From NCBI RefSeq assembly GCF_020149935.1, contig NZ_CP083757.1, forward strand, positions 1,798,001 to 1,862,000: a stretch of 64,000 nt of DNA, given 5' to 3'. A program made the position numbers and the translations under genes. Of this stretch, positions 1 through 64,000 are shown piece after piece. The notes beneath the pieces are model-generated. The model did not search any database. It saw only the letters and a list, made by a program, of their open reading frames with translations, and was not told the origin of the DNA. This stretch comes from Marinilongibacter aquaticus. GTDB lineage: Bacteria; Bacteroidota; Bacteroidia; Cytophagales; Spirosomataceae. How positions within the stretch are numbered: position 1 is the stretch's first letter; the number at the start of each line of letters is the position of its first letter.

Positions 1-560
1 AAAACCTGGGCGAATGGGTGGTAAACAGCAACGACCCCGCCAGCCAAGGTGGGAAATACGGCTCTTCTGATATTGTCACAAAAGATAAATTCAATGATTT
101 CCGTGCCCATGTTGAGTTCTTGATTGCCGATTCGGCAGGAAACAGTGGCGTCTATTTGCAAAACAGATATGAAATTCAAGTGCTGGATGGCGATTCGACT
201 ACCCACGGAATGGCTGCGGTAATCAACGAAGAAGCCTCTCCCTATAGCGTGTACAATGGTGTGGGCAAATGGAATGCGTACGACATACAATTCCGGGCAG
301 CTCGCTTCGATGAAGAGGGCAAAATCACCGAGCAACCGCGTGTAACACTGTATTTCAACGGACAAAAAGTGCACAACAATTTCCCAATCAGTCAAGTTTG
401 GGGAGGCCCAAAAAGCGGCTTAGATGGAGGTAACGATGAAGGAAAAGGGATCACCGACCGTCCGGGCGGACTTAAGCTGCAAGCCGAAGGCCACAATGTA
501 TTGTACCGCAACATCTGGATCAAAGAAATGAATTTTGAACAACCCGAAACCGATTTTTAA
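1..560 (+). CDS. DUF1080 (3-keto-disaccharide hydrolase-like) protein, 3' end
   Basis: The reading frame is open from the left edge, so the true start lies outside the window; a GTG at 18 is internal. About 186 C-terminal residues are visible. The GNSGVYLQNRYEIQVLD segment and the later VWGGPKSGLDGG stretch fit the concanavalin-like jelly roll of DUF1080 proteins, which act on 3-keto-glycosides or bind sugars in the periplasm. It ends three bases before the next ATG, so it is almost surely co-transcribed with the sugar isomerase-like gene, a common pairing in Bacteroidota sugar-oxidation clusters. Substrate cannot be told from this fragment. Confidence 0.85.
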   Translation, partial: NLGEWVVNSNDPASQGGKYGSSDIVTKDKFNDFRAHVEFLIADSAGNSGVYLQNRYEIQVLDGDSTTHGMAAVINEEASPYSVYNGVGKWNAYDIQFRAARFDEEGKITEQPRVTLYFNGQKVHNNFPISQVWGGPKSGLDGGNDEGKGITDRPGGLKLQAEGHNVLYRNIWIKEMNFEQPETDF

Positions 561-563
561 GCA

Positions 564-1505
564 ATGAACAGAAGAAATCTAATCAAAGGTACCTTGGCCG
601 GAGCCGCGACATTGGGCCTTGGGCAATCTCCGCTTTGGGCTAGCCAAAAGGCTCAAATCAAGCCCAAGCACAATTTTACATTCTGCCTAAACACCAGTAC
701 CATTCGTCAGCAGAATCTGAAATTCGATGAAGAAATAAAATTGGCAGCCAAAGTAGGCTTCGACGGTATCGAAATTTGGATCAATAAAATGCAAGCCTAC
801 GCCGAGGCTGGTGGAAGCTTGGCAGACATAAAGAAAATGGCCAGCGATGAAGGCATCGTGATCGAAGACGCCATTGGCTTTGCCCCTTGGATTGTCGACA
901 ACGACGAAGCTCGTGCTAAAGGTCTTGAGCAGATGAAACGCGAAATGGACATGTTGGCTCAAATTGGTTGCAAAAGAGTGGCCGCCCCGCCGATTGGAGC
1001 AACAACTGGCGACCTTATCGATTTGGAAGTGGTGGCCAAGCGTTTCAGGAAAGTTTGTGACCTCGGACAAGAAATGGGTGTTTTGCCGCAATTGGAACTT
1101 TGGGGCTTTTCCAAAAACATGCATTTGTTCGGACAAACCTTGTTTGTCGCTGCCGAATGCGGGCATCCCGATGCGGTGATTTTGCCGGATGTGTACCACC
1201 TCAAGCGTGGCGGTTCGCCTTTCGAAGCTTTGGAAATGATCAACGGTTCAAAAATCCAAATGTTCCATATGAACGATTTCCCCAAAATGGACGATTACAG
1301 TACCATGACCGACGCCATGCGGGTTCTGCCAGGCGATGGCGTGGCACCATACAAAGAAATTTTGGGCATATTGAACAGAAAGAATGTCCCCATTGCTCTT
1401 TCGCTTGAAATATTCAACAAAGACGTATGGGCAATGGATGCTCAAAAGGCTTGCGAATTGGGACTAAAGAAAATGAAAAGTGCCGTAGAAAAGGCCGTGG
1501 CTTAA
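564..1505 (+). CDS. Tat-exported sugar phosphate isomerase/epimerase-like TIM barrel protein
   Basis: This 313-aa protein starts with a twin-arginine signal (NRRNLIKG, then a hydrophobic Ala/Leu/Gly stretch ending near residue 27), so it should be exported folded. The rest is a xylose-isomerase-like AP-endonuclease-2 barrel. Likely metal or catalytic residues are E178 (LELWG), D209 and H212 (LPDVYH), H235 (MFHMND) and E282 (SLEIF), in the order seen in hydroxypyruvate isomerase and 3-keto-sugar epimerase families. It follows the DUF1080 gene by three bases, and the pair probably handles an oxidised sugar in the periplasm. The exact reaction is not determinable. A strong terminator follows. 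Confidence 0.85.
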   Translation: MNRRNLIKGTLAGAATLGLGQSPLWASQKAQIKPKHNFTFCLNTSTIRQQNLKFDEEIKLAAKVGFDGIEIWINKMQAYAEAGGSLADIKKMASDEGIVIEDAIGFAPWIVDNDEARAKGLEQMKREMDMLAQIGCKRVAAPPIGATTGDLIDLEVVAKRFRKVCDLGQEMGVLPQLELWGFSKNMHLFGQTLFVAAECGHPDAVILPDVYHLKRGGSPFEALEMINGSKIQMFHMNDFPKMDDYSTMTDAMRVLPGDGVAPYKEILGILNRKNVPIALSLEIFNKDVWAMDAQKACELGLKKMKSAVEKAVA

Positions 1506-1544
1506 AGCCCATACCCAAAGCAAAAAACAACCTCTATAATATGT

Positions 1545-1577
1545 ACGTCCCCGACCTTTTAGATCGGGGACGTTTTT
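1545..1577 (+). terminator. Rho-independent terminator after the isomerase gene
   Basis: A perfect 10-bp stem (ACGTCCCCGA, 1545-1554, with TCGGGGACGT, 1564-1573) and a 9-nt loop is followed by a T run. It lies 40 bp past the stop of the plus-strand isomerase gene. Its sequence is nearly symmetric and could also serve the converging PhoH-like gene. Confidence 0.9.
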
Positions 1578-1600
1578 ATTTTCCTATTTCAAGTAATCAT

Positions 1601-2932
1601 CTAGAGCAGTTCATTCGCCAAATTGGCCAATTCCGAACGTTCCCCTTTTTCCAATTTAATGTGGGCAAAAAGGTGATGTCCTTTCAGTTTATCGATCAGG
1701 TAAGTCAGGCCATTGGATTGTTCGTCCATATAGGGCGTATCGATCTGAGCAATATCTCCGGTAAATACAATTTTTGTACCGTCGCCTGCACGCGTAATTA
1801 TCGTTTTCACTTCATGCGGGGTGAGGTTTTGAGCCTCATCCACAATGAACATCACATTGGCAAAACTTCTTCCACGAATAAAGGCCAAAGCCGTAATGCT
1901 TAATTTACCCGACTCTTCCAGCTCTTCCAGCACTTTGGCTCTCTTTTCTGTACCCTTAAACTGCGATTTTATAAATTTCAAATTGTCGTAAAGGGGTTGC
2001 ATATACGGCGAAATCTTGTCTTCTGCATTTCCCGGGAGGAAGCCAATTTCTCGATTACTCAAGGGGATAATCGGCCGGGCCAAAATTATCTGATCGTATT
2101 TATTGCGTTGTTCCAAAGCTGCAGCCAAGGCCAAAAGTGTTTTACCCGTTCCGGCCACACCCTGCACGGCCACCAATTTGATTTCGTCGTTCAGTAAAGC
2201 ATCCATCGCGAAAGTTTGCTCGGCATTTTTCGGTTTAATGCTGAACGCGTACTGCTTTTCCACACGAATCAAAGTGTCTTCTACGCTGTCGTATCTCGCC
2301 AAAACCGAGTTCGAACAGTTGTTTAGCACATAATAGCCATTGGCCGTTTTGTTGCCTTTCAAAATCCCACCTTCCTTTATCGAACCCTTGGCGTACAGGT
2401 TATGGATAATCTCCGAATCCAGCTCTTCAAACAAAGAAGCCCCTTCGGATACGGTATCCATATTCTTCACCTTTCCAGTGAGGTAGTCTTCCGCAAAAAG
2501 ACCTATGGCTTTGGCTTTAATCCGCAAGTTGATGTCTTTAGTCACCAACACAACCTTCGTGTTCTTGCCTTCATTTTGAAGAGACAAGGCGGCATTGATA
2601 ATACGGTGGTCGTTTTTATCCGAACCGTAGACCTCTCCGGCATCCACTTCCAAATGCCCGGCCTGCATGACAATCTTTATGCGGCCCTTTTTCGTACCCA
2701 GACTCAGCCAATTGTTCAAGCCCGAAAGGCCTGACAATTTATCCAAGAAGCGGATGACCGCCCGGGCTTCGAAGTTTTTCGTATCATTCCCAATCTTAAA
2801 ATTGTCTAGTTCTTCTAGCACAGTAATGGGAATGGCTACGTCGTTGTCTTCAAAATGCTGGATCGCGTTGTGGTCGAACAATAAGACCGAGGTATCCAGT
2901 ACATACAGCTTTTTCTTTGTGGCTTTACTCAT
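1601..2932 (-). CDS. PIN domain-PhoH family ATPase
   Basis: The protein is 443 aa when started at the ATG giving MSKATKKKLYVLDTS; an upstream in-frame Met at 2974 adds an unconserved tail. Residues 8-150 are a PIN nuclease-like domain (VLDTSVLLFD with D13, EELDNF, and NDHRIINAAL). Residues 235-443 are the PhoH P-loop domain, with Walker A GVAGTGKT at 258-265 and Walker B IVDEAQNL near 363-370. PIN-PhoH proteins are cytoplasmic and thought to act in RNA unwinding and cleavage; the cellular target is not known. It is last of three minus-strand genes, 70 bp after the thiolase gene. Confidence 0.93.
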   Translation of the reverse strand: MSKATKKKLYVLDTSVLLFDHNAIQHFEDNDVAIPITVLEELDNFKIGNDTKNFEARAVIRFLDKLSGLSGLNNWLSLGTKKGRIKIVMQAGHLEVDAGEVYGSDKNDHRIINAALSLQNEGKNTKVVLVTKDINLRIKAKAIGLFAEDYLTGKVKNMDTVSEGASLFEELDSEIIHNLYAKGSIKEGGILKGNKTANGYYVLNNCSNSVLARYDSVEDTLIRVEKQYAFSIKPKNAEQTFAMDALLNDEIKLVAVQGVAGTGKTLLALAAALEQRNKYDQIILARPIIPLSNREIGFLPGNAEDKISPYMQPLYDNLKFIKSQFKGTEKRAKVLEELEESGKLSITALAFIRGRSFANVMFIVDEAQNLTPHEVKTIITRAGDGTKIVFTGDIAQIDTPYMDEQSNGLTYLIDKLKGHHLFAHIKLEKGERSELANLANELL

Positions 2933-3002
2933 ACGATTCTTCTCTTTCACATGCCTGTATTTCAGCAGACTCAATTATTGTAAACGAAAACTTCTGTTCG
3001 CT

Positions 3003-4181
3003 TTATAGACTTTCGACGATCATGGCCGAAGCTCCGCCGCCGCCATTGCAAATCGCCGCCAAGCCTCTTTTTGCATTTCTTTGCTTCAACACATTGATCA
3101 AAGTGACCAAAATGCGGGCTCCAGAACAACCCAAAGGATGACCCAGAGACACAGCACCTCCAAAAATGTTCATTGCAGCCTGATCCACATTCAAATGTTT
3201 GGCATAGGCTAAGGGTACCGCCGAAAAAGCTTCATTCACTTCGAAATAGTCAATGGCTTCAATTCCAATTTGAGCTTGTCTCAATACCTTCTCGGTGGCC
3301 AATATCGGAGCCAATGTAAACCATTTAGGTTCACGGGCAGCATCTGCATAAGCGGTTATTTTGGCTATGGGTTTGGCCCCCAACTTATCGACCATATCAC
3401 CAGAAGCCAAAAGCAAAAAGGCTGCTCCATCGTTTAAAGTCGAGGCATTGGCTGCCGTAACTGTACCTTGCTTTGTAAACGCAGGTTTGAGTTTGGGGAT
3501 TTTATCGAAAAACACCTTCTTGTATTCTTCATCTTCTTCCACCAAAGTACTGTTGCCTTTTCTATCTTGAACGGCTATTGGCAATACTTCAGCCTTCATC
3601 CAACCCTCGTCCCAAGCTTTGGCCGCTCTTTTATAAGATTGTATCGCATAGGCATCTTGCTCTTCTCGACTGAGGGCATAGCGTTCGGCTGTGCTGTCGG
3701 CAAAACAACCCATCGCCATGTCGTCGTACGGATCGGTGAGGCCATCACGGGCTAGGCCGTCCAACACTTGCCCATGACCATAATTGTAACCAAATCGTGC
3801 TCGATCCAGATAGTAGGGCACCTGCGACATGTTTTCCATACCACCCGCCAAGACGAGGTCGTTCATTCCCAATTGAATGCCTTGAGCCGCCAACATGACG
3901 GCCTTCATACCTGAAGCACACACTTTATTGATCAGGCTTACGGGCACATGATTGGGAAGACCTGCTTTCACAGCTACTTGGCGTGCGGGAGCTTGTCCTA
4001 AATTTGCGGAGATGACATTCCCCAGAAATACCTCGTCGATTTGATGCCCATCAAAATTGAGCTCCTCCAGTATGTTTCGAGCAAGTTGGGCCGCAAGTAC
4101 TGTGGCAGAAACCGCAGCAAAAGCCCCGCCAAAACTCCCAATTGGCGTTCGTTTGGCCGCAAGCACATACACGGTTTTCAT
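3003..4181 (-). CDS. Acetyl-CoA C-acyltransferase (thiolase)
   Basis: This is a 392-aa thiolase II family enzyme that condenses or cleaves acyl-CoA thioesters. The start at 4181 gives MKTVYVLAAKRTPIGSFGG, the normal thiolase N-terminus; a longer frame reaching 4328 overlaps the permease and is rejected. Catalytic features are C88 in KVCASGMKA, the VNEAFS motif, the GHPLGCSGAR motif (second Cys) and the glycine-rich C-terminus CNGGGGA. It starts only 10 bp after the permease stop, so the two are likely one transcript. It could serve ketone body, butyrate or fatty-acid metabolism, and sequence alone does not separate these. Confidence 0.93.
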   Translation of the reverse strand: MKTVYVLAAKRTPIGSFGGAFAAVSATVLAAQLARNILEELNFDGHQIDEVFLGNVISANLGQAPARQVAVKAGLPNHVPVSLINKVCASGMKAVMLAAQGIQLGMNDLVLAGGMENMSQVPYYLDRARFGYNYGHGQVLDGLARDGLTDPYDDMAMGCFADSTAERYALSREEQDAYAIQSYKRAAKAWDEGWMKAEVLPIAVQDRKGNSTLVEEDEEYKKVFFDKIPKLKPAFTKQGTVTAANASTLNDGAAFLLLASGDMVDKLGAKPIAKITAYADAAREPKWFTLAPILATEKVLRQAQIGIEAIDYFEVNEAFSAVPLAYAKHLNVDQAAMNIFGGAVSLGHPLGCSGARILVTLINVLKQRNAKRGLAAICNGGGGASAMIVESL

Positions 4182-4191
4182 ATTTCTGAGC

Positions 4192-5586
4192 TTAAGGAAT
4201 GGTTTTAGTCTGTATCTTTCTGCTGAACAAGATATACAAGAAACCGCACAAAAGCCAAGCAGGCAGGGTAAGAAATGACAAAAATGTATCTGTAGCTGCG
4301 GCATAAGAATAGCCCAAAAGCACGGCAATCATCCAAGCCAAAAGCACCGCCCAATTCATTCTAAGATTCTGTTTTTCAGCATATTCCGGAATAAAACCAA
4401 ACCTTTTAGACCAATAGAAATCGACCACAATAATGGCTCCTACAGGGGCTAAAATAAATCCGTAAACCGCCACAAAATCAAGAAGTTTCATTGCAAAGGC
4501 AGGAAAAATCCCCGCCAAAGTGGCCACGGCTCCAGCCAGTACAGTAGCCGTACTCGTTTTCAGTTTTGGAAACAAGGTCTGAAAAGCCAATCCCGATCGG
4601 TAAATAGTCGGATTGGCAGTAGTCCATCCAGCCAAAATAACCACCAAAATCCCAAAAACACCCAAAGCATTGTAAGCCAGTGGCCCCGGAGCTACTGGAG
4701 GAGCCTCGCCTTGGGCTAAAAATTGTTGAGCTTCGGCAGATTGTAGATACACAGAGTACAATAAAGCGGCGGCTATCCAAGCCAAGAAATGGCCTACATA
4801 CATACCCGCGGCGGTGGTCCATCCCGAAGAAGCTTTCTTGGCATAGCGAAAGACGGAAAGGTCTGACATGCCCACATGCATGGCGGCATTGGCAAACCAA
4901 CTCCAAATGGCCACATGCCAGAATGTATATTTAATTTGCCCGGGAAAAGGCTCACGGCCTTCGCCCCAAATATTCCAAAAATCCATTATGCTGTGCACAC
5001 CCAATTGTTTCAAGGCCACAATAGCTCCACCCAAAAAACCAAGAATAATTATGGGCGACATCCAATTGGCAGCTTTCGAAACCATATGATACCCTTTGGC
5101 AGCAATAAAAGTGGTAATGGCCCCGAGTACCAATACAATGATTATCCAAGTGGGTCCATTGGGCAATGTATCTGTCAGTTTCGGCATATCCATATCGAAG
5201 GGAATCCCGATGGCCGTGGCCGATACCGTAAACATCGAGCCGGCCAGAAAACAGAACAGAATACCGTTGGCCACATTGTAGAACTTCACCAAGCCAGGGC
5301 CGCAGATTTTTTCAAGCTGATAATAAAGCGTAAGCCTTTTGTGTACCGCAATTTCGGCCGTGAGGAAACGCCAACTCAATACCGCCAGAAAATTTCCCAG
5401 CAACAGGCCGACGATGAGATCAAAAGCACTGACACCCACGGTGAGAAAAAGGGGGCCAATCATAAATTCTGTACCCGCTGCGTGCTCTCCTGCATACATT
5501 CCCAAAAAACTTCGCCAATCTTTCCAGGCACTTTTTGGTACGGGTTGCCGCTCGTATTCGGTTACGAGCTCGTTTTCTTCAGACAT
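4192..5586 (-). CDS. NCS1 family purine/pyrimidine-type permease
   Basis: A 464-aa polytopic inner-membrane protein with about 12 hydrophobic segments. The N-terminal region (WRSFLGMYAGEHAAGTEF), the FMIGPLFLTVGVSAFDL helix and the central GWTTANPTIYRSGLAF stretch resemble the cytosine/purine/hydroxymethylpyrimidine branch of NCS1 symporters. Such carriers move nucleobases or related heterocycles with protons or sodium. No nucleobase-catabolic genes are adjacent; the next gene on the same strand is the thiolase, so the substrate is open. The gene diverges from the lipoprotein gene, with about 117 bp of shared upstream DNA. Confidence 0.85.
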   Translation of the reverse strand: MSEENELVTEYERQPVPKSAWKDWRSFLGMYAGEHAAGTEFMIGPLFLTVGVSAFDLIVGLLLGNFLAVLSWRFLTAEIAVHKRLTLYYQLEKICGPGLVKFYNVANGILFCFLAGSMFTVSATAIGIPFDMDMPKLTDTLPNGPTWIIIVLVLGAITTFIAAKGYHMVSKAANWMSPIIILGFLGGAIVALKQLGVHSIMDFWNIWGEGREPFPGQIKYTFWHVAIWSWFANAAMHVGMSDLSVFRYAKKASSGWTTAAGMYVGHFLAWIAAALLYSVYLQSAEAQQFLAQGEAPPVAPGPLAYNALGVFGILVVILAGWTTANPTIYRSGLAFQTLFPKLKTSTATVLAGAVATLAGIFPAFAMKLLDFVAVYGFILAPVGAIIVVDFYWSKRFGFIPEYAEKQNLRMNWAVLLAWMIAVLLGYSYAAATDTFLSFLTLPAWLLCGFLYILFSRKIQTKTIP

Positions 5587-5692
5587 TTCTTTTATGAGTT
5601 AGGGTTGATAATCAGCGAATATATAAAATCATTTTGAAAGAATTCTTGTTCATAATTTTCGGTAACCCATTCATTTTCGCCCTTTCTAAAAG

Positions 5693-5700
5693 TATATTTG
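5693..5700 (+). promoter_or_regulatory. Bacteroidota -7 box (TATATTTG) before the lipoprotein gene
   Basis: TATATTTG matches the TAnnTTTG consensus of the Bacteroidota housekeeping sigma factor. It ends three bases before the ATG at 5704, so the transcript would start at or very near the initiation codon, suggesting a leaderless mRNA. Confidence 0.5.
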
Positions 5701-5703
5701 CAC

Positions 5704-6249
5704 ATGCTCAGAAAATTGTCACTCATTCTCGCTTTCTCGGTATTCTTGGCCGCCTGCCAATCGGATTCCGCCAAAAAGGTTTCTGTTTTTTTTGATCTCA
5801 CCGCTTTTAGCGAAAAGGTAGCCGAGAACATGAAACAGCTGAATCCCAAGGTGAAAAAGCACAATTTCATTAACGAAAACGATGAAGAAACTTCTCTAAG
5901 TACCGTCAATTGGGACCGCGAACTCGAGCTTTTGAAACAAGCCGATATAAACAAAGCGGCATTCGAAACCAGCTATACCATTGAAGAAAAAGGCAAGGAA
6001 TTGATTTACACCCTCAAGCCTGACGCCGATTTAAGGGTAAAGCAATTGCACATCGAAAAAGACGAGCACAATGAAGTGAGCCGTGTACATGCCACCTTGG
6101 GTTCCGAAAATTACCTCTACCATTCGGGCAAAGATGTAGAATTCGAATTCCAAGATGAAAGACTCAAAGCCTATCACATAAAAGGCTGGCAAAAATTGTT
6201 TATTGGCGAGAAAAAAGACTTCGAAATCGACGCACAAGTGCTCGACTGA
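5704..6249 (+). CDS. Small lipoprotein of unknown function
   Basis: A 181-aa protein starting MLRKLSLILAFSVFLAAC, a lipoprotein signal with the lipobox cysteine at residue 18, so it should be anchored to the outer or inner membrane. An in-frame TTG two codons upstream is less likely. The mature part is charged and looks beta-rich (short alternating strands near residues 95-175, e.g. LKAYHIKGWQKLFIGEKK), but I recognise no named domain. It is a monocistronic gene between the divergent permease and the DinB gene. Confidence 0.75.
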   Translation: MLRKLSLILAFSVFLAACQSDSAKKVSVFFDLTAFSEKVAENMKQLNPKVKKHNFINENDEETSLSTVNWDRELELLKQADINKAAFETSYTIEEKGKELIYTLKPDADLRVKQLHIEKDEHNEVSRVHATLGSENYLYHSGKDVEFEFQDERLKAYHIKGWQKLFIGEKKDFEIDAQVLD

Positions 6250-6335
6250 CACGAATTCTTCAGCTCAATATTTCGTGTTAAAATTCTTTGCAGCAAGGCC
6301 TTAAAGATTTATTTTAGTTCAAAAAATATATTCCC

Positions 6336-6827
6336 ATGCTTGCAACACTATTGATCAAAGAATTGGAAGCCGAGATGGCCACCACACAAAAAATGTTAAA
6401 ACTTGTTCCTGCCGATAAATTGGATTGGCAGCCACACCCCAAAAGTATGAGCTTGGCCAAATTGGCCGGACACGTCACCGAGATTGGCGGCTGGTTCAGT
6501 TTCTGCTTGGAAGTGGAAGAAGTGGATTTCGGCTTGGAGCCCTGGGTAAGCCCAAAGGCAGAAGACGGCGAGGGTTTCGCTAAAACCGCCCTCGAATTGA
6601 CTCAAAACTCTCTCGAAGCCCTGAAAGGCGTAAGCGACGACACTTTGCTAAACAAACGTTGGGTGATGAAATTCCATGGACAAACCATTATGGATTTCAG
6701 CAAATACGAAGCCCTTCGCCACAGCATGTCGCAACTTATCCACCACAGAGCTCAGCTTGGCGTATTTCTTCGCCTGCTCGATATCCCAATACCCGGTTCG
6801 TATGGTCCGAGTGCCGACGAGATGTAG
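6336..6827 (+). CDS. DinB superfamily protein
   Basis: A 163-aa four-helix-bundle protein of the DinB/YfiT type. The metal-binding histidines expected for the fold are H46 (LAGHVTE) and the H136-H137 pair (LIHHRAQLGVFLR). N-terminal helix features such as LIKELEAEM and the DWQPHPKSMSL segment are typical of the Bacteroidota branch. Members are cytosolic metal-dependent thiol transferases or DNA-damage-associated proteins; the substrate (possibly a low-molecular-weight thiol) is inference only. It is monocistronic, with a bidirectional hairpin just past its stop. Confidence 0.88.
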   Translation: MLATLLIKELEAEMATTQKMLKLVPADKLDWQPHPKSMSLAKLAGHVTEIGGWFSFCLEVEEVDFGLEPWVSPKAEDGEGFAKTALELTQNSLEALKGVSDDTLLNKRWVMKFHGQTIMDFSKYEALRHSMSQLIHHRAQLGVFLRLLDIPIPGSYGPSADEM

Positions 6828-6838
6828 AAGCGTACAAA

Positions 6839-6868
6839 AAAGGAAGAGGCTTTCGGCCTACTTCCTTT
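6839..6868. terminator. Bidirectional terminator hairpin between dinB-like and Trm112-like genes
   Basis: AAAGGAAG (6839-6846) pairs with CTTCCTTT (6861-6868), and the inner AGGC/GCCT pairs around a TTTCG loop. A-rich and T-rich flanks make it usable from both strands. It overlaps the last codons of the Trm112-like gene, which ends at 6858. Confidence 0.75.
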
Positions 6869-7130
6869 CTTCCAACCTGAAATTCTCCAAGCTTCTTTCG
6901 CCCAATTGCTTACTCCATTTTTTGTATAAAGGCAGTTCCAATTGCTCTTCACGGTATTCATCGGGGTTCATAATCGGAATACCTTTCACAATGGGGTAAA
7001 TTCGTCGGCAGGCCGTGCATTCAAAAAAGCCTTCGATTACGCTTCCTTCATCGTTTTTCAACACTACGGTAAGCTTAAGGTCTTCTTTGTCGAATGGACA
7101 ACACAGTTTTTCAATCGTTTCCTGTTTCAT
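6858..7130 (-). CDS. Trm112-like zinc-ribbon protein
   Basis: A 90-aa protein of the Trm112/UPF0434 type. Trm112 proteins are small zinc-ribbon partners that bind and stabilise SAM-dependent methyltransferases. The knuckles are C11-PF-D14 and C38-TA-C41: the usual first CxxC is CxxD here. The IYPIVKGIPIM segment after the second knuckle is a family hallmark. It is the last gene of the TPP-riboswitch operon, overlapping the ThiE-like gene by 20 bp; the methyltransferase encoded first in that operon is an obvious candidate partner. That pairing is inference. Confidence 0.85.
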   Translation of the reverse strand: MKQETIEKLCCPFDKEDLKLTVVLKNDEGSVIEGFFECTACRRIYPIVKGIPIMNPDEYREEQLELPLYKKWSKQLGERSLENFRLEERK

Positions 7131-7743
7131 TCTTGTTTTCGTTTTTATAGGCTAATGTGGCCTTATAGGTGTCTTCTTTATCCATAATTCCAGAAATCAC
7201 GGCCAAACCATTGGCGTTCAGCATGCTCAATTCTTCTTTGTTTTTCGGATTAATTCCGCCCGCAAGAAAAATGCGTATTCCGCAAAGTTTTTGGGCTTCC
7301 AGAACCACTTCGGGCCGAACCAATTCACAACTGTTGCTGGTTTTCGAAGGGAACATGGAACAAAAGGAAATGTAGCTAAACCCTTCATTTTCGGCCCACA
7401 TTATCTTTTCCATTTCATTGTTGCAGGTCAAACCCAGCATCTTGCATTCACTTTCGACGGTCTCTTTTATCTGCTCCCAATCCTCTGGGATTTCGTCGAA
7501 ATGCACGCCATCCAAACCGAAGGCCGCAACCCATTCCCAGCGATTGTTGATCAGCAGCGGCGTATCAAAATCTTGGCAAAGACGTTTGACCGCTTTCAGT
7601 TTGATTTCTGCCACCCGCTCGTCCTGCCAATTTTCCCAGACTTGCACCGCCGCCAAACCGGCCCGCAAGGCCCCTTCAAGCTTGACAAGCAACTCATCCA
7701 AAGGCATGGACGGGTCTACAATCAAATACACTCCATTTTTCAT
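7111..7743 (-). CDS. Thiamine phosphate synthase (ThiE/TenI)-like protein
   Basis: A 210-aa TIM-barrel protein starting at MKNGVYLIVDPS (7743), whose ATG overlaps the upstream stop as ATGA. ThiE joins hydroxymethylpyrimidine-PP to thiazole phosphate to make thiamine phosphate. Visible family landmarks are LLINNRWEWVAAFGLDGVH (63-81), the YISFCSMFPSKTS stretch (124-136), FLAGGINPKN (159-168) and GLAVISGIM (179-187). The normal QLREK pyrophosphate-binding motif is replaced by QVWEN at 34-38, so the key Arg and Lys are missing; it may be a TenI-like enzyme or use a different substrate. It sits third in a TPP-controlled operon. Confidence 0.85.
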   Translation of the reverse strand: MKNGVYLIVDPSMPLDELLVKLEGALRAGLAAVQVWENWQDERVAEIKLKAVKRLCQDFDTPLLINNRWEWVAAFGLDGVHFDEIPEDWEQIKETVESECKMLGLTCNNEMEKIMWAENEGFSYISFCSMFPSKTSNSCELVRPEVVLEAQKLCGIRIFLAGGINPKNKEELSMLNANGLAVISGIMDKEDTYKATLAYKNENKNETGND

Positions 7744-8783
7744 TTCCAGCCCCTTTTCAATGCTCCAAAATACGCCGCCCAATACGGATCTTTCTCGGTG
7801 TAGGGCAGATCGTACATTTGCTCTTCGCTTATCAATTTCAAACCCTTTCCTTTTTCTGTAATCTTGCCTACCGCCGTGCAGGGAATTTCATGTGCCTGCA
7901 AGGCATCGATCACCACCTGTTCTTTTCCCGCTTCTGTCGCAATGAGCATACAGCCCTCGCCAATTACAGCACGTGGATCCAGATCAAACAAACGGCACAC
8001 TTCTTTCTGAGCTTGGCCTATGGGCAGCTTTTCATTTTGTATTTCGATTCCCAAATTCGACGCAACAGCGAGTTCATAAAGTGCTCCTAAAATACCGCCC
8101 TCGGTGACATTGTGCATGGCCGAAACCACTCCCGTTTTACGAGCAATTTGGGCCTCGTCGAGTACGGAAAGTCTGGAAAATTCGGAAGCCGCTGAAACGT
8201 AAACCTCTTGTCCCAATTGCCTTTTTACTTCTTGCGGAAAACTCATGGCCAAAAGAGCCGTAGCCGACATAGCCGCTTTTTTGGTGACAAGGATTGTTTG
8301 CCCCGCTTTCGCATTTTTCGACAATTTAATTTCATCCAAAGGGGCCACAGCCGAGAAAGTTCCTCCTCCCGAAATGGTGGATTCCAAACCTGGGATAAAA
8401 CCAGTATGCCCTCCCGAAATACTCATCCCGATTTCGCGGCAAAAACGATCGATGTAATGCCAATATTCACTAAAATCACTTCGGCTCATGCTGGCCGGAA
8501 GATTCAAAACAAACTGTCCGAATTGAGGAGCAAAACCACTTGTAGCCACATCGTTGGCGATAAGGTGCACCGAAAGAAAAGCCGATTCTTCCAAACCCAA
8601 ACTTGGGATCAAAGAAAGAGGATCACTGGAGGAAATCAGGCCGCGTCCATCGCCCAAATCCACCACAGATACATCGACACCAAATGCCGGCCCGCAAAAC
8701 AGTTCGCTTCTTGCCGAGCCCGTTTTTCCGAAAATCAACGATTTGAAAGCTTCGTGATCTATTTTCCCCAGATTGCTTTCCAT
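7740..8783 (-). CDS. AIR synthase/HypE-related ATP-binding protein
   Basis: A 347-aa member of the PurM/HypE/ThiL/SelD superfamily, whose members phosphorylate or activate substrates with ATP. Visible are the N-terminal nucleotide-binding half (LISSSDPLSLIPSLG, HLIANDVATSGFAPQF, ISGGHTGF) and the C-terminal half (VSAMHNVTEGGILGALYELA, then VIGEGCMLIA). It lacks the GDDAA motif of classical ThiL, so I would not call it thiamine-phosphate kinase; the HNVTEGGI stretch is closer to HypE-like proteins. It lies 4 bp after the methyltransferase gene and overlaps the ThiE-like gene. A phosphorylation step in TPP metabolism is plausible but inferred. Confidence 0.83.
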   Translation of the reverse strand: MESNLGKIDHEAFKSLIFGKTGSARSELFCGPAFGVDVSVVDLGDGRGLISSSDPLSLIPSLGLEESAFLSVHLIANDVATSGFAPQFGQFVLNLPASMSRSDFSEYWHYIDRFCREIGMSISGGHTGFIPGLESTISGGGTFSAVAPLDEIKLSKNAKAGQTILVTKKAAMSATALLAMSFPQEVKRQLGQEVYVSAASEFSRLSVLDEAQIARKTGVVSAMHNVTEGGILGALYELAVASNLGIEIQNEKLPIGQAQKEVCRLFDLDPRAVIGEGCMLIATEAGKEQVVIDALQAHEIPCTAVGKITEKGKGLKLISEEQMYDLPYTEKDPYWAAYFGALKRGWK

Positions 8784-8787
8784 AAAA

Positions 8788-9507
8788 TCAATCTTTGAAT
8801 CGAATGATCAGACCGAAGAAATCGCCGTAGGGCACACTCCACTGCTGCACGGGAAACCATTTGGGAAGCCCCGTACAGGTCCATTCTACAGTATATTCTC
8901 TTCCCTGCAAGGCTTCGGCTATAATGGCCTTTAAATGGTTGGGCGTATAAAAGGTGGCCGTCACGTAGAAAGGATTTTTGCCGAACACTTGTTGCACACG
9001 CCGTCTCAATACTTTCGGCGAATTGCGGTTCATCATGCCCATTACAATACCATGGCGGGCCACCCGTGCGGCCTCTCGAATTACAGCCACAGGATCGCGG
9101 TAATATTCGAAAGTGGTGATGAATGCCAATGCATCGAAAGTGTTGTCGCGAAAAGGCATGTGATGCGAATCGGCCATAACCAAATCGCCTTTGAATAAAT
9201 GCACCGCTTGAGAGAGCATCAGGGGCGAAATGTCACCACCCGAAGCCTTGATACCGATTTCGTGCCACCAACGCGTAAAACGGCCCGTTCCGCATCCAAA
9301 TTCGAGCAATTCCTTTATTCGCGGTTCTTTCGACAAAAGCTGTTGCATAACTTTCTTTTGCCAAACTTCGGCCCTTTTGTAACGGCCTTCGTACCATAAT
9401 TCGTAGGTATCGGTGTGCTCACGATTGAAAAACCATTCGGGTCTCCCCTGCCAGTTTTGATCTCTAGAGGGGATCAAAACGCCATTTCCTTCTTTTGTGA
9501 TTTCCAT
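8788..9507 (-). CDS. Class I SAM-dependent methyltransferase
   Basis: A 239-aa Rossmann methyltransferase of the UbiE/Methyltransf_11 type. Motif I is LLEFGCGTGRF (67-77), followed by ASGGDISPLML and the post-I acidic MADSHHMPFRDNTFDAL stretch. It is the first gene after the TPP riboswitch and heads four tightly packed genes. Its substrate is unknown; regulation by thiamine pyrophosphate and linkage to ThiE-like and AIRS-like genes point to a thiamine-related molecule. The Trm112-like product from the end of the operon may be its activating partner. Confidence 0.87.
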   Translation of the reverse strand: MEITKEGNGVLIPSRDQNWQGRPEWFFNREHTDTYELWYEGRYKRAEVWQKKVMQQLLSKEPRIKELLEFGCGTGRFTRWWHEIGIKASGGDISPLMLSQAVHLFKGDLVMADSHHMPFRDNTFDALAFITTFEYYRDPVAVIREAARVARHGIVMGMMNRNSPKVLRRRVQQVFGKNPFYVTATFYTPNHLKAIIAEALQGREYTVEWTCTGLPKWFPVQQWSVPYGDFFGLIIRFKD

Positions 9508-9582
9508 TTGCTTTGTGTTTTTTCATTTTCAACCTGAAATGGCCATAGGCTAAAATGAGAAGCACAAATGGAATATATTCGT

Positions 9583-9656
9583 ACTGCATTCCTACGTTGG
9601 TACTAACCAAATCAGGTTCGCGGGTATAATCTCAGCCCAAAGGGCACCCCGTGCAC
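9583..9656 (-). promoter_or_regulatory. TPP riboswitch (THI element)
   Basis: Read on the minus strand, the sequence contains GGGGTGCCC, then GGGCTGAGA, ACCCG, GAACCTGAT, and TTGGTTAGTACCAACGTAGG in that order. These match the conserved core of the thiamine pyrophosphate aptamer (P2/P3 CUGAGA bulge, P4/P5 CCUGAU segment). P3 is short. The aptamer starts a few bases downstream of a TAGCTTTG promoter box and lies about 75 bp before the methyltransferase start, so high TPP should lower expression of the operon 9507-6858. No obvious terminator hairpin follows it, so control may act on translation. Confidence 0.95.
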
Positions 9657-9659
9657 TTG

Positions 9660-9667
9660 CAAAGCTA
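9660..9667 (-). promoter_or_regulatory. -7 promoter box of the TPP-riboswitch operon
   Basis: On the minus strand this is TAGCTTTG, matching TAnnTTTG. A TTG lies 22 bp upstream. The predicted RNA start falls at the 5' edge of the riboswitch aptamer, which fits a leader RNA that begins with the aptamer. Confidence 0.7.
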
Positions 9668-9764
9668 GAAAAACAAAACACAATTCGGACAAGACAGCCC
9701 AAATAATTGCCTCCGGCTTTCGTCAAAATCCCTTATATTCGTTTCCAACCCAAACCATAAAAAC

Positions 9765-10664
9765 ATGAATACACCCACCCATTTAAGCCGAAGAGCATTC
9801 ATTGGCTCCGTTGCTCCACTTGCCGGACTCCCGCTATTAGGTTCTTGGCCGTATCCCAGCTTTGCTACAGAAAAGTTTACCGTGGGAGCCATTATCGAAA
9901 GCATAATGAAAGAAGTGGACGGAGCTCCTTTTCCACGCACTGTGGATCAATTGCGTACAGGTAAGCTAGACCAGGAAGTGACGGGCATTGTTACAACGAT
10001 GTTTCCGACAATGGACGTGATTCAAAAAACTGCTGATTTAGGGGCCAATTTTATCATCGCTCACGAAACGCCTTTTTACAACAACAATGACGAAACAGAT
10101 TGGCTTCAAAACGATACCGCCTATCTGCACAAAATGGAGCTGATCCAAAAGCACAAAATAGCCATTTGGCGTTTTCACGATTATTGGCATCGGCATAAAC
10201 CCGATGGCATTATTATGGGAAACTTGATCAAACTAGGCTGGGAGAAACACTACGACCCGAACACTCCTCGTCTACTTACTTTACCCAAAAGCATGCCCAT
10301 TCGAGCCATTGCCGATTTGGCCAAAAATAAACTCGGCATTTCGACCGTTCGCATTGTAGGCAACCTGAAACAAGAATGTACACGCATTTATCTCGCCTTC
10401 GGCTATATGGATAGTCGCATGCAAATTGCAGCGATTGACCAATACAAACCGGATCTGATTTTAAGCGGCGAAACCCGTGAATGGGAAACAATTGAAAGGG
10501 TACGTGATGGACAACAAATGGGGCTGAACACCTCGATTATGGTATTGAGCCATGCCGTGAGCGAAGAAGCAGGCATGGAATATGCGGCCCAATGGTTACA
10601 GCCGAAGGTTCCGGGCATGAAAATCACCCATATTCCTTCTACAAATCCTTTCACTTTCTATTGA
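9765..10664 (+). CDS. Tat-exported Nif3-like dinuclear metal protein
   Basis: A 299-aa protein with a twin-arginine signal (SRRAFIGSVAPLAG, R9-R10) that ends around residue 35. The mature part resembles the Nif3/GTP cyclohydrolase I type 2-like fold: NFIIAHETPFYNN (H100, E101) takes the place of the HHP metal motif, and MVLSHAVSEEAGMEYAAQW near the C-terminus supplies the distal His/Glu pair. Nif3 proteins are normally cytoplasmic hexamers, so export is unusual. It diverges from the riboswitch operon; a near-consensus TATATTCG box lies at 9734-9741. Function unknown. Confidence 0.82.
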   Translation: MNTPTHLSRRAFIGSVAPLAGLPLLGSWPYPSFATEKFTVGAIIESIMKEVDGAPFPRTVDQLRTGKLDQEVTGIVTTMFPTMDVIQKTADLGANFIIAHETPFYNNNDETDWLQNDTAYLHKMELIQKHKIAIWRFHDYWHRHKPDGIIMGNLIKLGWEKHYDPNTPRLLTLPKSMPIRAIADLAKNKLGISTVRIVGNLKQECTRIYLAFGYMDSRMQIAAIDQYKPDLILSGETREWETIERVRDGQQMGLNTSIMVLSHAVSEEAGMEYAAQWLQPKVPGMKITHIPSTNPFTFY

Positions 10665-10674
10665 AGGGATAAAA

Positions 10675-11130
10675 TCAAGGTTGTTTCTTCCACACCTTGT
10701 CCGAAGCTTCGAGGTATTCGGGCAAGGCTGCCGAACCGTACCAAGGCACAAGTTGAAAATCCAGATATTTTGCTTGAACCGCGGGGTCTTCGGCCAACAG
10801 TTCTTGGGCTTCTTCCAATGTTTCGACATTGAAAATCAACAAGCCGCGGTAATCATAATTGTTTTTTCCGAATGGCCCAGCCACAATCAACTTGCCAGCT
10901 TTTACCATGCGTTCGATATTGTTGAGATGCCCACGGAAAGCCGCACTCCTTGCTTCTTTGTCTTCCGAAACATTGCTTCCCGAAGTGTAAATACCCAAAA
11001 CATAGGCCTTCATTCCATAGTCGTCGGCACCCAATTTTTGAGCCAAAGCTTCGTCGTAATTCGGATTTTGGTTTTGACCAAACACCCCAATTCCACAACA
11101 GCAGAATATGAAAGAAAGAAAAATCTTCAT
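10675..11130 (-). CDS. Secreted YciI-like protein
   Basis: A 151-aa protein with an N-terminal signal peptide (MKIFLSFIFCCCGIGVFGQ). The mature part has the YCII ferredoxin-like fold: YVLGIYTSGSN, then an AFRGHLNNIERMVKAGKL helix, AGPF, and LLIFNVETLEEAQELLAEDP followed by a hydrophobic strand. YciI-like domains occur in dioxygenase-like and sigma-factor-associated proteins; no activity can be assigned. It follows the small acetyltransferase gene by 10 bp and is probably co-transcribed with it. It converges on the Nif3-like gene. Confidence 0.82.
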   Translation of the reverse strand: MKIFLSFIFCCCGIGVFGQNQNPNYDEALAQKLGADDYGMKAYVLGIYTSGSNVSEDKEARSAAFRGHLNNIERMVKAGKLIVAGPFGKNNYDYRGLLIFNVETLEEAQELLAEDPAVQAKYLDFQLVPWYGSAALPEYLEASDKVWKKQP

Positions 11131-11140
11131 CGCTTAATAA

Positions 11141-11425
11141 TCATTGCAGTACATCCTGAATTTCGGGCATTCTTTCGAACATGCTTTTGGCAAAAGGACA
11201 GAGCGGAATCACTTTGATTTTATGTTCTCGCACATAATCCACCAAAGTCAACAGCAATTCTTTGCCTACACCTTGGCCTTTAAAATCGGGGTTCACCTCG
11301 GTATGGTCGATAATCAGCTTATCTTCCCCAGCCCAAGAATAGGTCATTCGGCCGGCTTCCACTTCATCCCCGTCCAATGCTTTGAAAACACCTTTGTGCT
11401 TTCCATTTACATGTTTAATTTCCAT
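11141..11425 (-). CDS. Small GNAT (YidJ/Gcn5-related) N-acetyltransferase
   Basis: A 94-aa protein matching the compact Gcn5-related family: VNPDFKGQGVGKELLLTLVDY holds the acetyl-CoA pyrophosphate loop, and PLCPFAKSMFER near the C-terminus is the family signature. Such proteins are cytoplasmic and of undefined substrate. It is the first gene of a two-gene unit with the YciI-like protein. A terminator for the upstream sulfatase separates it from that gene. Confidence 0.88.
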   Translation of the reverse strand: MEIKHVNGKHKGVFKALDGDEVEAGRMTYSWAGEDKLIIDHTEVNPDFKGQGVGKELLLTLVDYVREHKIKVIPLCPFAKSMFERMPEIQDVLQ

Positions 11426-11452
11426 GCGTTAATTTTTTTTCAATATAAACAA

Positions 11453-11483
11453 AAAGCCTCATCTGCTTTACAGATGAGGCTTT
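11453..11483 (-). terminator. Terminator after the sulfatase gene
   Basis: A perfect 13-bp inverted repeat (AAAGCCTCATCTG with CAGATGAGGCTTT, 5-nt loop) is followed on the minus strand by a T-rich stretch. It lies 22 bp past the sulfatase stop. Confidence 0.92.
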
Positions 11484-11504
11484 GATTTCCATTAAGGAAA
11501 AGGT

Positions 11505-13073
11505 TTAATTCTTGGTGAATTCTATCTGTTTCCAGTCTTCCTCAATTGGGTCGTTGGCTTGAGCCGCCCCCGGCGTACTGCGGCCCTCTTGAATATATTT
11601 CACCAACAATGCTTTTAATTCCTTTACTTTTTCGGGGTTTTCTGCTTCGACATTGTGCGTTTCGCCTGGGTCTGTTTTCAAATTATACAATTGCAGTTCG
11701 GGCAAACCCTTCAGTTCTTTCGAACCCGGTCTGGGCATACTCCATCCACCAGAACCTGGGCACATGGCCAATTTCCAATCGCCCATACGGATGGCAAAGC
11801 TGCCGTTTATCGAATGGTGCACTGTGGCTTCTCGAATTGGACGATCAAGTTTTTCCTGAAACAATGCGGGTAAAATGCTGAAGCTATCCTCGGCTTCGTT
11901 GTCCTGAATTTCATGCCCCACAATTCCTGCACAAGTAGCGAAGAAATCGGTGGTACAGATGGTTTCATCCGAAACAGAACCTGCAGCCACTTTTCCTGGC
12001 CATTTCACAATAAAAGGCACTCTATGACCACCTTCAAAAATATCGGCTTTATGCCCTCTGTATACATAACTTGGATAATGGCCTTCGGCCTGCAGTTCAT
12101 CAATTTTGGCCGCAGGAGAGCAGCCGTTGTCCGATGTAAAAACGAGCAAAGTATTTTCTTCTATTCCAGCTTCTTTTATTGCCTTTTCCAATTCTCCCAT
12201 GTAGGCGTCGACCATCATTACAAAATCGCCATAGGGATTCAAACCACTTTTTCCCTGAAATTCTTTGGTAGGCAAAATAGGCGTGTGTGGAGACGGCAAA
12301 GCCAAATAAAGAAAGAAAGGTTTTCCAGCCATCGATTCTTTACGGATAAATTCCTCTGCCTTTTCGAAATAATGCGGCGTTACCTCTTCGTGAATGAAAT
12401 CGCTGCCCGTTGGGCCTTTTCTCCACCAAGAGTATTTTCCTTCGTTCACCGTTTCCCGATCGGGTTGCGAAGTGGCCATTCCATTTTCTACGTATACATA
12501 AGGAGCCATATCCAAAGAGCCCGCATGCCCATAAGCGTAATCAAAACCACGGCTATTGGGGCCGTTGCTGATGGGTTTCGTGAAGTCGATGTTTTCAAAA
12601 TCATCGGCATTCCAGCCATTACCCAAACCCAATGAATCGTTTTTAAGGGCCCAATCCCAGCCCAAATGCCATTTCCCCACAAAAGCGGTCGTATATCCTT
12701 TTTCTTTCAACATCGAGGCCACAGTCGCTTGATCGGGACGAATCAGGGCTTTGGATGTACCCGTAAGCACACCGCTTTTCAATGGACTTCTCCAATTGTA
12801 CCGTCCCGTAATTATCCCGTAACGCGTTGGCGTACACACTGCTGAGGAGGTGTGTGCATCGGTAAATCGCATACCTTCTGCGGCAATTAAATCCAAATTG
12901 GGAGTGGCAATTTTCCCCTCTGCGTTGAACGCCTGCACGTCGCCGATTCCCATATCGTCGGCCAAAACAAAAATGATATTGGGTGCCTGTTTCTCCTGTT
13001 TCTGACTTGTGCATTGCAGGCTCATCAAGAGCACCGCCAAAAAGGCCACATTTTTTACAATTCTTATTGACAT
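11505..13073 (-). CDS. Arylsulfatase-type sulfatase (lipoprotein)
   Basis: A 522-aa formylglycine-dependent sulfatase that removes sulfate esters. The N-terminus ends in a lipobox-like LMSLQC (C21), suggesting a lipid-anchored periplasmic or surface protein. NIIFVLADDMGIGD (33-46) supplies the first metal-binding aspartates. C80-T-P-T-R is the CxPxR site whose cysteine is converted to formylglycine. GKWHLG and TSDNG motifs follow. The protein resembles S1-family sulfatases acting on glycans, but the substrate is not determinable. No sulfatase-maturing enzyme gene is seen in the window. A terminator follows. Confidence 0.93.
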   Translation of the reverse strand: MSIRIVKNVAFLAVLLMSLQCTSQKQEKQAPNIIFVLADDMGIGDVQAFNAEGKIATPNLDLIAAEGMRFTDAHTSSAVCTPTRYGIITGRYNWRSPLKSGVLTGTSKALIRPDQATVASMLKEKGYTTAFVGKWHLGWDWALKNDSLGLGNGWNADDFENIDFTKPISNGPNSRGFDYAYGHAGSLDMAPYVYVENGMATSQPDRETVNEGKYSWWRKGPTGSDFIHEEVTPHYFEKAEEFIRKESMAGKPFFLYLALPSPHTPILPTKEFQGKSGLNPYGDFVMMVDAYMGELEKAIKEAGIEENTLLVFTSDNGCSPAAKIDELQAEGHYPSYVYRGHKADIFEGGHRVPFIVKWPGKVAAGSVSDETICTTDFFATCAGIVGHEIQDNEAEDSFSILPALFQEKLDRPIREATVHHSINGSFAIRMGDWKLAMCPGSGGWSMPRPGSKELKGLPELQLYNLKTDPGETHNVEAENPEKVKELKALLVKYIQEGRSTPGAAQANDPIEEDWKQIEFTKN

Positions 13074-13214
13074 AGTTTAATTGAGTTTAATGCGAAACCC
13101 AAACCAATACTTCATCCTTGTTTGAGGTTTCCCAATCAAAGTAAAGCTTTGTCAATTGTAAAGCCTGAGAAGAGTCAGAATAGGAATTATATTGGACAAG
13201 ATATCATTATAAAG

Positions 13215-13685
13215 TCAATCCACATGCATACGCATTGTGACAAGAAACTCTTCAAAACCAGCCTTTTTGTATGCCTTTATGGCGGATGCATTATCGGTAT
13301 ACACATCCAATTGCAGTTCGTGCACATCGCGTGAGGTCGCCCAATCTTTCAGAAAATCCATAACCTTACGGTTGAGCCCTTGCCCTCTGTGCGAAGGTTT
13401 CACATACATAAAACCCAAATAGGCTTGCTTATCATGATTCAGGTAAGGTTTCGAATCCAAGATTTTGACATAGGCCGACGCCACGATTTCGTCTTCGCAG
13501 ACCCCCACAATCACGTCTGCATCGGGGCTTTCCATCAATTCAGACAAATCGTAATAAATCTGTGTGTCGGGTAAAATCCGATGATTAAAAGGCAATTCAG
13601 CTTCAATTATTCCGCGTTGAAATGCATTCAAAACGGGCAATTCACTTTTTTTCGCCTTTCTTATTTCAATGGCTTTTTCGTTCAT
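13215..13685 (-). CDS. GNAT family N-acetyltransferase
   Basis: A 156-aa single-domain GNAT protein. The acetyl-CoA binding loop is in YLGFMYVKPSHRGQGLNRKV (R/QxxGxG type), with the C-terminal NASAIKAYKKAGFEE segment typical of the fold. It is separated from both neighbours by 70-140 bp, so it is probably expressed alone. The acceptor substrate is unknown. Confidence 0.88.
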   Translation of the reverse strand: MNEKAIEIRKAKKSELPVLNAFQRGIIEAELPFNHRILPDTQIYYDLSELMESPDADVIVGVCEDEIVASAYVKILDSKPYLNHDKQAYLGFMYVKPSHRGQGLNRKVMDFLKDWATSRDVHELQLDVYTDNASAIKAYKKAGFEEFLVTMRMHVD

Positions 13686-13757
13686 TTTTCAGACAGTTTC
13701 CAAATGGTTTTCAATAAACGATGGCCAATTAGCCCATTTTAATCGAAACAGCCATAC

Positions 13758-15185
13758 TTAACTCGCTTTTCGTTTGAAACGAATGGTCATTTTCTTCAAA
13801 CTGAACGCAGCGAAAATACACAAACATGGAAGAGCCGTCACAATGTATCGCCACTCGGAAAAACTATACACCACTGGATAAATAAAAAGTAAACTTTGCC
13901 CCAAAAGAGCCATTATTTTCAATTCTACACCGGCTTTTGGCCAAACCCACAATGTACCCAAAACACCAAAAAGCAAAACGAATACATAACTGGTGTTCCA
14001 CACATGCCTCAAAATCTTTTCCCCGATATTGTGCGGTTTGTAATAGTAAAATTTCTCCTCCTGCCGATAGTGTGCTCTTCGCACATCTTGTCCCAAAAAC
14101 AAACCGATCGGCAAAAGTTTTGAACCAAAATAAGCGATAAAAGGATGCTCTCTTTGAATGGACTTTTGCATGGCTTTCACACGCCCAAAAATCGCCGCTC
14201 TTTTGTCGGCTTCTTGTTCCCACAATGCACGGTTATTCTTGTTTTTGCCAAAGCAGGTTTGGCAATTTTCAAGTTCCTTTTGCAAAGCCTGTACACTTTC
14301 CAAATTGTATTCATCGGTAAAAACGTCATCCATTTGATAAGGCAAAACCAACTCCACATCGCCTAAATAAGGTAGGTGTAGGGGCACAGTGCCTACTTCA
14401 GGATTCAACAAATAATCTTCCTTCCCCAAGGCACCAAATGTGGCGGTAAGTTCACTGGCATGTGTCACGAAATTATCATAATACCAAGAGTACAAAGGCG
14501 TGCGAGTGAAAGGCACAATTTCCCCATATCGCTTGTAATTAAAAGGCATCCAACACAATTCGAACAGCACAAAACACGACAGCAAACAAGACAAAGCAAT
14601 TGCTTTCTCTTTTACACTCCATTTTTTCAAGAGGTAAAACACGATCAACCAAATCATGGCCACAAAACCGATGGGCTTAAGACTGATACAGATTGTGAGG
14701 CACAGAGAAGCCAGCAGGCAATTGAAATTAATGGACTTTAAAGGAGAACCAAAAGCGAAGTACAATGAAAAAATCAGAAAAGAGAGTGTCAGGCTTTCGG
14801 TCAGGATACGTAAATCGTAGAACGTTGGATACGGACACAAGGCATAAAGCAGAGCGGCTAAAAATGCCCATTTTTCACCCAAAAGCCTTTCGGACAAGCG
14901 ATACAAAGCCCATACGGACAATAGTGAAAACAAAATTTGAATGCTCACAATGACATCGAACAAATGGGATGCACCAAAGACCCGATCGCAAATCCGAATG
15001 AACAACGGATAACCGGGCATGCGGCTTTGTTCCAAAATTTCAAGGGACCCTCTGCCTGGGTTTAAGTACGAAGGCATATCAGATGCCGAAAAACTGAGGG
15101 AAGTGAGGCGTTCGTATTGCTGATTCAGTACTAAAAAAACAATGAAAAATTTAGTCAGTATTAAAACTAAAAGTTGTCGGAACAT
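13758..15185 (-). CDS. Membrane glycosyltransferase (ArnT/PMT-like, GT39 type)
   Basis: A 475-aa polytopic inner-membrane protein started at the ATG giving MFRQLLVL; a TTG eight codons upstream lies inside a large inverted repeat and is less likely. About ten hydrophobic helices are visible. The first periplasmic loop (SRMPGYPLF, after a PSYLNPGRGSLE stretch) resembles dolichyl/undecaprenyl-phosphate sugar transferases, which move a lipid-linked sugar onto a lipid or protein outside the membrane. No partner genes are adjacent. It diverges from the Crp/Fnr gene. Confidence 0.8.
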   Translation of the reverse strand: MFRQLLVLILTKFFIVFLVLNQQYERLTSLSFSASDMPSYLNPGRGSLEILEQSRMPGYPLFIRICDRVFGASHLFDVIVSIQILFSLLSVWALYRLSERLLGEKWAFLAALLYALCPYPTFYDLRILTESLTLSFLIFSLYFAFGSPLKSINFNCLLASLCLTICISLKPIGFVAMIWLIVFYLLKKWSVKEKAIALSCLLSCFVLFELCWMPFNYKRYGEIVPFTRTPLYSWYYDNFVTHASELTATFGALGKEDYLLNPEVGTVPLHLPYLGDVELVLPYQMDDVFTDEYNLESVQALQKELENCQTCFGKNKNNRALWEQEADKRAAIFGRVKAMQKSIQREHPFIAYFGSKLLPIGLFLGQDVRRAHYRQEEKFYYYKPHNIGEKILRHVWNTSYVFVLLFGVLGTLWVWPKAGVELKIMALLGQSLLFIYPVVYSFSEWRYIVTALPCLCIFAAFSLKKMTIRFKRKAS

Positions 15186-15189
15186 GAAA

Positions 15190-15223
15190 AGTTTTGTTGT
15201 ACAGTACAAGTGTACTCAAAACT
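15190..15223. repeat. 34-bp nested inverted repeat in the divergent intergenic region
   Basis: AGTTTTG at the left end pairs with CAAAACT at the right end, and GTAC-based dyads are nested inside: TTGTACAGTACAA (15197-15209) and AGTACAAGTGTACT (15203-15216). It lies 5 bp upstream of the glycosyltransferase start and about 170 bp before the Crp/Fnr gene. It could be an operator or a hairpin in the glycosyltransferase leader. Confidence 0.6.
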
Positions 15224-15390
15224 CTGACATCGCTTGAACCCGCACAGAAATACTTATTTAACGGCAAAAGGTTAAAACCAAGCTTTGCTTTTAATACACG
15301 AAAAATCAAAAATGAGCTTGAAAAAAATTTTTATGTCCCCATCTTTGTTCACTACCTATTGAAAGGCCAAAGTCGAATCAGCACTTATTC

Positions 15391-16017
15391 ATGAGTACAT
15401 CACAAGAAAGCACCAAAAATTTCGGTACAAGTCCAAGATTAGATGCCAAACTCCGCGAGTATGGGATCATCAAAAAATTGGAGGCCGGAGACATCATCCT
15501 GAATGACAACGCCTACATCCGTTCCATTCCGATCGTGATGAGCGGCAGCATCCGTGTAATGCGAACCGACGACGAAGGCCGCGAAATTCTGCTGTATTAC
15601 ATCCAACCTGGAGAAAGCTGCATCATGTCGTTTTTGGGCGGCATGCACCAAGAAACCAGCAAAGTGAAAGCAGTAGCCGAAGAAGATACGGAAATCCTTT
15701 TTATTGGTATCGAAAAGGTGCATACGCTGATTCAAGAATACCCCGAATGGCTGGAGTATATTTTTAAACTTTACCACAAACGTTTCGAAGAATTGCTCGA
15801 AGTTGTAAATGCCATTGCTTTCAAAAAACTCGACGAACGCCTGCTCGATTTCATCCGCAGAAAAGCCGAACTTTCGAAAAACAAAACTTTGCACACCACA
15901 CACGAACAATTGGCCATGGATTTGGGCACAGCCCGCGTGGTGGTTTCGAGGCTGCTGAAACAAATGGAAGAACAAGGTTTTGTAAAACTGGGAAGAAACA
16001 AGATCACTTTGCTCTAA
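15391..16017 (+). CDS. Crp/Fnr family transcriptional regulator
   Basis: A 208-aa protein with an N-terminal cyclic-nucleotide-type beta barrel (about 30-130, including LLYYIQPGESCIMSF) and a C-terminal winged helix (HTTHEQLAMDLGTARVVVSRLLKQMEEQGFV). It lacks the N-terminal cysteine cluster of Fnr, so it probably does not sense oxygen through an Fe-S cluster. Two rhodanese genes follow on the same strand, behind a Crp/Fnr-like dyad at 16094-16109; the regulator probably controls them, which would fit a redox or sulfur-stress role. Confidence 0.9.
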   Translation: MSTSQESTKNFGTSPRLDAKLREYGIIKKLEAGDIILNDNAYIRSIPIVMSGSIRVMRTDDEGREILLYYIQPGESCIMSFLGGMHQETSKVKAVAEEDTEILFIGIEKVHTLIQEYPEWLEYIFKLYHKRFEELLEVVNAIAFKKLDERLLDFIRRKAELSKNKTLHTTHEQLAMDLGTARVVVSRLLKQMEEQGFVKLGRNKITLL

Positions 16018-16093
16018 ACGCTTGCCTATTTCAATGCCCTAGCAGCCCTTTATTTGCCCTTACTTTCAGGACCTTGCATAATTTTCTTTCTCC

Positions 16094-16138
16094 TGTAACA
16101 TAAGTCACTGTGGGTTTTCTGTTTATGCCCCAATTTTG
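16094..16138 (+). promoter_or_regulatory. Candidate Crp/Fnr operator and promoter before the rhodanese pair
   Basis: TGTAAC (16094-16099), a 4-bp spacer and GTCACT (16104-16109) form an imperfect Crp/Fnr-type dyad (4 of 6 positions symmetric). A CAATTTTG box at 16131-16138 resembles TAnnTTTG. If transcription starts near 16143, the dyad is centred near -41.5, the class II activator position. Confidence 0.5.
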
Positions 16139-16156
16139 TGTCATCACTAAAACAAA

Positions 16157-16447
16157 ATGGACATGGACACGCAAACAATATTGCAAAATGGCAAGGGAAG
16201 TATCGTCGATGTACGTACAACTCAAGAATTCATGGGCGGCCATGTGGCTGGCTCTAAAAATATTCCTTTGATGGAAATCCCGCAAAGAATGGACGAACTG
16301 AAGGCATTGCCTCAACCCTTGGTGCTTTGCTGTGCTTCGGGCAACCGCAGCGGGCAAGCCACGCATTTTCTCAAAGCTCAGGGCTTCGAATGTTACAACG
16401 GTGGCTCTTGGGTAGATGTTAATTTCTTGACAACCACAACAGTATAA
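16157..16447 (+). CDS. Single-domain rhodanese
   Basis: A 96-aa rhodanese-like protein without signal peptide. The active-site loop is LCCASGNRSGQA with the catalytic cysteine before ASGNR, preceded by SIVDVRTTQEF and HVAGSKNIPL. Single-domain rhodaneses move sulfane sulfur between thiosulfate or persulfides and acceptors. It starts after a Crp/Fnr-like dyad and lies 4 bp before a second rhodanese gene, so they form an operon. Confidence 0.93.
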   Translation: MDMDTQTILQNGKGSIVDVRTTQEFMGGHVAGSKNIPLMEIPQRMDELKALPQPLVLCCASGNRSGQATHFLKAQGFECYNGGSWVDVNFLTTTTV

Positions 16448-16451
16448 AATT

Positions 16452-16763
16452 ATGTTCGAATCAATCAAAAAACTTTTGGGCATTGGTCCCAAAACAGATG
16501 TCAAAGACTTGATCCAATCGGGTGCGGCCATTATTGATGTCAGAAGCCCCGAAGAATATCGGACAGGCCATATAAACGGATCGAAGAATTTCCCTTTGCC
16601 CAACTTGTTGAGCAAGGTAAGCAAGCTCGACAAAAACCTGCCGATCATTACCTGTTGTGCTTCGGGCATGCGAAGTGCCTCGGCAAAAAGACTCTTGAAA
16701 AACCAAGGTTTTGTGCTGGTACACAATGGAGGGGCTTGGCACAGTTTGAAACAAAAAATGTAA
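16452..16763 (+). CDS. Single-domain rhodanese, second copy
   Basis: A 103-aa rhodanese-like protein with an active-site loop TCCASGMRSASA and the AAIIDVRSPEEYRTGHI segment. It is a diverged paralogue of the preceding gene (the order of motifs is the same, sequence clearly different) and shares its transcript. The N-terminal 15-20 residues (FESIKKLLG) form an extra amphipathic helix. A strong terminator ends the unit. Confidence 0.93.
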   Translation: MFESIKKLLGIGPKTDVKDLIQSGAAIIDVRSPEEYRTGHINGSKNFPLPNLLSKVSKLDKNLPIITCCASGMRSASAKRLLKNQGFVLVHNGGAWHSLKQKM

Positions 16764-16770
16764 GTCAGTG

Positions 16771-16792
16771 AAAGGGGCGTCGCCCCTTTTTT
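16771..16792 (+). terminator. Terminator after the rhodanese operon
   Basis: AAAGGGGC (16771-16778) and GCCCCTTT (16782-16789) form an 8-bp stem with a 3-nt loop followed by more T residues. Confidence 0.9.
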
Positions 16793-16893
16793 ATTTAATT
16801 TCACTCAATTTAGGTCAAATCTTGCCCAAGGCTTTTAAATGTAGAATCCCTTTTCTATGTTCAACCATCTTTTAATCAACCCTTGACCTTCCG

Positions 16894-19239
16894 ATGAACA
16901 CCTTTCGCTCGAGCCAATTGATTTTACTTGTGTTGGCCATTGTGTTTTATTCTTGCCAGACCAAAGAAAAATACCCTGACGATGTACTTTGGTATGCCCA
17001 ACCCGCCTCAAAATGGATGGAGGCTCTTCCTTTGGGCAATGGCCGTATAGGGGTTATGGCTTTTGGCGATCCAAAAACAGAACACATTCAACTCAACGAC
17101 GATTCGCTTTGGCCCGGAAAATCGGATTGGGGTGGCACACCCGGGACAAAAGAGGATATCGAAAAAATTAGAGCTTTGATTTTTGCCGGAAAAAACGACG
17201 AAGCCGATGCTCTTTTTGTGCAAAAATTCTCGAACAAATCCATTTTGCGTTCCCATCAAACTTTGGGCGATCTCTACATCGACTTTGGGCATGAAAACGT
17301 GACCGATTATCGTCGCGAGCTCAATTTAAGCAATGCCACTTTCACCACAACTTACCGTGTCAACGGGCAATTGTTCAGTGAAAAAGTAATTGTATCGCAT
17401 CCCGACGAAGCCATCGTGATAGAATTGGAATCTGAGAGTGGCCTAAACGGCTCAATTGCCATGAGCCGCCCCATGGATCACGGCAAGCCCACGGCACGCA
17501 CCACGGCATTGGGCGACAACCTGCTTCAAATGAGCGGAGAAGTGACGCAGCGTGGGGCGGTATTCCGCAACGAGCCCAGCCCCATTACTTCGGGTGTGAA
17601 GTTTTCGACTCAACTGAAAGTAAAGAACGCCGATGGAAAGGTCACCGCGGGCGACAGCACCTTGCATTTTACCGATGTAAAAAAAGCCACAATATACCTC
17701 AGCACAAACTCATCTTATTATCACGAAGATTTCCAACAACAAACTGAAAAAGATTTGGCTGCGGTTTCAGCAAAAGATTGGGCAGATATTTGGGAAGCCC
17801 ATGTGGCAGACCACCGCTCTTTGTACGACCGCATGCATTTGGAAGTGACTCAAAATTCGCTCGATTCATTGGCCACCGACCAACGCTTGGCCAGAATAAA
17901 AGCAGGAGATTTGGATCCCGGCTTGGAAAGCATTTTGTTCCAATACGGTCGTTATTTATTGATCGGCAGCTCGCGTTTGGGCACCAATCCCGCCAACCTG
18001 CAAGGCTTGTGGAACAACAAGTTGGAAGCCCCTTGGAATGCCGATTACCATTTGAATATCAATCTCCAAATGAATTATTGGCTCGCCGATGCCACCAATT
18101 TGGGAGAACTCAACACGCCTCTATTCGATTATATCGATCGGGCCATTGAAAATGGTAAAACCACCGCACGCGAAAATTTTGGTTGCCGAGGCTCCTTTTT
18201 GGCTCACGCCACCGATTTGTGGGCACCTTCTTGGCTACGGTCGAACACCGCGTATTGGGGCTGCTCAATGGGAGCCGGCGGTTGGATTATGCAACACTAT
18301 TGGAACCATTATCTATATACGCAAGATGAGGAATTCCTGAAAAACAGGGCTTTTCCGGCCATGACACAGCTTACCCAGTTTTACAGTGATTGGCTTACCG
18401 AAGACCCTCGCGACGGCACTTTGGTCTCCATTCCTTCCACGTCGCCAGAGAATCGGTTTATCAACGACAAAGGGAAAGCGGTGGCCACTTGTGCAGGATC
18501 GGCCATGGATCAACAAATTATTGCCGAGCTTTTCGACAATTATCTAAAAGCCTGCGAAATTTTGCAGGTCGATAGCCCACTCTTCAAAACCGTGAAACAG
18601 CAAAGAGCCCAACTCCGACCCGGTTTTGTCATTGGTTCGGATGGCCGCATTCTGGAATGGGATCGTGAATACAAAGAATTCGAACCCGGCCATCGCCACA
18701 TTTCACACCTTTATGGTTTTCATCCCGGATCGGCCGTGAGTATTGAGCATTCGCCGGAAATATTCAAAGCCGTGAAGAAAACACTCGACTTCCGTTTGGA
18801 AAACGGAGGAGCGGGCCCGGGTTGGAGCAGAGCGTGGTTGATCAATTGCAGTGCCCGACTGTTCAATGCCGCCATGGCCTACGACAATATTCAGGAGCTT
18901 TTGAAAAGATCTATCGCCGACAACCTTTTCGATGAACATCCGCCTTTCCAAATTGACGGAAACTTTGGTTATACCGCAGGGGTAACCGAAATGCTCTTGC
19001 AATCGCATGAAAAGGGAATTATCCGGCTTTTGCCTGCATTGCCCGACAATTGGAAAACAGGCCATATTACAGGCATTCATGCCCGCGGCGGTTTGGAATT
19101 TGATATTTTCTGGGAGAGAACTTTATTGAAAGAAGTCACCATTCGGGCTACAAAAGATGCCGCATTCAGGCTGGTGTACCGCAAAAAAGACAAGGATATT
19201 GAGCTTGAGGCCGGCGACGAAATTACGCTTACATTTTGA
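16894..19239 (+). CDS. GH95 alpha-L-fucosidase/alpha-L-galactosidase (lipoprotein)
   Basis: A 781-aa family 95 glycoside hydrolase that removes terminal alpha-1,2-fucose (or alpha-L-galactose) by inversion. The lipobox FYSC (C21) anchors it. The N-terminal domain carries LPLGNGRIGVMAFG and LNDDSLWPG. The (alpha/alpha)6 domain carries the catalytic asparagines in LNINLQMNYW (about 388 and 390), the glutamate in STSPENRF (about 519) and the aspartate in QIDGNFGYTAG (about 687). It converges on the GH51-like gene of the PUL; both terminate at a shared hairpin. Xyloglucan-type or pectic side chains are plausible targets. Confidence 0.93.
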   Translation: MNTFRSSQLILLVLAIVFYSCQTKEKYPDDVLWYAQPASKWMEALPLGNGRIGVMAFGDPKTEHIQLNDDSLWPGKSDWGGTPGTKEDIEKIRALIFAGKNDEADALFVQKFSNKSILRSHQTLGDLYIDFGHENVTDYRRELNLSNATFTTTYRVNGQLFSEKVIVSHPDEAIVIELESESGLNGSIAMSRPMDHGKPTARTTALGDNLLQMSGEVTQRGAVFRNEPSPITSGVKFSTQLKVKNADGKVTAGDSTLHFTDVKKATIYLSTNSSYYHEDFQQQTEKDLAAVSAKDWADIWEAHVADHRSLYDRMHLEVTQNSLDSLATDQRLARIKAGDLDPGLESILFQYGRYLLIGSSRLGTNPANLQGLWNNKLEAPWNADYHLNINLQMNYWLADATNLGELNTPLFDYIDRAIENGKTTARENFGCRGSFLAHATDLWAPSWLRSNTAYWGCSMGAGGWIMQHYWNHYLYTQDEEFLKNRAFPAMTQLTQFYSDWLTEDPRDGTLVSIPSTSPENRFINDKGKAVATCAGSAMDQQIIAELFDNYLKACEILQVDSPLFKTVKQQRAQLRPGFVIGSDGRILEWDREYKEFEPGHRHISHLYGFHPGSAVSIEHSPEIFKAVKKTLDFRLENGGAGPGWSRAWLINCSARLFNAAMAYDNIQELLKRSIADNLFDEHPPFQIDGNFGYTAGVTEMLLQSHEKGIIRLLPALPDNWKTGHITGIHARGGLEFDIFWERTLLKEVTIRATKDAAFRLVYRKKDKDIELEAGDEITLTF

Positions 19240-19248
19240 TGTTTGCAG

Positions 19249-19276
19249 AAAAGGAGGGCAATGCCCTCCTTTTTTA
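19249..19276 (+). terminator. Terminator after the GH95 gene
   Basis: AAAAGGAGGGC and GCCCTCCTTTT form an 11-bp stem with a 3-nt loop (AAT), followed by T residues. It overlaps the stop codon of the convergent GH51-like gene. Confidence 0.92.
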
Positions 19277-20986
19277 TTCCAAGACCATGAAAACCGCTCC
19301 CCTTGCCGGTACTTTTACTTTCACGCCAGCAGCAGAAGAGGCTGTAAAGGCCTTTATTTCTTCGTATTCTTCTGGCCCGCCCGCTAAACCTGCAGGCCCT
19401 ATATTATTGACCAATACTTTCCGCGAAAAAGGAATGTTGTCCGTATCTCCTTGTAAAGAATACCAATAATACTTCTCGCCCAGTTTGTGATTTTTCGGTT
19501 CAATTTTAACAGGTAAGTCTTCAGTCGTTGTATTGACCAGTACCACGCCCAATTCACCCGAAGAAAATGAACTTGCATAGGCCTTCACCCGTGTTTCTGT
19601 GGCATCAAAAGCCGTAGACACCAATCGATCACCCATCATTTTCTGCAAGAAATAGAGATAGTAAAAAGAGGGTCGCGGTGTCCATTTGGCCACATTGGGC
19701 TCTCTTCCGTCACTGAAAAGTCCGTGATCGTTTCCTTCCGCCCAACTGTTGAGCAAATCCCAACGCAAAGCAGCCGCATATTGATTACGAATGGCTTCGC
19801 AAACCACCAAAGTAGCAAACTGTCCGCTGACATTCGAAACCTGTTGTTTTGAGCCTTCGGCCCACATGTTCCATTCGGTCATGGCCAAAGGGCGAATTTC
19901 TCCTGCATACTGGCTCATTTGTCCCTTTATGAATTGCATCATCTCCTGAGGCACCAACAAAGCCGCATCAGTAATCACTTCTGGAGCAGAGTTCTCTTGA
20001 TAAGGCGTGAAATAATTGTGTACTACATAATAATCTGCAGCCCCAGCAATATGCTCCAAAAGGCCGCGATTCCAGTTTTTCGTAGTCGGCGTTTGCCAAA
20101 CTTCTTCGGCTGCATTGTCGAAAAGTACTGCTCCAATATGGATCGTCGTGCCCATTTCGGCAGCTGCTTTTTGCATCGAATCGGCAAAAACCTGGAAATG
20201 CTTGGCATATAAAGTCCCGTTGATAAACTCGGGTTGATGGTCCCGGTTGCTCAATGTATCTATTCTATAACCCCATTCCCAAGCCCCAAAATTTTCATTG
20301 CCAATTTCCCAATACTTTGTACGGCCCTTGTCGAAACGCACCCAATCTGCTGCAAGTTGAGCAGCTCGAGCTACCGGGTCTTCGCTCAATCCGTAGCGTG
20401 CATACCCGTAATTGACCGTGATTACACCTTGATTGCCACTTGTGGCCAGCATGTCGTAATAGTCTTGCAAAGAAGCCCGCCAATTGTCTTCGGTTTTTCC
20501 GTATCCATATCCGGGTTCCTGTTTTTGCCCATTTTGGTCAACCAATTGCTTGGGCACATCGTCGGGCAAATTTCCCGGCTCGGCATTCCAAAAGTACGCA
20601 TCGCTGCCACTGCCCGCAGGCCAGCGTATCAGGTTGGGCCGAAGTGCTGTAATGTGCTGCATAAAAAGCGGCTGATCGATCATTCTCGACATCCAAATGT
20701 TGGCGTTGTGGCCGTAGACCGAGTTGGGGATTTTCGTCAAAATTTCGGCCGCATCGACCTCCACTTTGATATTCGCCCCAAAACTGTTTTGCACCTCCTG
20801 ACTTTCGGGCACATCAAAACTTTTCTCTTCCCAATTTTCGATAAAAAAGCCAATCGTCTTAGCCAATTCAGGGTCGACCGCCTCTTTATTCTCCTCGTTT
20901 TTGGGCATTTCTGAAACCGCACTTTTTTGGCAACTCGCCGAAATTCCGGCCAATTGCAAAAGCAAGATCATATATTTCCAATTCAT
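19274..20986 (-). CDS. GH51-like (clan GH-A) alpha-L-arabinofuranosidase-type lipoprotein
   Basis: A 570-aa protein with a lipobox cysteine at residue 19 (GISASC). A clan A TIM barrel is followed by a C-terminal beta-sandwich (about 470-570). The NSVYGHNANIWMSR and LRPNLIRWPAGSGSDAYFW stretches, the acid/base glutamate in YWEIGNENFG (near 230) and the probable nucleophile in MTEWNMW (near 370) fit GH51-type arabinofuranosidases, although GH39-like relatives are possible. It is last in the minus-strand PUL, 56 bp after the glycan-binding gene and behind an intervening hairpin that may reduce its expression. Confidence 0.8.
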   Translation of the reverse strand: MNWKYMILLLQLAGISASCQKSAVSEMPKNEENKEAVDPELAKTIGFFIENWEEKSFDVPESQEVQNSFGANIKVEVDAAEILTKIPNSVYGHNANIWMSRMIDQPLFMQHITALRPNLIRWPAGSGSDAYFWNAEPGNLPDDVPKQLVDQNGQKQEPGYGYGKTEDNWRASLQDYYDMLATSGNQGVITVNYGYARYGLSEDPVARAAQLAADWVRFDKGRTKYWEIGNENFGAWEWGYRIDTLSNRDHQPEFINGTLYAKHFQVFADSMQKAAAEMGTTIHIGAVLFDNAAEEVWQTPTTKNWNRGLLEHIAGAADYYVVHNYFTPYQENSAPEVITDAALLVPQEMMQFIKGQMSQYAGEIRPLAMTEWNMWAEGSKQQVSNVSGQFATLVVCEAIRNQYAAALRWDLLNSWAEGNDHGLFSDGREPNVAKWTPRPSFYYLYFLQKMMGDRLVSTAFDATETRVKAYASSFSSGELGVVLVNTTTEDLPVKIEPKNHKLGEKYYWYSLQGDTDNIPFSRKVLVNNIGPAGLAGGPEEYEEIKAFTASSAAGVKVKVPARGAVFMVLE

Positions 20987-21009
20987 CGAATCTCCTTTTT
21001 AAAAAATAA

Positions 21010-21034
21010 AAAGCCGAGGTAAAACCCCGGCTTT
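21010..21034 (-). terminator. Hairpin between the PUL glycan-binding and GH51-like genes
   Basis: AAAGCCGAGG and CCCCGGCTTT form a 10-bp stem with one mismatch. On the minus strand a T-rich tract follows. Because the next gene in the operon starts only 24 bp later, it may act as a partial terminator rather than an operon end. Confidence 0.7.
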
Positions 21035-21042
21035 GTTACAAA

Positions 21043-22323
21043 TCATCGTAAACCTATGTGGTCGAAATACACCGTTCCCGACCAACCTGTTTCTTGGAAT
21101 GTCATTGTGCTAATGGACTCGGGGCTGCCCAAATCTTCCAAAGCAATGGTGAATTCAAGCCACTCGCCTTCTTTCAAAACCACCTCGTAAGGCGAGCCAT
21201 CGTCCAGCACAAGATTAAATATTTTACCTTCTGTACCTTCCGCTCCAAAAATCGCGAAAGTAAGTGTACTGTACGTGGCCAGATCCACCGTATTGTTGGC
21301 AAATTTCAACGCTCCCCAAGAGCCGCTGAAACTGAATTTTGCTGAGGCTTCACCGTCTCTTACATTATCCGAATTCGCCAAATCTGCAGTACTGCCCCAT
21401 CCCCAGTTTTGCCAACCGTTTACAAGGCCATCTTCGTAAAAAGCATATGCTAAAGGTGGAAGATCGGGCAAATCGCCCACAAAAGTCAAAGCCTTCTCAG
21501 ACTCCACTTGAATATCCGAAAAGGCCACCAAAGCTATTTTGCCCTTGTTTGCCCCTTCGGGAATAGCCAGCACCAAAGTGTTTTCGCTCTGGCTCACAAA
21601 GTCCATAACCGGGTCAGCCCCTTTGAAAACCACGGCTTTAACCAAATCCAAGTTTTCGCCCTGAATGCTCAAATTTTCATCTCTTTTAACGGGATTCGGA
21701 CCAAATTCTGTAATGCTGGGCAAAGCCACTTCCAGGGCCGTTTCCGTTTGAATGGTTTTGGCTTCTGTGCCGCTATACACAATAGAAAGCGGGCCCGATT
21801 CTGCACCAAATGGCACTTTCACTACAAGTTCATCCATATTTTGACTGACAAATTCTGTCACCGTCGTGTCTTGGGCAAAAACTACTGCCCTTACCCAATT
21901 CATAAATTCACCTTTTATCGTGATGTCTTGGCCGGGTTTGGCCCATTCTGTAAAGGAATCGACACGCACTTCCACATTGAAACTCAATTGTGTTTTCGAC
22001 ACAATTTCACCATCTGCGGTTGTCAAACTCACCAAACCTTCGTTCGTTTCCAAAGGTACTTTTATCTCAATCTGCTCTTTGCTTTGCGAAATGAATTCAG
22101 CATTGGGTACACTCACGCCGGGCAATTCGATAGACAATACCTTATCCAAATTTCGGCCGATGAACACAATTTCGTCACCGGGCTTTACTCCACTTGGCCC
22201 AAAACTCAACAATTCCACCTCATCCGAACCCACATCATCTTGCTCTTTACAGGCCGTCAGCATTTGCCCAAAAAGCAGTACCGCCAACAAACCGTATATA
22301 TATGCTATACCTCTCTTTTTCAT
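21043..22323 (-). CDS. Surface glycan-binding lipoprotein with three IPT/TIG repeats
   Basis: A 426-aa lipoprotein (lipobox MLTAC, C25). Residues 35-280 contain three IPT/TIG immunoglobulin-like repeats (each starts like SFGPSGVKPGDEIVFIG or EFGPNPVKRDENLSIQG). The C-terminal 140 residues form a jelly-roll carbohydrate-binding module (NGWQNWGWGS, then a run of aromatic and SGSWGALKF motifs). In Sus-type systems such proteins sit on the cell surface and hold the polysaccharide near SusC/D. It starts 2 bp after the upstream binding-protein stop and shares its transcript. The C-terminal module's specificity is not known. Confidence 0.85.
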   Translation of the reverse strand: MKKRGIAYIYGLLAVLLFGQMLTACKEQDDVGSDEVELLSFGPSGVKPGDEIVFIGRNLDKVLSIELPGVSVPNAEFISQSKEQIEIKVPLETNEGLVSLTTADGEIVSKTQLSFNVEVRVDSFTEWAKPGQDITIKGEFMNWVRAVVFAQDTTVTEFVSQNMDELVVKVPFGAESGPLSIVYSGTEAKTIQTETALEVALPSITEFGPNPVKRDENLSIQGENLDLVKAVVFKGADPVMDFVSQSENTLVLAIPEGANKGKIALVAFSDIQVESEKALTFVGDLPDLPPLAYAFYEDGLVNGWQNWGWGSTADLANSDNVRDGEASAKFSFSGSWGALKFANNTVDLATYSTLTFAIFGAEGTEGKIFNLVLDDGSPYEVVLKEGEWLEFTIALEDLGSPESISTMTFQETGWSGTVYFDHIGLR

Positions 22324-22325
22324 TT

Positions 22326-23489
22326 TTAATCTTCAATTACTTTTGGTACAATTCTGAAATTATCAAAGGACATGTCGCAGTCCAGATCGCCTGGCCCATG
22401 GAAAAGCACGCGTGTGTAATAGCCATTGGGATCTACTTTCATTTCAAAGCCCGAATCCTTATACGCAGCCGCCATTTCTTCGAAAGGAATAACCACGGTT
22501 TGCCACTCGCCTTTGGTGTCGTACGGCGGGTTCCAGAGGTATTGGTCGTTGTTGAAATCGGTCAATCCTACCGTAAACTTGATCACATTTGCCGCATAAG
22601 GTTTCATCGTGTTTACCTCAAATTTGAAATTGTATTTCTCGGGATTAAGAATCGCTTCATCAGGAATATTTTTACTGATATCGCCCATGGCATCGGGTGG
22701 CCCACCCGCCACTTCATTCCATTGCCATCCGCTGATCATTTGTTTTACACGGATGTAATTTCCGTTGATCGCAATCGGATCGCCCGCCTGTGGATCGCTG
22801 ACCACATACGACTGATTCCACCAGCCCGTGAACGGATCGCTGCTCAAGAAAATGTTGCGGTTGTCTCTAAACCAAAAATCCGATTTGGTTTCGCCAAAAT
22901 TCGAACGCACCGTGATCTGTCCCGGTTGGGCACCTTCGGGCACCCGCACTTTCAGAAGCTTGTCTTCGACATCCACAATTTCCGCTTCTTTGCCACCGGC
23001 AAAAGTGACTGTAAGCGGGGCGTAGAAATAATTCCCTCGAATTGTAGCTACCTCGCCGTCGAGCACATATTCGCAGTTCATGTTTTGAATGGCGGGTTCG
23101 CTGATATCCACCACAAAATCGTGTAGCAAGGAATCGCCACCGGCAAAATATATTTTCAAAGTATTGCTGATATGCTCGGGAATATCGCTGGGCACACTCA
23201 CCAAAATCGACTCGTTTGTGAGGTACGTGGGTGTGAGGCTCGCTCTTTGGTCATTGAACCAAATTTGGCGGGCACTACCCAAATTCTCACCAATTATCGC
23301 AATCAAAGCCCCTTGACTGGCCGAAACGATCAACGAATCGGAAGAACCCGGATCGGTGACACGGATGTAGGAAATCATTGGCTTACCGTTGTTCGGCGAA
23401 TCTTCTTCGCTGCATCCCTGCAAGAAAAACACAGCAAGGAAACTTAAGCAAAACAACTTGGCCAAAAGTTTATTTGTCATTCTTTTCAT
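22326..23489 (-). CDS. Surface glycan-binding lipoprotein (SGBP-B-like)
   Basis: A 387-aa lipoprotein (FFLQGC, C26) with two N-terminal IPT/TIG repeats (residues about 36-215) and a C-terminal domain resembling the xyloglucan-binding domain of SGBP-B proteins: DPFTGWWNQSYV, GNYIRVK and WQWNEVAGG, ending with DMSFDNFRIVP. The aromatic-rich C-terminal face is where glycan would bind. It is third after SusC and SusD. The similarity to xyloglucan SGBPs supports a hemicellulose substrate but does not prove it. Confidence 0.85.
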   Translation of the reverse strand: MKRMTNKLLAKLFCLSFLAVFFLQGCSEEDSPNNGKPMISYIRVTDPGSSDSLIVSASQGALIAIIGENLGSARQIWFNDQRASLTPTYLTNESILVSVPSDIPEHISNTLKIYFAGGDSLLHDFVVDISEPAIQNMNCEYVLDGEVATIRGNYFYAPLTVTFAGGKEAEIVDVEDKLLKVRVPEGAQPGQITVRSNFGETKSDFWFRDNRNIFLSSDPFTGWWNQSYVVSDPQAGDPIAINGNYIRVKQMISGWQWNEVAGGPPDAMGDISKNIPDEAILNPEKYNFKFEVNTMKPYAANVIKFTVGLTDFNNDQYLWNPPYDTKGEWQTVVIPFEEMAAAYKDSGFEMKVDPNGYYTRVLFHGPGDLDCDMSFDNFRIVPKVIED

Positions 23490-23501
23490 TTCAATCAGGG
23501 T

Positions 23502-25172
23502 TTAGTTTTGTTGGTAATAATCCACGGCTGGTTTACTCAGATTCGGAGCTTGACTCAATTCGGCCGCAGGAATGGGCAAAAGGAAATTTCCGCTGTTGGC
23601 CGTTACGGTACGATCCGTTGTCGACCACGAAGTTTTGGTGAATGTCCAATTGGTTGGATTGGGAAATTGATCGGGTGCCACTGCAAAAATTCCTCTATCC
23701 TGACTGTTCAAAATCGAATAAGCTTTTTCTGGATCGTAATAATGCAAACGGACAAAATCGTACCAAGCCATGCCTTCCATGGCAAATTCGATTATCCTCT
23801 CTTTGAAAATCGTATCAAAAGTCAAGGCTTCTTCATAGGCCGGAAGCCCAGCCCGTGTATGCACCGCATTGAAATAAGCCAACGCTTTGGGATCATTGGT
23901 AGATTCTTGATTGCCCAATTCTGCTTCGGCGTAAATCAAATACAGTTCGGCTAATCTTTGCATGTAGGTGTCGTTTCCGTAATTCTGCGAAGCCGCCTGT
24001 CCATCCACATCTTTGGCTTTTCCTGTAATGTATTTTTTAATGGAAGCGAAATTGCGGTCCGAATCCAGAAAGGGGAAAATCAGAGACTGTTCTCCTCCGT
24101 CGATGGTTTGGGTGATTTCGGGATAACTTGCCCCGGGAAGCATATAAGTAGCTTTTAACCGTTGATCCAAAGTGCGGCCTGCCATACCCGTTTCGGTTTG
24201 TTTGATTCCGTCGTACAAGCCGAGCATCCACCAAGTAGCCGAAATATCACCACCCCAGCCGTCGCCGTTGGCGATATCCGAACTGTAGGCCAAATAGGCT
24301 GGCGTCGAATTTTGTGCCCCCCACGCATTCTGAGCATACACCCACTGCAAAGAGAACAGCGACTCGCTGTTGTTGTCGTAAGGATACTTAAAGAGGTCTT
24401 CGTAATTGTTCATCAAAGCATAATTCCCTTGGCTTATTACCCGATCGGCATAATACTTCGCACTGTCCAAGAGAGTTTGGTTACGCATACCGCCCGAAAC
24501 TTCCACGCCGGCACGCGTCAGATAAAAACGAGCCAGCATGGCTTCAGCAGACCATTTCGTAAGTCTTCCCTCTCGCAAAGGTGTTTCGGGCAAATCTTTG
24601 GACAAATCCCGCATTTCGCTCGTAATAAATTTCCAAACGCTCTGTGTGGTATTTCGCGAAACTGTTGTATCCGAAAGAATTTCGAGGTTGTTTTCAATGA
24701 TGGGTACATCGCCCCAGTTCATGGTCAAAAAACGGTAAGCCACGGCCCGCATAAAACGAGCTTCGGCGATACCCATCTTTTTCACTTCTTCGCTCACCTC
24801 GCTGCCCGCATATTTCTTGATATTCTGGATTGCCAGATTGGACTGCCCCACCACATTGAAAAAGGCACGCCAAGCCGAGCCGTTGTTTGCCGAACTCCCC
24901 GTGGTGTTGAACAACACATTGTCGCGGTAATTGTAAGCTGAAAAAGCCGTACCCGCTCTGAAATCGCCCAGACCAAAAGAAGCCTTGTCGTTGTAGTCAA
25001 ACCATACTTTGCTGTACAAAAGAGCCGTGCCGGCCAAAACCTGTTCATCCGTTTTGTAAAAACCTGCATCCACTATCGAATCCACGGGCGGGCGTTCCAA
25101 AAACTCATTCTTGCACGCACTTATCGCCGCAATTCCAAAAAGAAAGAGAATTGTATATTTTAAATTTTTCAT
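23502..25172 (-). CDS. SusD/RagB family outer-membrane lipoprotein
   Basis: A 556-aa protein started at MKNLKYTIL, four bases after the SusC stop; a Met eight codons earlier overlaps SusC. The lipobox is AISAC (C20). It has the N-terminal TPR-like helical part (EVKKMGIAEARFMRAVAYRFL) and the C-terminal signature YNDTYMQRLAELYLIYAEAEL-like segment (here NDTYMQRLAELYLIYAEA). SusD lids the SusC transporter and binds oligosaccharides at the cell surface. It is paired with the SusC gene directly upstream, the defining unit of the PUL. Confidence 0.95.
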   Translation of the reverse strand: MKNLKYTILFLFGIAAISACKNEFLERPPVDSIVDAGFYKTDEQVLAGTALLYSKVWFDYNDKASFGLGDFRAGTAFSAYNYRDNVLFNTTGSSANNGSAWRAFFNVVGQSNLAIQNIKKYAGSEVSEEVKKMGIAEARFMRAVAYRFLTMNWGDVPIIENNLEILSDTTVSRNTTQSVWKFITSEMRDLSKDLPETPLREGRLTKWSAEAMLARFYLTRAGVEVSGGMRNQTLLDSAKYYADRVISQGNYALMNNYEDLFKYPYDNNSESLFSLQWVYAQNAWGAQNSTPAYLAYSSDIANGDGWGGDISATWWMLGLYDGIKQTETGMAGRTLDQRLKATYMLPGASYPEITQTIDGGEQSLIFPFLDSDRNFASIKKYITGKAKDVDGQAASQNYGNDTYMQRLAELYLIYAEAELGNQESTNDPKALAYFNAVHTRAGLPAYEEALTFDTIFKERIIEFAMEGMAWYDFVRLHYYDPEKAYSILNSQDRGIFAVAPDQFPNPTNWTFTKTSWSTTDRTVTANSGNFLLPIPAAELSQAPNLSKPAVDYYQQN

Positions 25173-25176
25173 TGTC

Positions 25177-28100
25177 TTAGAAATCAAGGTTAACACTGAA
25201 AGAATACACTGGAGTCAAAGGATATCGTCCATAGTCGAGCCCGATGGCCTGGTTCTGTGTCGATACATCACGCCCCACATAAGCCCCTACTTCGGGATCA
25301 AAACCAGAATAGCCTGTCCAAGTCCAAATATTCTGCCCACTTACAGAGCATCGTGCCCCTTTAATCACCTTTTGTTTCTCGAGAAAAGCAGAAGGGATAT
25401 TGTATGAAAGTGTCACGTTTTTCAAGCGTAAAAACGAACCGTCTTCCACCCATTTGCTGGTGTGGTTGGTATAGTTTCCGTTGGCATCGCTGTTGTTTAT
25501 CCTCGCCACGGTAGTCCCGGGATTGGCCAATACAACCTGCCCGTTGTCATCGGTGATGGGCCTTGCGTAATCCATGGCTTTCAACATAAGGTTTCGGCTC
25601 AGGTTTATTTGATTGGGATTACTGTTCACCCTTGCCAATTGATTGTAAATGTCGTTTCCATAGGTGCTGGTGAACAACACACTCAAGTCAAAACCTTTAT
25701 ATGAAAATGTGTTGGTGAAACCTGCAAAAAACTTGGGCCAAGGGTTCCCGATGGTCGTGATATCCTTTTCATTGATGATGCCGTCTCCATTCACATCTTT
25801 AAACTTGACATCTCCCACCCAAATGTTGTTTTCATCAATTGGCTTTTCGTCGCCGTTGTTGTCTACGGGCAAGGCACTGTCTTCAATTTCACTGATGGAG
25901 CCAAAAATACCTTCTTCTATGTATCCTCTAAACAACCAAGGTGCCGAACCCACTTCCGAGCGTTGGGTCCAGTCGTTCAGCCACCACGATGTGCGGTCTA
26001 CGAAAGCATTGTCTGAATAAAAAGCTTTGATCTTCGTTTTGAAGCTCGAAATGTTGAAGTTGCTGGCCCATTTGAAACCGCCACTGTTGTAATTCACAGT
26101 GTTCAGCGTAAAGCCAAAACCCTTGTTCTGCAAAGAACCAATATTCACCGTAGGTGCCCCAACCGAGCCTGTGCCGTTTGTACCCATGTACCAAGGCAAA
26201 GGCTGCCCCATGAGCAAATTGTCGGTATTTTTTACATAATAATCAAACTCAAATTGAATACGGTTTTTGAAGAGAGCCACATTCAAACCAATGTTATCGG
26301 TTTTTGTTTCTTCCCATTTCAAACCTTGATTGCTGTATCGTGAAGGCAAGAATCCGGTGCCTGTAGGTGTGGGAGCGGTTGTCATTGGGGCGTAAATTCC
26401 GCCGCTGCCTTGGTTTCCAGTAACGCCCGTTTCCAAGCGAAGTTTCAGTTCATTGATCACTTTGCTGTTGAAAAACGGTTCTTGGGAAATTCTCCACGCC
26501 GCCGACACAGAAGGGAAAATACCCCATTTGTTGTCGTCCCCAAAATTAGCCGAGCCATCCGCCCGCAATGTTCCCATTACGATGTATCGGTCGTCGAAAT
26601 TATAATTCAAACGCCCCAAATACGACTCCATAGCCCAAACACCCGATCCTCCACCGTTGCTCGCTGTCAAGGCATCACCGGCATTCAAGTCGAGGATATC
26701 GTTGGTCAAAAAGCCCGTACGCGACGCACTCAGGTTCTTCCAGCTCGAAGACTGTGATTCGTGACTGGCCATCACGTTCAGGCCATGTTTCCCGAAATGC
26801 CTGTCGTATTGCAACAATTGATTCCAATTCCAATACGTGTTGACATTCGCACCACTGGTAAGTTTGGCCGTAACATTTTCGGCCCAACCAATTTTGTAAG
26901 TCGGTACATAATATGATGAATTCGCAAAACCCAAATTGGTATTGAAACTGGTACGGAACTGCAAACCTTTGGCCAATTGAAGGCCCACATTCAACCCTCC
27001 CAAAATCTGCCTTCTGACCAACTTATTGGTCGTCATTGTTGCAATGGCGATCGGGTTTACAGGTGTGTAGATATTGGCTCCGTTGTTCGCATCGCCCCCA
27101 CCCCAAGTGCCGTCCAAATTCTTCACGGGAATCTGAGGCGAAAGTTGGAGAGCATTGGAAATGACATTCTCCTGACTGGTTGTTAGGTTTTCATTGGTTT
27201 GGTTGAAATTGAAATTTGCTCCAAAAGTTGCCCAAGAACGCGGTTTGCTGTCCAAGTTTAAACGAATGCCATAGCGGTCGAATCCAGAACCGATGGCCAC
27301 ACCATCTTGATCCAAATATTCGCCAGACAGGTAATAGGTACTTTTGGCCGAGCCACCACTCAAACTCAATTGATGTTTGCTCATCGGTGCCGATTTGAAA
27401 AGCTCTTTTTGCCAATCGGTGCCTTTACCAAGCAAACTGGGATCCAGAAATTCCTGAGGTGTTTCGCCGCCAGCAATGTCATGGTATTCCTTCACCATCT
27501 GAGCATATTGTTGCAGGTTCATGACATCCAACTCGCGAGGGGCCGTCTGGATACTGTATTGAAAACCGTAAGCCAATTTGGCGTCGCCTTCTTTTCCTCT
27601 TTTTGTAGTGATGAGCAAAACTCCGTTTGTGGCTCGCGAACCGTAGATGGCCGTGGCCGACGGGCCTTGCAATACCTCGATCGACTCGATATCGGAAGGG
27701 TTTAAACCCGCCAATGGATTCGACGAACTCTGTGCTCCGTACTCGGCAGATTGCCCTGGAATTTGTACGCCATCCACCACGTACAAAGGCTCGTTGGTAC
27801 CGTTGATCGAGTTTACGCCCCGAATATTCACGGAAATGCCCCCACCGGGCTGTCCCGAATTCTGTGTAATGTACACTCCGGCCGCACGCCCTTGAATAGC
27901 CTGCTCAATCGTTGTATTGACCGTTTTTTCAATATCTTTCGACGAAACAGAAGTTTGGGCTGTGGTGAGGTCTGCTCTTTTCATTTCTCCATAGCCCACT
28001 ACGACCACTTCTTCCAAGGTTTGGTTATCGGTAACCATTGTCACATCGATAATGCTGCGGTTGCCCACCAGAATTTCCTGCGATTTATAACCCACAAAAG

Positions 28101-28776
28101 AAAAAGCAAGCACGGCATTTTCATCGGGCACATTGATAGAATACCTTCCGTTGGCATTCGAACTGGTACCAATTTGTGTGCCTTTCACCACTATGCTCAC
28201 GCCCGGTATGGCTTCTCCATTGTCGTCGGTGATGCTTCCTGTAATGGTGTTGGCTATCGTAGCATTTTGTGCTTCAGGAAGCTTGCCGGAAACAAAATTG
28301 AGGCTGGGCAAATCCTTTCGCGAAGCATCGGCAAAAAGGTTTCGTTTTTGCTCAATCGCTCTCAGGTTTTCATTCGAAAGCCCTTCTCTCTTTTTTACCA
28401 CAATCGTTTTATCGATAATGGCATAAGTGATCGGCTGGCCTTCGAATATCTTATCCAGAGCCACTTTCAAATCCATATTTTCCCCACTGAACGATACTGG
28501 ATGTGTATTCTTCAACAAACGGTTGTTGTACAAAAAATTGTAGCCCGTTTGCTTTCGAATCTCGTGGAAAACCCGCTGGAATTCGCTGTTTTTAAAATGC
28601 AAGCTCACAGGCTGCGAAAACACCGCCGCACTGACCTGAAAAAGCGAAACAAAAAGAAGTAAACTTGTCAATTTCATTGTTTTGATCGTTTTCGATTGAA
28701 ACAAGCTTCCTAAACTTGGCGGCTTGAGAGGAGACCTTCCTTGTCGCCGAGAATGAAAGAGTAAAGGTAATCGCAT
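25177..28776 (-). CDS. SusC/RagA TonB-linked outer-membrane transporter with STN signalling domain
   Basis: A 1199-aa TonB-dependent transporter. After the signal (hydrophobic core KLTSLLLFVSLFQVSAAVFS), residues about 50-130 form an STN domain (FHEIRKQTGYNFLYNNRLL), then a carboxypeptidase-regulatory-like domain (GSITDDNGEAIPGVSIVVKG), a plug with NIRGVNSINGTNEPLYVVDG and TNGVLLITTKRGK, and a 22-strand barrel. The STN domain is what contacts a FecR anti-sigma factor, and the FecR and ECF sigma genes lie directly upstream. An internal ATG at 28677 could also start the protein; the longer N-terminus with a basic stretch is common in this family. Confidence 0.95.
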   Translation of the reverse strand: MRLPLLFHSRRQGRSPLKPPSLGSLFQSKTIKTMKLTSLLLFVSLFQVSAAVFSQPVSLHFKNSEFQRVFHEIRKQTGYNFLYNNRLLKNTHPVSFSGENMDLKVALDKIFEGQPITYAIIDKTIVVKKREGLSNENLRAIEQKRNLFADASRKDLPSLNFVSGKLPEAQNATIANTITGSITDDNGEAIPGVSIVVKGTQIGTSSNANGRYSINVPDENAVLAFSFVGYKSQEILVGNRSIIDVTMVTDNQTLEEVVVVGYGEMKRADLTTAQTSVSSKDIEKTVNTTIEQAIQGRAAGVYITQNSGQPGGGISVNIRGVNSINGTNEPLYVVDGVQIPGQSAEYGAQSSSNPLAGLNPSDIESIEVLQGPSATAIYGSRATNGVLLITTKRGKEGDAKLAYGFQYSIQTAPRELDVMNLQQYAQMVKEYHDIAGGETPQEFLDPSLLGKGTDWQKELFKSAPMSKHQLSLSGGSAKSTYYLSGEYLDQDGVAIGSGFDRYGIRLNLDSKPRSWATFGANFNFNQTNENLTTSQENVISNALQLSPQIPVKNLDGTWGGGDANNGANIYTPVNPIAIATMTTNKLVRRQILGGLNVGLQLAKGLQFRTSFNTNLGFANSSYYVPTYKIGWAENVTAKLTSGANVNTYWNWNQLLQYDRHFGKHGLNVMASHESQSSSWKNLSASRTGFLTNDILDLNAGDALTASNGGGSGVWAMESYLGRLNYNFDDRYIVMGTLRADGSANFGDDNKWGIFPSVSAAWRISQEPFFNSKVINELKLRLETGVTGNQGSGGIYAPMTTAPTPTGTGFLPSRYSNQGLKWEETKTDNIGLNVALFKNRIQFEFDYYVKNTDNLLMGQPLPWYMGTNGTGSVGAPTVNIGSLQNKGFGFTLNTVNYNSGGFKWASNFNISSFKTKIKAFYSDNAFVDRTSWWLNDWTQRSEVGSAPWLFRGYIEEGIFGSISEIEDSALPVDNNGDEKPIDENNIWVGDVKFKDVNGDGIINEKDITTIGNPWPKFFAGFTNTFSYKGFDLSVLFTSTYGNDIYNQLARVNSNPNQINLSRNLMLKAMDYARPITDDNGQVVLANPGTTVARINNSDANGNYTNHTSKWVEDGSFLRLKNVTLSYNIPSAFLEKQKVIKGARCSVSGQNIWTWTGYSGFDPEVGAYVGRDVSTQNQAIGLDYGRYPLTPVYSFSVNLDF

Positions 28777-28832
28777 ATTAAAATATTTAGATAGGTTGGT
28801 TTCGAGTACAAATCGGGCAGAATGCCTAAGGT

Positions 28833-30080
28833 TTATATTGTCCGCACGTGCAGCTTGCGGTTTTCGTATTCCAATTTCACCCCCCCTCCTTCTTCCAAAA
28901 TTTGAAGCAGGGTTTCAAGGTTCATCGATTTGGGCAAATAGCCGGTGAAACGTTCGTGTTTCACTTCGCCTTGGTACTCAATTTCGATATCGTACCAACG
29001 GGCAAGTTGCCGCATAACCTCTCGAATCTCTGTTTCCTTGAAATTGAAAAAGCCTTCTTTCCACGAAACAGCCATTTGAGAATCTACATTCTCCACTTTC
29101 AAAAGGGTTTCGTTTTTGGTCAATACCGACTGTTGCCCGGGCAAAAGCTGCACTTGAGTTTCTTTTGCATTGACTTGAGCTTGCTTAACGTGCACCACAA
29201 TACGCCCTTCGAGCAAGGTCGTTTTTATTGCGTCTTCGTCGGCGTAGGAGTTTACGTTGAAATGCGTGCCGAGCACTTCAATTTCTTGGCGTCCGGTACG
29301 CACCCGAAATGGTTTTCGCACACCATTGACATTCAGCTTACTGACTTCAAAATAAGCTTCGCCTTCCAGATCAACGATTCGAGGCCCTTCAGAAAATTGA
29401 CTGGGAAAACTGATTGAAGACAAGGCATTCAACCAAACACGGGTGCCGTCGGGCAATTGAATATTCACCTGACCCGAAGCCGGTGTTCGCACAAGCTGGG
29501 TTTGCGAATTGGTAGACGCCGCGGTATTCTGAAAAAGGAAAAAACCGTCGTTTCCCTTTTCTAAACTCACGCCCTCTTCGTTTATTTCATTGATCGACGA
29601 TTCAGAAAGCGTATACACGGCACCGTTGTTCAGCATCAAAACAGCCGCTTTCTCTGGCACAGCAAATTGCTCCTTTTCCAAAGCTTTCGAGATTTCGGCC
29701 TTTGCCGTCAACTTATTCTCAAGCGAGGCCTTTGGCAAAAACATGTACACCGCCACAAATACTGCGGCAGCGGCCGCAACCCAAGGCAAGGGTTTCCAAA
29801 ATTTACGAATGGGCAAGAAAGGCTCCTTCTCCGCACCTTCCAATGCATCGATTCGTGACTCGATCGCCTGCGACCACCGATCCATTTCGGGTGTTTCGGG
29901 CCATTTTCTACCTTTACTCAAAGACTGAAAAGCTTCCATCACTAGGACCTTCTCGTCTTCAGAAAGCTGGCCAAACCACTTTAAAAAAGCGGTGTGCTCT
30001 TTCTCAGTATGCTCGGCCCGAAGGTATTTGGCAAAGAATTTTTTGTAATCAAAAGGGTTCATATACTGAGAAGACGGCAT
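28833..30080 (-). CDS. FecR-type anti-sigma factor
   Basis: A 415-aa inner-membrane anti-sigma factor. The N-terminal cytoplasmic part (FFAKYLRAEHTEKEHTAF) would bind the sigma factor. One transmembrane helix is near 93-111 (LPWVAAAAAVFVAVYMFL). The periplasmic part contains the FecR domain (VQLPDGTRVWLNALSSISFP-type, here NIQLPDGTRVWLNALSS; then EVLGTHFNVNSYAD) and the DUF4974-like C-terminus with an EVMRQLARWYDIEIEY stretch. The second Met at 30062 is an alternative start. It forms the signalling chain with the ECF sigma gene 52 bp upstream and the STN-bearing SusC downstream. Confidence 0.94.
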   Translation of the reverse strand: MPSSQYMNPFDYKKFFAKYLRAEHTEKEHTAFLKWFGQLSEDEKVLVMEAFQSLSKGRKWPETPEMDRWSQAIESRIDALEGAEKEPFLPIRKFWKPLPWVAAAAAVFVAVYMFLPKASLENKLTAKAEISKALEKEQFAVPEKAAVLMLNNGAVYTLSESSINEINEEGVSLEKGNDGFFLFQNTAASTNSQTQLVRTPASGQVNIQLPDGTRVWLNALSSISFPSQFSEGPRIVDLEGEAYFEVSKLNVNGVRKPFRVRTGRQEIEVLGTHFNVNSYADEDAIKTTLLEGRIVVHVKQAQVNAKETQVQLLPGQQSVLTKNETLLKVENVDSQMAVSWKEGFFNFKETEIREVMRQLARWYDIEIEYQGEVKHERFTGYLPKSMNLETLLQILEEGGGVKLEYENRKLHVRTI

Positions 30081-30132
30081 AAAGCCGAAAAAGAACCCCT
30101 CGAAATTTAATTATTTTTAAAAAAATTGGCAT

Positions 30133-30759
30133 TTATTGAATGTAGCCCAGCCAAGCCGCACAGATCAGCAGCTCTGAAATGCCCAATTCACCGTATTTCA
30201 TAAGGTATTCTTTCACCGAATGCCGAGCGGCGTAAAGTTGTTTTTTCACCACAGACTTGGAAATGTTCATCTGTTCGGCGATCTCATCCAAAGACATTTC
30301 CATCTTTACGTTCATCTCAAAAATTTGCCGACGTTTCTGTGGCAATTTATGCACCGCCCGTTCCAGTAGGCTGAAAGAATCTTCGAGTATAATATCCGCC
30401 TCAAACTTAGGGTTGGCTGCGTATTGTTCTTCATTTTCGCTGATGTCTTCAAACTGCCTCTGTTTCCGGATATGATCGATCACCAAATTTTTGGTCATTC
30501 TGAACAAATAATTCCGAAAAGATTTGACCTCTCCCAGCGATTCGCGTTTAATCCAAACCTTGATAAACACTTCTTGAGACAACTCCTCACTTTCGTCTTT
30601 CGACTTTGTGAAAAGATAAACAAACTGGTATATCTGTTGCAAATACTGTGTATACAGCACCGTAAAAGCCTCCCTGTCGTGTCCCGCGATACGGGCAAGA
30701 AGTTCGCTTTCCTTTATTGTATTTTCACATTCGTCTGTATATCCGACTTCCACGGCCAA
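30133..30759 (-). CDS. ECF-type RNA polymerase sigma factor
   Basis: A 208-aa ECF sigma factor of the FecI-like branch common in Bacteroidota. Region 2 (FTVLYTQYLQQIYQFVYLFT) contacts core enzyme and the -10 element; region 4 (LPQKRRQIFEMNVKMEMSLDEIAEQMNISK) holds the helix-turn-helix. It is the first gene of the PUL transcript and is followed by the FecR gene. It should turn on sus genes when the anti-sigma releases it. No separate promoter consensus was assigned for its target. Confidence 0.94.
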   Translation of the reverse strand: MAVEVGYTDECENTIKESELLARIAGHDREAFTVLYTQYLQQIYQFVYLFTKSKDESEELSQEVFIKVWIKRESLGEVKSFRNYLFRMTKNLVIDHIRKQRQFEDISENEEQYAANPKFEADIILEDSFSLLERAVHKLPQKRRQIFEMNVKMEMSLDEIAEQMNISKSVVKKQLYAARHSVKEYLMKYGELGISELLICAAWLGYIQ

Positions 30760-30931
30760 AACACTTAAAATTTTTCAATATTAATTATAACTATTCAAAC
30801 ACGCCAATTGAAATAAAATTAAATGGCCAACGAGATCCTTTTTCAAAACCTATATACGTATTAGTCTTATGACTTACAAAAATTGAATTATTCAAATAAT
30901 TTTCACAAAACAATTGGACAAGTATTGAAAC

Positions 30932-30947
30932 TTAAACAAACGTTTAA
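30932..30947. promoter_or_regulatory. TetR operator 1
   Basis: TTAAACAAACGTTTAA: TTAAAC and GTTTAA are a perfect 6-bp inverted repeat with a 4-bp spacer, in the upstream region of the TetR-led efflux operon. Its start is 32 bp before that of the second site. Confidence 0.85.
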
Positions 30948-30963
30948 TTAAGTTTGCATCGAA

Positions 30964-30979
30964 TTAAACAAACGTTTGA
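30964..30979. promoter_or_regulatory. TetR operator 2
   Basis: TTAAACAAACGTTTGA repeats operator 1 with one change, ending two bases before the TetR ATG at 30982. The 32-bp spacing (about three helical turns) puts both sites on one DNA face, which fits cooperative autorepression. Confidence 0.85.
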
Positions 30980-30981
30980 TT

Positions 30982-31617
30982 ATGGAAACGTATGATTTGA
31001 ACGAAAAACAGCTTGCCATACTCGGAGTGGCCGAAACTCTTTTTGCCGAAAAAGGATTTGAAGCCGCAAGCGTGCGTGAAATTGCCAAAGAGGCGGGTGT
31101 AAACTTGGCCATGATCAATTACTATTTCGGATCGAAGGAGAAGTTGCTTGAGTCTCTGTTTTTGTACAAAACGACGACATTCAGATTGAGCTTGGAAGTA
31201 ATCGCCAAAAACGAAAAGCTGACAAGCCGCGAAAAATTAATCGTATTGGCCACTTCATACATCGATAGGGTATTCAGCAATTCCAATTTTCATAAGATAA
31301 TGATCAAGTCTTCGGATACGGAATCCCCGGCCCTTTTCGACACGATCACCAAAATGAAATTGAAAAACAGAGATGTCATTCACCGCATCATTCAAGACGG
31401 CATCGATCAAAAAGAGTTTTCTCCAAGCCTTACCGCAGAAAAAGTGATGTCTGTGGTTTTCGGCGTGATCTGCTATGTGCAATTGAACAAACGATATTAT
31501 GCGGCCATTTGGGACTTCGACGAGTCTGATGAAGGCCAAAAAGCCCTAAAGAAAAAGGTTACAGAACATATTGTCTTCACTATAAAAGCGATTTTAAACT
31601 ACAATGAAAATGAATAA
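30982..31617 (+). CDS. TetR/AcrR family repressor of the efflux operon
   Basis: A 211-aa regulator (the ATG at 30982 is used; an upstream TTG is inside operator 2). The N-terminal helix-turn-helix is AKEAGVNLAMINYYFGSKEKLLESLF (recognition helix NLAMINYYF). The rest is the helical ligand-binding part, poorly conserved, so the inducer is unknown. It overlaps the TolC gene by 14 bp and is co-transcribed with the TolC, HlyD and DHA2 genes. The two operators in its promoter should give self-repression and thus inducible efflux. Confidence 0.94.
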   Translation: METYDLNEKQLAILGVAETLFAEKGFEAASVREIAKEAGVNLAMINYYFGSKEKLLESLFLYKTTTFRLSLEVIAKNEKLTSREKLIVLATSYIDRVFSNSNFHKIMIKSSDTESPALFDTITKMKLKNRDVIHRIIQDGIDQKEFSPSLTAEKVMSVVFGVICYVQLNKRYYAAIWDFDESDEGQKALKKKVTEHIVFTIKAILNYNENE

Positions 31618-32950
31618 ACTACTGATTACGCTATGCTGCATGCTGGTGTCTTTGGGTGTTTGGGCCCAATCGCCCGACACACAATTGAGCCAAGCTGTGG
31701 AGGCGGCGATCGCTCACAGCAAAGCCGTGGAAACGGCCAAAACAGGTGTAGCCTTGGCCAAGTCTGAGCAGCAAACTGTAAAAGATGCACGCTTGCCCGA
31801 AATCTCGGCTTCGGGGCAGTTCATGTATCTGCCCATCGTGCCCAATTTGAACCTGAAATTCCAACAAGAGCAAGCTCAGCAATCGAGTGGAGAAAGTGGA
31901 CAGGATGCTTCGCAATCGCAAGGTTTTCCTGTACCGAAAACGCTCGAACTGGGTATGGTTTCGGCTTCTTTGCCGCTTTATACGGGCGGGAAATTGAAAA
32001 ACAATCTACTGCTTTCTGAGGAAAAAACAGAGGCCAGTAAAATCAGCTTGAATATCCAACGCGAAGCAGCCGCCATGCAGGCCATTCAGCTTTACACTGG
32101 AATTTACAAGGTGAAGGAAACGCTGAAGTTGTTGGAACAAAACTTGCACAAATCGGAAAACAGAATTCACGATTTCGAAAATTTCGTGGAAAATGGACTG
32201 CTCGCTCAAAATGATTTGCTCAAGGCAAAATTGCAATATTCCAATATCGAACTTTCGAAAGAAGAAACCTTGAACCAACTGAGCAACCTCACGTATCGCT
32301 TGAATAAATTGACCGACAGCGAGGCCAGCCGTACATGGGATACCGAAAACCTGATGTTCGACGCACCACAGATTGTGCCCGCAGACCTGAACTTCTCGCT
32401 GCGTAAAGATCTAGCCCTCTACCGCCAAAACAACAAAATGGCCAAAATGGGCATTGCTCTGAGCAAAGGCAATTATTTCCCCACTGTGGCTCTGTCTGCC
32501 GGTTACATCGCTGCAAACATCAGCCAAGTAGCCACGATTACCAATGCGGTAAATCTTGGGGTGGCCGTCAAATACAACATTTCTTCGCTTTACAAAAATC
32601 AGAGTGAAGTGAAAGTGGCTCAACTGAAACTGGCCCAAGCCGAGAGCAAGTTTGCCGAAGCCGAAGAAAAAGCCTCGGTTGAGGTGCAGGAAGCCAAAAA
32701 TCAATTGAACCTCACGGCCAAAAAGGTAGACACTTACAATTTGGCCATTACGCAGGCCGAAGAAAATTTGAGAATCATTACCAATAAACACAAAAACGGC
32801 TTAGCCGACACCGACCAATTGTTGGAAGCTGACCTACAATACCTACAAGCCAAAATAAACCAAAAAGCGGCAAAAGCCGATCAACTGTTGGCTTGGTATC
32901 AATTGAGCTACGCTTCCGGAAATTTACTCGACTATTTTCAAATCAAATAA
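31604..32950 (+). CDS. TolC-family outer-membrane efflux channel
   Basis: A 448-aa protein with a signal peptide (LLITLCCMLVSLGVWAQ) and two halves of long alpha-helical hairpins, e.g. AVEAAIAHSKAVETAKTG and VEVQEAKNQLNLTAKKVDTY, as in TolC trimers. It overlaps the TetR gene (ATG at 31604, or the internal ATG at 31610). It provides the exit duct for the HlyD-MFS pump encoded downstream. The operon order regulator-TolC-HlyD-DHA2 is typical in Bacteroidota. Confidence 0.93.
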   Translation: MKMNKLLITLCCMLVSLGVWAQSPDTQLSQAVEAAIAHSKAVETAKTGVALAKSEQQTVKDARLPEISASGQFMYLPIVPNLNLKFQQEQAQQSSGESGQDASQSQGFPVPKTLELGMVSASLPLYTGGKLKNNLLLSEEKTEASKISLNIQREAAAMQAIQLYTGIYKVKETLKLLEQNLHKSENRIHDFENFVENGLLAQNDLLKAKLQYSNIELSKEETLNQLSNLTYRLNKLTDSEASRTWDTENLMFDAPQIVPADLNFSLRKDLALYRQNNKMAKMGIALSKGNYFPTVALSAGYIAANISQVATITNAVNLGVAVKYNISSLYKNQSEVKVAQLKLAQAESKFAEAEEKASVEVQEAKNQLNLTAKKVDTYNLAITQAEENLRIITNKHKNGLADTDQLLEADLQYLQAKINQKAAKADQLLAWYQLSYASGNLLDYFQIK

Positions 32951-32954
32951 TACA

Positions 32955-34076
32955 ATGGAACAAGGAAAAAAGAAAAAAATCAATAAAGGGTTTTTGGGTG
33001 TGCTGATTGCCATTCTTGTAGTCGGTATCGCCGCAGGGGCATACGCGTACATCCATGGCCTTTCGCACGAAACCACAGACGATGCCCAACTTGAGGCCAA
33101 TATCTCGGCTATCGTGCCCAAAGTATCGGGTTATATCCAAGAAATCCGAGTGAAAGACAATCAAATGGTACACAAGGGCGACACCCTTTTTGTACTCGAC
33201 GATTCGGAATTCAGATTGAAACTGATGCAAGCCGAAGCGGCCAAAGACATCGCAAACGGACAGCTACAAGTGGCCAAAACGGGTATCCTTTCAGCCAATA
33301 CCGTAGTGCCGATCAGCCAAGCCTCTGCACACAGTGCCGAAGCCAATGTAGCCACTGCAAACGCCAATATCGAAGCCGCCAAAGTTGAACTTTGGAGAGC
33401 CCAAAACGATTACGAGCGTTACGCCAATTTGTACGCCGACCGTTCAATCACCAAACAGCAATTCGAGCAAGCCCAGGCGGCCAAAGAATCGGCCGAGAAA
33501 AGATTGAAAGTATTGGAAGAGCAACGCAACGCCATTGAAAAGCAAGTAAGCGTAGCCGCCCGTCAGGTAAAAAATAGCCAATCGCAAGTTTCTGCTGCCA
33601 GAAGTCAGATCTCTGTGGCCGAAGCCAGCATCGAGCAAAACGATGTGGCCATTGAAAATGCCAAGCTTTTTTTGAGCTATACTGTAATCTTAGCTCCAGC
33701 AGACGGACAATTGTCGAAAATAAACCTTCAACCAGGCCAATTGGTGCAAGCGGGCCAAAGCCTGTGCATGTTGGTGGATGTACACGATCAATGGGTTGTG
33801 GCGAATTTCAAAGAAACGCAAATGGAAAAAATGCGTGTCGGGCAAAAAGTTGAGATGGAAGTGGATGCCTTTCCGAAAGAGAAAATCATCGGTACGGTCA
33901 ATTCGATTGCTCCGGCTACGGGTTCAAAATTTGCTCTTTTGCCTCCAGACAATGCCTCAGGAAACTTCGTGAAAACGATCCAACGTATTCCCGTGAAAAT
34001 TACTTTGGACGAACAGAAAATGCTGGACTTGCTTAGACCCGGCATGAATGTGGAAGTCGACGTGTTGATCCAGTAA
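32955..34076 (+). CDS. HlyD/EmrA-like membrane-fusion protein
   Basis: A 373-aa periplasmic adaptor with one N-terminal membrane anchor (KGFLGVLIAILVVGIAAGAYAY). A biotinyl-lipoyl-like half (AIVPKVSGYIQEIRVKDNQMVHKGD) flanks a coiled-coil hairpin (about 100-225), followed by the second lipoyl half (YTVILAPADGQLSKINLQPGQ) and the beta-barrel domain (VVANFKETQMEKMRVGQKVEM). It links the DHA2 transporter to the TolC channel. It starts 5 bp after the TolC stop. Confidence 0.94.
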   Translation: MEQGKKKKINKGFLGVLIAILVVGIAAGAYAYIHGLSHETTDDAQLEANISAIVPKVSGYIQEIRVKDNQMVHKGDTLFVLDDSEFRLKLMQAEAAKDIANGQLQVAKTGILSANTVVPISQASAHSAEANVATANANIEAAKVELWRAQNDYERYANLYADRSITKQQFEQAQAAKESAEKRLKVLEEQRNAIEKQVSVAARQVKNSQSQVSAARSQISVAEASIEQNDVAIENAKLFLSYTVILAPADGQLSKINLQPGQLVQAGQSLCMLVDVHDQWVVANFKETQMEKMRVGQKVEMEVDAFPKEKIIGTVNSIAPATGSKFALLPPDNASGNFVKTIQRIPVKITLDEQKMLDLLRPGMNVEVDVLIQ

Positions 34077-34106
34077 TATTATTATATCAAACAAAGAAAA
34101 TAGCTT

Positions 34107-35678
34107 ATGGAAGATCAATTGGTAGAATATGGGTTTCGACGCGTGATCATCACCATAACGGCTATCATGTGTGCTCTGCTCGAAATTGTGGACACCACAA
34201 TTGTGAACGTAGCCCTGAACGACATGAAAGGTAGCTTGGGCGTGACCCTCACCGATGTAGCATGGGTGGTGACGGCCTATGCAATCGCAAACGTGATCAT
34301 TGTACCCATGACAAGCTGGCTTTCTCAGCAATTTGGACGCAGAAACTACTTTGCAGCCTCCATTATCATATTTACCGTAGCTTCGTTTTTATGTGGCAAC
34401 GCCTCCTCTATCTACGAACTCATCGTTTTCCGTTTCATTCAGGGTATGGGTGGTGGAGCCCTTTTGGTGACCGCCCAAACCATCATTACGGAAAGCTACC
34501 CGAAAGAAAAGCGGGGCATCGCCCAAGCCATTTACGGTATGGGGGTAATCGTTGGCCCTACTTTGGGCCCTCCATTGGGTGGATACATTGTCGACCACTT
34601 TTCATGGCCGTACATTTTCTACATCAACATTCCGATCGGGATCATTGCCACATTCTTGACACTGACTTTTGTGCGTAGTCCAAAATACTCCGACAAACTG
34701 GCTCTAAATCAAGTGGATTTCATTGGCATTATCCTTTTGGCAATGGCGGTGGGTTCTTTGCAATTTGTACTCGAACACGGACAACAAGACGACTGGTTCA
34801 ATGACAATTTGATCCTCGCTCTAAGTATTGTTTCGGGATTGGGTTTCTATATGTTCATTTGGCGTGAGTTGGTAGCCGAGCACCCTATTGTAAATCTGAA
34901 AGTACTGAAAGACAGCAATTTGAGGATAGGTGTTATTATGTCGTTCATTCTGGGTTTCGGACTTTACGGTTCTACTTTCATCATTCCCATCTATCTGCAA
35001 TCCATTCTCGGATGGACCGCCACAGATGCGGGAATGCTTTTGGTGCCCAGTTCGATCACCACGGCTCTCATGATGCCAATCATTGGTAATTTGCTTCAAA
35101 AAGGCGTGGCCCCGAAATATTTGGTCGCTGGCGGTTTCTTGATCTTCTTCGTCTACAGTTTATGGGCTTACAGCGTGCTTACACCCGATACGGGAAGCGA
35201 GCATTTTGTGTGGCCACTGATTGTACGGGGAGCCGGTCTTGGTTTGCTTTTCGTACCGATCACCACACTTTCGCTGTCGGCTTTGAAAGGCCGCGAAATT
35301 GGAGATGGTGCAGCCTTTACGGGTATGATGCGTCAATTGGGCGGTTCCTTTGGGATTGCCATCATCACCACCTATTTGGCCTCGCAGAACATGCACCATA
35401 GAAACGACTTGGTGAATCACATTCGTGTGGATTCGCCCACAGTACAAAGCCGAGTGGCCGGATTGGTGCAGACTTTTCAAGCGAAAGGCTTTACCACCGA
35501 TCAGGCTTTGGCCAAAGCATACAATATGCTCGACCTGTCTGTAACCCGGCAAGTGGCCGTGCTCTCGTATATGGACGTATTCCTGGTACTGGGCATTCTG
35601 TTTTTGGCTTGTATTCCTTTTATTCTTTTGATCAAAAAGGGAGCCGGAAAAATCGACGGCGGTGCCGGCATGCACTAA
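34107..35678 (+). CDS. DHA2 family (EmrB-like) MFS drug exporter
   Basis: A 523-aa inner-membrane transporter with 14 predicted helices. Motif D1/A-like residues DVAWVVTAYAIANVIIVPM and the antiporter motif GVIVGPTLGPPLGGYIVD are conserved, with FIQGMGGGALLVTAQTIITE between them. It uses the proton gradient to expel hydrophobic compounds through the adaptor and TolC. It is last in the operon, 31 bp after the HlyD gene, and a strong terminator follows. Specificity is not predictable. Confidence 0.95.
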   Translation: MEDQLVEYGFRRVIITITAIMCALLEIVDTTIVNVALNDMKGSLGVTLTDVAWVVTAYAIANVIIVPMTSWLSQQFGRRNYFAASIIIFTVASFLCGNASSIYELIVFRFIQGMGGGALLVTAQTIITESYPKEKRGIAQAIYGMGVIVGPTLGPPLGGYIVDHFSWPYIFYINIPIGIIATFLTLTFVRSPKYSDKLALNQVDFIGIILLAMAVGSLQFVLEHGQQDDWFNDNLILALSIVSGLGFYMFIWRELVAEHPIVNLKVLKDSNLRIGVIMSFILGFGLYGSTFIIPIYLQSILGWTATDAGMLLVPSSITTALMMPIIGNLLQKGVAPKYLVAGGFLIFFVYSLWAYSVLTPDTGSEHFVWPLIVRGAGLGLLFVPITTLSLSALKGREIGDGAAFTGMMRQLGGSFGIAIITTYLASQNMHHRNDLVNHIRVDSPTVQSRVAGLVQTFQAKGFTTDQALAKAYNMLDLSVTRQVAVLSYMDVFLVLGILFLACIPFILLIKKGAGKIDGGAGMH

Positions 35679-35708
35679 GATTTGCCTCGAAAAATATAAA
35701 AAAACCAG

Positions 35709-35743
35709 AGCGAGTTGGACGAAAGTCTGGCTCGCTTTTTTTT
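35709..35743 (+). terminator. Terminator after the efflux operon
   Basis: AGCGAG...CTCGCT with inner GAC-GAAA-GTC forms an RNA stem of about 12 bp, with G-U wobbles and a GAAA tetraloop, followed by eight T residues. Confidence 0.92.
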
Positions 35744-35754
35744 CGTAAAAACGA

Positions 35755-36189
35755 TCAATCGTTCTTTAAAAAGCACTCGCCCCTTTCAATTAAATCATTG
35801 AAATTTTCGATGGTGTTGTGTTCCAGCATATCGATCAATTTGAACTTGATCTCCTGATACTCGCGATGTACAGGGCAGGGTGTGTCGGAAGAGCAGGTTT
35901 TCAAACCCAGCACGCATTCGTCGTACAGTTTGTCGCCATCGATGGCCAAAACAATAGAAGACAGTGAGATTTTGGATTTACGTTTATCCACGAAAAAACC
36001 GCCATTGGGCCCCTTCATTGAAAGCACAATCCCTTTCCGACTGAGTATTTGTAAGATTTTCGCAATGAAATGTTCCGGAGCATCTATTAGCCCCGCCAAT
36101 TCTTTAACCCCAACTCTTTCGCCATTTCTCGATTTCTGCGAAATGCAGATCACCGCACGAATGGCATATTCGCATGATTTCGAAAACAT
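35755..36189 (-). CDS. Rrf2 family transcriptional regulator with cysteine cluster
   Basis: A 144-aa regulator starting MFSKSCEYAIRAV (ATG at 36189; a longer frame to 36210 is not supported). The N-terminal winged helix (VGVKELAGLIDAPEHFIAKILQ, recognition helix, wing GPNGGFF) is typical. Three cysteines (C92, C99 and C105; spacing CX6CX5C) sit in the dimer-helix region where IscR/NsrR/RsrR bind an Fe-S cluster, so it probably senses redox, NO or iron. The target is unknown; it converges on the efflux operon and diverges from nothing within 150 bp. Confidence 0.9.
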   Translation of the reverse strand: MFSKSCEYAIRAVICISQKSRNGERVGVKELAGLIDAPEHFIAKILQILSRKGIVLSMKGPNGGFFVDKRKSKISLSSIVLAIDGDKLYDECVLGLKTCSSDTPCPVHREYQEIKFKLIDMLEHNTIENFNDLIERGECFLKND

Positions 36190-36275
36190 AATCCAATAAT
36201 TCCATTTCAAAAGTAGGCAATCGACCCAGTGGATGAAAGCGGCTTGGCCCTAAAGTTGAAGACTCTTAATCAAAA

Positions 36276-36305
36276 AAAGACCGTCTCGCAAAACGAGACG
36301 GCTTT
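36276..36305 (-). terminator. Terminator after clpB
   Basis: CCGTCTCG and CGAGACGG form an 8-bp stem with a 5-nt loop, extended by AAAG/CTTT, and followed on the minus strand by seven T residues. It lies about 34 bp past the clpB stop. Confidence 0.92.
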
Positions 36306-36338
36306 CCAATAACCCTAACCTATTCTATAAAAGAATCT

Positions 36339-38984
36339 TTAATCCGCTAAATTATTAATCAATTGGCTGTTTTGAACATTTTCAAAGACAATTTTTCCTT
36401 CTTCATCCAAATCCATCATAATTACTGTCTCTTTGTCCACTTTCCCAGCCAATATCAATTTGGACAATTCATTCAACACACTGCGTTGAATGGTTCTTTT
36501 CAGAGGCCTTGCCCCAAATACAGGGTCGAAGCCATCGTCTGCCAACTTGTCCAATACTTGGTCTGTCGCATCAAGGGTAATCCCTTGCTCATACAAACGC
36601 TTCGTGATTTCGGCAAATTGAATATCCACGATCTGGCGTATATTTTCTTTGCTCAGAGGATCGAACAATACAATTTCGTCAATTCTATTGAGAAATTCAG
36701 GCCGAACCGTATTTTTTAATAAATCGAGCACACCATTTCGGGCTTCCTCTTTATAATACTGCTTCCAAGCCTCTTGGTCACCTTTTGCTTCAGAAAATTT
36801 TTCCTGAATCAACTGAGAACCAATATTTGAGGTCATTATCACGATGGTATTTTTGAAATTCGCCACACGGCCTTTGTTGTCGGTCAATCTGCCGTCGTCC
36901 AATACCTGAAGCAATATATTCCACACATCGGGATGAGCCTTTTCGATTTCATCCAACAGAATGACAGAATACGGTTTTCTACGCACAGCTTCGGTGAGCT
37001 GCCCACCTTCATCGTATCCCACATAGCCCGGAGGGGCCCCAACCAAACGGCTTACGGCATGCCTTTCTTGATATTCTGACATATCTATACGTACCATGGC
37101 CGACTCGTCATTGAACAAATAACTGGCCAAGGTTTTTGCCAACTCGGTTTTACCCACACCCGTGGTGCCCAAGAAAAGAAAACTTCCAATGGGGCGTCTT
37201 GGATCTTGCATACCAGCCCGTGACCTTCTGACAGCGTCCGCCACCAATTCGATTGGTTCTTCTTGTCCAGCGACACGCTTTTTCAAGACATTTTCCAAAT
37301 GCAGCAGTTTTTCCCTGTCGCTTTGCAACATCTTAGAAACAGGAATACCTGTCCATTTGGCTACCACTTCGGCAATATCTTCCGCAGTCACTTCCTCATT
37401 GATCAAATGTTGCCCCTTCTCTTCGCCATCAATTTTGGCCGCCAATACTTTCAATTTATTCTCTGCTTCGGGCAATTTCCCGTAACGTATCTCGGCCACT
37501 TTGCCCAAATCGCTCTCGCGGGCAGCCTGCTCGGCCTCAAACTTCAAGCTTTCGATCTGCTCTTTCAAAGCACGGATTTCTCCCACCTTGCTCTTTTCGT
37601 TTTCCCACTGGGCTTTATAGCCATTGAATTTCTCGTTCAATTCGGCCAATTCTTTATTCAACACGCCCTCTTTCTCGTGATCCTTTTCTCTGCGAATAGC
37701 CTCACGCTCGATTTCCAACTGCATGATCCTTCTTCGCAACTCATCCATTTCTTCGGGCATCGAATCCATTTCCAAACGCAATTTGGACGCCGATTCATCC
37801 ATCAAATCAATGGCTTTATCGGGCAAAAAACGATCGGAGATATAACGGTTCGAAAGCTCTACCGCCGCAATCACCGCATCATCCTGAATACGTACACCGT
37901 GATGCACTTCGTATTTTTCTTTGATACCCCTCAAGATCGAGATGGCATCGGCCACTGAGGGCTCGTCTACCGTAACGGCCTGAAACCTCCGCTCCAAAGC
38001 CTTGTCTTTCTCGATATACTTTTGGTATTCTTTCAAAGTTGTGGCTCCAATGGCATGCAGTTCGCCACGGGCCAATGCGGGTTTCAATAAATTCGCCGCA
38101 TCCATCGCACCTTCTCCGCCTCCGCCGGCCCCGATCAAGGTGTGGATTTCGTCAATGAAAAGAATAATCTCTCCATTCGAATCGGTCACTTCTTTGATTA
38201 CCGCTTTTAAACGTTCCTCAAATTCGCCTTTGTATTTGGCCCCCGCCACCAACAAACCCAAATCGAGGGAGACCAAGGTTTTGGCTTTCAAGTTTTCGGG
38301 CACATCGCCCTGTACAATACGTTGGGCCAAACCTTCTACGATGGCCGTTTTACCTACACCCGGCTCACCCAAAAGAATGGGGTTATTTTTGGTTCTTCTC
38401 GAAAGAATCTGGAGCACCCGGCGTATCTCTTCATCCCGACCAATCACAGGGTCAATCTTGCCCTTTTTTGCTTGTTCGTTCAAGTTGATACTGTAGCGGC
38501 TCAAGGATTGGTACTTATTTTCGGCACCTTGATCTTTCACCGAACCGTTTGATCCGCGAAGCTCGCGAATGGCTTGTTCTACGGCCTTCTCTTTAAAACC
38601 GAATTCTTTGAGCATTTTACCCACAGAATCGGAAGCCATGGCCAAAGCCAAATACAAGATTTCTACGCTGATGTATTCGTCGCCAAAATCTTTGAGTTTC
38701 TTTTCTGCCGAACCCAAGACAGACGAAAGCCCGTTGCTCAGATAAGGCTGGCCACCCCCACTTACGATGGGATACCCACTCACTATATTATCCAGTTTCT
38801 CGACTACAACCTTCTCATTTACCCCTGTTTTATTGAATAAAAACGAGGTGGTATTCGGATCCATTTCGGTCAAGGCTTTCAACAAATGCCCTGTTTCCAC
38901 GGCTTGCTGTTGATTGCCCTGGGCCATCTGTACTGCCTGCTGCAATACCTCCTGGGCCTTTGTCGTATATTTGTTTAAATTCAT
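36339..38984 (-). CDS. clpB: ATP-dependent disaggregase ClpB
   Basis: An 881-aa Hsp100 protein that works with DnaK/J to rescue protein aggregates. It has the N-terminal substrate domain, AAA1 with Walker A GEPGVGKT, a middle coiled coil (about 410-525) and AAA2 with Walker A GTTGVGKT. Pore loop residues KYKGEFEERLK and GYVGYDEGG are present. The length and middle domain separate it from ClpA and ClpC. A pair of 16-bp repeats precedes the gene and may mark heat-shock control. A terminator follows it. Confidence 0.97.
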   Translation of the reverse strand: MNLNKYTTKAQEVLQQAVQMAQGNQQQAVETGHLLKALTEMDPNTTSFLFNKTGVNEKVVVEKLDNIVSGYPIVSGGGQPYLSNGLSSVLGSAEKKLKDFGDEYISVEILYLALAMASDSVGKMLKEFGFKEKAVEQAIRELRGSNGSVKDQGAENKYQSLSRYSINLNEQAKKGKIDPVIGRDEEIRRVLQILSRRTKNNPILLGEPGVGKTAIVEGLAQRIVQGDVPENLKAKTLVSLDLGLLVAGAKYKGEFEERLKAVIKEVTDSNGEIILFIDEIHTLIGAGGGGEGAMDAANLLKPALARGELHAIGATTLKEYQKYIEKDKALERRFQAVTVDEPSVADAISILRGIKEKYEVHHGVRIQDDAVIAAVELSNRYISDRFLPDKAIDLMDESASKLRLEMDSMPEEMDELRRRIMQLEIEREAIRREKDHEKEGVLNKELAELNEKFNGYKAQWENEKSKVGEIRALKEQIESLKFEAEQAARESDLGKVAEIRYGKLPEAENKLKVLAAKIDGEEKGQHLINEEVTAEDIAEVVAKWTGIPVSKMLQSDREKLLHLENVLKKRVAGQEEPIELVADAVRRSRAGMQDPRRPIGSFLFLGTTGVGKTELAKTLASYLFNDESAMVRIDMSEYQERHAVSRLVGAPPGYVGYDEGGQLTEAVRRKPYSVILLDEIEKAHPDVWNILLQVLDDGRLTDNKGRVANFKNTIVIMTSNIGSQLIQEKFSEAKGDQEAWKQYYKEEARNGVLDLLKNTVRPEFLNRIDEIVLFDPLSKENIRQIVDIQFAEITKRLYEQGITLDATDQVLDKLADDGFDPVFGARPLKRTIQRSVLNELSKLILAGKVDKETVIMMDLDEEGKIVFENVQNSQLINNLAD

Positions 38985-39060
38985 ATCCTTATAATCTTTT
39001 ATGCGTTGTTATTGAATAGCTATATCTCTTTGAATTCAAAAAGAATGCTAAACTCGCAAT

Positions 39061-39118
39061 ACAGACATTTTGACACATTTTTATCACAAAAATCGACCTA
39101 GAACAGCCATTCTGGCAC
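39061..39118 (-). repeat. Two 16-bp direct repeats upstream of clpB
   Basis: Read on the minus strand, GTGCCAGAATGGCTGT (39118-39103) and GTGTCAAAATGTCTGT (39076-39061) match at 13 of 16 positions (GTGyCArAATGkCTGT). They start exactly 42 bp apart. They lie 77-134 bp before the clpB ATG, in the gap after the GH29 gene. The first copy also holds GCCA/TGGC symmetry. Confidence 0.65.
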
Positions 39119-39121
39119 ATT

Positions 39122-40486
39122 TTACTTCAAAAACACTTCAATTACTGGTATTTCGACATGCGGTTTGATTACCGGCAAAGCAAGGTTCACATCGTTCTCC
39201 GACATTTCGAAATCAAAAGCATATCCGTGCGGCTTTTTGATCTGCACTTCCGAGCCATCGTGCAAAAACTGGGCATACTCTATTTTATCCCGCATGCCTT
39301 TGAGCAAGAAGTTCTGCAAAGGGTATTCGAGCAAATGAATATACAGCCTGTTGGTTTTCGGATTGTAGGTGAGCAAACAGTTTTCGGGCACTTCAATTCC
39401 GGCCGGAGCTTCCGTACAGCCGTATATTGATCGCCCATTGGCGTGCATCCACTCGCCCATATCGGCTAACCTTTCCTTGGCCCTGTAGTCGAATTCTCCA
39501 CGAGCCGTGGGACCCACATTCAAAAGCAAATTGCCGCCTTTACTCACCGACTCGATCAAAAGCACCAACAATTGGCGATTGCTTTTCCATGTATTCTCAT
39601 CGCGGTAATAGCCCCAGCTTCCGCTAAAGGTTTGACAAGTTTCCCAGGGAATTTTCTTTCCGTCGATTTTAGGCCAAGCCGGCACCTTAAATTGTTCGGG
39701 TGTGACAAAATCCCATCCTCCGGCATAATCCATCAAGTCTGCACGGTTGTTCACCAAGATACCGGGCTGCAATTGTCTCACCATTTTCAACAATTCCACA
39801 GAACCCCAATCGTCTTTTCCTTTGCCGTTTTTCCCAGGATAAGAATAATCGAGCCACAAAATATCGATCTTCCCGTAATTGGTCAGCAATTCGCGTACTT
39901 GATTGTGCAAATATTCGCGGTACTTATTCATGTCCCGCCCTTTATTCAGTTGTCCAAGCCATTTATCGCTGTCTGTTCTTTGAGGATGCACGCGATCAAC
40001 CGTAAAATCGGGATGATGCCAATCGATCAAAGAGTAGTAAAAACCCACTTTTAAACCTTCTTTTCGCAAAGCGTCTACATATTCGCGAATCAAATCTTTA
40101 CCGTATGGCGTGTTGGTTGATTTGTAATCCGTGTACTTCGAATCGAAAAGGCAGAAACCCTCGTGGTGCTTTGCAGTAAGCACTACATATTTCATCCCTG
40201 CGGCTTTGGCCTGTTTGGCCCATTCACTGGGGTCGTACAAGTCGGGATTAAAATGATCGAAATATTTTTGATAATCCTCGTTGTTCAGTTTTTCGTAGTT
40301 TTTCACCCATTCGTGCCGTGCCGGAAGAGCGTAAAGCCCCCAATGGATGAACATACCGAAGCGGTCTTCTGTCCACCAAGCCAAACGTTCTGTTTTTTCT
40401 TGTTCGGTTTCGTCCCAAATCTTTTTCTGGGCGTAGGAAAACTGGCAAAGCAATGTGAATACCAAGAGTATTGAAATCCTTTTCAT
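39122..40486 (-). CDS. GH29 alpha-L-fucosidase
   Basis: A 454-aa exported fucosidase (signal ending near FSYAQ) that hydrolyses alpha-L-fucosides with retention. The family hallmarks are FGMFIHWGLYALP, the TAKHHEGFCLF substrate-binding histidines (H107-H108) and the nucleophile D213 in ILWLDYSYPG. It lacks a carbohydrate-binding module; the protein is nearly a bare catalytic barrel plus the C-terminal sandwich. It lies upstream of clpB on the same strand, but the clpB repeats and terminator suggest they are separate units. It complements the GH95 enzyme in the PUL. Confidence 0.94.
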   Translation of the reverse strand: MKRISILLVFTLLCQFSYAQKKIWDETEQEKTERLAWWTEDRFGMFIHWGLYALPARHEWVKNYEKLNNEDYQKYFDHFNPDLYDPSEWAKQAKAAGMKYVVLTAKHHEGFCLFDSKYTDYKSTNTPYGKDLIREYVDALRKEGLKVGFYYSLIDWHHPDFTVDRVHPQRTDSDKWLGQLNKGRDMNKYREYLHNQVRELLTNYGKIDILWLDYSYPGKNGKGKDDWGSVELLKMVRQLQPGILVNNRADLMDYAGGWDFVTPEQFKVPAWPKIDGKKIPWETCQTFSGSWGYYRDENTWKSNRQLLVLLIESVSKGGNLLLNVGPTARGEFDYRAKERLADMGEWMHANGRSIYGCTEAPAGIEVPENCLLTYNPKTNRLYIHLLEYPLQNFLLKGMRDKIEYAQFLHDGSEVQIKKPHGYAFDFEMSENDVNLALPVIKPHVEIPVIEVFLK

Positions 40487-40683
40487 TGGGTTTTATTTAA
40501 AATAAAGTAAAGTGGCTGCAACGAGCAGCTTGTTTCTCAAACAAATGTATTACTAAAGTTATATTTACTATCCGACGAATACAAGATTTGAAAGGATTGT
40601 ATAAAGATTGAGTTCCTTTTCACCAGCCTTGGACATGCGAAAAGCAAATCTTCAAAATTTCACATTTAAAATGGGAAATCCAT

Positions 40684-40691
40684 TAATTTTG
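40684..40691 (+). promoter_or_regulatory. -7 promoter box (TAATTTTG) before the E2-like gene
   Basis: TAATTTTG matches TAnnTTTG and ends 5 bp before the ATG at 40697, so transcription would start at or next to the initiation codon. It suggests a leaderless or very short 5' end. Confidence 0.5.
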
Positions 40692-40696
40692 ACCGC

Positions 40697-41500
40697 ATGA
40701 GTGCACAGGGCAAACTGAACAACAGCTGGCGTAAAACGGCCGCTACGATTTATAGAAAACCAGACGATTCCAAAATTTTCGGCTCGGTCGATCTTGACAT
40801 TACCGAACTTTACGATTACGTGTTCCGTAAAAGAAGCGAAGGCCTCAAGATTACCTTTACGCACATTTTTGTACTGGCGGCCGCTCGAGCCATCCGAGAG
40901 GAAATTCCAGAACTGAATACCTATATCAAAAGAGGAAATGTGCACACACATCCGCAAATCGACGCCAGTATCAGCGTGCTTCTGCGTGAAAATGAGATGG
41001 GTTCGGTAAAAATAGAAGAGGCCGACAAGCACAGCTTGTACACTTTAGCCCCGCTGCTTCGCGAAAAAATCCAAATTGCCAGAAAAGGCCTCGAAAGCAA
41101 CACCATGCAAATGAAAGACAAAATGGCGGCAATCCCCTGGCCTTTTCGTGAAGTGGTGTTCAGGATAATCAAAAAAGTGATGGTGGGATTGGGCTTACCT
41201 TTGGGTAAACTTTCGGCAAACAGTTTCGGCTCCTTTATCATTTCCAATATCGGCACACTGGGCCTCGACACGGGCTATCCAGCCCTTTTTCCGGTGGCCA
41301 ACATGGCTTTTGTTCTAATTATGGGACGTATCCAGAAGAAGGCTCTGGTGGTGAACAAACAAGTGGAAATCCGTCGAGTAATCACACTTTCTGCTGCCAT
41401 GGACCACCGCATGGTCGATGCTTCACACGCGGGCATTCTGTTTAGGCATTTTAAGAAAATCGCACGAAACCCCGAACAACTGGAAATCAGTCGCCCCTAA
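40697..41500 (+). CDS. Stand-alone E2-type acyltransferase catalytic domain
   Basis: A 267-aa protein equal to the catalytic core of dihydrolipoamide acyltransferases (E2), without lipoyl or E1/E3-binding domains. The usual HRxxDG motif appears as DHRMVDA (H237 and D241 kept, Gly changed to Ala). It also has SFGSFIISNIGTLGLDTGYP, the trimer-forming segment. The missing lipoyl arm suggests a free CoA-dependent acyltransferase or a degenerate relative. The gene converges with the enoyl-CoA hydratase gene, and the two stops overlap by 14 bp. Confidence 0.85.
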   Translation: MSAQGKLNNSWRKTAATIYRKPDDSKIFGSVDLDITELYDYVFRKRSEGLKITFTHIFVLAAARAIREEIPELNTYIKRGNVHTHPQIDASISVLLRENEMGSVKIEEADKHSLYTLAPLLREKIQIARKGLESNTMQMKDKMAAIPWPFREVVFRIIKKVMVGLGLPLGKLSANSFGSFIISNIGTLGLDTGYPALFPVANMAFVLIMGRIQKKALVVNKQVEIRRVITLSAAMDHRMVDASHAGILFRHFKKIARNPEQLEISRP

Positions 41501-42266
41501 ATTCGGGCTTTGTTTTATTCAGGAAAGCCATTACTCCTCTTTTGAAATCGGAAGAAAGGCCGCAGCTCGTTTGCCCCAAGGCTTCAAGTTCCAGCACTTC
41601 CTGCAAAGACCGGTTGTGCGATTGGTTCAGCACCATTTTCATTTCGCCAATGGCCTTTGTAGCCGCTCCCGCATACATTATCGCCATACCTTCGACCACT
41701 TGATCCAATTGCTCTTTAGGCACAACCTGCGTAACCAAACCGAGCGTCAAAGCCTCTTTCATGTAAATTTTCCGACCCGAGCTCATCAGCTCAAAGGCCT
41801 TTTGGAAACCGACCATCCTCGGCAAAAAATACATGGAACCCGCGTCGGGCATCAAACCAATCCCCACAAAAAGTTCGCTCATATAAGCCTCTTCTTCCGC
41901 CACGATCATGTCGCAAGCCAAGGCCAATGACATACCCGCCCCAACCGCCAAACCGCTTATTTTGCAGATCACCGGTTTCGGGAGCATCCGCAAACCCAGA
42001 ATTACGGGTTCATAGTTTTCTTTCAGCACTTCGCCCAAAGACTTCTGGCTGTCCTGCAAACCTTCTTTCAAGTCAGCTCCAGAACAAAATACATTTGGAT
42101 TCGCACTTTCGAGCACAAGCACGCGAATGCTTTTATCCCGGCCACAGTCTGCAATCACCTGAGCCAATTCTCTCAACATTGCCGCGTTTAAAGCATTGTA
42201 AACTTCAGGCCGATTTAAAGCTACTGTGGCAATTCCATTGTGTTTCTTAAAGCGTATATTTTCCAT
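41487..42266 (-). CDS. Enoyl-CoA hydratase/isomerase family protein
   Basis: A 259-aa crotonase-fold protein started at MENIRFKK (an upstream Met at 42305 lacks family similarity). The oxyanion-hole segments SANPNVFCSGADLKEG and KISGLAVGAGMSLALACDM are intact. The glutamates around GIGLMPDAGSMYFLPRMVG fit a hydratase-like active site, but the exact residues differ from canonical ECHs, so the reaction may be hydration, isomerisation or hydrolysis. It overlaps the stop of the convergent E2-like gene, and no beta-oxidation genes are next to it. Confidence 0.9.
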   Translation of the reverse strand: MENIRFKKHNGIATVALNRPEVYNALNAAMLRELAQVIADCGRDKSIRVLVLESANPNVFCSGADLKEGLQDSQKSLGEVLKENYEPVILGLRMLPKPVICKISGLAVGAGMSLALACDMIVAEEEAYMSELFVGIGLMPDAGSMYFLPRMVGFQKAFELMSSGRKIYMKEALTLGLVTQVVPKEQLDQVVEGMAIMYAGAATKAIGEMKMVLNQSHNRSLQEVLELEALGQTSCGLSSDFKRGVMAFLNKTKPEFRGD

Positions 42267-42355
42267 GTTGTACGTATTGTTGATGATAGAAAACCAAATT
42301 ATCAAAACTTTTGCAATTCAGCCACATACAGGACAGAAACGAATTGAGTGAAACC

Positions 42356-44014
42356 TTATTCCTCAATCACCTTTACGCCTTTAAACATCAAAGGATTATC
42401 GCTTAAACGCAAAGCCTTTCCACTGGCCGATTTCACATTTCGCAACAAGACCTCTTTGGTTCTCACATAAGGAAACTCTTCGACATAAGTCGCTTCTTTC
42501 ATTTCGGGATTGAAATTTGTAAAAATGGCGGGGCCTTCGTAGTCATCTGGGTGATTGGCATCGTTGATATACAGATTTTCAATCGTGATTTTTTCGGGCA
42601 TGTAACAAGTATAACCGAAATCGTGCTGCCCTGTATAGTACCCGCTGATCAGCGAAGCTTGAGCAGGTTTACCTCCCTGCGGGATAAACACACAATCCCG
42701 AATAATGAATTCACCCTGCCAAGTACTTCCATAATCTGCCCGTAGATTGATCACACTTCTGCCACGAATGGTGCATTTTTCCACCACGAAAGTGCCGCTT
42801 CCAATGGCATTGATTCCCATATGGCCCAAAGTCGAATTACGCACCGTGGCATTGGCCACCCCTTTGTGGGCATCGAAACGAGAAAAAACACAATGATCGT
42901 AAAGCATATTTTTGCAATAATTCGAACCCAAAATGCCCCAATAAGTACGGTCATCGATATCGTTGGTTTGGCTGCAATGCAGAAAAGACACATTGAGAGC
43001 CCGATTGGCGGTGATATCGTAAGATCCCATAGACACAGGTTTACCGGCCCTTCCGATTGTTTGGTAGGTTTTGTGGCCTGTCAAAACTGTATTTTGAACC
43101 GTTACGTAAGAACAATCGCGAATATTAAGAAAGCCGCCATATGGCGAACCGTGCTCGCCTTCCCCAATTACGCGGTGCTGCAAGCCGTCTACCAGCACAT
43201 TGGAACGGCTAATGGCTATATTTCGGCTATAATAATTGTACTTCGATTCGGCTTGGTTGGCTATTGTGGTAAATCGCCCTCCGCTAATTTTCAGCTTCTT
43301 TTCATCGATCGGCAAAGCCATCATTTCTGTAATTTGCTCAAAATCCCAGATAATCGGGGCATTCATATCCACCTGACCATTTTTATCGACAACGAAAATA
43401 TCTGTTTGATCCGAACCATTATCTTGATTCAAACCGTAGCGGATATAATGTTTCACTTTTGAGTTTGTCACCGTAACCAGGCAAGACGAAGGCAAAGAGA
43501 CGGCAATCTTTTCTTGGTTCCGTTTGAGCGAATGCACATTCTCAATCTTAAACGGTTTATGATCTGAACTGACCAAAAAAACAGAAACGGTACGGTCTTC
43601 CACATCGGTATCGTCGATAATAAAAGAAGCTTTGCCAAAATCCGTATCCGTCCGCACCACCGCAGTAAGGGCCTTTCTTCCAATGTAGAAAGTAGGCTCG
43701 CCTTTGATCTTCACGGGCAAGTTCTGCTCATTCGCAAATGCATGAGCAGCCACAATGGCTTCAATGTCGTCAGCTTTGCCATCACCTTTCGCTCCAAAAT
43801 CCTTATACGAAACAGAGCCTTTGACTTTAATTTTCCGCAAATCATCGCCCGTCACCTGCACGAGCATTTGCCCATTCTTTTTCGCAATCACTCTTGTATG
43901 CTCACGGCCATAAGCAATGGAGATATCTCGAAGTGGGTTTTCGGCCCGAGCGGTAAGTGCCAAGCACAGCAAGCAAATGCATGTCAAAAGGGGGAAGTTC
44001 TTCATAGTTTTCAA
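42356..44014 (-). CDS. Secreted right-handed beta-helix (pectate lyase/polygalacturonase-like) protein
   Basis: A 552-aa exported protein (signal NFPLLTCICLLCLALTARA). After an N-terminal region, VSYKDFGAKGDGKADD is the classic start of a GH28/pectate-lyase-type beta helix, then many NVxVDG, YVTVQNTV and IRDCSYV-like turns follow. No catalytic aspartate triplet typical of GH28 (NTDG/DD/GHG) is apparent, so it may be a lyase, epimerase-like or non-catalytic parallel beta helix. It is upstream of nothing on its strand within 300 bp except the hydratase gene, 89 bp further down. Confidence 0.8.
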   Translation of the reverse strand: MKTMKNFPLLTCICLLCLALTARAENPLRDISIAYGREHTRVIAKKNGQMLVQVTGDDLRKIKVKGSVSYKDFGAKGDGKADDIEAIVAAHAFANEQNLPVKIKGEPTFYIGRKALTAVVRTDTDFGKASFIIDDTDVEDRTVSVFLVSSDHKPFKIENVHSLKRNQEKIAVSLPSSCLVTVTNSKVKHYIRYGLNQDNGSDQTDIFVVDKNGQVDMNAPIIWDFEQITEMMALPIDEKKLKISGGRFTTIANQAESKYNYYSRNIAISRSNVLVDGLQHRVIGEGEHGSPYGGFLNIRDCSYVTVQNTVLTGHKTYQTIGRAGKPVSMGSYDITANRALNVSFLHCSQTNDIDDRTYWGILGSNYCKNMLYDHCVFSRFDAHKGVANATVRNSTLGHMGINAIGSGTFVVEKCTIRGRSVINLRADYGSTWQGEFIIRDCVFIPQGGKPAQASLISGYYTGQHDFGYTCYMPEKITIENLYINDANHPDDYEGPAIFTNFNPEMKEATYVEEFPYVRTKEVLLRNVKSASGKALRLSDNPLMFKGVKVIEE

Positions 44015-44182
44015 ATTTCAAAAGGCGAATTCAACAATAGGGTTTATTCAATGTAGAGCACAAACTGCCAATTTTTCGGGAGAAACACAAAACCGTTAAA
44101 TGGACAATGGGAATCTACTCGGCAATAATCCCCGCATATTCCGTAGCATTCCTTATTTTTACCGCTCAATTTATCCAGATTT

Positions 44183-45253
44183 ATGTCCAACAAAATACTT
44201 ATTACAGGTGGTGCAGGATTTGTGGGTTCTTCGCTCGCTTTAGAATTCAAAGCCAATTATCCCGAATACCACATTATCTGCCTCGACAACCTCAAACGCA
44301 AAGGCTCTGAACTGAATGTCTCTCGCTTAAATCAGGCAGGCATTGAATTCGTGCACGGCGACATTCGCAACAAAGAAGATTTTGATGCCCTTCCCGATGT
44401 CGACTTTGTCATTGAGGCTTCTGCCGAACCCTCCGTTTTGGCTGGACTGAACGGCGGCACACCCGACTACCTGATGAACACCAACTTGTTTGGAACCGTC
44501 AATTGTTTGAATTACGCGGTTCGCAGCAAAGCCGCCTTCATTTTCCTTTCCACGAGCCGCATATATCCGATCAAAAGTATCGAAACTCTGAATTTTGTGG
44601 AAAGCGAAACCCGTTTCAAACTGTCGGACGAACAAAAGTTCTCGGGCGTTTCATCGAAAGGCATTGCCGAAAACTTCCCTTTGGACGGAGCCCGCTCGCT
44701 GTATGGCACCACAAAGCTGGCTTCTGAACTGATTATCCAAGAATACAATGAGTTTTATGGCCTAAAAACCCTTGTAAACCGCTGCGGCGTACTGACAGGC
44801 CCTTGGCAAATGGGCAAGGTCGACCAAGGCGTAATGGTGCTCTGGATCGCCAAACATTATTTTGAAAAGAAATTGGCCTATATCGGCTACGAAGGCAGTG
44901 GCAAGCAAACTCGTGATATGCTGCACGTAAGAGATTTGTATCGCCTAATTGATTGGCAATTGCACAATATAGACGAAATAAACGGAGAAACTTTTAATGT
45001 GGGCGGCGGAGAAAAAGTGAGCACATCGCTTCGCGAACTGACCGAAATTTGCCAGAAAGTTACAGGCAAGACCATTCCGATCGATAAAATCACAGAAAAC
45101 AGGCCGGCAGATATTAAATTGTACCAAACAGACAACACGAAAGTGAGTGCGGCCACGGGCTGGGAGCCCGAAATCGGCATTACGCAAATAGTGGAAGAAA
45201 TCACCGATTGGTTGAGGGAATATGAAAAAGAGCTGAAGCCGATTTTAAGCTAA
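44183..45253 (+). CDS. NAD-dependent epimerase/dehydratase, CDP-paratose 2-epimerase-like
   Basis: A 356-aa extended short-chain dehydrogenase. The Rossmann loop is GGAGFVGSSLALEF (9-22). The ICLDNLKRKGSELNVSRL stretch and the STSRIYPIK motif resemble CDP-paratose 2-epimerase (RfbE), which converts CDP-paratose to CDP-tyvelose. The catalytic YGTTK motif (Y-x-x-x-K) follows. No other CDP-sugar genes are adjacent, so it may serve surface polysaccharide made elsewhere. It is monocistronic, and an opposite-strand terminator follows. Confidence 0.85.
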   Translation: MSNKILITGGAGFVGSSLALEFKANYPEYHIICLDNLKRKGSELNVSRLNQAGIEFVHGDIRNKEDFDALPDVDFVIEASAEPSVLAGLNGGTPDYLMNTNLFGTVNCLNYAVRSKAAFIFLSTSRIYPIKSIETLNFVESETRFKLSDEQKFSGVSSKGIAENFPLDGARSLYGTTKLASELIIQEYNEFYGLKTLVNRCGVLTGPWQMGKVDQGVMVLWIAKHYFEKKLAYIGYEGSGKQTRDMLHVRDLYRLIDWQLHNIDEINGETFNVGGGEKVSTSLRELTEICQKVTGKTIPIDKITENRPADIKLYQTDNTKVSAATGWEPEIGITQIVEEITDWLREYEKELKPILS

Positions 45254-45303
45254 AAAAAATGCCTTTAAGTGTTTCCGTTTTCAGGCGGCTTCACTTGAAG
45301 GCA
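45252..45303 (-). terminator. Minus-strand terminator for the small membrane-peptide gene
   Basis: TGCCTTTAAGTG (45260-45271) and CACTTGAAGGCA (45292-45303) form a 12-bp stem (one G-U), and the minus strand then runs into eight T residues (45259-45252). It is too strong to ignore and points to a minus-strand transcript ending here. Confidence 0.8.
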
Positions 45304-45344
45304 CTTCGCTTGGAGAACAACCTTAGGTTATCTTGCAATGGCTT

Positions 45345-45473
45345 TCAATCCCAAATCGAGTTGGGGTTGTTTTCTGCTGATGTAACGATAGTTTTTTGCT
45401 TTTTCCCCCCTAAGGTGGCCACTACAACACCGACAGCCAAAGCGGCTAAGCCGAACAATACTCCCTTTTTCAT
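45345..45473 (-). CDS. Small membrane peptide gene, 42 aa
   Basis: An ATG at 45473 opens a 42-codon frame: MKKGVLFGLAALAVGVVVATL, one hydrophobic segment with Gly and Ala, then GGKKQKTIVTSAENNPNSIWD. It is one transmembrane helix with a basic and polar tail, too short for most gene finders. The strong minus-strand terminator 42 bp past the stop supports a real transcript. No family is recognised, and no clear -7 box was found upstream. It lies between the epimerase and rsgA genes, opposite to both. Confidence 0.5.
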   Translation of the reverse strand: MKKGVLFGLAALAVGVVVATLGGKKQKTIVTSAENNPNSIWD

Positions 45474-45708
45474 AACAATATATTTATAATGTGAACGATC
45501 TTTAGATTTCACTTAAATTAACCCAAGATTGAGCGAATTTGTTGCACCAAATCTTAAATTTTACTTAAAAACTGATTTAACGGTCTTTTTTTTATTATTT
45601 GGTAACATAAAAGCTCCTGAGTGCTATTTAACCAATACGAAAAGTGGAAACAAAAAGATGAACGCTTTGTAATTTTTAAAATATTTTAAGTTTTTTTTAA
45701 GTAGACAA
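45474..45708. other. AT-rich intergenic DNA upstream of rsgA
   Basis: This stretch is very AT-rich with short T and A runs and no coding frame. It holds the promoter DNA for rsgA and for the minus-strand small gene. No strong inverted repeat was seen here. Confidence 0.6.
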
Positions 45709-46644
45709 ATGGCTGAAGAAAAGAGAGGAATAGTGTGGCGATCGACGGGCTCTTGGTATACGGTTCGCGACGAAAAAGGAGACTTTTTTGCCTGTCGATT
45801 GAAAGGAAAATTTAAGATCAAAGGGCTGAAAGTCACAAACCCCATCGCCGTTGGCGACAAAGTGCTTTTCCATTTGGAACCGGGCTCGGATGAAAACGGC
45901 GTGATTCACGACATCTTAGCTCGTGAAAACTATATTATCCGGAAATCGGTACACAAAACGGCTCATGGCCACCTTTTGGCCTGCAATATCGACCAAGCCA
46001 TACTCATTGTCACCTTGACTTTCCCTCGCACCTCACTTGGTTTCATCGACCGTTTTCTGGTCAGTTCTGAATCTTTTCGTATACCCACGGTTTTATTGTT
46101 CAATAAATGCGATTTGCTCGATGAAGAAGTGGCTCAAATCCAGGATGAATACATGAACCTTTACAGTGCACTTGGCTACCCAAGTTTGAGCATTTCTGCC
46201 CTGCAAGGCATAAATCTCGATGCTGTGAGAAGCATTATGGAAGGCAAAACCTCGCTAATTTCGGGCCATTCGGGTGTTGGAAAATCGGCTTTGGTGAACA
46301 CCTTGATTCCGCACCTCGACCTCGCCACTTCAGCGGTATCGACCTTTGCCAACAAGGGTGTGCACACGACCACATTTGCAGAAATGCACGAAATGAATGC
46401 AAATACTTTCCTTATCGACAGTCCGGGGATCAAAGAACTTGGGCTGGTTGACATGAGCGAAGAGGAAGTGGCTCACTATTTTCCGGAAATGCGAGACCTG
46501 ATCGGAGCCTGCCGTTTCCACAACTGCAAACATGTAAACGAACCCAATTGTGCGGTGAAAGAAGCCGTGCTAGAAGGCCAAATTGCTCAAAGCCGATATT
46601 TTAGCTATTTGAGCATCCTAGAAAACGTGGATAATCGTCGGTGA
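45709..46644 (+). CDS. rsgA: Ribosome small-subunit biogenesis GTPase RsgA
   Basis: A 311-aa circularly permuted GTPase that checks late 30S maturation. The N-terminal OB-fold (about 1-75) is followed by the G4 NKCDL (132-136), G1 GHSGVGKSAL (186-195), and G3 DSPGIKELG, in the permuted order. A C-terminal zinc knuckle CRFHNCKHVNEPNC is complete. It begins at ATG 45709 with no clear SD. It is expressed alone; the downstream GNAT gene has its own promoter. Confidence 0.96.
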   Translation: MAEEKRGIVWRSTGSWYTVRDEKGDFFACRLKGKFKIKGLKVTNPIAVGDKVLFHLEPGSDENGVIHDILARENYIIRKSVHKTAHGHLLACNIDQAILIVTLTFPRTSLGFIDRFLVSSESFRIPTVLLFNKCDLLDEEVAQIQDEYMNLYSALGYPSLSISALQGINLDAVRSIMEGKTSLISGHSGVGKSALVNTLIPHLDLATSAVSTFANKGVHTTTFAEMHEMNANTFLIDSPGIKELGLVDMSEEEVAHYFPEMRDLIGACRFHNCKHVNEPNCAVKEAVLEGQIAQSRYFSYLSILENVDNRR

Positions 46645-46688
46645 ACAATTTTATCTGCCGATTTGTTATTATTCTTTCAAATTGCGTA

Positions 46689-46696
46689 TAACTTTG
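46689..46696 (+). promoter_or_regulatory. -7 promoter box (TAACTTTG) before the structured leader
   Basis: TAACTTTG matches the TAnnTTTG consensus exactly. A start a few bases downstream, near 46702, would produce a leader of about 185 nt before the GNAT gene. Confidence 0.75.
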
Positions 46697-46699
46697 CAG

Positions 46700-46886
46700 C
46701 GATTTCAGAAATGATACAGTTTTCGCTTCCCATATCGCCCTATCGACGAATGAGGTCCGCAAGGACCCAATAAGAGACTTTGCCTTCTAGGTAAACGTCT
46801 CGTTTGCTCTTTAATTTTCAATCACCATTACATCTAAAGGATACAGCGTCTCCTGTGACGAGAGGAACAGCCCCTCACAAACGACG
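46700..46886 (+). promoter_or_regulatory. Structured 5' leader of the GNAT gene (riboswitch-like candidate)
   Basis: Hairpin A is GGTCC-GCAA-GGACC (46754-46767) with a GNRA tetraloop. Hairpin B (46774-46801) pairs GAGAC with GTCTC and TTTGCCT with AGGTAAA around a 3-nt loop, with one bulged C. Further on, GCGTCTC (46846-46852) and GACGAGA (46857-46863) repeat the same modules; ACGAGA could instead pair with TCTCGT at 46799-46804. CGTTTG (46801-46806) can also pair with CAAACG (46878-46883) just before the ATG. These choices exclude one another, as in a switch. No known riboswitch core was matched. Confidence 0.55.
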
Positions 46887-47558
46887 ATGAATGTACTAAC
46901 AAAAACATTTTATAAAGATTTCGTAATTCAGGTAGCTACTGAAGAACACGAGAGGTATGCCGAAACCATTGTGGAAGAAATGGCTTCGAGTGCAAAAGCA
47001 AGAGGTACGGGAATTGCCAAGCGGTCGCCGGAATACATTATCAAAAAAATGCAAGAAGGCAAAGCGGTAATTGCCACGACCAAAACAGGCGACTGGGTAG
47101 GTTTTTGTTATATAGAAACATGGGAACACGGAAAATTTGTGGCCAACTCGGGATTGATCGTACAGCCTGAATACCGTAAAAGCGGTGTGGCTACGGCTAT
47201 TAAAGCCAAAGCTTTCCGTTTGTCTCGCCAAAAATACCCCGAAGCCAACATTGTAGGCCTAACCACCAGCATGGCTGTGATGAAAATAAATTCGGAACTG
47301 GGCTATGAACCCGTTCCTTTCAGCGAACTGCCAAAAGACGACGAATTTTGGAAAGGTTGCAGCAGCTGTGTAAATTACGATATATTAACCCGCACAAACA
47401 GGGCTCATTGCTTATGTACTGGCATGAAATACGAAGCAAAGAACGGAAAGAAAATGAGCACCTGGGAATTCATGAAAGAGTCTTCGCTGTATGAAAAGTG
47501 GCTGCAAATGAAGCAGAAAATCTTGATTCGCAAAGACACCGAAAAAGTCAAGTCATAG
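46887..47558 (+). CDS. GNAT-family protein with cysteine-rich C-terminal extension
   Basis: A 223-aa protein. The GNAT fold spans about 1-150, with the coenzyme A loop in NSGLIVQPEYRKSGVATAIKAK. The C-terminal part (FWKGCSSCVNYDILTR, then HCLCTGMKYEAKN) contributes four cysteines and could bind zinc or be redox active. Similar proteins often sit before argG in other Bacteroidota and may make an N-acyl-glutamate, but no arg gene is next to it here, so this is only a lead. It has a 185-nt structured leader and its own promoter. Confidence 0.8.
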   Translation: MNVLTKTFYKDFVIQVATEEHERYAETIVEEMASSAKARGTGIAKRSPEYIIKKMQEGKAVIATTKTGDWVGFCYIETWEHGKFVANSGLIVQPEYRKSGVATAIKAKAFRLSRQKYPEANIVGLTTSMAVMKINSELGYEPVPFSELPKDDEFWKGCSSCVNYDILTRTNRAHCLCTGMKYEAKNGKKMSTWEFMKESSLYEKWLQMKQKILIRKDTEKVKS

Positions 47559-47591
47559 GTTTTATTGGTTTCTTTATTTTTTTAGAATAAG

Positions 47592-48485
47592 GTGAAAAAC
47601 AGGCATGTTTTAGACCTACTCAAGTTGCAAGGTCTGGTATTTGTGCTCAGCCTCACGGCCATTTTTGGGCATCTGATCACATTACCCGCAGTACTTATTG
47701 TACTCATCCGTTCGCTTTTGGCCAGTCTGATTTTCTGGGCCATCTACGCATTCCGCAAAGAGCGTGTCCCCAGAAAAGCCTTTGTCCACCTCCTGCTTAT
47801 TGGCGGTGTGCTGGGCTTGCATTGGATTTGCTTTTTCGGCTCGGCCAAATTGTCCAACGTATCCGTAAGCTTGATCACGCTTTCGCTCACAGCCTTTTTC
47901 ACCAGCATAATCGAACCCTTGAGTGTAGGCAAACGCATACAGAAGTTTAAAGTATTCGTAGGCTTGCTGGCCAGTTTGGGCATGTCCTTTATCTTTTTTG
48001 CCATGCCAGATCATGCGGTAGGCATTTTGGTCGGCCTCTTGGCCGCCGTGCTTTCGTCTGTGTATACCGTGGCGAACAAAAAGCTCGTTAGCACCCACAA
48101 CAGCCTGAGCATTAATACTGTTGAGTTAAGCGGAGCTTTCTTAATCTGCCTGTTCATTATCCCTTTTGTTCCGAATAGAGCGGCGATACTGAGCATGCCA
48201 AGCATGGAAAACCTCGCATACCTCTTTGTGCTGTCTGTTTTCTGCACAGTACTGCCTTACTTGTCGATGGTGAATATGTTGAAGAAATTCACTGCATTTA
48301 CGATAAATCTGAGCTTGAACATGGAGCCGATCTATGGAATACTCTTGGCTTGGGCTCTCTTCCAAGAAGCAGAAGAATTTGGTTGGCGTTTCTTCACCGG
48401 GCTCATTCTTATCCTTTTCAGCATGTTTTTGAATGGCCAACAAAAACGTTTCAACAAGATATTCTTTCGGTTTAGACCGATGTAG
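47592..48485 (+). CDS. EamA/DMT family transporter
   Basis: A 297-aa membrane protein with ten predicted helices in two EamA repeats (for example LVFVLSLTAIFGHL, SLITLSLTAFFTSIIEPL and the second half NLSLNMEPIYGILLAWAL). Start is a GTG at 47592, since no ATG gives a full first helix. EamA exporters move amino acids, nucleosides or drugs; the substrate is unknown. It lies 33 bp after the GNAT gene on the same strand, so the two are probably one operon, and it shares that gene's leader control. Confidence 0.88.
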   Translation: MKNRHVLDLLKLQGLVFVLSLTAIFGHLITLPAVLIVLIRSLLASLIFWAIYAFRKERVPRKAFVHLLLIGGVLGLHWICFFGSAKLSNVSVSLITLSLTAFFTSIIEPLSVGKRIQKFKVFVGLLASLGMSFIFFAMPDHAVGILVGLLAAVLSSVYTVANKKLVSTHNSLSINTVELSGAFLICLFIIPFVPNRAAILSMPSMENLAYLFVLSVFCTVLPYLSMVNMLKKFTAFTINLSLNMEPIYGILLAWALFQEAEEFGWRFFTGLILILFSMFLNGQQKRFNKIFFRFRPM

Positions 48486-48523
48486 GTTTCACAACGTTTC
48501 CGAAAAGGTACAACAACAAAAAA

Positions 48524-48550
48524 AGCCGCCATGCTTTTCGCATGGCAGCT
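48524..48550 (-). terminator. Terminator after rpmE2 (bidirectional use possible)
   Basis: GCCATGC and GCATGGC form a 7-bp stem with AGC/GCT extension around one mismatch, and the minus strand runs into a T run. The converging EamA gene ends 38 bp away. Confidence 0.9.
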
Positions 48551-48578
48551 ATTCAATTTTATTACAAACAGATTGAGC

Positions 48579-48824
48579 TTATTTCAATCCGTAACGTCTC
48601 TTGAACTTGTCTACACGTCCTGCAGTATCCACCAACACATTTTTACCAGTGTAGAAAGGGTGTGATTTTGAGCTTACCTCGACTTTACATACCGGATACT
48701 CTTTACCATCTTCCCAAACAATGGTTTCTTTTGTTTCAACGCATGAGCGAGTAATGAATTTGTCATCTGATGAAAGATCCCAGAAAACAACTTCTCTATA
48801 ATTTGGATGAATGTCTTTACGCAT
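48579..48824 (-). CDS. rpmE2: 50S ribosomal protein L31 type B
   Basis: An 81-aa L31 of the zinc-free type B: it lacks the CxxC motifs of L31A and has the long C-terminal KFKRRYGLK. The start [14 protein letters not shown] is standard. It has a clear promoter box at 48867-48874 and a short leader. It is monocistronic. Confidence 0.97.
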
Positions 48825-48866
48825 TGTTATATACCTTAAATTCCTATTTTCCTCTTAAACGGGCTG

Positions 48867-48874
48867 CAAATATA
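48867..48874 (-). promoter_or_regulatory. -7 promoter box (TATATTTG) for rpmE2
   Basis: On the minus strand this reads TATATTTG, an exact TAnnTTTG match, about 43 bp upstream of the L31 start codon. Confidence 0.7.
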
Positions 48875-48924
48875 CAAGATTTCGTGAAATACTTAAAACC
48901 AAGTGATTAAATTCTCTAAAAAAA

Positions 48925-50004
48925 TCAAAGTGAATCACATGCTTCAAGCAATTTTTCAATATCTTCCTCGCCTGTGGCAATGAAATTGGCTATCCGAATT
49001 TGCGAATCCTTGTTCTTTCCATAGCCACTTCCCACTATCAAACCTTTCGCTTTCAAAGCGGAAATGATCTCGGAGGAAGCTCCAGGTGTATTGATCACCG
49101 CCACGGTTTTCGAACGGTGTTCAGGCTTTTCCACAAACAAAGAAAATCCAGCCTTCTGCTCGAAATAATCATACAAGCGTTTGGCTTTTCTTTCTGTTTC
49201 CTTCCGGATAAGCTCTATCCCTTTCTTGTTCATGTCTTCGGCGACGCGTCCCAGCAGGTAGATGCCCATTACATTCGGTGTTGCGGGCGTTTGGTATTCC
49301 TTGCTTTGTGCCCAAAGTTCGGGCAAACGATGATGTGCCCCAATGCTCTTACTTTGGCCGATTTCCTCCGCCTTTTGCAAACAAGTCTCATTGGCAATCC
49401 ACACGCCCAAACCCGCCGGCAGGCCAAAAGATTTCTGTACCGAGAAAAAAGCCGTATCGACCAAAGACAAATCCAATTCGGGAATCGGAGCGGAAGAAAC
49501 CATATCGACAGCCACCAATTTCGAGGCATTTCCTCTCTTCAACTTATGGATATCCGCCTCACGCGTTTGCACGCCCGTACTGGTTTCGTTTTGTGTGGTG
49601 CAGATCAATTCGGCGTATTCCGGCACCTCGATTTCGGAGTACGAGAAGCCTTCACCCAAGGGCTTTTCGAAAACGTGAATATGCCTTCCTAGAGCTTCGG
49701 CATATTGCGAAAATTTCTTGGAAAAGGAACCGTTCACCAAATGGAAAGTCTCCAATTCGGTGCAGTTCAACACAATACGTTCCCAAATTTCCGAAGCCGT
49801 ACCGGTAAACATCAAAGCACTTTCGGCAGGAATATTCAGCAAAGTGCGTAGCTGCTCATCAGTAAATCGATAAATATCTTTGAACTTTTGGCTGCGGTGC
49901 GAAATGGAACCCAATTGCTGATCAACGAAATCTTGAAGAAATTCTTCGAATTTTGGATACAAGGCCGCAGGACCAGCCGTAAAATAAGTATTGCGATTGC
50001 TCAT
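48925..50004 (-). CDS. Class V aminotransferase (SerC/alanine-glyoxylate transaminase-like)
   Basis: A 359-aa PLP enzyme starting MSNRNTYFTAGPAALYPKFE (an upstream Met at 50031 is weak). The Schiff-base lysine is K191 in FFSVQKSFGLPAGLG. The FTAGPAAL start and the STGVQT stretch fit phosphoserine aminotransferase relatives, though class V desulfurase-like and alanine-glyoxylate types are close. Phosphohydroxypyruvate transamination in serine synthesis is the best guess. It has a -7 box (TACCTTTG on the minus strand, 50036-50029) about 25 bp before its start. Confidence 0.85.
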   Translation of the reverse strand: MSNRNTYFTAGPAALYPKFEEFLQDFVDQQLGSISHRSQKFKDIYRFTDEQLRTLLNIPAESALMFTGTASEIWERIVLNCTELETFHLVNGSFSKKFSQYAEALGRHIHVFEKPLGEGFSYSEIEVPEYAELICTTQNETSTGVQTREADIHKLKRGNASKLVAVDMVSSAPIPELDLSLVDTAFFSVQKSFGLPAGLGVWIANETCLQKAEEIGQSKSIGAHHRLPELWAQSKEYQTPATPNVMGIYLLGRVAEDMNKKGIELIRKETERKAKRLYDYFEQKAGFSLFVEKPEHRSKTVAVINTPGASSEIISALKAKGLIVGSGYGKNKDSQIRIANFIATGEEDIEKLLEACDSL

Positions 50005-50089
50005 ATTTTCTCTTTGAAAATCAAGCAGCAAAGGTAGAAAAATTAATAAAAGTCCGCGTGGAATTTAATCGGCTGTTTTCCCCGAAAAG

Positions 50090-51367
50090 CTAAAAACCAT
50101 CTTCAAAAGCCAAACGCCCCTTTCCATCGTACAATCGAGCCGAATCTATTGAACCCGCACCTTCGAAAATATACGACAAGCCCATAATGTTGCCCAACTC
50201 TTCTTCAAAGTTCTCGGTGTAGGCAGGCTCGTCATTGATATAAATGACCGCCTTTTTGCCCTTCACTTCAACCCGTATATCATTCCAGTCGTACACATCG
50301 ACCCCTAGTTTCGCCAAATCGTTGTCTCGTCCGCTGCGGTAAATCTCGCCCAATTTGTAATCGGCTCCGGTTTCACAGCCTTTGCGAACCAAGCCCACTT
50401 TGAAAATATTTTCTGTGGTAATCAACAACACAGCCATTGCGGGGCAATTGGCTTCTTGCACGCGATCCAATTTTATTCGCGTGGAAAAGGTGAAATCATT
50501 CGAGGAAACGCGGTAGTCTTCACTATGCGATATACGCGACATAAAATGCCGAGACGTATCCAGTTTCCGCTTTACCAATAAATCCTTTGGCAGATGCAAA
50601 ACCCCATCCCGAACAAAAGACTCGCCTTTGAAATCGATAAACCTGTCGTCCGACTCATTGTAGTAAACATGCGGCTCCCAACCCTCGCTTAAAATATGTA
50701 CAGGCTGCGTAGCGATAATTTTGTCGTTGGCCAAAAGTCGGGCCCGGTGATAGCCGCTTTCGTAATATGTGGCACTGAACACCTTTTTTTCGGGATCGAT
50801 TTTAACACGATGGTATCCATTCCATGTCTGCTGGATAAAGAAGCTATCGGCTTCGACATTCGAGAGATCGTATTTGAAGATAAAAGTATTGGGCACACCC
50901 CGCGAGAGTGTTTTATTCGCTGAAAATTCAATCGGCCCATTGATTCGCACACTCGATTCTTTCTTGAAAAAGAAAAAAGTAAAAACCATGACGACCACCA
51001 AAGAGAGAAGAGCATAAACAAGCCATTTGCTTTTCGAACCCGAAAAGTTACGCTCGGTTTGAACCACATCCGCTTCTTTGTTTTCGAGCTTAAAATCTTG
51101 CCAATTGGCATAGCCCAAAACCTGCACAAGGGCATTGAGCGTTGCCACTTGCGGGCCGGTTTTAAAATCGTTTTTCCATACCCGTTTCAAAGTAGACAAG
51201 CTGATGTAATTCCCGGTCTGTTCTTCAATGTAATTGGCGAGCTGCTCCAAATCCTTTTGGGTATAGCCGTGCCCATTGCCGAAAGAAAACTTCTCTTCCA
51301 ACTTTCTTTTGCACAGCGAAAGGTAATATTTCTCGTCGTAGGCCATTTCGGGATTAAAGATAGACAT
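50090..51367 (-). CDS. Membrane-anchored HTH regulator with C-terminal LamG-like domain
   Basis: A 425-aa protein (start MSIFNPEM; Met at 51388 and at 51346 are alternatives). Residues 33-95 form a helix-turn-helix-like domain (YTQKDLEQLANYIEEQTG, SLSTLKRVWKNDF, LNALVQVLGYANWQDF). One transmembrane helix covers 115-134. The C-terminal part (about 150-425) is outside the membrane, with a jelly-roll, concanavalin-like part near 260-410 (DFTFSTRIKLD...WNDIRVEVKGKKAVIYIND). The layout, DNA-binding inside and a ligand-type domain outside, suggests a one-component sensor-regulator. It diverges from the lipoprotein gene at 51493, which it may control. Confidence 0.8.
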   Translation of the reverse strand: MSIFNPEMAYDEKYYLSLCKRKLEEKFSFGNGHGYTQKDLEQLANYIEEQTGNYISLSTLKRVWKNDFKTGPQVATLNALVQVLGYANWQDFKLENKEADVVQTERNFSGSKSKWLVYALLSLVVVMVFTFFFFKKESSVRINGPIEFSANKTLSRGVPNTFIFKYDLSNVEADSFFIQQTWNGYHRVKIDPEKKVFSATYYESGYHRARLLANDKIIATQPVHILSEGWEPHVYYNESDDRFIDFKGESFVRDGVLHLPKDLLVKRKLDTSRHFMSRISHSEDYRVSSNDFTFSTRIKLDRVQEANCPAMAVLLITTENIFKVGLVRKGCETGADYKLGEIYRSGRDNDLAKLGVDVYDWNDIRVEVKGKKAVIYINDEPAYTENFEEELGNIMGLSYIFEGAGSIDSARLYDGKGRLAFEDGF

Positions 51368-51458
51368 ATCAAGCAAAAGACAGGGCATTTTCCAAAATGA
51401 ACCAAGTTTGACCGACTATTAAACGCCTTTTGATTCCACTTGACCAAACCTTGCAGAA

Positions 51459-51466
51459 TAGTTTTG
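51459..51466 (+). promoter_or_regulatory. -7 promoter box (TAGTTTTG) before the LamG-like lipoprotein
   Basis: TAGTTTTG matches TAnnTTTG with a TTG 16 bp upstream (51440-51442). It leaves a leader of about 20 nt before the ATG at 51493. The region also carries upstream DNA of the divergent regulator. Confidence 0.7.
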
Positions 51467-51492
51467 AGCTCTAACAATTAACAACATACAAA

Positions 51493-52791
51493 ATGAAAAA
51501 AACGTATTTCTTATTGACTTTGCTCGTCCTGCTTTCTGCCTGCCGCGGCTCGGGGCAAATGTCTGCTTACGACCAGCCCGACCAATGGGAATCCGCCACT
51601 CGAAAAACAGCCTTCAATATGGGCGTGATCCATATGGACAAAGCCCCCGGAAGTGACGTGCTTTGGTTAAAAAATTCCGACTTCTCCAACGGTACAATCG
51701 AATTGGATATCAAAGGAAAAAACAATCCCGGAGCCAGCTTCGTGGGTTTGGCTTTCAACGGAAAAAGCGACAAGATTTACGACGCCGTGTATTTCCGTCC
51801 GTTCAATTTCGAGAATCCAGAAAAGAAAACGCACATGGTGCAATACATCGCCATGCCACACCTCGACTGGAAAAGGTTGAGGGACAATTATCCGGGTAAA
51901 TACGAAGCCGAAATCCAGACAGCTCCAAAACCTGAAGATTGGTTTCATGTCAAACTCGAAATCGAGTTCCCCTATGTGAAAGTGTATGTTAACGGAGCGG
52001 AAAAACCAGCTTTAACCGTGGAGCAAATAAACATAAGCGGACACGGAAAAATAGGTTTGTGGGTGGGTGAAGGCAGCGAAGGCTGGTACAAAAACTTGAG
52101 ATTTCGCGAAACCAAAAGCATGCGAAGCGTCAATGTATTAATGGATGTGGGACACAAGCAAGTCTTTTGGAACGACCCAAAATCCATGCAGATCGAAAAC
52201 GAAAAAATAGCCCGCGTGTACTCCATGACCGAAGCTCTTTTTCAAACCATGAAAGAAATCGACGGGCGTGTAGACTACGCCTATGGCCCTATCGACGAAC
52301 AGACACTAAAAGACCAGAAAATCCTATTCGATCACATACCAAAAGCCCAATACAGCGAAAAAGAAGTGAAAGCCATTCAGCATTTCCTCAATTCTGGCGG
52401 ACGCCTTTTTTTGGTGATGGATAGCGACTATTGGTCCAATCTGGAAGAAACCAACGTAAACGACATACTTGCTCCTTACGGTATTCGCTTCAAGGGAGCC
52501 ATACCCGATTCTCTTCCCGGAGGGCATACAGTAGCTTCGCCTATTACAATGACCCCCTTAAAAATATCCTATCATGAGGCCCGAATTGTGGAAGGCGGCA
52601 CACCTTTCTGCTATGGCGATCAACTGGGTGAAAAATACCCCTTTGGCGTATACAAAGAATTGGACGGTGGCGGGAAATTGGTCATCATGAGCGAAGCCAT
52701 GACTTCATTGTACATGACGAGCTGGCAAGGCGTAGACGACTACCAATGCCAAGACTTCATGCAGGCCGTTTTCGGTTGGTTGAGCAAATAA
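51493..52791 (+). CDS. Lipoprotein with LamG-like and GATase-like (DUF4350-type) domains
   Basis: A 432-aa lipoprotein (LLSAC, C17). Residues 25-205 form a concanavalin-like/DUF1080-like sandwich (WLKNSDFSNGTIELDIKG, AVYFRPFNF, WFHVKLEIEFPYVKVYVNG). Residues 215-432 resemble a class I glutamine-amidotransferase-like Rossmann domain used as a binding module (VNVLMDVGHKQVFWN, FLNSGGRLFLVMD, GGKLVIMSEAMTSLYM). The sandwich echoes the extracellular domain of the divergent HTH-membrane protein. Enzyme activity is not evident. Role could be sugar or peptide sensing at the cell surface, an inference. Confidence 0.8.
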   Translation: MKKTYFLLTLLVLLSACRGSGQMSAYDQPDQWESATRKTAFNMGVIHMDKAPGSDVLWLKNSDFSNGTIELDIKGKNNPGASFVGLAFNGKSDKIYDAVYFRPFNFENPEKKTHMVQYIAMPHLDWKRLRDNYPGKYEAEIQTAPKPEDWFHVKLEIEFPYVKVYVNGAEKPALTVEQINISGHGKIGLWVGEGSEGWYKNLRFRETKSMRSVNVLMDVGHKQVFWNDPKSMQIENEKIARVYSMTEALFQTMKEIDGRVDYAYGPIDEQTLKDQKILFDHIPKAQYSEKEVKAIQHFLNSGGRLFLVMDSDYWSNLEETNVNDILAPYGIRFKGAIPDSLPGGHTVASPITMTPLKISYHEARIVEGGTPFCYGDQLGEKYPFGVYKELDGGGKLVIMSEAMTSLYMTSWQGVDDYQCQDFMQAVFGWLSK

Positions 52792-52799
52792 AACCTATC

Positions 52800-52823
52800 G
52801 GGTTGGTCTATTTCGGCCAACCC
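52800..52823 (+). terminator. Hairpin after the LamG-like lipoprotein gene
   Basis: GGGTTGG (52800-52806) and CCAACCC (52817-52823) form a 7-bp stem, 9 bp past the stop. The T tract after it is weak, so it is a likely but not perfect terminator. Confidence 0.65.
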
Positions 52824-52924
52824 TACCTTATTCAAGATTAAAGCAGAAAGCTCTATTTCGTAGCCGCAATGCCCGCAAAAATCTATTGTACAATGCCCCA
52901 AGGAAAAGCTTTTCAAAACTTCCC

Positions 52925-53162
52925 TAACTTTGCATTCGGTTTTTCAACACGTTCTGGAAAATCACCCAAAATCCAATTTTCTGAGAAAAGCGGATAAACA
53001 CCAATATGAAAGTTGAATGGGCTCAAGCCCAAGCAACACACCAATAGAATCAAAAAAAACGCGTTGCTCTCGGGCAGGAGGACACCTTCACGTTTTCTTC
53101 GTTTAAGGTACTGCCAAGGCACACGGCCTCGCCTCTTTGTACGGGAGCGGCGGTAGAAACGT
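52925..53162 (+). promoter_or_regulatory. Promoter box and long structured leader of the DUF2490 gene
   Basis: TAACTTTG (52925-52932) is an exact -7 box, so the leader is about 225 nt. Hairpin TGGGC-TCAA-GCCCA lies at 53018-53031. A larger element pairs GGCAG (53073-53077) with CTGCC (53111-53115) and ACCTT (53084-53088) with AAGGT (53105-53109). A further CGCC/GGCG stem is possible before the ATG. The rest of the 370-bp gap (52824-52924) shows nothing clear. Confidence 0.5.
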
Positions 53163-53963
53163 ATGAATCAAGTAAAAAGAAGAGTCGGCTTAATCGGCCT
53201 ATTCGTAGGACTTTCGTGCCTATTCGCAAAGGCCCAAATCACACCGCCAGGACTGGGCGAAATGCACACTGCAAGCTGGGCGGCATTGGGTGTCAAACAA
53301 AAACTCAACGCCAAAGGCAATCTGACATCAACCACCTATGTAGGCGAAGGAGCGATAAGCACACCAAAAGATTACAACCCTTTCGAAAGGGCTTCAATTT
53401 ATGTGCTGAATGAAGAAATAGCCCACCAATTCAGTAAAAACTGGAAATACTCAGGAGCATTGAGCTACCGCTGGCAAAATGAGTACAAATCGAGTTCTCC
53501 TTTCGAAAAGGACAACCCTTCGGGCCGACAAGAAATTAGGCTCTATGCACGATATTCTTATTTGACAGGCCAGAACCGAACACGTTTTTCTTTCACCTAT
53601 CGCCCGGAACTGCGTTTTTTCTTCAATCCTGATTTTAGTCCCAATGAAAACAGGTTTCAATTTCGCTCACGTTTGGGAGCAAAAGTATCCTTCGCCTTAA
53701 ACGAAGCCCAAACACAAAAACTCATTGTTTCTTCCGAATTCTTGTTGGCCCTGAACAAGTCGAACGAAGATTGGCAAAAATTAAAATACAACGACACCCG
53801 ATTTTGCCTTTACTATTCTGTTGCCGTACCCAAATCGAAAATCGTTCTGGACATTGGCTACATGAACGACCTTATAGCCAAAAGTCCCACTACGGATGTG
53901 CACTACTTGGCTGTAGATTTGATTTTCAAAAACCCTTTTTCGAAAGCGAAACCCAGCCGATGA
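53163..53963 (+). CDS. DUF2490 outer-membrane beta-barrel protein
   Basis: A 266-aa exported protein (signal ending near CLFAKAQ). It has many short alternating strands such as RWQNEYKSS, RQEIRLYARYSYL, TRFSFTYRPELRFFF and FRSRLGAKVSFAL, ending with a YLAVDLIFKNPF strand, the porin-like pattern of DUF2490. Such proteins are thought to be outer-membrane barrels or adhesion-related proteins; no function is known. The gene has an unusually long, structured leader. Confidence 0.82.
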   Translation: MNQVKRRVGLIGLFVGLSCLFAKAQITPPGLGEMHTASWAALGVKQKLNAKGNLTSTTYVGEGAISTPKDYNPFERASIYVLNEEIAHQFSKNWKYSGALSYRWQNEYKSSSPFEKDNPSGRQEIRLYARYSYLTGQNRTRFSFTYRPELRFFFNPDFSPNENRFQFRSRLGAKVSFALNEAQTQKLIVSSEFLLALNKSNEDWQKLKYNDTRFCLYYSVAVPKSKIVLDIGYMNDLIAKSPTTDVHYLAVDLIFKNPFSKAKPSR

Positions 53964-54026
53964 AAGGCCTTCTTTCCTTCCAAAAGATCGCTCACCATTC
54001 CTTTCTCTTTTGAAAAGCAAAACCTT

Positions 54027-54034
54027 TATCTTTG
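54027..54034 (+). promoter_or_regulatory. -7 promoter box (TATCTTTG) before the DUF4494 gene
   Basis: TATCTTTG matches TAnnTTTG, 22 bp before the ATG at 54056. It makes a leader of about 15-20 nt. Confidence 0.7.
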
Positions 54035-54055
54035 CCGTCCACAAAAAACAAGGAT

Positions 54056-54565
54056 ATGTCGAGCTGGTACCAAACCAAAATCAAATTTCAGCAGGTTGTA
54101 GAAGACGATAAAGTCAAAAACATTACCGAAGCCTATCTTTTCGACGCCATGTCGTACACCGAAGCAGAGGCTCATTCTTACGATTACCTTTCTTCGCTGC
54201 GACCTAATTTTGAAATGCAGTCGATTACGAAAATGAAGTTGGCCGAAGTGTTCATGCAAGAAAATGGAGCCGAAACTTGGTTTAAATGTAGAGTGCAGTA
54301 CATCATTTTCGACGAAAAAACCAATTCGGAAAAGAAAACAGCGGTAAACATGTTGATCAATGCCGACAATGTGAAACACGCTTACGAGTCTTTGGCCGAA
54401 CGTTTGGGCACCGTGGAAGACTACATTATTTCGGATATCAATGCAACCAAGATTTTGGATGTGGTGCCTTATGAAGAAGTGCAGAAATCGGGTTTGACCC
54501 CAATGAGCGAATTGGAAACACGGCTGAGCGAAAACGTGGAAACAACTAGCGAAGAACAAAATTAA
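54056..54565 (+). CDS. DUF4494 protein
   Basis: A 169-aa Bacteroidota-specific protein starting MSSWYQTKIKFQQ (an in-frame codon at 54032 is inside the promoter). Features are SWYQTKIKFQQVVEDD and the DAMSYTEAEAHSYDYL stretch, then a beta-rich core with KMKLAEVFMQENGAETWF. Cytoplasmic, without signal or metal motifs. The family has no assigned function. It is monocistronic, and the following hairpin is shared with the convergent PepSY gene. Confidence 0.9.
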   Translation: MSSWYQTKIKFQQVVEDDKVKNITEAYLFDAMSYTEAEAHSYDYLSSLRPNFEMQSITKMKLAEVFMQENGAETWFKCRVQYIIFDEKTNSEKKTAVNMLINADNVKHAYESLAERLGTVEDYIISDINATKILDVVPYEEVQKSGLTPMSELETRLSENVETTSEEQN

Positions 54566-54577
54566 CAGGAACATAAG

Positions 54578-54608
54578 GTCTGAAAGGCTATTGTATAACC
54601 TTTCAGAC
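54578..54608. terminator. Bidirectional terminator between DUF4494 and PepSY genes
   Basis: GTCTGAAAGG (54578-54587) and CCTTTCAGAC (54599-54608) form a perfect 10-bp stem with an 11-nt loop. T-rich sequence flanks it on the plus side. Confidence 0.85.
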
Positions 54609-55757
54609 TTTCTTTTTGTTTTTATTCCACCACATCAAAAAACCTGTGATCGGGAGAGATGCCGAAACCAAAGCCGCAAAAAATGCCAACACTTTGGTAA
54701 ACCAAGCCCCTACCGCCCCAGTATGCAAATCATAATTCAAGGTGGCCAGCCTATCCCCCAATAAAAGCCCTTCATTTGACTTTATTTTGGCAATCTGCCC
54801 ACCTTGCTGATTGAAATAATACCATTTGAACTTCCCTGTTCTGTTTTTGGCCAAACGAATTTGAATGTCGTGAAATTCGGCCGTAGAGTCGCGTAAACGG
54901 ATGGACATCATGTCCGCTTGGGGATAATTTTCTATTGCAAAAACAAGAGCGTTGTCGAGCGAGCCCGTCGAGGTCTGCGGCACAATTGGCACATCATCTT
55001 TTTCCTTATTCTGCACTTGGCCCTCCCCCCATTTGTTCAAACGCTCCACATAAGCGGTCTTAAATTTTGGAAAAGCAAAAACCAAACCCGTGACACAAAA
55101 AACCAAGGCAATGGCAAAAGCATAAAAGCCCAGCACATTGTGTAAATCGTAATTAATGCGTTTCCATTTTCTTTTGAAATCGAGTTTTAAACCCTGCTTC
55201 AAACTGCGTTTTGTCCAATTTTTGGGCCACCAAAGCCACAATCCGCTTATAAGCAGAATCATAAAAACGACTGTCGAATAAGCGACAATGGGCTGGCCAA
55301 TTCTTTTCCCCAACAAGAGGTTCATGTGTAGCTGCAAAGCCACTTGGAAAAACTCCGTTTTCGAATTCTCTATTGCTTGAATTTTACCCGAATAAGGATC
55401 AATAAAAATGCGTTTGTTGTATACCTGATAATTCCAATGACCAAACGCTTCTTCATCCGTTTTCGAGGCTCGGAAAACCCACGTCCGATGTGGATCGGGG
55501 TACAGATCGACGCGTGAAACCTTTTCTTCCGAGCCCAGAGCCGACTCCGCCGAAAGAATCAAACGACTTAAAGGCTGAAGAGCTGCATGCGTATTTTCAG
55601 CTTCTATGAAATATTTTTCAGGATAAAACCACAGCTTCAGCTCATCCTGAAAAACATAGACACAACCGGAAATACTGACCAAGAAAACCACAATGCCTGT
55701 TGCCAAACCCAGCCATTTGTGTATCCAGAAAAAGGTTTTCCTCAGTTTATTTCCCAT
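54603..55757 (-). CDS. PepSY-domain membrane protein
   Basis: A 384-aa protein starting MGNKLRKTFFWIHKWLG (ATG at 55757; a TTG at 55775 is weaker). It has four transmembrane segments, including FFWIHKWLGLATGIVVFLV and IVAYSTVVFMILLISGLWLWW, with a PepSY-like periplasmic loop after each pair. Members of this family sit beside siderophore receptors and may reduce ferric complexes or supply energy. It lies 55 bp after the TonB-dependent receptor gene on the same strand and is its likely operon partner. Confidence 0.9.
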   Translation of the reverse strand: MGNKLRKTFFWIHKWLGLATGIVVFLVSISGCVYVFQDELKLWFYPEKYFIEAENTHAALQPLSRLILSAESALGSEEKVSRVDLYPDPHRTWVFRASKTDEEAFGHWNYQVYNKRIFIDPYSGKIQAIENSKTEFFQVALQLHMNLLLGKRIGQPIVAYSTVVFMILLISGLWLWWPKNWTKRSLKQGLKLDFKRKWKRINYDLHNVLGFYAFAIALVFCVTGLVFAFPKFKTAYVERLNKWGEGQVQNKEKDDVPIVPQTSTGSLDNALVFAIENYPQADMMSIRLRDSTAEFHDIQIRLAKNRTGKFKWYYFNQQGGQIAKIKSNEGLLLGDRLATLNYDLHTGAVGAWFTKVLAFFAALVSASLPITGFLMWWNKNKKKV

Positions 55758-55812
55758 GAATCGCGTACTGTTCAAAAATGGAATGCAGGCTCAAATATTT
55801 CCCGCCAATTTA

Positions 55813-58161
55813 TTAAAAATGGAACCGCGTATTTATGTTCAATTGCATACCGTTTCCACGTACATAATTGGCATCCAAGGCTGTATATTGGCTCACAGGG
55901 TTATAATACACCTTATTGAACAGGTTTTCTACACCTAAACCAAAGCTGAGCTTTTCGCTCATATGATATGACGTAGAAAGGTTGAACAAACTGTAGGAAT
56001 GAATGGGCCCTTCACCGTTTTTGTATTTCCCGTTTTCCTGTACCTCGAAACGCTCACGCGAACCTACGTTTACCCAAAATAACTGGATGCTCAAATTGGA
56101 CAATGGATTGTAGTACAAATATGCGGTTGCTTTGGGCGGGGCAATTCGCGAGCCACTGAGGTAGGCCTTGCTGCCGTCATCAAAAGTAGCTTTGCCTTCT
56201 ACAAAAGCATAAGTTCCTCCAATTTTCAGCTGTTCGGTAATTCTTAGGTCTGCGGCCACTTCATAGCCGTATACGCGTTCCGGTTCCCGTTGGGGCAACA
56301 GAAACCCGCCCACATCGACCAAGTTGGCTCCTAACTCGGAAGTACTGACGTAATATGCCGCCGAAATATTCAACTGTTTTATGCGGCTCGAAAAACCGAC
56401 TTCATAATTGTTGGTGATGATGGGATCTGTTTCCAAACTCTCCAATGTGTTTTCCGTGGCACGGCGTACAATCCTGCCCAATTCGTTGATCGCAAAACCT
56501 TGCGAGAAACTGATAAACGGATTGAAGATTTCATACTTGGCATACCGCAAACCCGCATTGAACATCGTGGCATTGTAAGGTATTTTCCCGCCGTTGACAA
56601 AAATGCTTCCTTCATTGTCTGGCCCTTTGGCAATGGTGTTGAAATCTTTGACGGTCACTGTGGCGTTTTCATAACGCAGACCCCCTTTCAAAATCAAATC
56701 GTCGAGAATATCCATTTTCAACTGAGCATAGGGAGCAAGGTTCACCATGTTCATATTCGGGATATACACTCGCCCATCCACCAAATCTTGGTTGGTGATG
56801 TCGTTCAACACATCCAGTCCGTAGGTGATTTCCGTAGGCATATTGCCGATTGAAAAAGGAGTGTTGAAATTAAGCCTCAAACCTTTTTTCCTCGAATTGA
56901 TTTTGGTTTGCCCTGGCCCGTACCAAGCCGAGGCCGAAGCTACGTAGCGGTTCATGGAGCGAAAAGAATTGAGATACAAAGAGGCATCAAACTGAGTATT
57001 GCCAAACAAGTTTCTCTTGCTGTAATTGATCATGGCATTGTGGTTAAAAGGCGTGCCCGCGGGTTCTCCGGGATCATTTCCTTTCACCCCAATCGTTGGC
57101 GTCTCGCCGTATACGCCGGTTTGGCTGATGTACTTTGCATGTTGTGTGCTGTTGAAATAATTATAAAATCCACTAATGGATGAATTGGCATCAATTGCAT
57201 AAGCCAATTTCACAAAGCCATTGTATTGATACGAATTGGACAACCCATCTGTTTGTCCCAAGGGCAAGCCTTCTCCATCGCGTTGCAATCCATAGTACTC
57301 CATAGAACCCGCAAAACTATACGACCATTTTTTCGACTGGCCCCCAAGGTACTGCGAAAGGCGATAACCTGCCGTACCTTCTGCACTCGTTGGATTAAAA
57401 GATACACCCACGCTACTCTCTCCGTTCAATCGAATATCATCCGTATTTTTCTTGGTTATGTAGTTGATAATTCCTCCCCCAGAGCCATTACCGTATATAG
57501 ATGTCGCACCTTTAATTACCTCAATTCGTTCGATTACCGAAGGATTGATGGTTCTGATGTCTCGGGCCCCGTTCATCAATGGAGTCGATTGTGGAATTCC
57601 GTCAATCAAAACCAAAACCGATCGCCCGCGAAGCGTTTGCCCCGCATTTGTCGCTTTGTTTGTAGAAACGCCCAAACCGGGTACAGCAAATCCCAACATA
57701 CTCGAAATGTCTGTGGTAATGTTGCTCTGAGCCTGAATTTCTCTTCGAGAAAGCACCGTAACCGACGAAGGAATGGTAGAAATATCCTCCACTTTTCTTC
57801 CTGCAGTTACCACAACTTCTCCCAAAGTCCGGTCTTCGTCTTTCAAAACAATGTGCAGTTGACCTTGCAATGCCTTGGCAGAAAATTTTGCTTGATAAGC
57901 ACTAAAGCCTACAGCACTTATTTTCAGGACATTCTCCTCCAGAATTTCCACATCCTTGCGAAAAAAACCGTCCATATCCGTCACCCCAACAATGGTATTA
58001 TTTAAATATACCGTTGCCCCAATTGCAGATTCTTGATGCTCATCGGTCACCTGCAGTTCCAACTTTTGAGCCCAAGACCAGTTGGCGATCAAGGAAAGTA
58101 AACAAACTAGCAGACCTTTCTTTCCAACCTTATCAAATAGCCAAGAAAACCACATTTTCAT
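55813..58161 (-). CDS. TonB-dependent outer-membrane receptor (siderophore type)
   Basis: A 782-aa outer-membrane transporter. After the signal (GLLVCLLSLIANWSWAQ), a carboxypeptidase-regulatory-like domain (GATVYLNNTIVGVTDMDG) leads into the plug (SVTVLSRREIQAQSN; LRGRSVLVLIDGIPQS; YGNGSGGGIINYITKKN) and a 22-strand barrel ending with LNINTRFHF. The plug resembles siderophore and vitamin B12 receptors, not SusC. An iron-box-like dyad overlaps its likely start site and a PepSY gene follows, pointing to iron uptake. The ligand is unknown. Confidence 0.92.
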   Translation of the reverse strand: MKMWFSWLFDKVGKKGLLVCLLSLIANWSWAQKLELQVTDEHQESAIGATVYLNNTIVGVTDMDGFFRKDVEILEENVLKISAVGFSAYQAKFSAKALQGQLHIVLKDEDRTLGEVVVTAGRKVEDISTIPSSVTVLSRREIQAQSNITTDISSMLGFAVPGLGVSTNKATNAGQTLRGRSVLVLIDGIPQSTPLMNGARDIRTINPSVIERIEVIKGATSIYGNGSGGGIINYITKKNTDDIRLNGESSVGVSFNPTSAEGTAGYRLSQYLGGQSKKWSYSFAGSMEYYGLQRDGEGLPLGQTDGLSNSYQYNGFVKLAYAIDANSSISGFYNYFNSTQHAKYISQTGVYGETPTIGVKGNDPGEPAGTPFNHNAMINYSKRNLFGNTQFDASLYLNSFRSMNRYVASASAWYGPGQTKINSRKKGLRLNFNTPFSIGNMPTEITYGLDVLNDITNQDLVDGRVYIPNMNMVNLAPYAQLKMDILDDLILKGGLRYENATVTVKDFNTIAKGPDNEGSIFVNGGKIPYNATMFNAGLRYAKYEIFNPFISFSQGFAINELGRIVRRATENTLESLETDPIITNNYEVGFSSRIKQLNISAAYYVSTSELGANLVDVGGFLLPQREPERVYGYEVAADLRITEQLKIGGTYAFVEGKATFDDGSKAYLSGSRIAPPKATAYLYYNPLSNLSIQLFWVNVGSRERFEVQENGKYKNGEGPIHSYSLFNLSTSYHMSEKLSFGLGVENLFNKVYYNPVSQYTALDANYVRGNGMQLNINTRFHF

Positions 58162-58171
58162 TTATATTTTT

Positions 58172-58203
58172 ATTTAGATTAATTTTAAATAATGGCAAAT
58201 ATA
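58172..58203 (-). promoter_or_regulatory. Iron-box-like dyad and -7 box of the TonB receptor gene
   Basis: The minus-strand -7 box is TATATTTG (58203-58196). Just downstream, in the start-site region, ATTTAGATT-A-ATTTTAAAT (58172-58190, plus strand) is a 19-bp dyad with 7 of 9 matching arm positions. The arrangement fits a repressor that blocks RNA polymerase, as with Fur or DtxR-type regulators in Bacteroidota. The regulator gene is not in the window. Confidence 0.5.
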
Positions 58204-58334
58204 TGTGATAATGCTGAGAACACACTTCCCGACCCAATTAAAATATTTGTCTAAGCCCAAAAACAAACCCAGTGCCAGAAATGTAATTTTTCGAAGAAAC
58301 ACCCGAGAGGTTTATTATTCTTGGCCCAAAAACG

Positions 58335-58364
58335 AAAAAGGCCACCATTGCTGGTGACCTTTTT
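58335..58364 (-). terminator. Terminator after the GH20 gene
   Basis: AAAAAGG-C-CACCA (58335-58347) and TGGTG-A-CCTTTTT (58352-58364) form a long stem with a single C-A mismatch and a 4-nt loop. It lies about 23 bp past the GH20 stop and about 180 bp before the receptor gene. Confidence 0.9.
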
Positions 58365-58386
58365 GTTAAAGTTAACTCCCTTTCTT

Positions 58387-60705
58387 TCAGAATACTTCGA
58401 TTTCATCTACACACAACCATGAAGGTTTTCCCGCTCCGCCGTTGTGGTCTTTGGGCAATAAGCCTCCATTCTTGGCCCGTACACGTATATACCTTACCGC
58501 CGAATTGTCGAAACTAGCCACTGCATCAAAAATACCCGCTGTTTCACGGCTGTGCTCTGGATCATTCTCCACGCCATCCAAAAGTACCATGTTGTAGTTT
58601 TTGCCATCCGCAGAAACCGCAACTTCAACTTCACTTGGAGGCAAAACCCAGCTTTTCACTTCATCGAGAAAAGAAACCTTCACCTCTTTCACAGGTGTTT
58701 CTTTTTCAAGGTCTAGGCTCATTTCAAAATCTTCTCTTGGAAAACCCACCCAAGTACCGATCACACTTTGCTGACCTTTGATACCGTTGGTCAAACCATA
58801 CTCCGACCCTCCGCTATGAGCAGTATACGGATGTCTTAAGCTGTAATGAAGGCCCGTGGCTTTGTTTACCACAAGAGCTTTCTCGTATTTCGCTCCAACC
58901 GCTTGGCCTTGGGCGTCGAACAAAGCCGCTTTCAGAACCGTATTTTTCGACAAAAGCAAACCTTTGCCGTCATACAATGCCGATTGGTCTGTCACATCCT
59001 GTCCGTTTGTAGAATAACGAATCTGCAATGAAGGATCTGAGCTTTTCAAATCGATACGGATGCTTCCGGTTTTCTCCGATTTCATTTCCGAATCGATGTG
59101 CAAATGCGATGAAGAATAGTTCACTTTCAATTCATCAAGCACTTTGAATTCCTTTTTCAAGCGAGCGGTAAAATCCGCATAATTCTTCGCTTTTGGATTT
59201 GACCAACCGATTTCGGCAATGGCCAAAGCACGCGGGAAAGTCATATATTCTACATGTGAACCGTCGAGAATATATTCTGTCCACACATTGCCTTGAACAC
59301 CCAAAATATGCTTTGCCTCTTCTGCAGTAAATCCTTCGGGCACGGGCTCGTATGAATACACGCGATCCAAAGGCAAAAAGCCCCCGATAGCCAAAGGCTC
59401 TGTAGCCCGATCGCCCTGGTAGTGATCGAGATACATGTGCGAGTTGGGTGTCATAATGGCATCGTGGTTTTGCTTTACAGCTTCAATTCCACCATTTACA
59501 CCTCTCCAGCTCATGATCGTGGCATTGGGCGAAATTCCACCTTCCAAAATCTCATCCCAACCGATCATTTTACGGCCTTTCGACGTGATGAATTTATCGA
59601 TGCGTTTGATGAACCAGCTTTGCAATTCATGTTCGTCTTTCAAACCTTCTTTCTTCATCAAATCCTGACAAAACTGCGATGCTTTCCAAGAATCTTTCGG
59701 GCACTCGTCGCCACCGATATGGATGTATTCCGAAGGGAACAAATCCATTACTTCAGTCAACACATTCTCTAGGAAAGTAAATGTTTCTTCTGTCGGGCAA
59801 AGCACATCTGTGGCCACACCCCAGCGGGCACGCACTTCGTATGGGCCGCCAGAGCAACCAAGCCAAGGGTAACTGGCCAAAGCCGCCACATTGTGGCCCG
59901 GCATTTCTATTTCCGGAATGATTGTCACAAAACGCTCTTTGGCGTAAGCGATAACCTCTTTAATTTCTTCTTGCGTGTAAAAACCGCCGTAAGGTTTGTC
60001 GTCGAAACGGTTTTCAGAATAATGACCTACCATGCTGTGCTTGCGAATCGAGCCCACTTCGGTAAGTTTAGGGTATTTTTTGATTTCGATTCTCCAACCT
60101 TGATCATCGGTCAAGTGCCAATGCAACCTGTTGAATTTAAACTTCGAAAGCACATCGATATATTTCTTCACAAAGGAAACGGGCATGAAATGGCGAGCCA
60201 CATCGAGCATGATGCCACGGTATCCAAAACGAGGATGATCTTTGATTTCAACTTCGGGTAGGCTCAATTTCAGGCCAGACACCTTGCTTGCACTGTACAC
60301 CTCGGCCGGGAAAAGCTGCATCAAAGTTTGATAAGCATAGAAAAAGCCTTGAGCCGTAGCCGCACGAAGAAACGCTTGTCCATCTTCTACCACCAATTCA
60401 TATTCTTCTTCGGCAAATGAAGGCCTAAGTTGGAAACTGATGCTTCCTTTTTTGGCACTGCCCTCGCCAATGCTCACGCGAAGACCAGCACTGGTTTCCA
60501 GGCTTTCCTTCAGCATCTCGGCAATTTCCTGCACGCCCTCTTGGCCTTTTGGCACATTAATTTTCACTTTCTTGCCCAGTGCCCAAGTGCCCGAGCCCAA
60601 CTGCATTTCTTGTGGTTCTGGTACGATATTGACCTTATTTTGGGCATTCGCAAGCCCGAAAATGCAAGTCAAGACCGCAAAAACAAAAACTTTAACTACT
60701 CTCAT
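58387..60705 (-). CDS. GH20 beta-N-acetylhexosaminidase
   Basis: A 772-aa exported enzyme that removes terminal beta-GlcNAc/GalNAc by substrate-assisted catalysis. After the signal (VFAVLTCIFGLANAQ), a GH20b domain (about 25-150) precedes the barrel. The catalytic pair is D333-E334 in HIGGDECPKDSW. HWHLTDDQGWRIEIKKYP and EMPGHNVAAL are family motifs. The C-terminus (about 550-772) has a beta-sandwich and a coagulation-factor-type module (RYIRVRAKNGG). It works on chitin, N-glycans or O-glycans. It is monocistronic. Confidence 0.95.
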   Translation of the reverse strand: MRVVKVFVFAVLTCIFGLANAQNKVNIVPEPQEMQLGSGTWALGKKVKINVPKGQEGVQEIAEMLKESLETSAGLRVSIGEGSAKKGSISFQLRPSFAEEEYELVVEDGQAFLRAATAQGFFYAYQTLMQLFPAEVYSASKVSGLKLSLPEVEIKDHPRFGYRGIMLDVARHFMPVSFVKKYIDVLSKFKFNRLHWHLTDDQGWRIEIKKYPKLTEVGSIRKHSMVGHYSENRFDDKPYGGFYTQEEIKEVIAYAKERFVTIIPEIEMPGHNVAALASYPWLGCSGGPYEVRARWGVATDVLCPTEETFTFLENVLTEVMDLFPSEYIHIGGDECPKDSWKASQFCQDLMKKEGLKDEHELQSWFIKRIDKFITSKGRKMIGWDEILEGGISPNATIMSWRGVNGGIEAVKQNHDAIMTPNSHMYLDHYQGDRATEPLAIGGFLPLDRVYSYEPVPEGFTAEEAKHILGVQGNVWTEYILDGSHVEYMTFPRALAIAEIGWSNPKAKNYADFTARLKKEFKVLDELKVNYSSSHLHIDSEMKSEKTGSIRIDLKSSDPSLQIRYSTNGQDVTDQSALYDGKGLLLSKNTVLKAALFDAQGQAVGAKYEKALVVNKATGLHYSLRHPYTAHSGGSEYGLTNGIKGQQSVIGTWVGFPREDFEMSLDLEKETPVKEVKVSFLDEVKSWVLPPSEVEVAVSADGKNYNMVLLDGVENDPEHSRETAGIFDAVASFDNSAVRYIRVRAKNGGLLPKDHNGGAGKPSWLCVDEIEVF

Positions 60706-60868
60706 GTTATACGGATAAGGATAAAATATTTAATGAATTTCATTCAAAAATACAGAATCGAAGCATTTAAACGCCCTCTTTATTAAATTTCTTAAAAATA
60801 CGCTTTTTTAAGATTGGTTTTGAGCAGATATTGTAAGAACCGATAGCAGGGTTAAGAGTAGAAATGCC

Positions 60869-60876
60869 TATTTTTG
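60869..60876 (+). promoter_or_regulatory. -7 promoter box (TATTTTTG) for glyA
   Basis: TATTTTTG is an exact TAnnTTTG match, 34 bp before the glyA start codon. No terminator or operator is apparent between it and the ATG. Confidence 0.65.
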
Positions 60877-60909
60877 CATTCATTTTCAAAAAAAGAAAAA
60901 TCAAGTTTC

Positions 60910-62190
60910 ATGTCGAAAATCACTCGTGACAACCAAATATTCGAATTGATCGAAAAAGAGCACCAGCGTCAGTTGCATGGCATTGAGCTCATTGCTTCAG
61001 AAAACTTCGTTTCTCCCCAAGTGATGGAAGCCACTGGTTCTGTATTGACCAACAAATATGCCGAAGGGCTTCCGGGCAAACGCTATTACGGTGGATGTGA
61101 AGTGGTGGACCAAATCGAGCAATTGGCCATCGATCGCCTAAAGGCACTTTTCAATTTGACTTGGGCCAATGTGCAGCCTCATTCGGGTGCTCAAGCAAAC
61201 ACGGCCGTATTCTTGGCCTGCCTAAACCCCGGGGATAAAATTTTGGGTTTTGACCTTTCGCACGGTGGACACCTTTCGCACGGATCGAAAGTGAACATCT
61301 CTGGAAAATACTTCGAGCCGCATTTCTACGGTGTAGAAAAAGAAACCGGGATGATCGACTGGGACAAAGTGGAACAGAAGGCCTTGGCCGAAAAACCAAA
61401 ATTGATCATTTGCGGTGCTTCTGCCTATTCACGTGACTGGGATTATGCCCGTTTACGCAATATCGCAGACCAAGTAGGAGCCATTTTACTGGCCGATATC
61501 TCTCACCCTGCCGGTTTGATCGCCAAAGGTTTGCTCAACGATCCGTTCGACCATTGTCACATTGTCACCACCACCACACACAAAACGCTTCGCGGCACAC
61601 GTGGTGGGGTAATCATGATGCGTCATGATTTCGAAAATCCCTTCGGCATCACCACGATGAAGGGAAAAGTGAGAACCATGTCTTCTTTGCTCGATTCGGC
61701 GGTGTTTCCCGGCACACAGGGTGGCCCATTGGAGCATTCAATTGCAGGTAAAGCCGTTGCTTTCGGCGAAGCCCTTACCGACCAATACGGCGATTATGTG
61801 AAACAAGTAAAAGCCAATGCCAATGCCATGGCCAATGCCTTTGTGGAAAAGGGATATAAAGTGATTTCGAATGGCACCGACAACCACTTGGCTCTGATCG
61901 ACCTTCGCCCAAAAGGACTGACAGGTAAATTGGCCGAAAACACCTTGATCAAAGCAGACATCACCGTAAACAAAAACATGGTTCCTTTCGACGAAGCCAC
62001 GGCAATGGTGACCAGCGGTATGCGTGTGGGTTCTGCGGCAATGACAAGCAGAGGATTGAAAGAAGATGATTTCGTGCGTGTAGTAGAGCTGATCGACAAA
62101 GTGCTGACCAACCACGAAAACGAGGCCGTCATCAACGGCGTCCGCAATGAAATAAACGAATGGATGAAGGGTTATCCCTTATTTCAATAA
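60910..62190 (+). CDS. glyA: Serine hydroxymethyltransferase
   Basis: A 426-aa PLP enzyme that converts serine and tetrahydrofolate to glycine and methylene-THF. The start [20 protein letters not shown] (ATG 60910) is the normal N-terminus; a Met at 60874 is too far upstream. The PLP lysine is K225 in [23 protein letters not shown] and the C-terminal [13 protein letters not shown] are intact. It has its own promoter and ends in a long perfect hairpin. Confidence 0.98.
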
Positions 62191-62202
62191 AAAACGAAAT
62201 AC

Positions 62203-62237
62203 AAAAAACCTTGTTTGTGCTACAGACAAGGTTTTTT
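62203..62237 (+). terminator. Terminator after glyA
   Basis: AAAAAACCTTGT and ACAAGGTTTTTT form a 12-bp stem, extended by further inner pairs (16 with one G-T) around a 3-nt loop. The A-rich left arm and T-rich right arm mean it can act in both directions. It lies 13 bp past the glyA stop and about 30 bp before tatC. Confidence 0.93.
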
Positions 62238-62268
62238 AATTAATTTAGCCTTAACTTTTAGTATTCAA

Positions 62269-63129
62269 ATGGCACTTGATCAATCTCCCGAAATAGATTA
62301 CGACGAATCGCAAGAAGGGAAAGAAATGACTTTCCTCGAACACCTTGAAGAACTGCGGTGGCACCTCATTAGAAGTATTGCAGCCATTTTGATCTTTATG
62401 ATTGCCGCATGGTTTTTGAAAGGCCTTATTTTCAACACCATTATTCTTGGCCCATCGAAGCCCGATTTCTGGACCTACCGCATGATGTGCAAAATTGGCA
62501 CAAGCGTAGGCATCGACAGCCTCTGTGTAGACAAGATGAACTTCTCACTGATGAGCCGTCAGGTTTCTGGACAGTTTATGATGGCCCTCACCGCTTCGGC
62601 CATTACAGGCTTATTGATCGCTTTCCCTTATGTGTTTTGGGAGATTTGGCGATTCATCAAACCCGGTTTGAAACTGACCGAAAAGAAAGCCAGCCGCGGA
62701 GCCGTTTTCTTTGTTACCCTTCTTTTTATGATGGGCGTTTTGTTTGGCTATTATGTGGTGGCTCCTTTTGCCATCAATTTTTTGGTGAACTTTCAACTCG
62801 ACCCGAGCATTGAAAACCAATTCGATATTCAGTCGTATATAGGTGTACTTGCAACACTGACTTTGGCCTGCGGAATTACCTTTCAATTGCCTATGGCTAT
62901 TTTCGTTTTGACCAAAGTGGGTGTGGTAGGACCGAAATTCCTCCGCGACTACCGTAGACATGCGATTGTGGTGTTGTTGATTGTGGCCGCGGTGATTACC
63001 CCTTCGCCCGATATGATCTCCCAAATCGTGGTTGCCATACCGCTTTATTTCTTGTACGAGATCAGTATATTGGTTTCTGCCCGTGAAGAAAAGCGTAAAT
63101 TGAAAGAAGAAGCAAAGCTTAATTCATAA
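62269..63129 (+). CDS. tatC: Twin-arginine translocase subunit TatC
   Basis: A 286-aa inner-membrane protein with six helices. The N-terminal MTFLEHLEELRWHLIRSI is the conserved signal-peptide-binding start, with FYIWRFIKPGL-type (here FWEIWRFIKPGL) and DPS-containing loops further on. It starts at the ATG 62269; the frame from 62215 runs into the glyA terminator and is rejected. The Tat system exports folded proteins, and this window encodes two clear Tat substrates (the TIM barrel and the Nif3-like protein). tatA is not in view. Confidence 0.96.
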   Translation: MALDQSPEIDYDESQEGKEMTFLEHLEELRWHLIRSIAAILIFMIAAWFLKGLIFNTIILGPSKPDFWTYRMMCKIGTSVGIDSLCVDKMNFSLMSRQVSGQFMMALTASAITGLLIAFPYVFWEIWRFIKPGLKLTEKKASRGAVFFVTLLFMMGVLFGYYVVAPFAINFLVNFQLDPSIENQFDIQSYIGVLATLTLACGITFQLPMAIFVLTKVGVVGPKFLRDYRRHAIVVLLIVAAVITPSPDMISQIVVAIPLYFLYEISILVSAREEKRKLKEEAKLNS

Positions 63130-63155
63130 TTCGGGAAAATTCCCGATCATTCTGA

Positions 63156-63193
63156 AAAAGGCCGCCTGTTTTGGATAAAACAGGCGGCCTTTT
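63156..63193. terminator. Bidirectional terminator between tatC and the helicase gene
   Basis: AAAAGGCCGCCTGTTTT (63156-63172) and AAAACAGGCGGCCTTTT (63177-63193) form a perfect 17-bp stem with a GGAT loop. A smaller hairpin (TCGGGAA/TTCCCGA) precedes it at 63131-63146. The gene on each side can use it. Confidence 0.95.
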
Positions 63194-63195
63194 AT

Positions 63196-64000
63196 TTATT
63201 TCCGTTTCACAAACCGTCTCTTGCCATCCTTTCGTCGATTACCCGCAGAAGGGCCTTGCCCTCTCCGCTGATTCTGCCGATTTTGGGGAGCCTTCGCCGG
63301 AGCGGCCTTGGGCTTTTCGGTCGGTTCAAAATCCGGGATGTGCAGGATTTCAAAATTCTCCTTCAAGAGTTTTTCTATTCCGTGCAGGTAATCGAACTCA
63401 TCTGCCGAAACCAAAGAAATGGCCTCACCGCTTGCACCTGCCCTACCTGTACGGCCAATGCGGTGTACATAATCTTCGGGTACATTGGGCAATTCGAAAT
63501 TGATCACGTGTGGAAGTAAAGGAATATCCAAACCACGAGCGGCAATGTCGGTGGCCACCAAAACACTGACTTCTCCTTTCTTGAAGCCATCCAAAGCCTT
63601 GGTCCTAGCATTTTGGGTTTTATTTCCGTGAATGGCTGCCGAAGTAATTTTTTGTTTCGCAAATTTCTGAGCCAGCCTGTTGGCCCCGTGCTTTGTACGC
63701 GTGAAGACCAAAACCTGATGCCAATTGTTATCCCAAATCAATTTAATGACGGCCTCTGTCTTTTGGTTTTTATCGACATGGTAAAATTTCTGCTGTACTT
63801 TCTCTGCTGTGCTGTTTTCGGGTGCGGCCTCAACCTGTACAGGTTTATTCATAAAACTCGCCGCCAATTTCTTGATCGGGTCGGAGAATGTAGCCGAAAA
63901 AAGCAGGTTTTGGCTACGGTTGGGCATCAGAGCCAAAATTTTCTTGATGTCTCGCAAAAAGCCCATGTCCAACATCCTGTCGGCCTCATCCAAAATCAAA
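63196..64000 (-). CDS. DEAD-box RNA helicase, C-terminal part (5' end outside the window)
   Basis: About 268 C-terminal residues of a DEAD-box RNA helicase; the frame is open to the right edge. Visible are motif II (LILDEADRMLDMGF), motif III LLFSATFSD, motif V ATDIAARGLDIP and motif VI HRIGRTGRAG, all in order. The C-terminal tail (about 220-267, RQNQRRGQGPSAGNRRKDGKRR) is basic and likely binds RNA. The N-terminal Q motif and P-loop lie beyond 64000. Its family is RhlE-like; target RNA is unknown. Confidence 0.93.
   Translation of the reverse strand, partial: LILDEADRMLDMGFLRDIKKILALMPNRSQNLLFSATFSDPIKKLAASFMNKPVQVEAAPENSTAEKVQQKFYHVDKNQKTEAVIKLIWDNNWHQVLVFTRTKHGANRLAQKFAKQKITSAAIHGNKTQNARTKALDGFKKGEVSVLVATDIAARGLDIPLLPHVINFELPNVPEDYVHRIGRTGRAGASGEAISLVSADEFDYLHGIEKLLKENFEILHIPDFEPTEKPKAAPAKAPQNRQNQRRGQGPSAGNRRKDGKRRFVKRK

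Follow-up and report, generated by a model that had tools for sequence, protein, structure and literature searches.

A TPP-riboswitch four-gene cassette of Bacteroidota suggests a so far undescribed route of vitamin B1 acquisition or repair

A conserved cassette behind a TPP riboswitch

In the window, the 64,000 nt stretch of Marinilongibacter aquaticus NZ_CP083757.1 (order Cytophagales, the host order) that was analysed, a TPP riboswitch aptamer is followed on the minus strand by four tightly spaced genes, a methyltransferase (MT), an AIRS/HypE-like, a ThiE-like and a Trm112-like gene, which together span approximately 2.8 kb, with the ATG of the ThiE-like gene overlapping the AIRS stop codon:

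9572..9661, minus strand: TPP riboswitch aptamer (RF00059; 68.7 bits against a gathering threshold of 54.3, E-value 2.1e-11, complete model matched, positions 1-105 of 105)
9502..9573, minus strand: predicted expression platform, a hairpin with arms 9564-9573 and 9502-9511 and the MT start codon within its 3' arm
8788..9507, minus strand: MT, class I SAM-dependent methyltransferase, 239 aa (Methyltransf_11, 64.8 bits against a cut-off of 21.2)
7740..8783, minus strand: AIRS/HypE-like ATP-superfamily protein, 347 aa (AIRS_C 71.9 bits, AIRS 32.4)
7111..7743, minus strand: ThiE-like TIM barrel with altered active site, 210 aa (TMP-TENI 107.6 bits)
6858..7130, minus strand: Trm112-like zinc ribbon of 90 aa, closing the cassette (Trm112p 29.4 bits, cut-off 22)

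The aptamer that an earlier note on this DNA had placed at 9583-9656 is real and represents the core of the RF00059 match, the sole Rfam match above gathering threshold in the window, and all four packed genes behind it are confirmed by their Pfam matches and ORF positions. The same note had proposed looking for the four-gene set behind TPP aptamers in other Bacteroidota, and indeed many of them contain the cassette in unchanged composition. Among related loci, retrieved with MT as the sole query and analysed as the best 80 of 228, all four genes occur in the same order in 78, while the remaining two are interrupted by contig ends, and all 80 have the aptamer ahead of MT (69 by the TPP pattern, the other 11 by passing Rfam gathering). 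Elsewhere in these 80 loci the TPP pattern is absent from 1.9 million bases summed over both strands. In a separate set of 14 host-order carriers, collected by the AIRS protein and including the window, the aptamer is found in 13; in the remaining carrier, L016, no match emerges even with E relaxed to 0.1.

In the predicted fold of the single leader sequence, the MT start codon has an unpaired probability of 0.03. Single-sequence predictions give values of 0.03 or below in 7 of 11 folded leaders; of 69 leaders, 34 fall under 0.1, compared with 20.6% of 1,380 base-shuffled controls. Aptamer and predicted start-codon hairpin together suggest that the cassette would respond to thiamine.

Canonical Bacteroidota TPP operons and transporters (thi genes, omr1, pnuT) share the riboswitch family, and a TMP-TENI protein is present in the cassette as well; in contrast, the cassette is devoid of thiC, thiG, thiD, tenA and a transporter gene, starts with MT and ends with the Trm112-like gene, which bears out the notion that this gene set is unlike the usual thiamine operons. 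Further TPP aptamers of the M. aquaticus genome precede TonB receptor and PnuC-type transporter genes. Beside the cassette, neither a widespread fifth gene nor an export or immunity gene recurs in the related loci (best 80 of 228). The cassette, present in four Arenibacter genomes, seems to have spread horizontally. No close MT copy was found on plasmids (four records, the best with 34% identity over 71%), the annotated neighbours of two weak plasmid matches include no thiamine-related gene, and plasmid searches with the Trm112-like and the ThiE-like protein gave nothing useful. A full-text search of the open-licence literature found no description of the cassette; that it is an ordinary, widely annotated thiamine gene set, the case in which the earlier note would have set its idea aside, is thus not what this literature offers.

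The four proteins and their relation to known families

With a Pfam score above cut-off and a SAM motif, MT classifies as a class I SAM methyltransferase; the motif EFGCGT and D92 are invariant across 36 aligned sequences, and identity to its relatives is 62-82%. Its PDB matches are weak, two of six being an 18S rRNA N7-methyltransferase, a Trm112 partner, and its predicted structure is poor (pLDDT 54.7) and was excluded from interpretation. The Trm112-like protein scores above the Trm112p cut-off and possesses four cysteines, C10, C11, C38 and C41, invariant in 13 sequences, while it stays below the NCBIfam Trm112_arch equivalog cut-off (62.5 vs 77 bits). As in the Trm112-methyltransferase holoenzymes, a Trm112-like gene with four invariant cysteines accompanies a methyltransferase gene, in 78 of 78 complete loci (best 80 of 228), a gene association which suggests that the two products may pair. 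The known holoenzymes modify RNA or protein, including translation factors, whereas the cassette pair is found under a TPP riboswitch together with thiamine-like enzymes.

The model of the AIRS protein (pLDDT 92.4) has its best Foldseek match in HypE (TM 0.78-0.79), followed by SelD (up to 0.71) and ThiL (up to 0.66), matches which identify the superfamily only. Judged by its sequence, the AIRS protein is not ThiL. It scores 65.3 bits against the NCBIfam thiL cut-off of 184.15, and the ThiL motifs GDD, GGDT and DISDG are absent from all 79 cassette AIRS proteins but occur in 9, 10 and 10 of 10 true ThiL. Neither does it reach the NCBIfam hypE cut-off (68 vs 251.6 bits), and a cysteine within the last ten residues, presumably a HypE feature, is present in 1 of 79. 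The fold is thus common to HypE, ThiL and SelD, while the motifs GGHT, DVTEGG and DPYW set the cassette protein apart. A distant relative of the AIRS protein is encoded on three Haloarcula plasmids in head-to-head orientation to genes for thiamine binding and transport; the other distant relatives examined have no adjoining thiamine genes.

The ThiE-like protein belongs to the same fold family as ThiE, the thiamine phosphate synthase, and keeps its Gln, His, GG phosphate site and Ser, but falls short of the NCBIfam thiE equivalog cut-off (102.9 vs 145.1 bits). Compared were the ligand positions invariant in six canonical ThiE, which we take to be the pyrophosphate and Mg ligands. The canonical Arg is replaced by Trp in 79 of 79 ThiE-like sequences, one Lys by Asn or His in 77 and two Asp by Asn or Glu (77) and by Pro (72), respectively; a second Lys is gapped in all 79. 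Besides the Trp, D82, C127 and C138 are newly invariant (79/79). Compared to canonical ThiE, the presumed pyrophosphate and Mg ligands are therefore lost while Trp, Asp and two Cys are gained; on alignment evidence the active site is rebuilt, which agrees with the diverged ThiE-like protein claimed earlier.

Thiamine genes of the carrier genomes

Carriers of the cassette are mostly without canonical thiamine synthesis. ThiC is absent from 14 of 14 host-order carriers and from 45 of 49 carriers sampled across the phylum Bacteroidota, with the other four possessing it; in the host order, 0 of 14 carriers versus 4 of 19 non-carriers have ThiC, a weak separation by ThiC alone. As ThiC-less non-carriers exist, the cassette is not necessary for life without ThiC. 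Full-length ThiG, tallied from matches of 355-362 bits only (n = 7), occurs in 0 of 14 host-order carriers; partial matches of 20-27 bits (summed at most 34), left out of the tally, occur in 10 of 14, seven of them above the nominal 23-bit cut-off, and are taken as putative other TIM barrels. ThiD above cut-off is likewise found in 0 of 14, not counting partial matches of 48-55 bits in four, and no TMP-TENI protein above cut-off besides the cassette's own is encoded in any of the 14.

A separate true ThiL is present in all 14 host-order carriers. Its retention was considered as a sign of TMP production and the argument dropped, since 17 of 18 non-carriers have ThiL too. Thiamine pyrophosphokinase (TPK) is missing in 9 of 14 carriers and present in 14 of 14 non-carriers of the same family. 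TPK absence as a sign of a TMP-making cassette was equally dropped, because non-carriers of other families are also mostly without it (present in 1 of 14), a phylogenetic pattern.

Salvage or repair of thiamine and its alternatives

A link of the cassette to thiamine supply is supported, and we regard it as on balance probable that the cassette is a self-contained module for the salvage or repair of thiamine, switched on when TPP is low and found mainly in Bacteroidota that lack the known route to thiamine. Cassette expression would rise under low TPP; MT, with the Trm112-like protein as partner, would methylate a small molecule; the AIRS protein would consume ATP in the same route; and the ThiE-like barrel would work, independently of HMP-PP, on a phosphorylated ligand resembling thiazole or thiamine. 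The product would enter TMP, which ThiL converts to TPP, or thiamine. In favour of salvage or repair are the aptamer in the related loci and all but one host-order carrier, the absence of ThiC, ThiG, ThiD and canonical ThiE with ThiL kept, the fixed order and tight spacing of the genes, the lost ligands and new invariant residues of the ThiE-like protein, the transporter genes behind TPP aptamers in the same genome and the Haloarcula gene neighbourhood. On the other hand, four carriers have ThiC, weak ThiG matches exist, L016 is without aptamer, neither TPK nor ThiL follows the distribution of the cassette, other AIRS relatives lie away from thiamine genes, and the target of MT could be RNA or protein, the small-molecule substrate and the direction of the pathway being our inference. 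The salvage or repair route of the earlier note thus fits the missing thiamine genes. Methylation of a thiamine moiety is conjectural, and so is any phosphorylation by the AIRS protein, which is devoid of the ThiL motifs and coexists with a separate true ThiL in all 14 carriers.

In its most specific version, a cysteine of the ThiE-like protein would move the pyrimidine-methylene from a non-pyrophosphate donor to thiazole phosphate, and methylation would either generate the leaving group or trap it; thiaminases use a cysteine. That thiamine is formed in this way without HMP pyrophosphate, MT-Trm112 and the HypE-like ATP enzyme preparing the donor, is a speculative proposition to which we assign a low probability. 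If true, such joining would be a second biochemical route rebuilding B1, in Bacteroidota scored as B1 auxotrophs.

Unlikely, although the most probable of the alternatives, is a role outside the thiamine molecule, either in coping with TPP shortage or in the modification of RNA, of protein or of a further metabolite by MT-Trm112, with the barrel serving another phosphorylated ligand. The rebuilt ThiE-like active site, the RNA and protein targets of known Trm112 partners, with the rRNA methyltransferase among the weak MT matches, and the proximity of the AIRS fold to HypE are consistent with such a role, but it has to accommodate that all 80 loci (best 80 of 228) place a TMP-TENI TIM barrel behind a TPP aptamer and that carriers are almost always without the canonical thiamine route. 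RNA modification by MT-Trm112, although possible, leaves the riboswitch and the ThiE-like gene unexplained.

Improbable is de novo synthesis of thiamine phosphate by a complete alternative pathway in place of ThiC, ThiG, ThiD and ThiE. While the gene set is self-contained and host-order carriers are without all four, yet keep ThiL, no cassette enzyme resembles a sulfur-inserting or radical step, ThiL is kept by non-carriers as well, and the genome has transporter genes under TPP aptamers. De novo synthesis is less likely than salvage or repair also because Arenibacter strain E3M18 is reported to be a B1 auxotroph (PMC12448291) and four genomes of the genus carry the cassette, a link at the level of the genus.

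It is very improbable that the cassette is an ordinary thiE-thiL pair to which two unrelated genes have been added as passengers. Pfam TMP-TENI and AIRS matches behind a TPP riboswitch would suit such a pair; scores that miss the NCBIfam cut-offs for thiE and thiL, the loss of the presumed pyrophosphate and Mg ligands, the absence of the ThiL motifs and of ThiD above cut-off and a true ThiL located elsewhere do not, and the presence of MT and Trm112-like genes in every complete locus argues against passengers. Least probable of all is the synthesis of a bacimethrin-like thiamine antivitamin directed at competitors. A methyltransferase together with thiamine-like enzymes and the seeming horizontal spread speak for it, but TPP control suits supply better and no export or immunity gene recurs next to the cassette.

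With respect to significance, salvage or repair, if true, would open three things to direct testing: the ThiE subfamily whose active site is rebuilt, the distinct AIRS subfamily and the pairing of a methyltransferase with a Trm112-like protein. As the cassette is compact, it could readily be transferred to a thiamine-auxotrophic laboratory strain. B1 auxotrophy is commonly scored from missing thiC and thiG. The TPP-controlled cassette suggests that B1 is acquired or repaired by a route so far undescribed, and if it supports Bacteroidota on an unmeasured vitamer, predictions of vitamin exchange in soils, in waters and on plants would change.

Gene order and riboswitch of the cassette

The sole Rfam gathering match within the 64-kb window is a full-length TPP aptamer (RF00059), which is followed on the same strand by four genes with nearly no spacing between them:

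9572-9661, minus: TPP aptamer (68.7 bits)
8788-9507, minus: class I SAM-dependent methyltransferase (MT), ATG at 9507, 64 bases past the aptamer
7740-8783, minus: AIRS/HypE-like protein (AIRS), second cassette gene
7111-7743, minus: ThiE-like protein, its own ATG overlapping the AIRS stop
6858-7130, minus: Trm112-like zinc ribbon, last cassette gene

The four family assignments made in the earlier note were correct. Divergent and immediately upstream of the riboswitch lies a NIF3/DUF34 family gene (9765-10664, plus), a position not conserved in the other cassette loci examined. A 464-aa membrane protein encoded at 4192-5586 (minus), to our eye resembling an NCS1-type permease, matches no Pfam family at E 0.001 and is absent near the other cassettes examined.

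With the AIRS protein as query against 241 genomes of the order Cytophagales, 14 carriers were found (11 of 104 genera), with the MT gene ahead of AIRS in all 14 and the ThiE-like and Trm112-like genes behind it in 13, the exception being a locus at a contig end (L011), whose genome (G025) has its single TMP-TENI gene at the beginning of a different contig. The aptamer is present in 13 carriers and absent from one locus (L016). The four-gene set behind TPP aptamers, for which the earlier note had suggested a search elsewhere in Bacteroidota, indeed recurs there. Scanning the MT alignment against one genome per species gave 228 relatives; among the best 80, the genera of which we take to fall in five classes of the phylum, all four genes stand in the same order and strand in 78 loci (L096 and L099 stop at contig ends) and an aptamer lies upstream of MT in all 80. 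A strict TPP pattern accounts for 69 of these aptamers, 10 of them confirmed by Rfam too, and has no occurrence elsewhere in those loci, while the other 11 were found by Rfam. With start codons set by script, the gaps are -17 to +15 nt for MT-AIRS (78/79), -10 to +12 for AIRS-ThiE (64/78) and -23 to +6 for ThiE-Trm112 (69/78). The most frequent neighbouring gene clusters occur in only 9 of the 80 loci, and the window's flanking genes are not near other cassettes except for a thiolase-family match in six Algoriphagus loci. The cassette is real and conserved.

Identity to the window's copy is 62-82% for MT, 40-57% for AIRS, 34-47% for the ThiE-like and 41-61% for the Trm112-like protein; MT is the most constrained member. 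In a concatenated tree of three proteins, members of most genera group together, yet the classes are intermingled (Runella with Sunxiuqinia, Algoriphagus with Salegentibacter, Chryseobacterium with a Sphingobacterium), a pattern we read as probable horizontal spread. A plasmid search with MT returned no close copy. Arenibacter sp. F26102 (loci L059 and L070, separated by about 32 kb of a single contig) and A. arenosicollis (L061 and L093) possess two cassette copies each.

In the window leader, a hairpin is predicted downstream of the aptamer in which the segment right after P1 pairs with the MT start codon (unpaired probability 0.03, single-sequence fold); across 11 folded leaders, this probability stays at or below 0.03 in seven and is 0.44-0.68 in the remaining four. 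Among the 69 leaders located by pattern, single-sequence prediction buries the start codon (unpaired probability <0.1) in 34 versus 20.6% of 1,380 base-shuffled controls. The predicted hairpin suggests control at the level of translation, and the cassette is in all likelihood TPP-controlled.

Thiamine genes of the carriers

ThiC is absent from all 14 Cytophagales carriers, as are full-length ThiG (weak partial matches of 20-27 bits occur in 10, seven exceeding the nominal cut-off), ThiD over the cut-off (partial matches of 48-55 bits in four) and canonical ThiE, the latter because the sole TMP-TENI match over the cut-off, at about 92-111 bits, is the cassette's own. ThiL is present in all 14. 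By comparison, 14 same-family non-carriers have full-length ThiG in seven and canonical ThiE in nine cases (Fisher 0.006 and 0.0006, kinship ignored and carriers spanning several families). ThiD reached at least 137 bits in 11 of 15 controls, which, mostly picked for having ThiC or ThiE, show that the search works rather than an unbiased rate; the cassette test covered the controls other than G243, G245, G253 and G257.

ThiC alone separates carriers from non-carriers within the order only weakly (0/14 versus 4/19 tested). Phylum-wide, 45 of 49 carriers, representing 49 of the 80 loci, lack it; the four with ThiC are Mangrovivirga, Ferruginibacter, a Gramella and Sphingobacterium wenxiniae. Thiamine pyrophosphokinase (TPK), missing in nine of the 14 carriers and present in all 14 same-family non-carriers, was rejected as a cassette-linked signal, as 13 of 14 non-carriers of other families also are without it. 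The order genomes G001, G003-G007, G009, G012 and G013 have ThiL and are without ThiC, cassette or TPK.

The M. aquaticus genome, one contig of 4.64 Mb, harbours two further TPP aptamers, preceding a TonB receptor (61.8 bits) and a PnuC-type transporter (52.7 bits, slightly below gathering). In locus L006 of this genome (6534-8127, minus; aptamer at about 8178-8285), this aptamer-preceded PnuC-type gene runs into the start of a flavin-monooxygenase-like gene, possibly a further TPP-controlled enzyme, the product of which matches the HsaA family at 67.5 bits, far below the family cut-off.

Cassette proteins and proposed role

The alignment of the 79 ThiE-like sequences to six canonical ThiE from the order shows that the Gln, the Ser, the His of GVH and the GG of the phosphate site are retained, whereas Arg is replaced by Trp (79/79), Lys by Asn or His (77/79), one Asp by Asn or Glu (77/79) and the next Asp by Pro (72/79), with a second Lys column gapped in all 79. 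In canonical ThiE, the positions altered here presumably bind pyrophosphate and Mg. None of the six canonical proteins has W35, D82, C127 or C138 (numbered from the Lys following the start Met), which are invariant across all 79 ThiE-like sequences. As carriers have no ThiD over the cut-off, HMP-PP is an unlikely substrate of the ThiE-like protein.

Foldseek places AIRS closest to HypE (TM 0.78-0.79), with SelD (up to 0.71) and ThiL (0.66) next, and a profile comparison with true ThiL (E 2e-12 across 304 columns) shows the two to be kin, although ThiL motifs are absent in 79/79; a Cys among the last ten residues occurs in 1/79. AIRS likely performs an ATP-dependent step. Its best plasmid relatives are haloarchaeal (28% identity over 96%). 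On the Haloarcula plasmids L164, L168 and L169, an AIR synthase family gene stands head to head with genes for a thiamine-binding protein (of the MTH1187 type or another) and the substrate-binding component of a thiamine ABC transporter, an arrangement not seen with the AIRS relative on the other three plasmids examined (Acaryochloris, Haloferax, Halobacterium); confined to one genus, it counts as one event and hints from outside at a thiamine link. The Trm112-like protein, with four invariant Cys, passes the Pfam cut-off and falls below that of NCBIfam. MT belongs to class I and its SAM motif is normal; of six weak PDB matches, two are to 18S rRNA N7-methyltransferase, a Trm112 partner; MT and the Trm112-like protein may form a complex.

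No description of the cassette was found in the open-licence full-text literature searched, and in the accessible part of the table of a TPP regulon survey the Bacteroidaceae alone represent this phylum (PMC3766115). Four Arenibacter genomes among the best 80 of 228 MT relatives carry the cassette, two of those twice; another strain of the genus, E3M18, is described in the accessible part of its report as a B1 auxotroph with a half-saturation of 0.17 nM (PMC12448291). Carriers also include Chryseobacterium Leaf394 and Pedobacter Leaf176, and for leaf isolates the accessible part of a comparison records ThiC and ThiG in all 21 thiamine prototrophs (PMC9666465). Both data sets make a complete de novo pathway less likely. 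The cassette is other than an ordinary thiamine operon. With most carriers lacking the canonical genes and the ThiE-like ligand positions altered, salvage or repair, two of the options put forward in the earlier note, is the best-supported role; it would act on a thiamine-related compound via an HMP-PP-free route.
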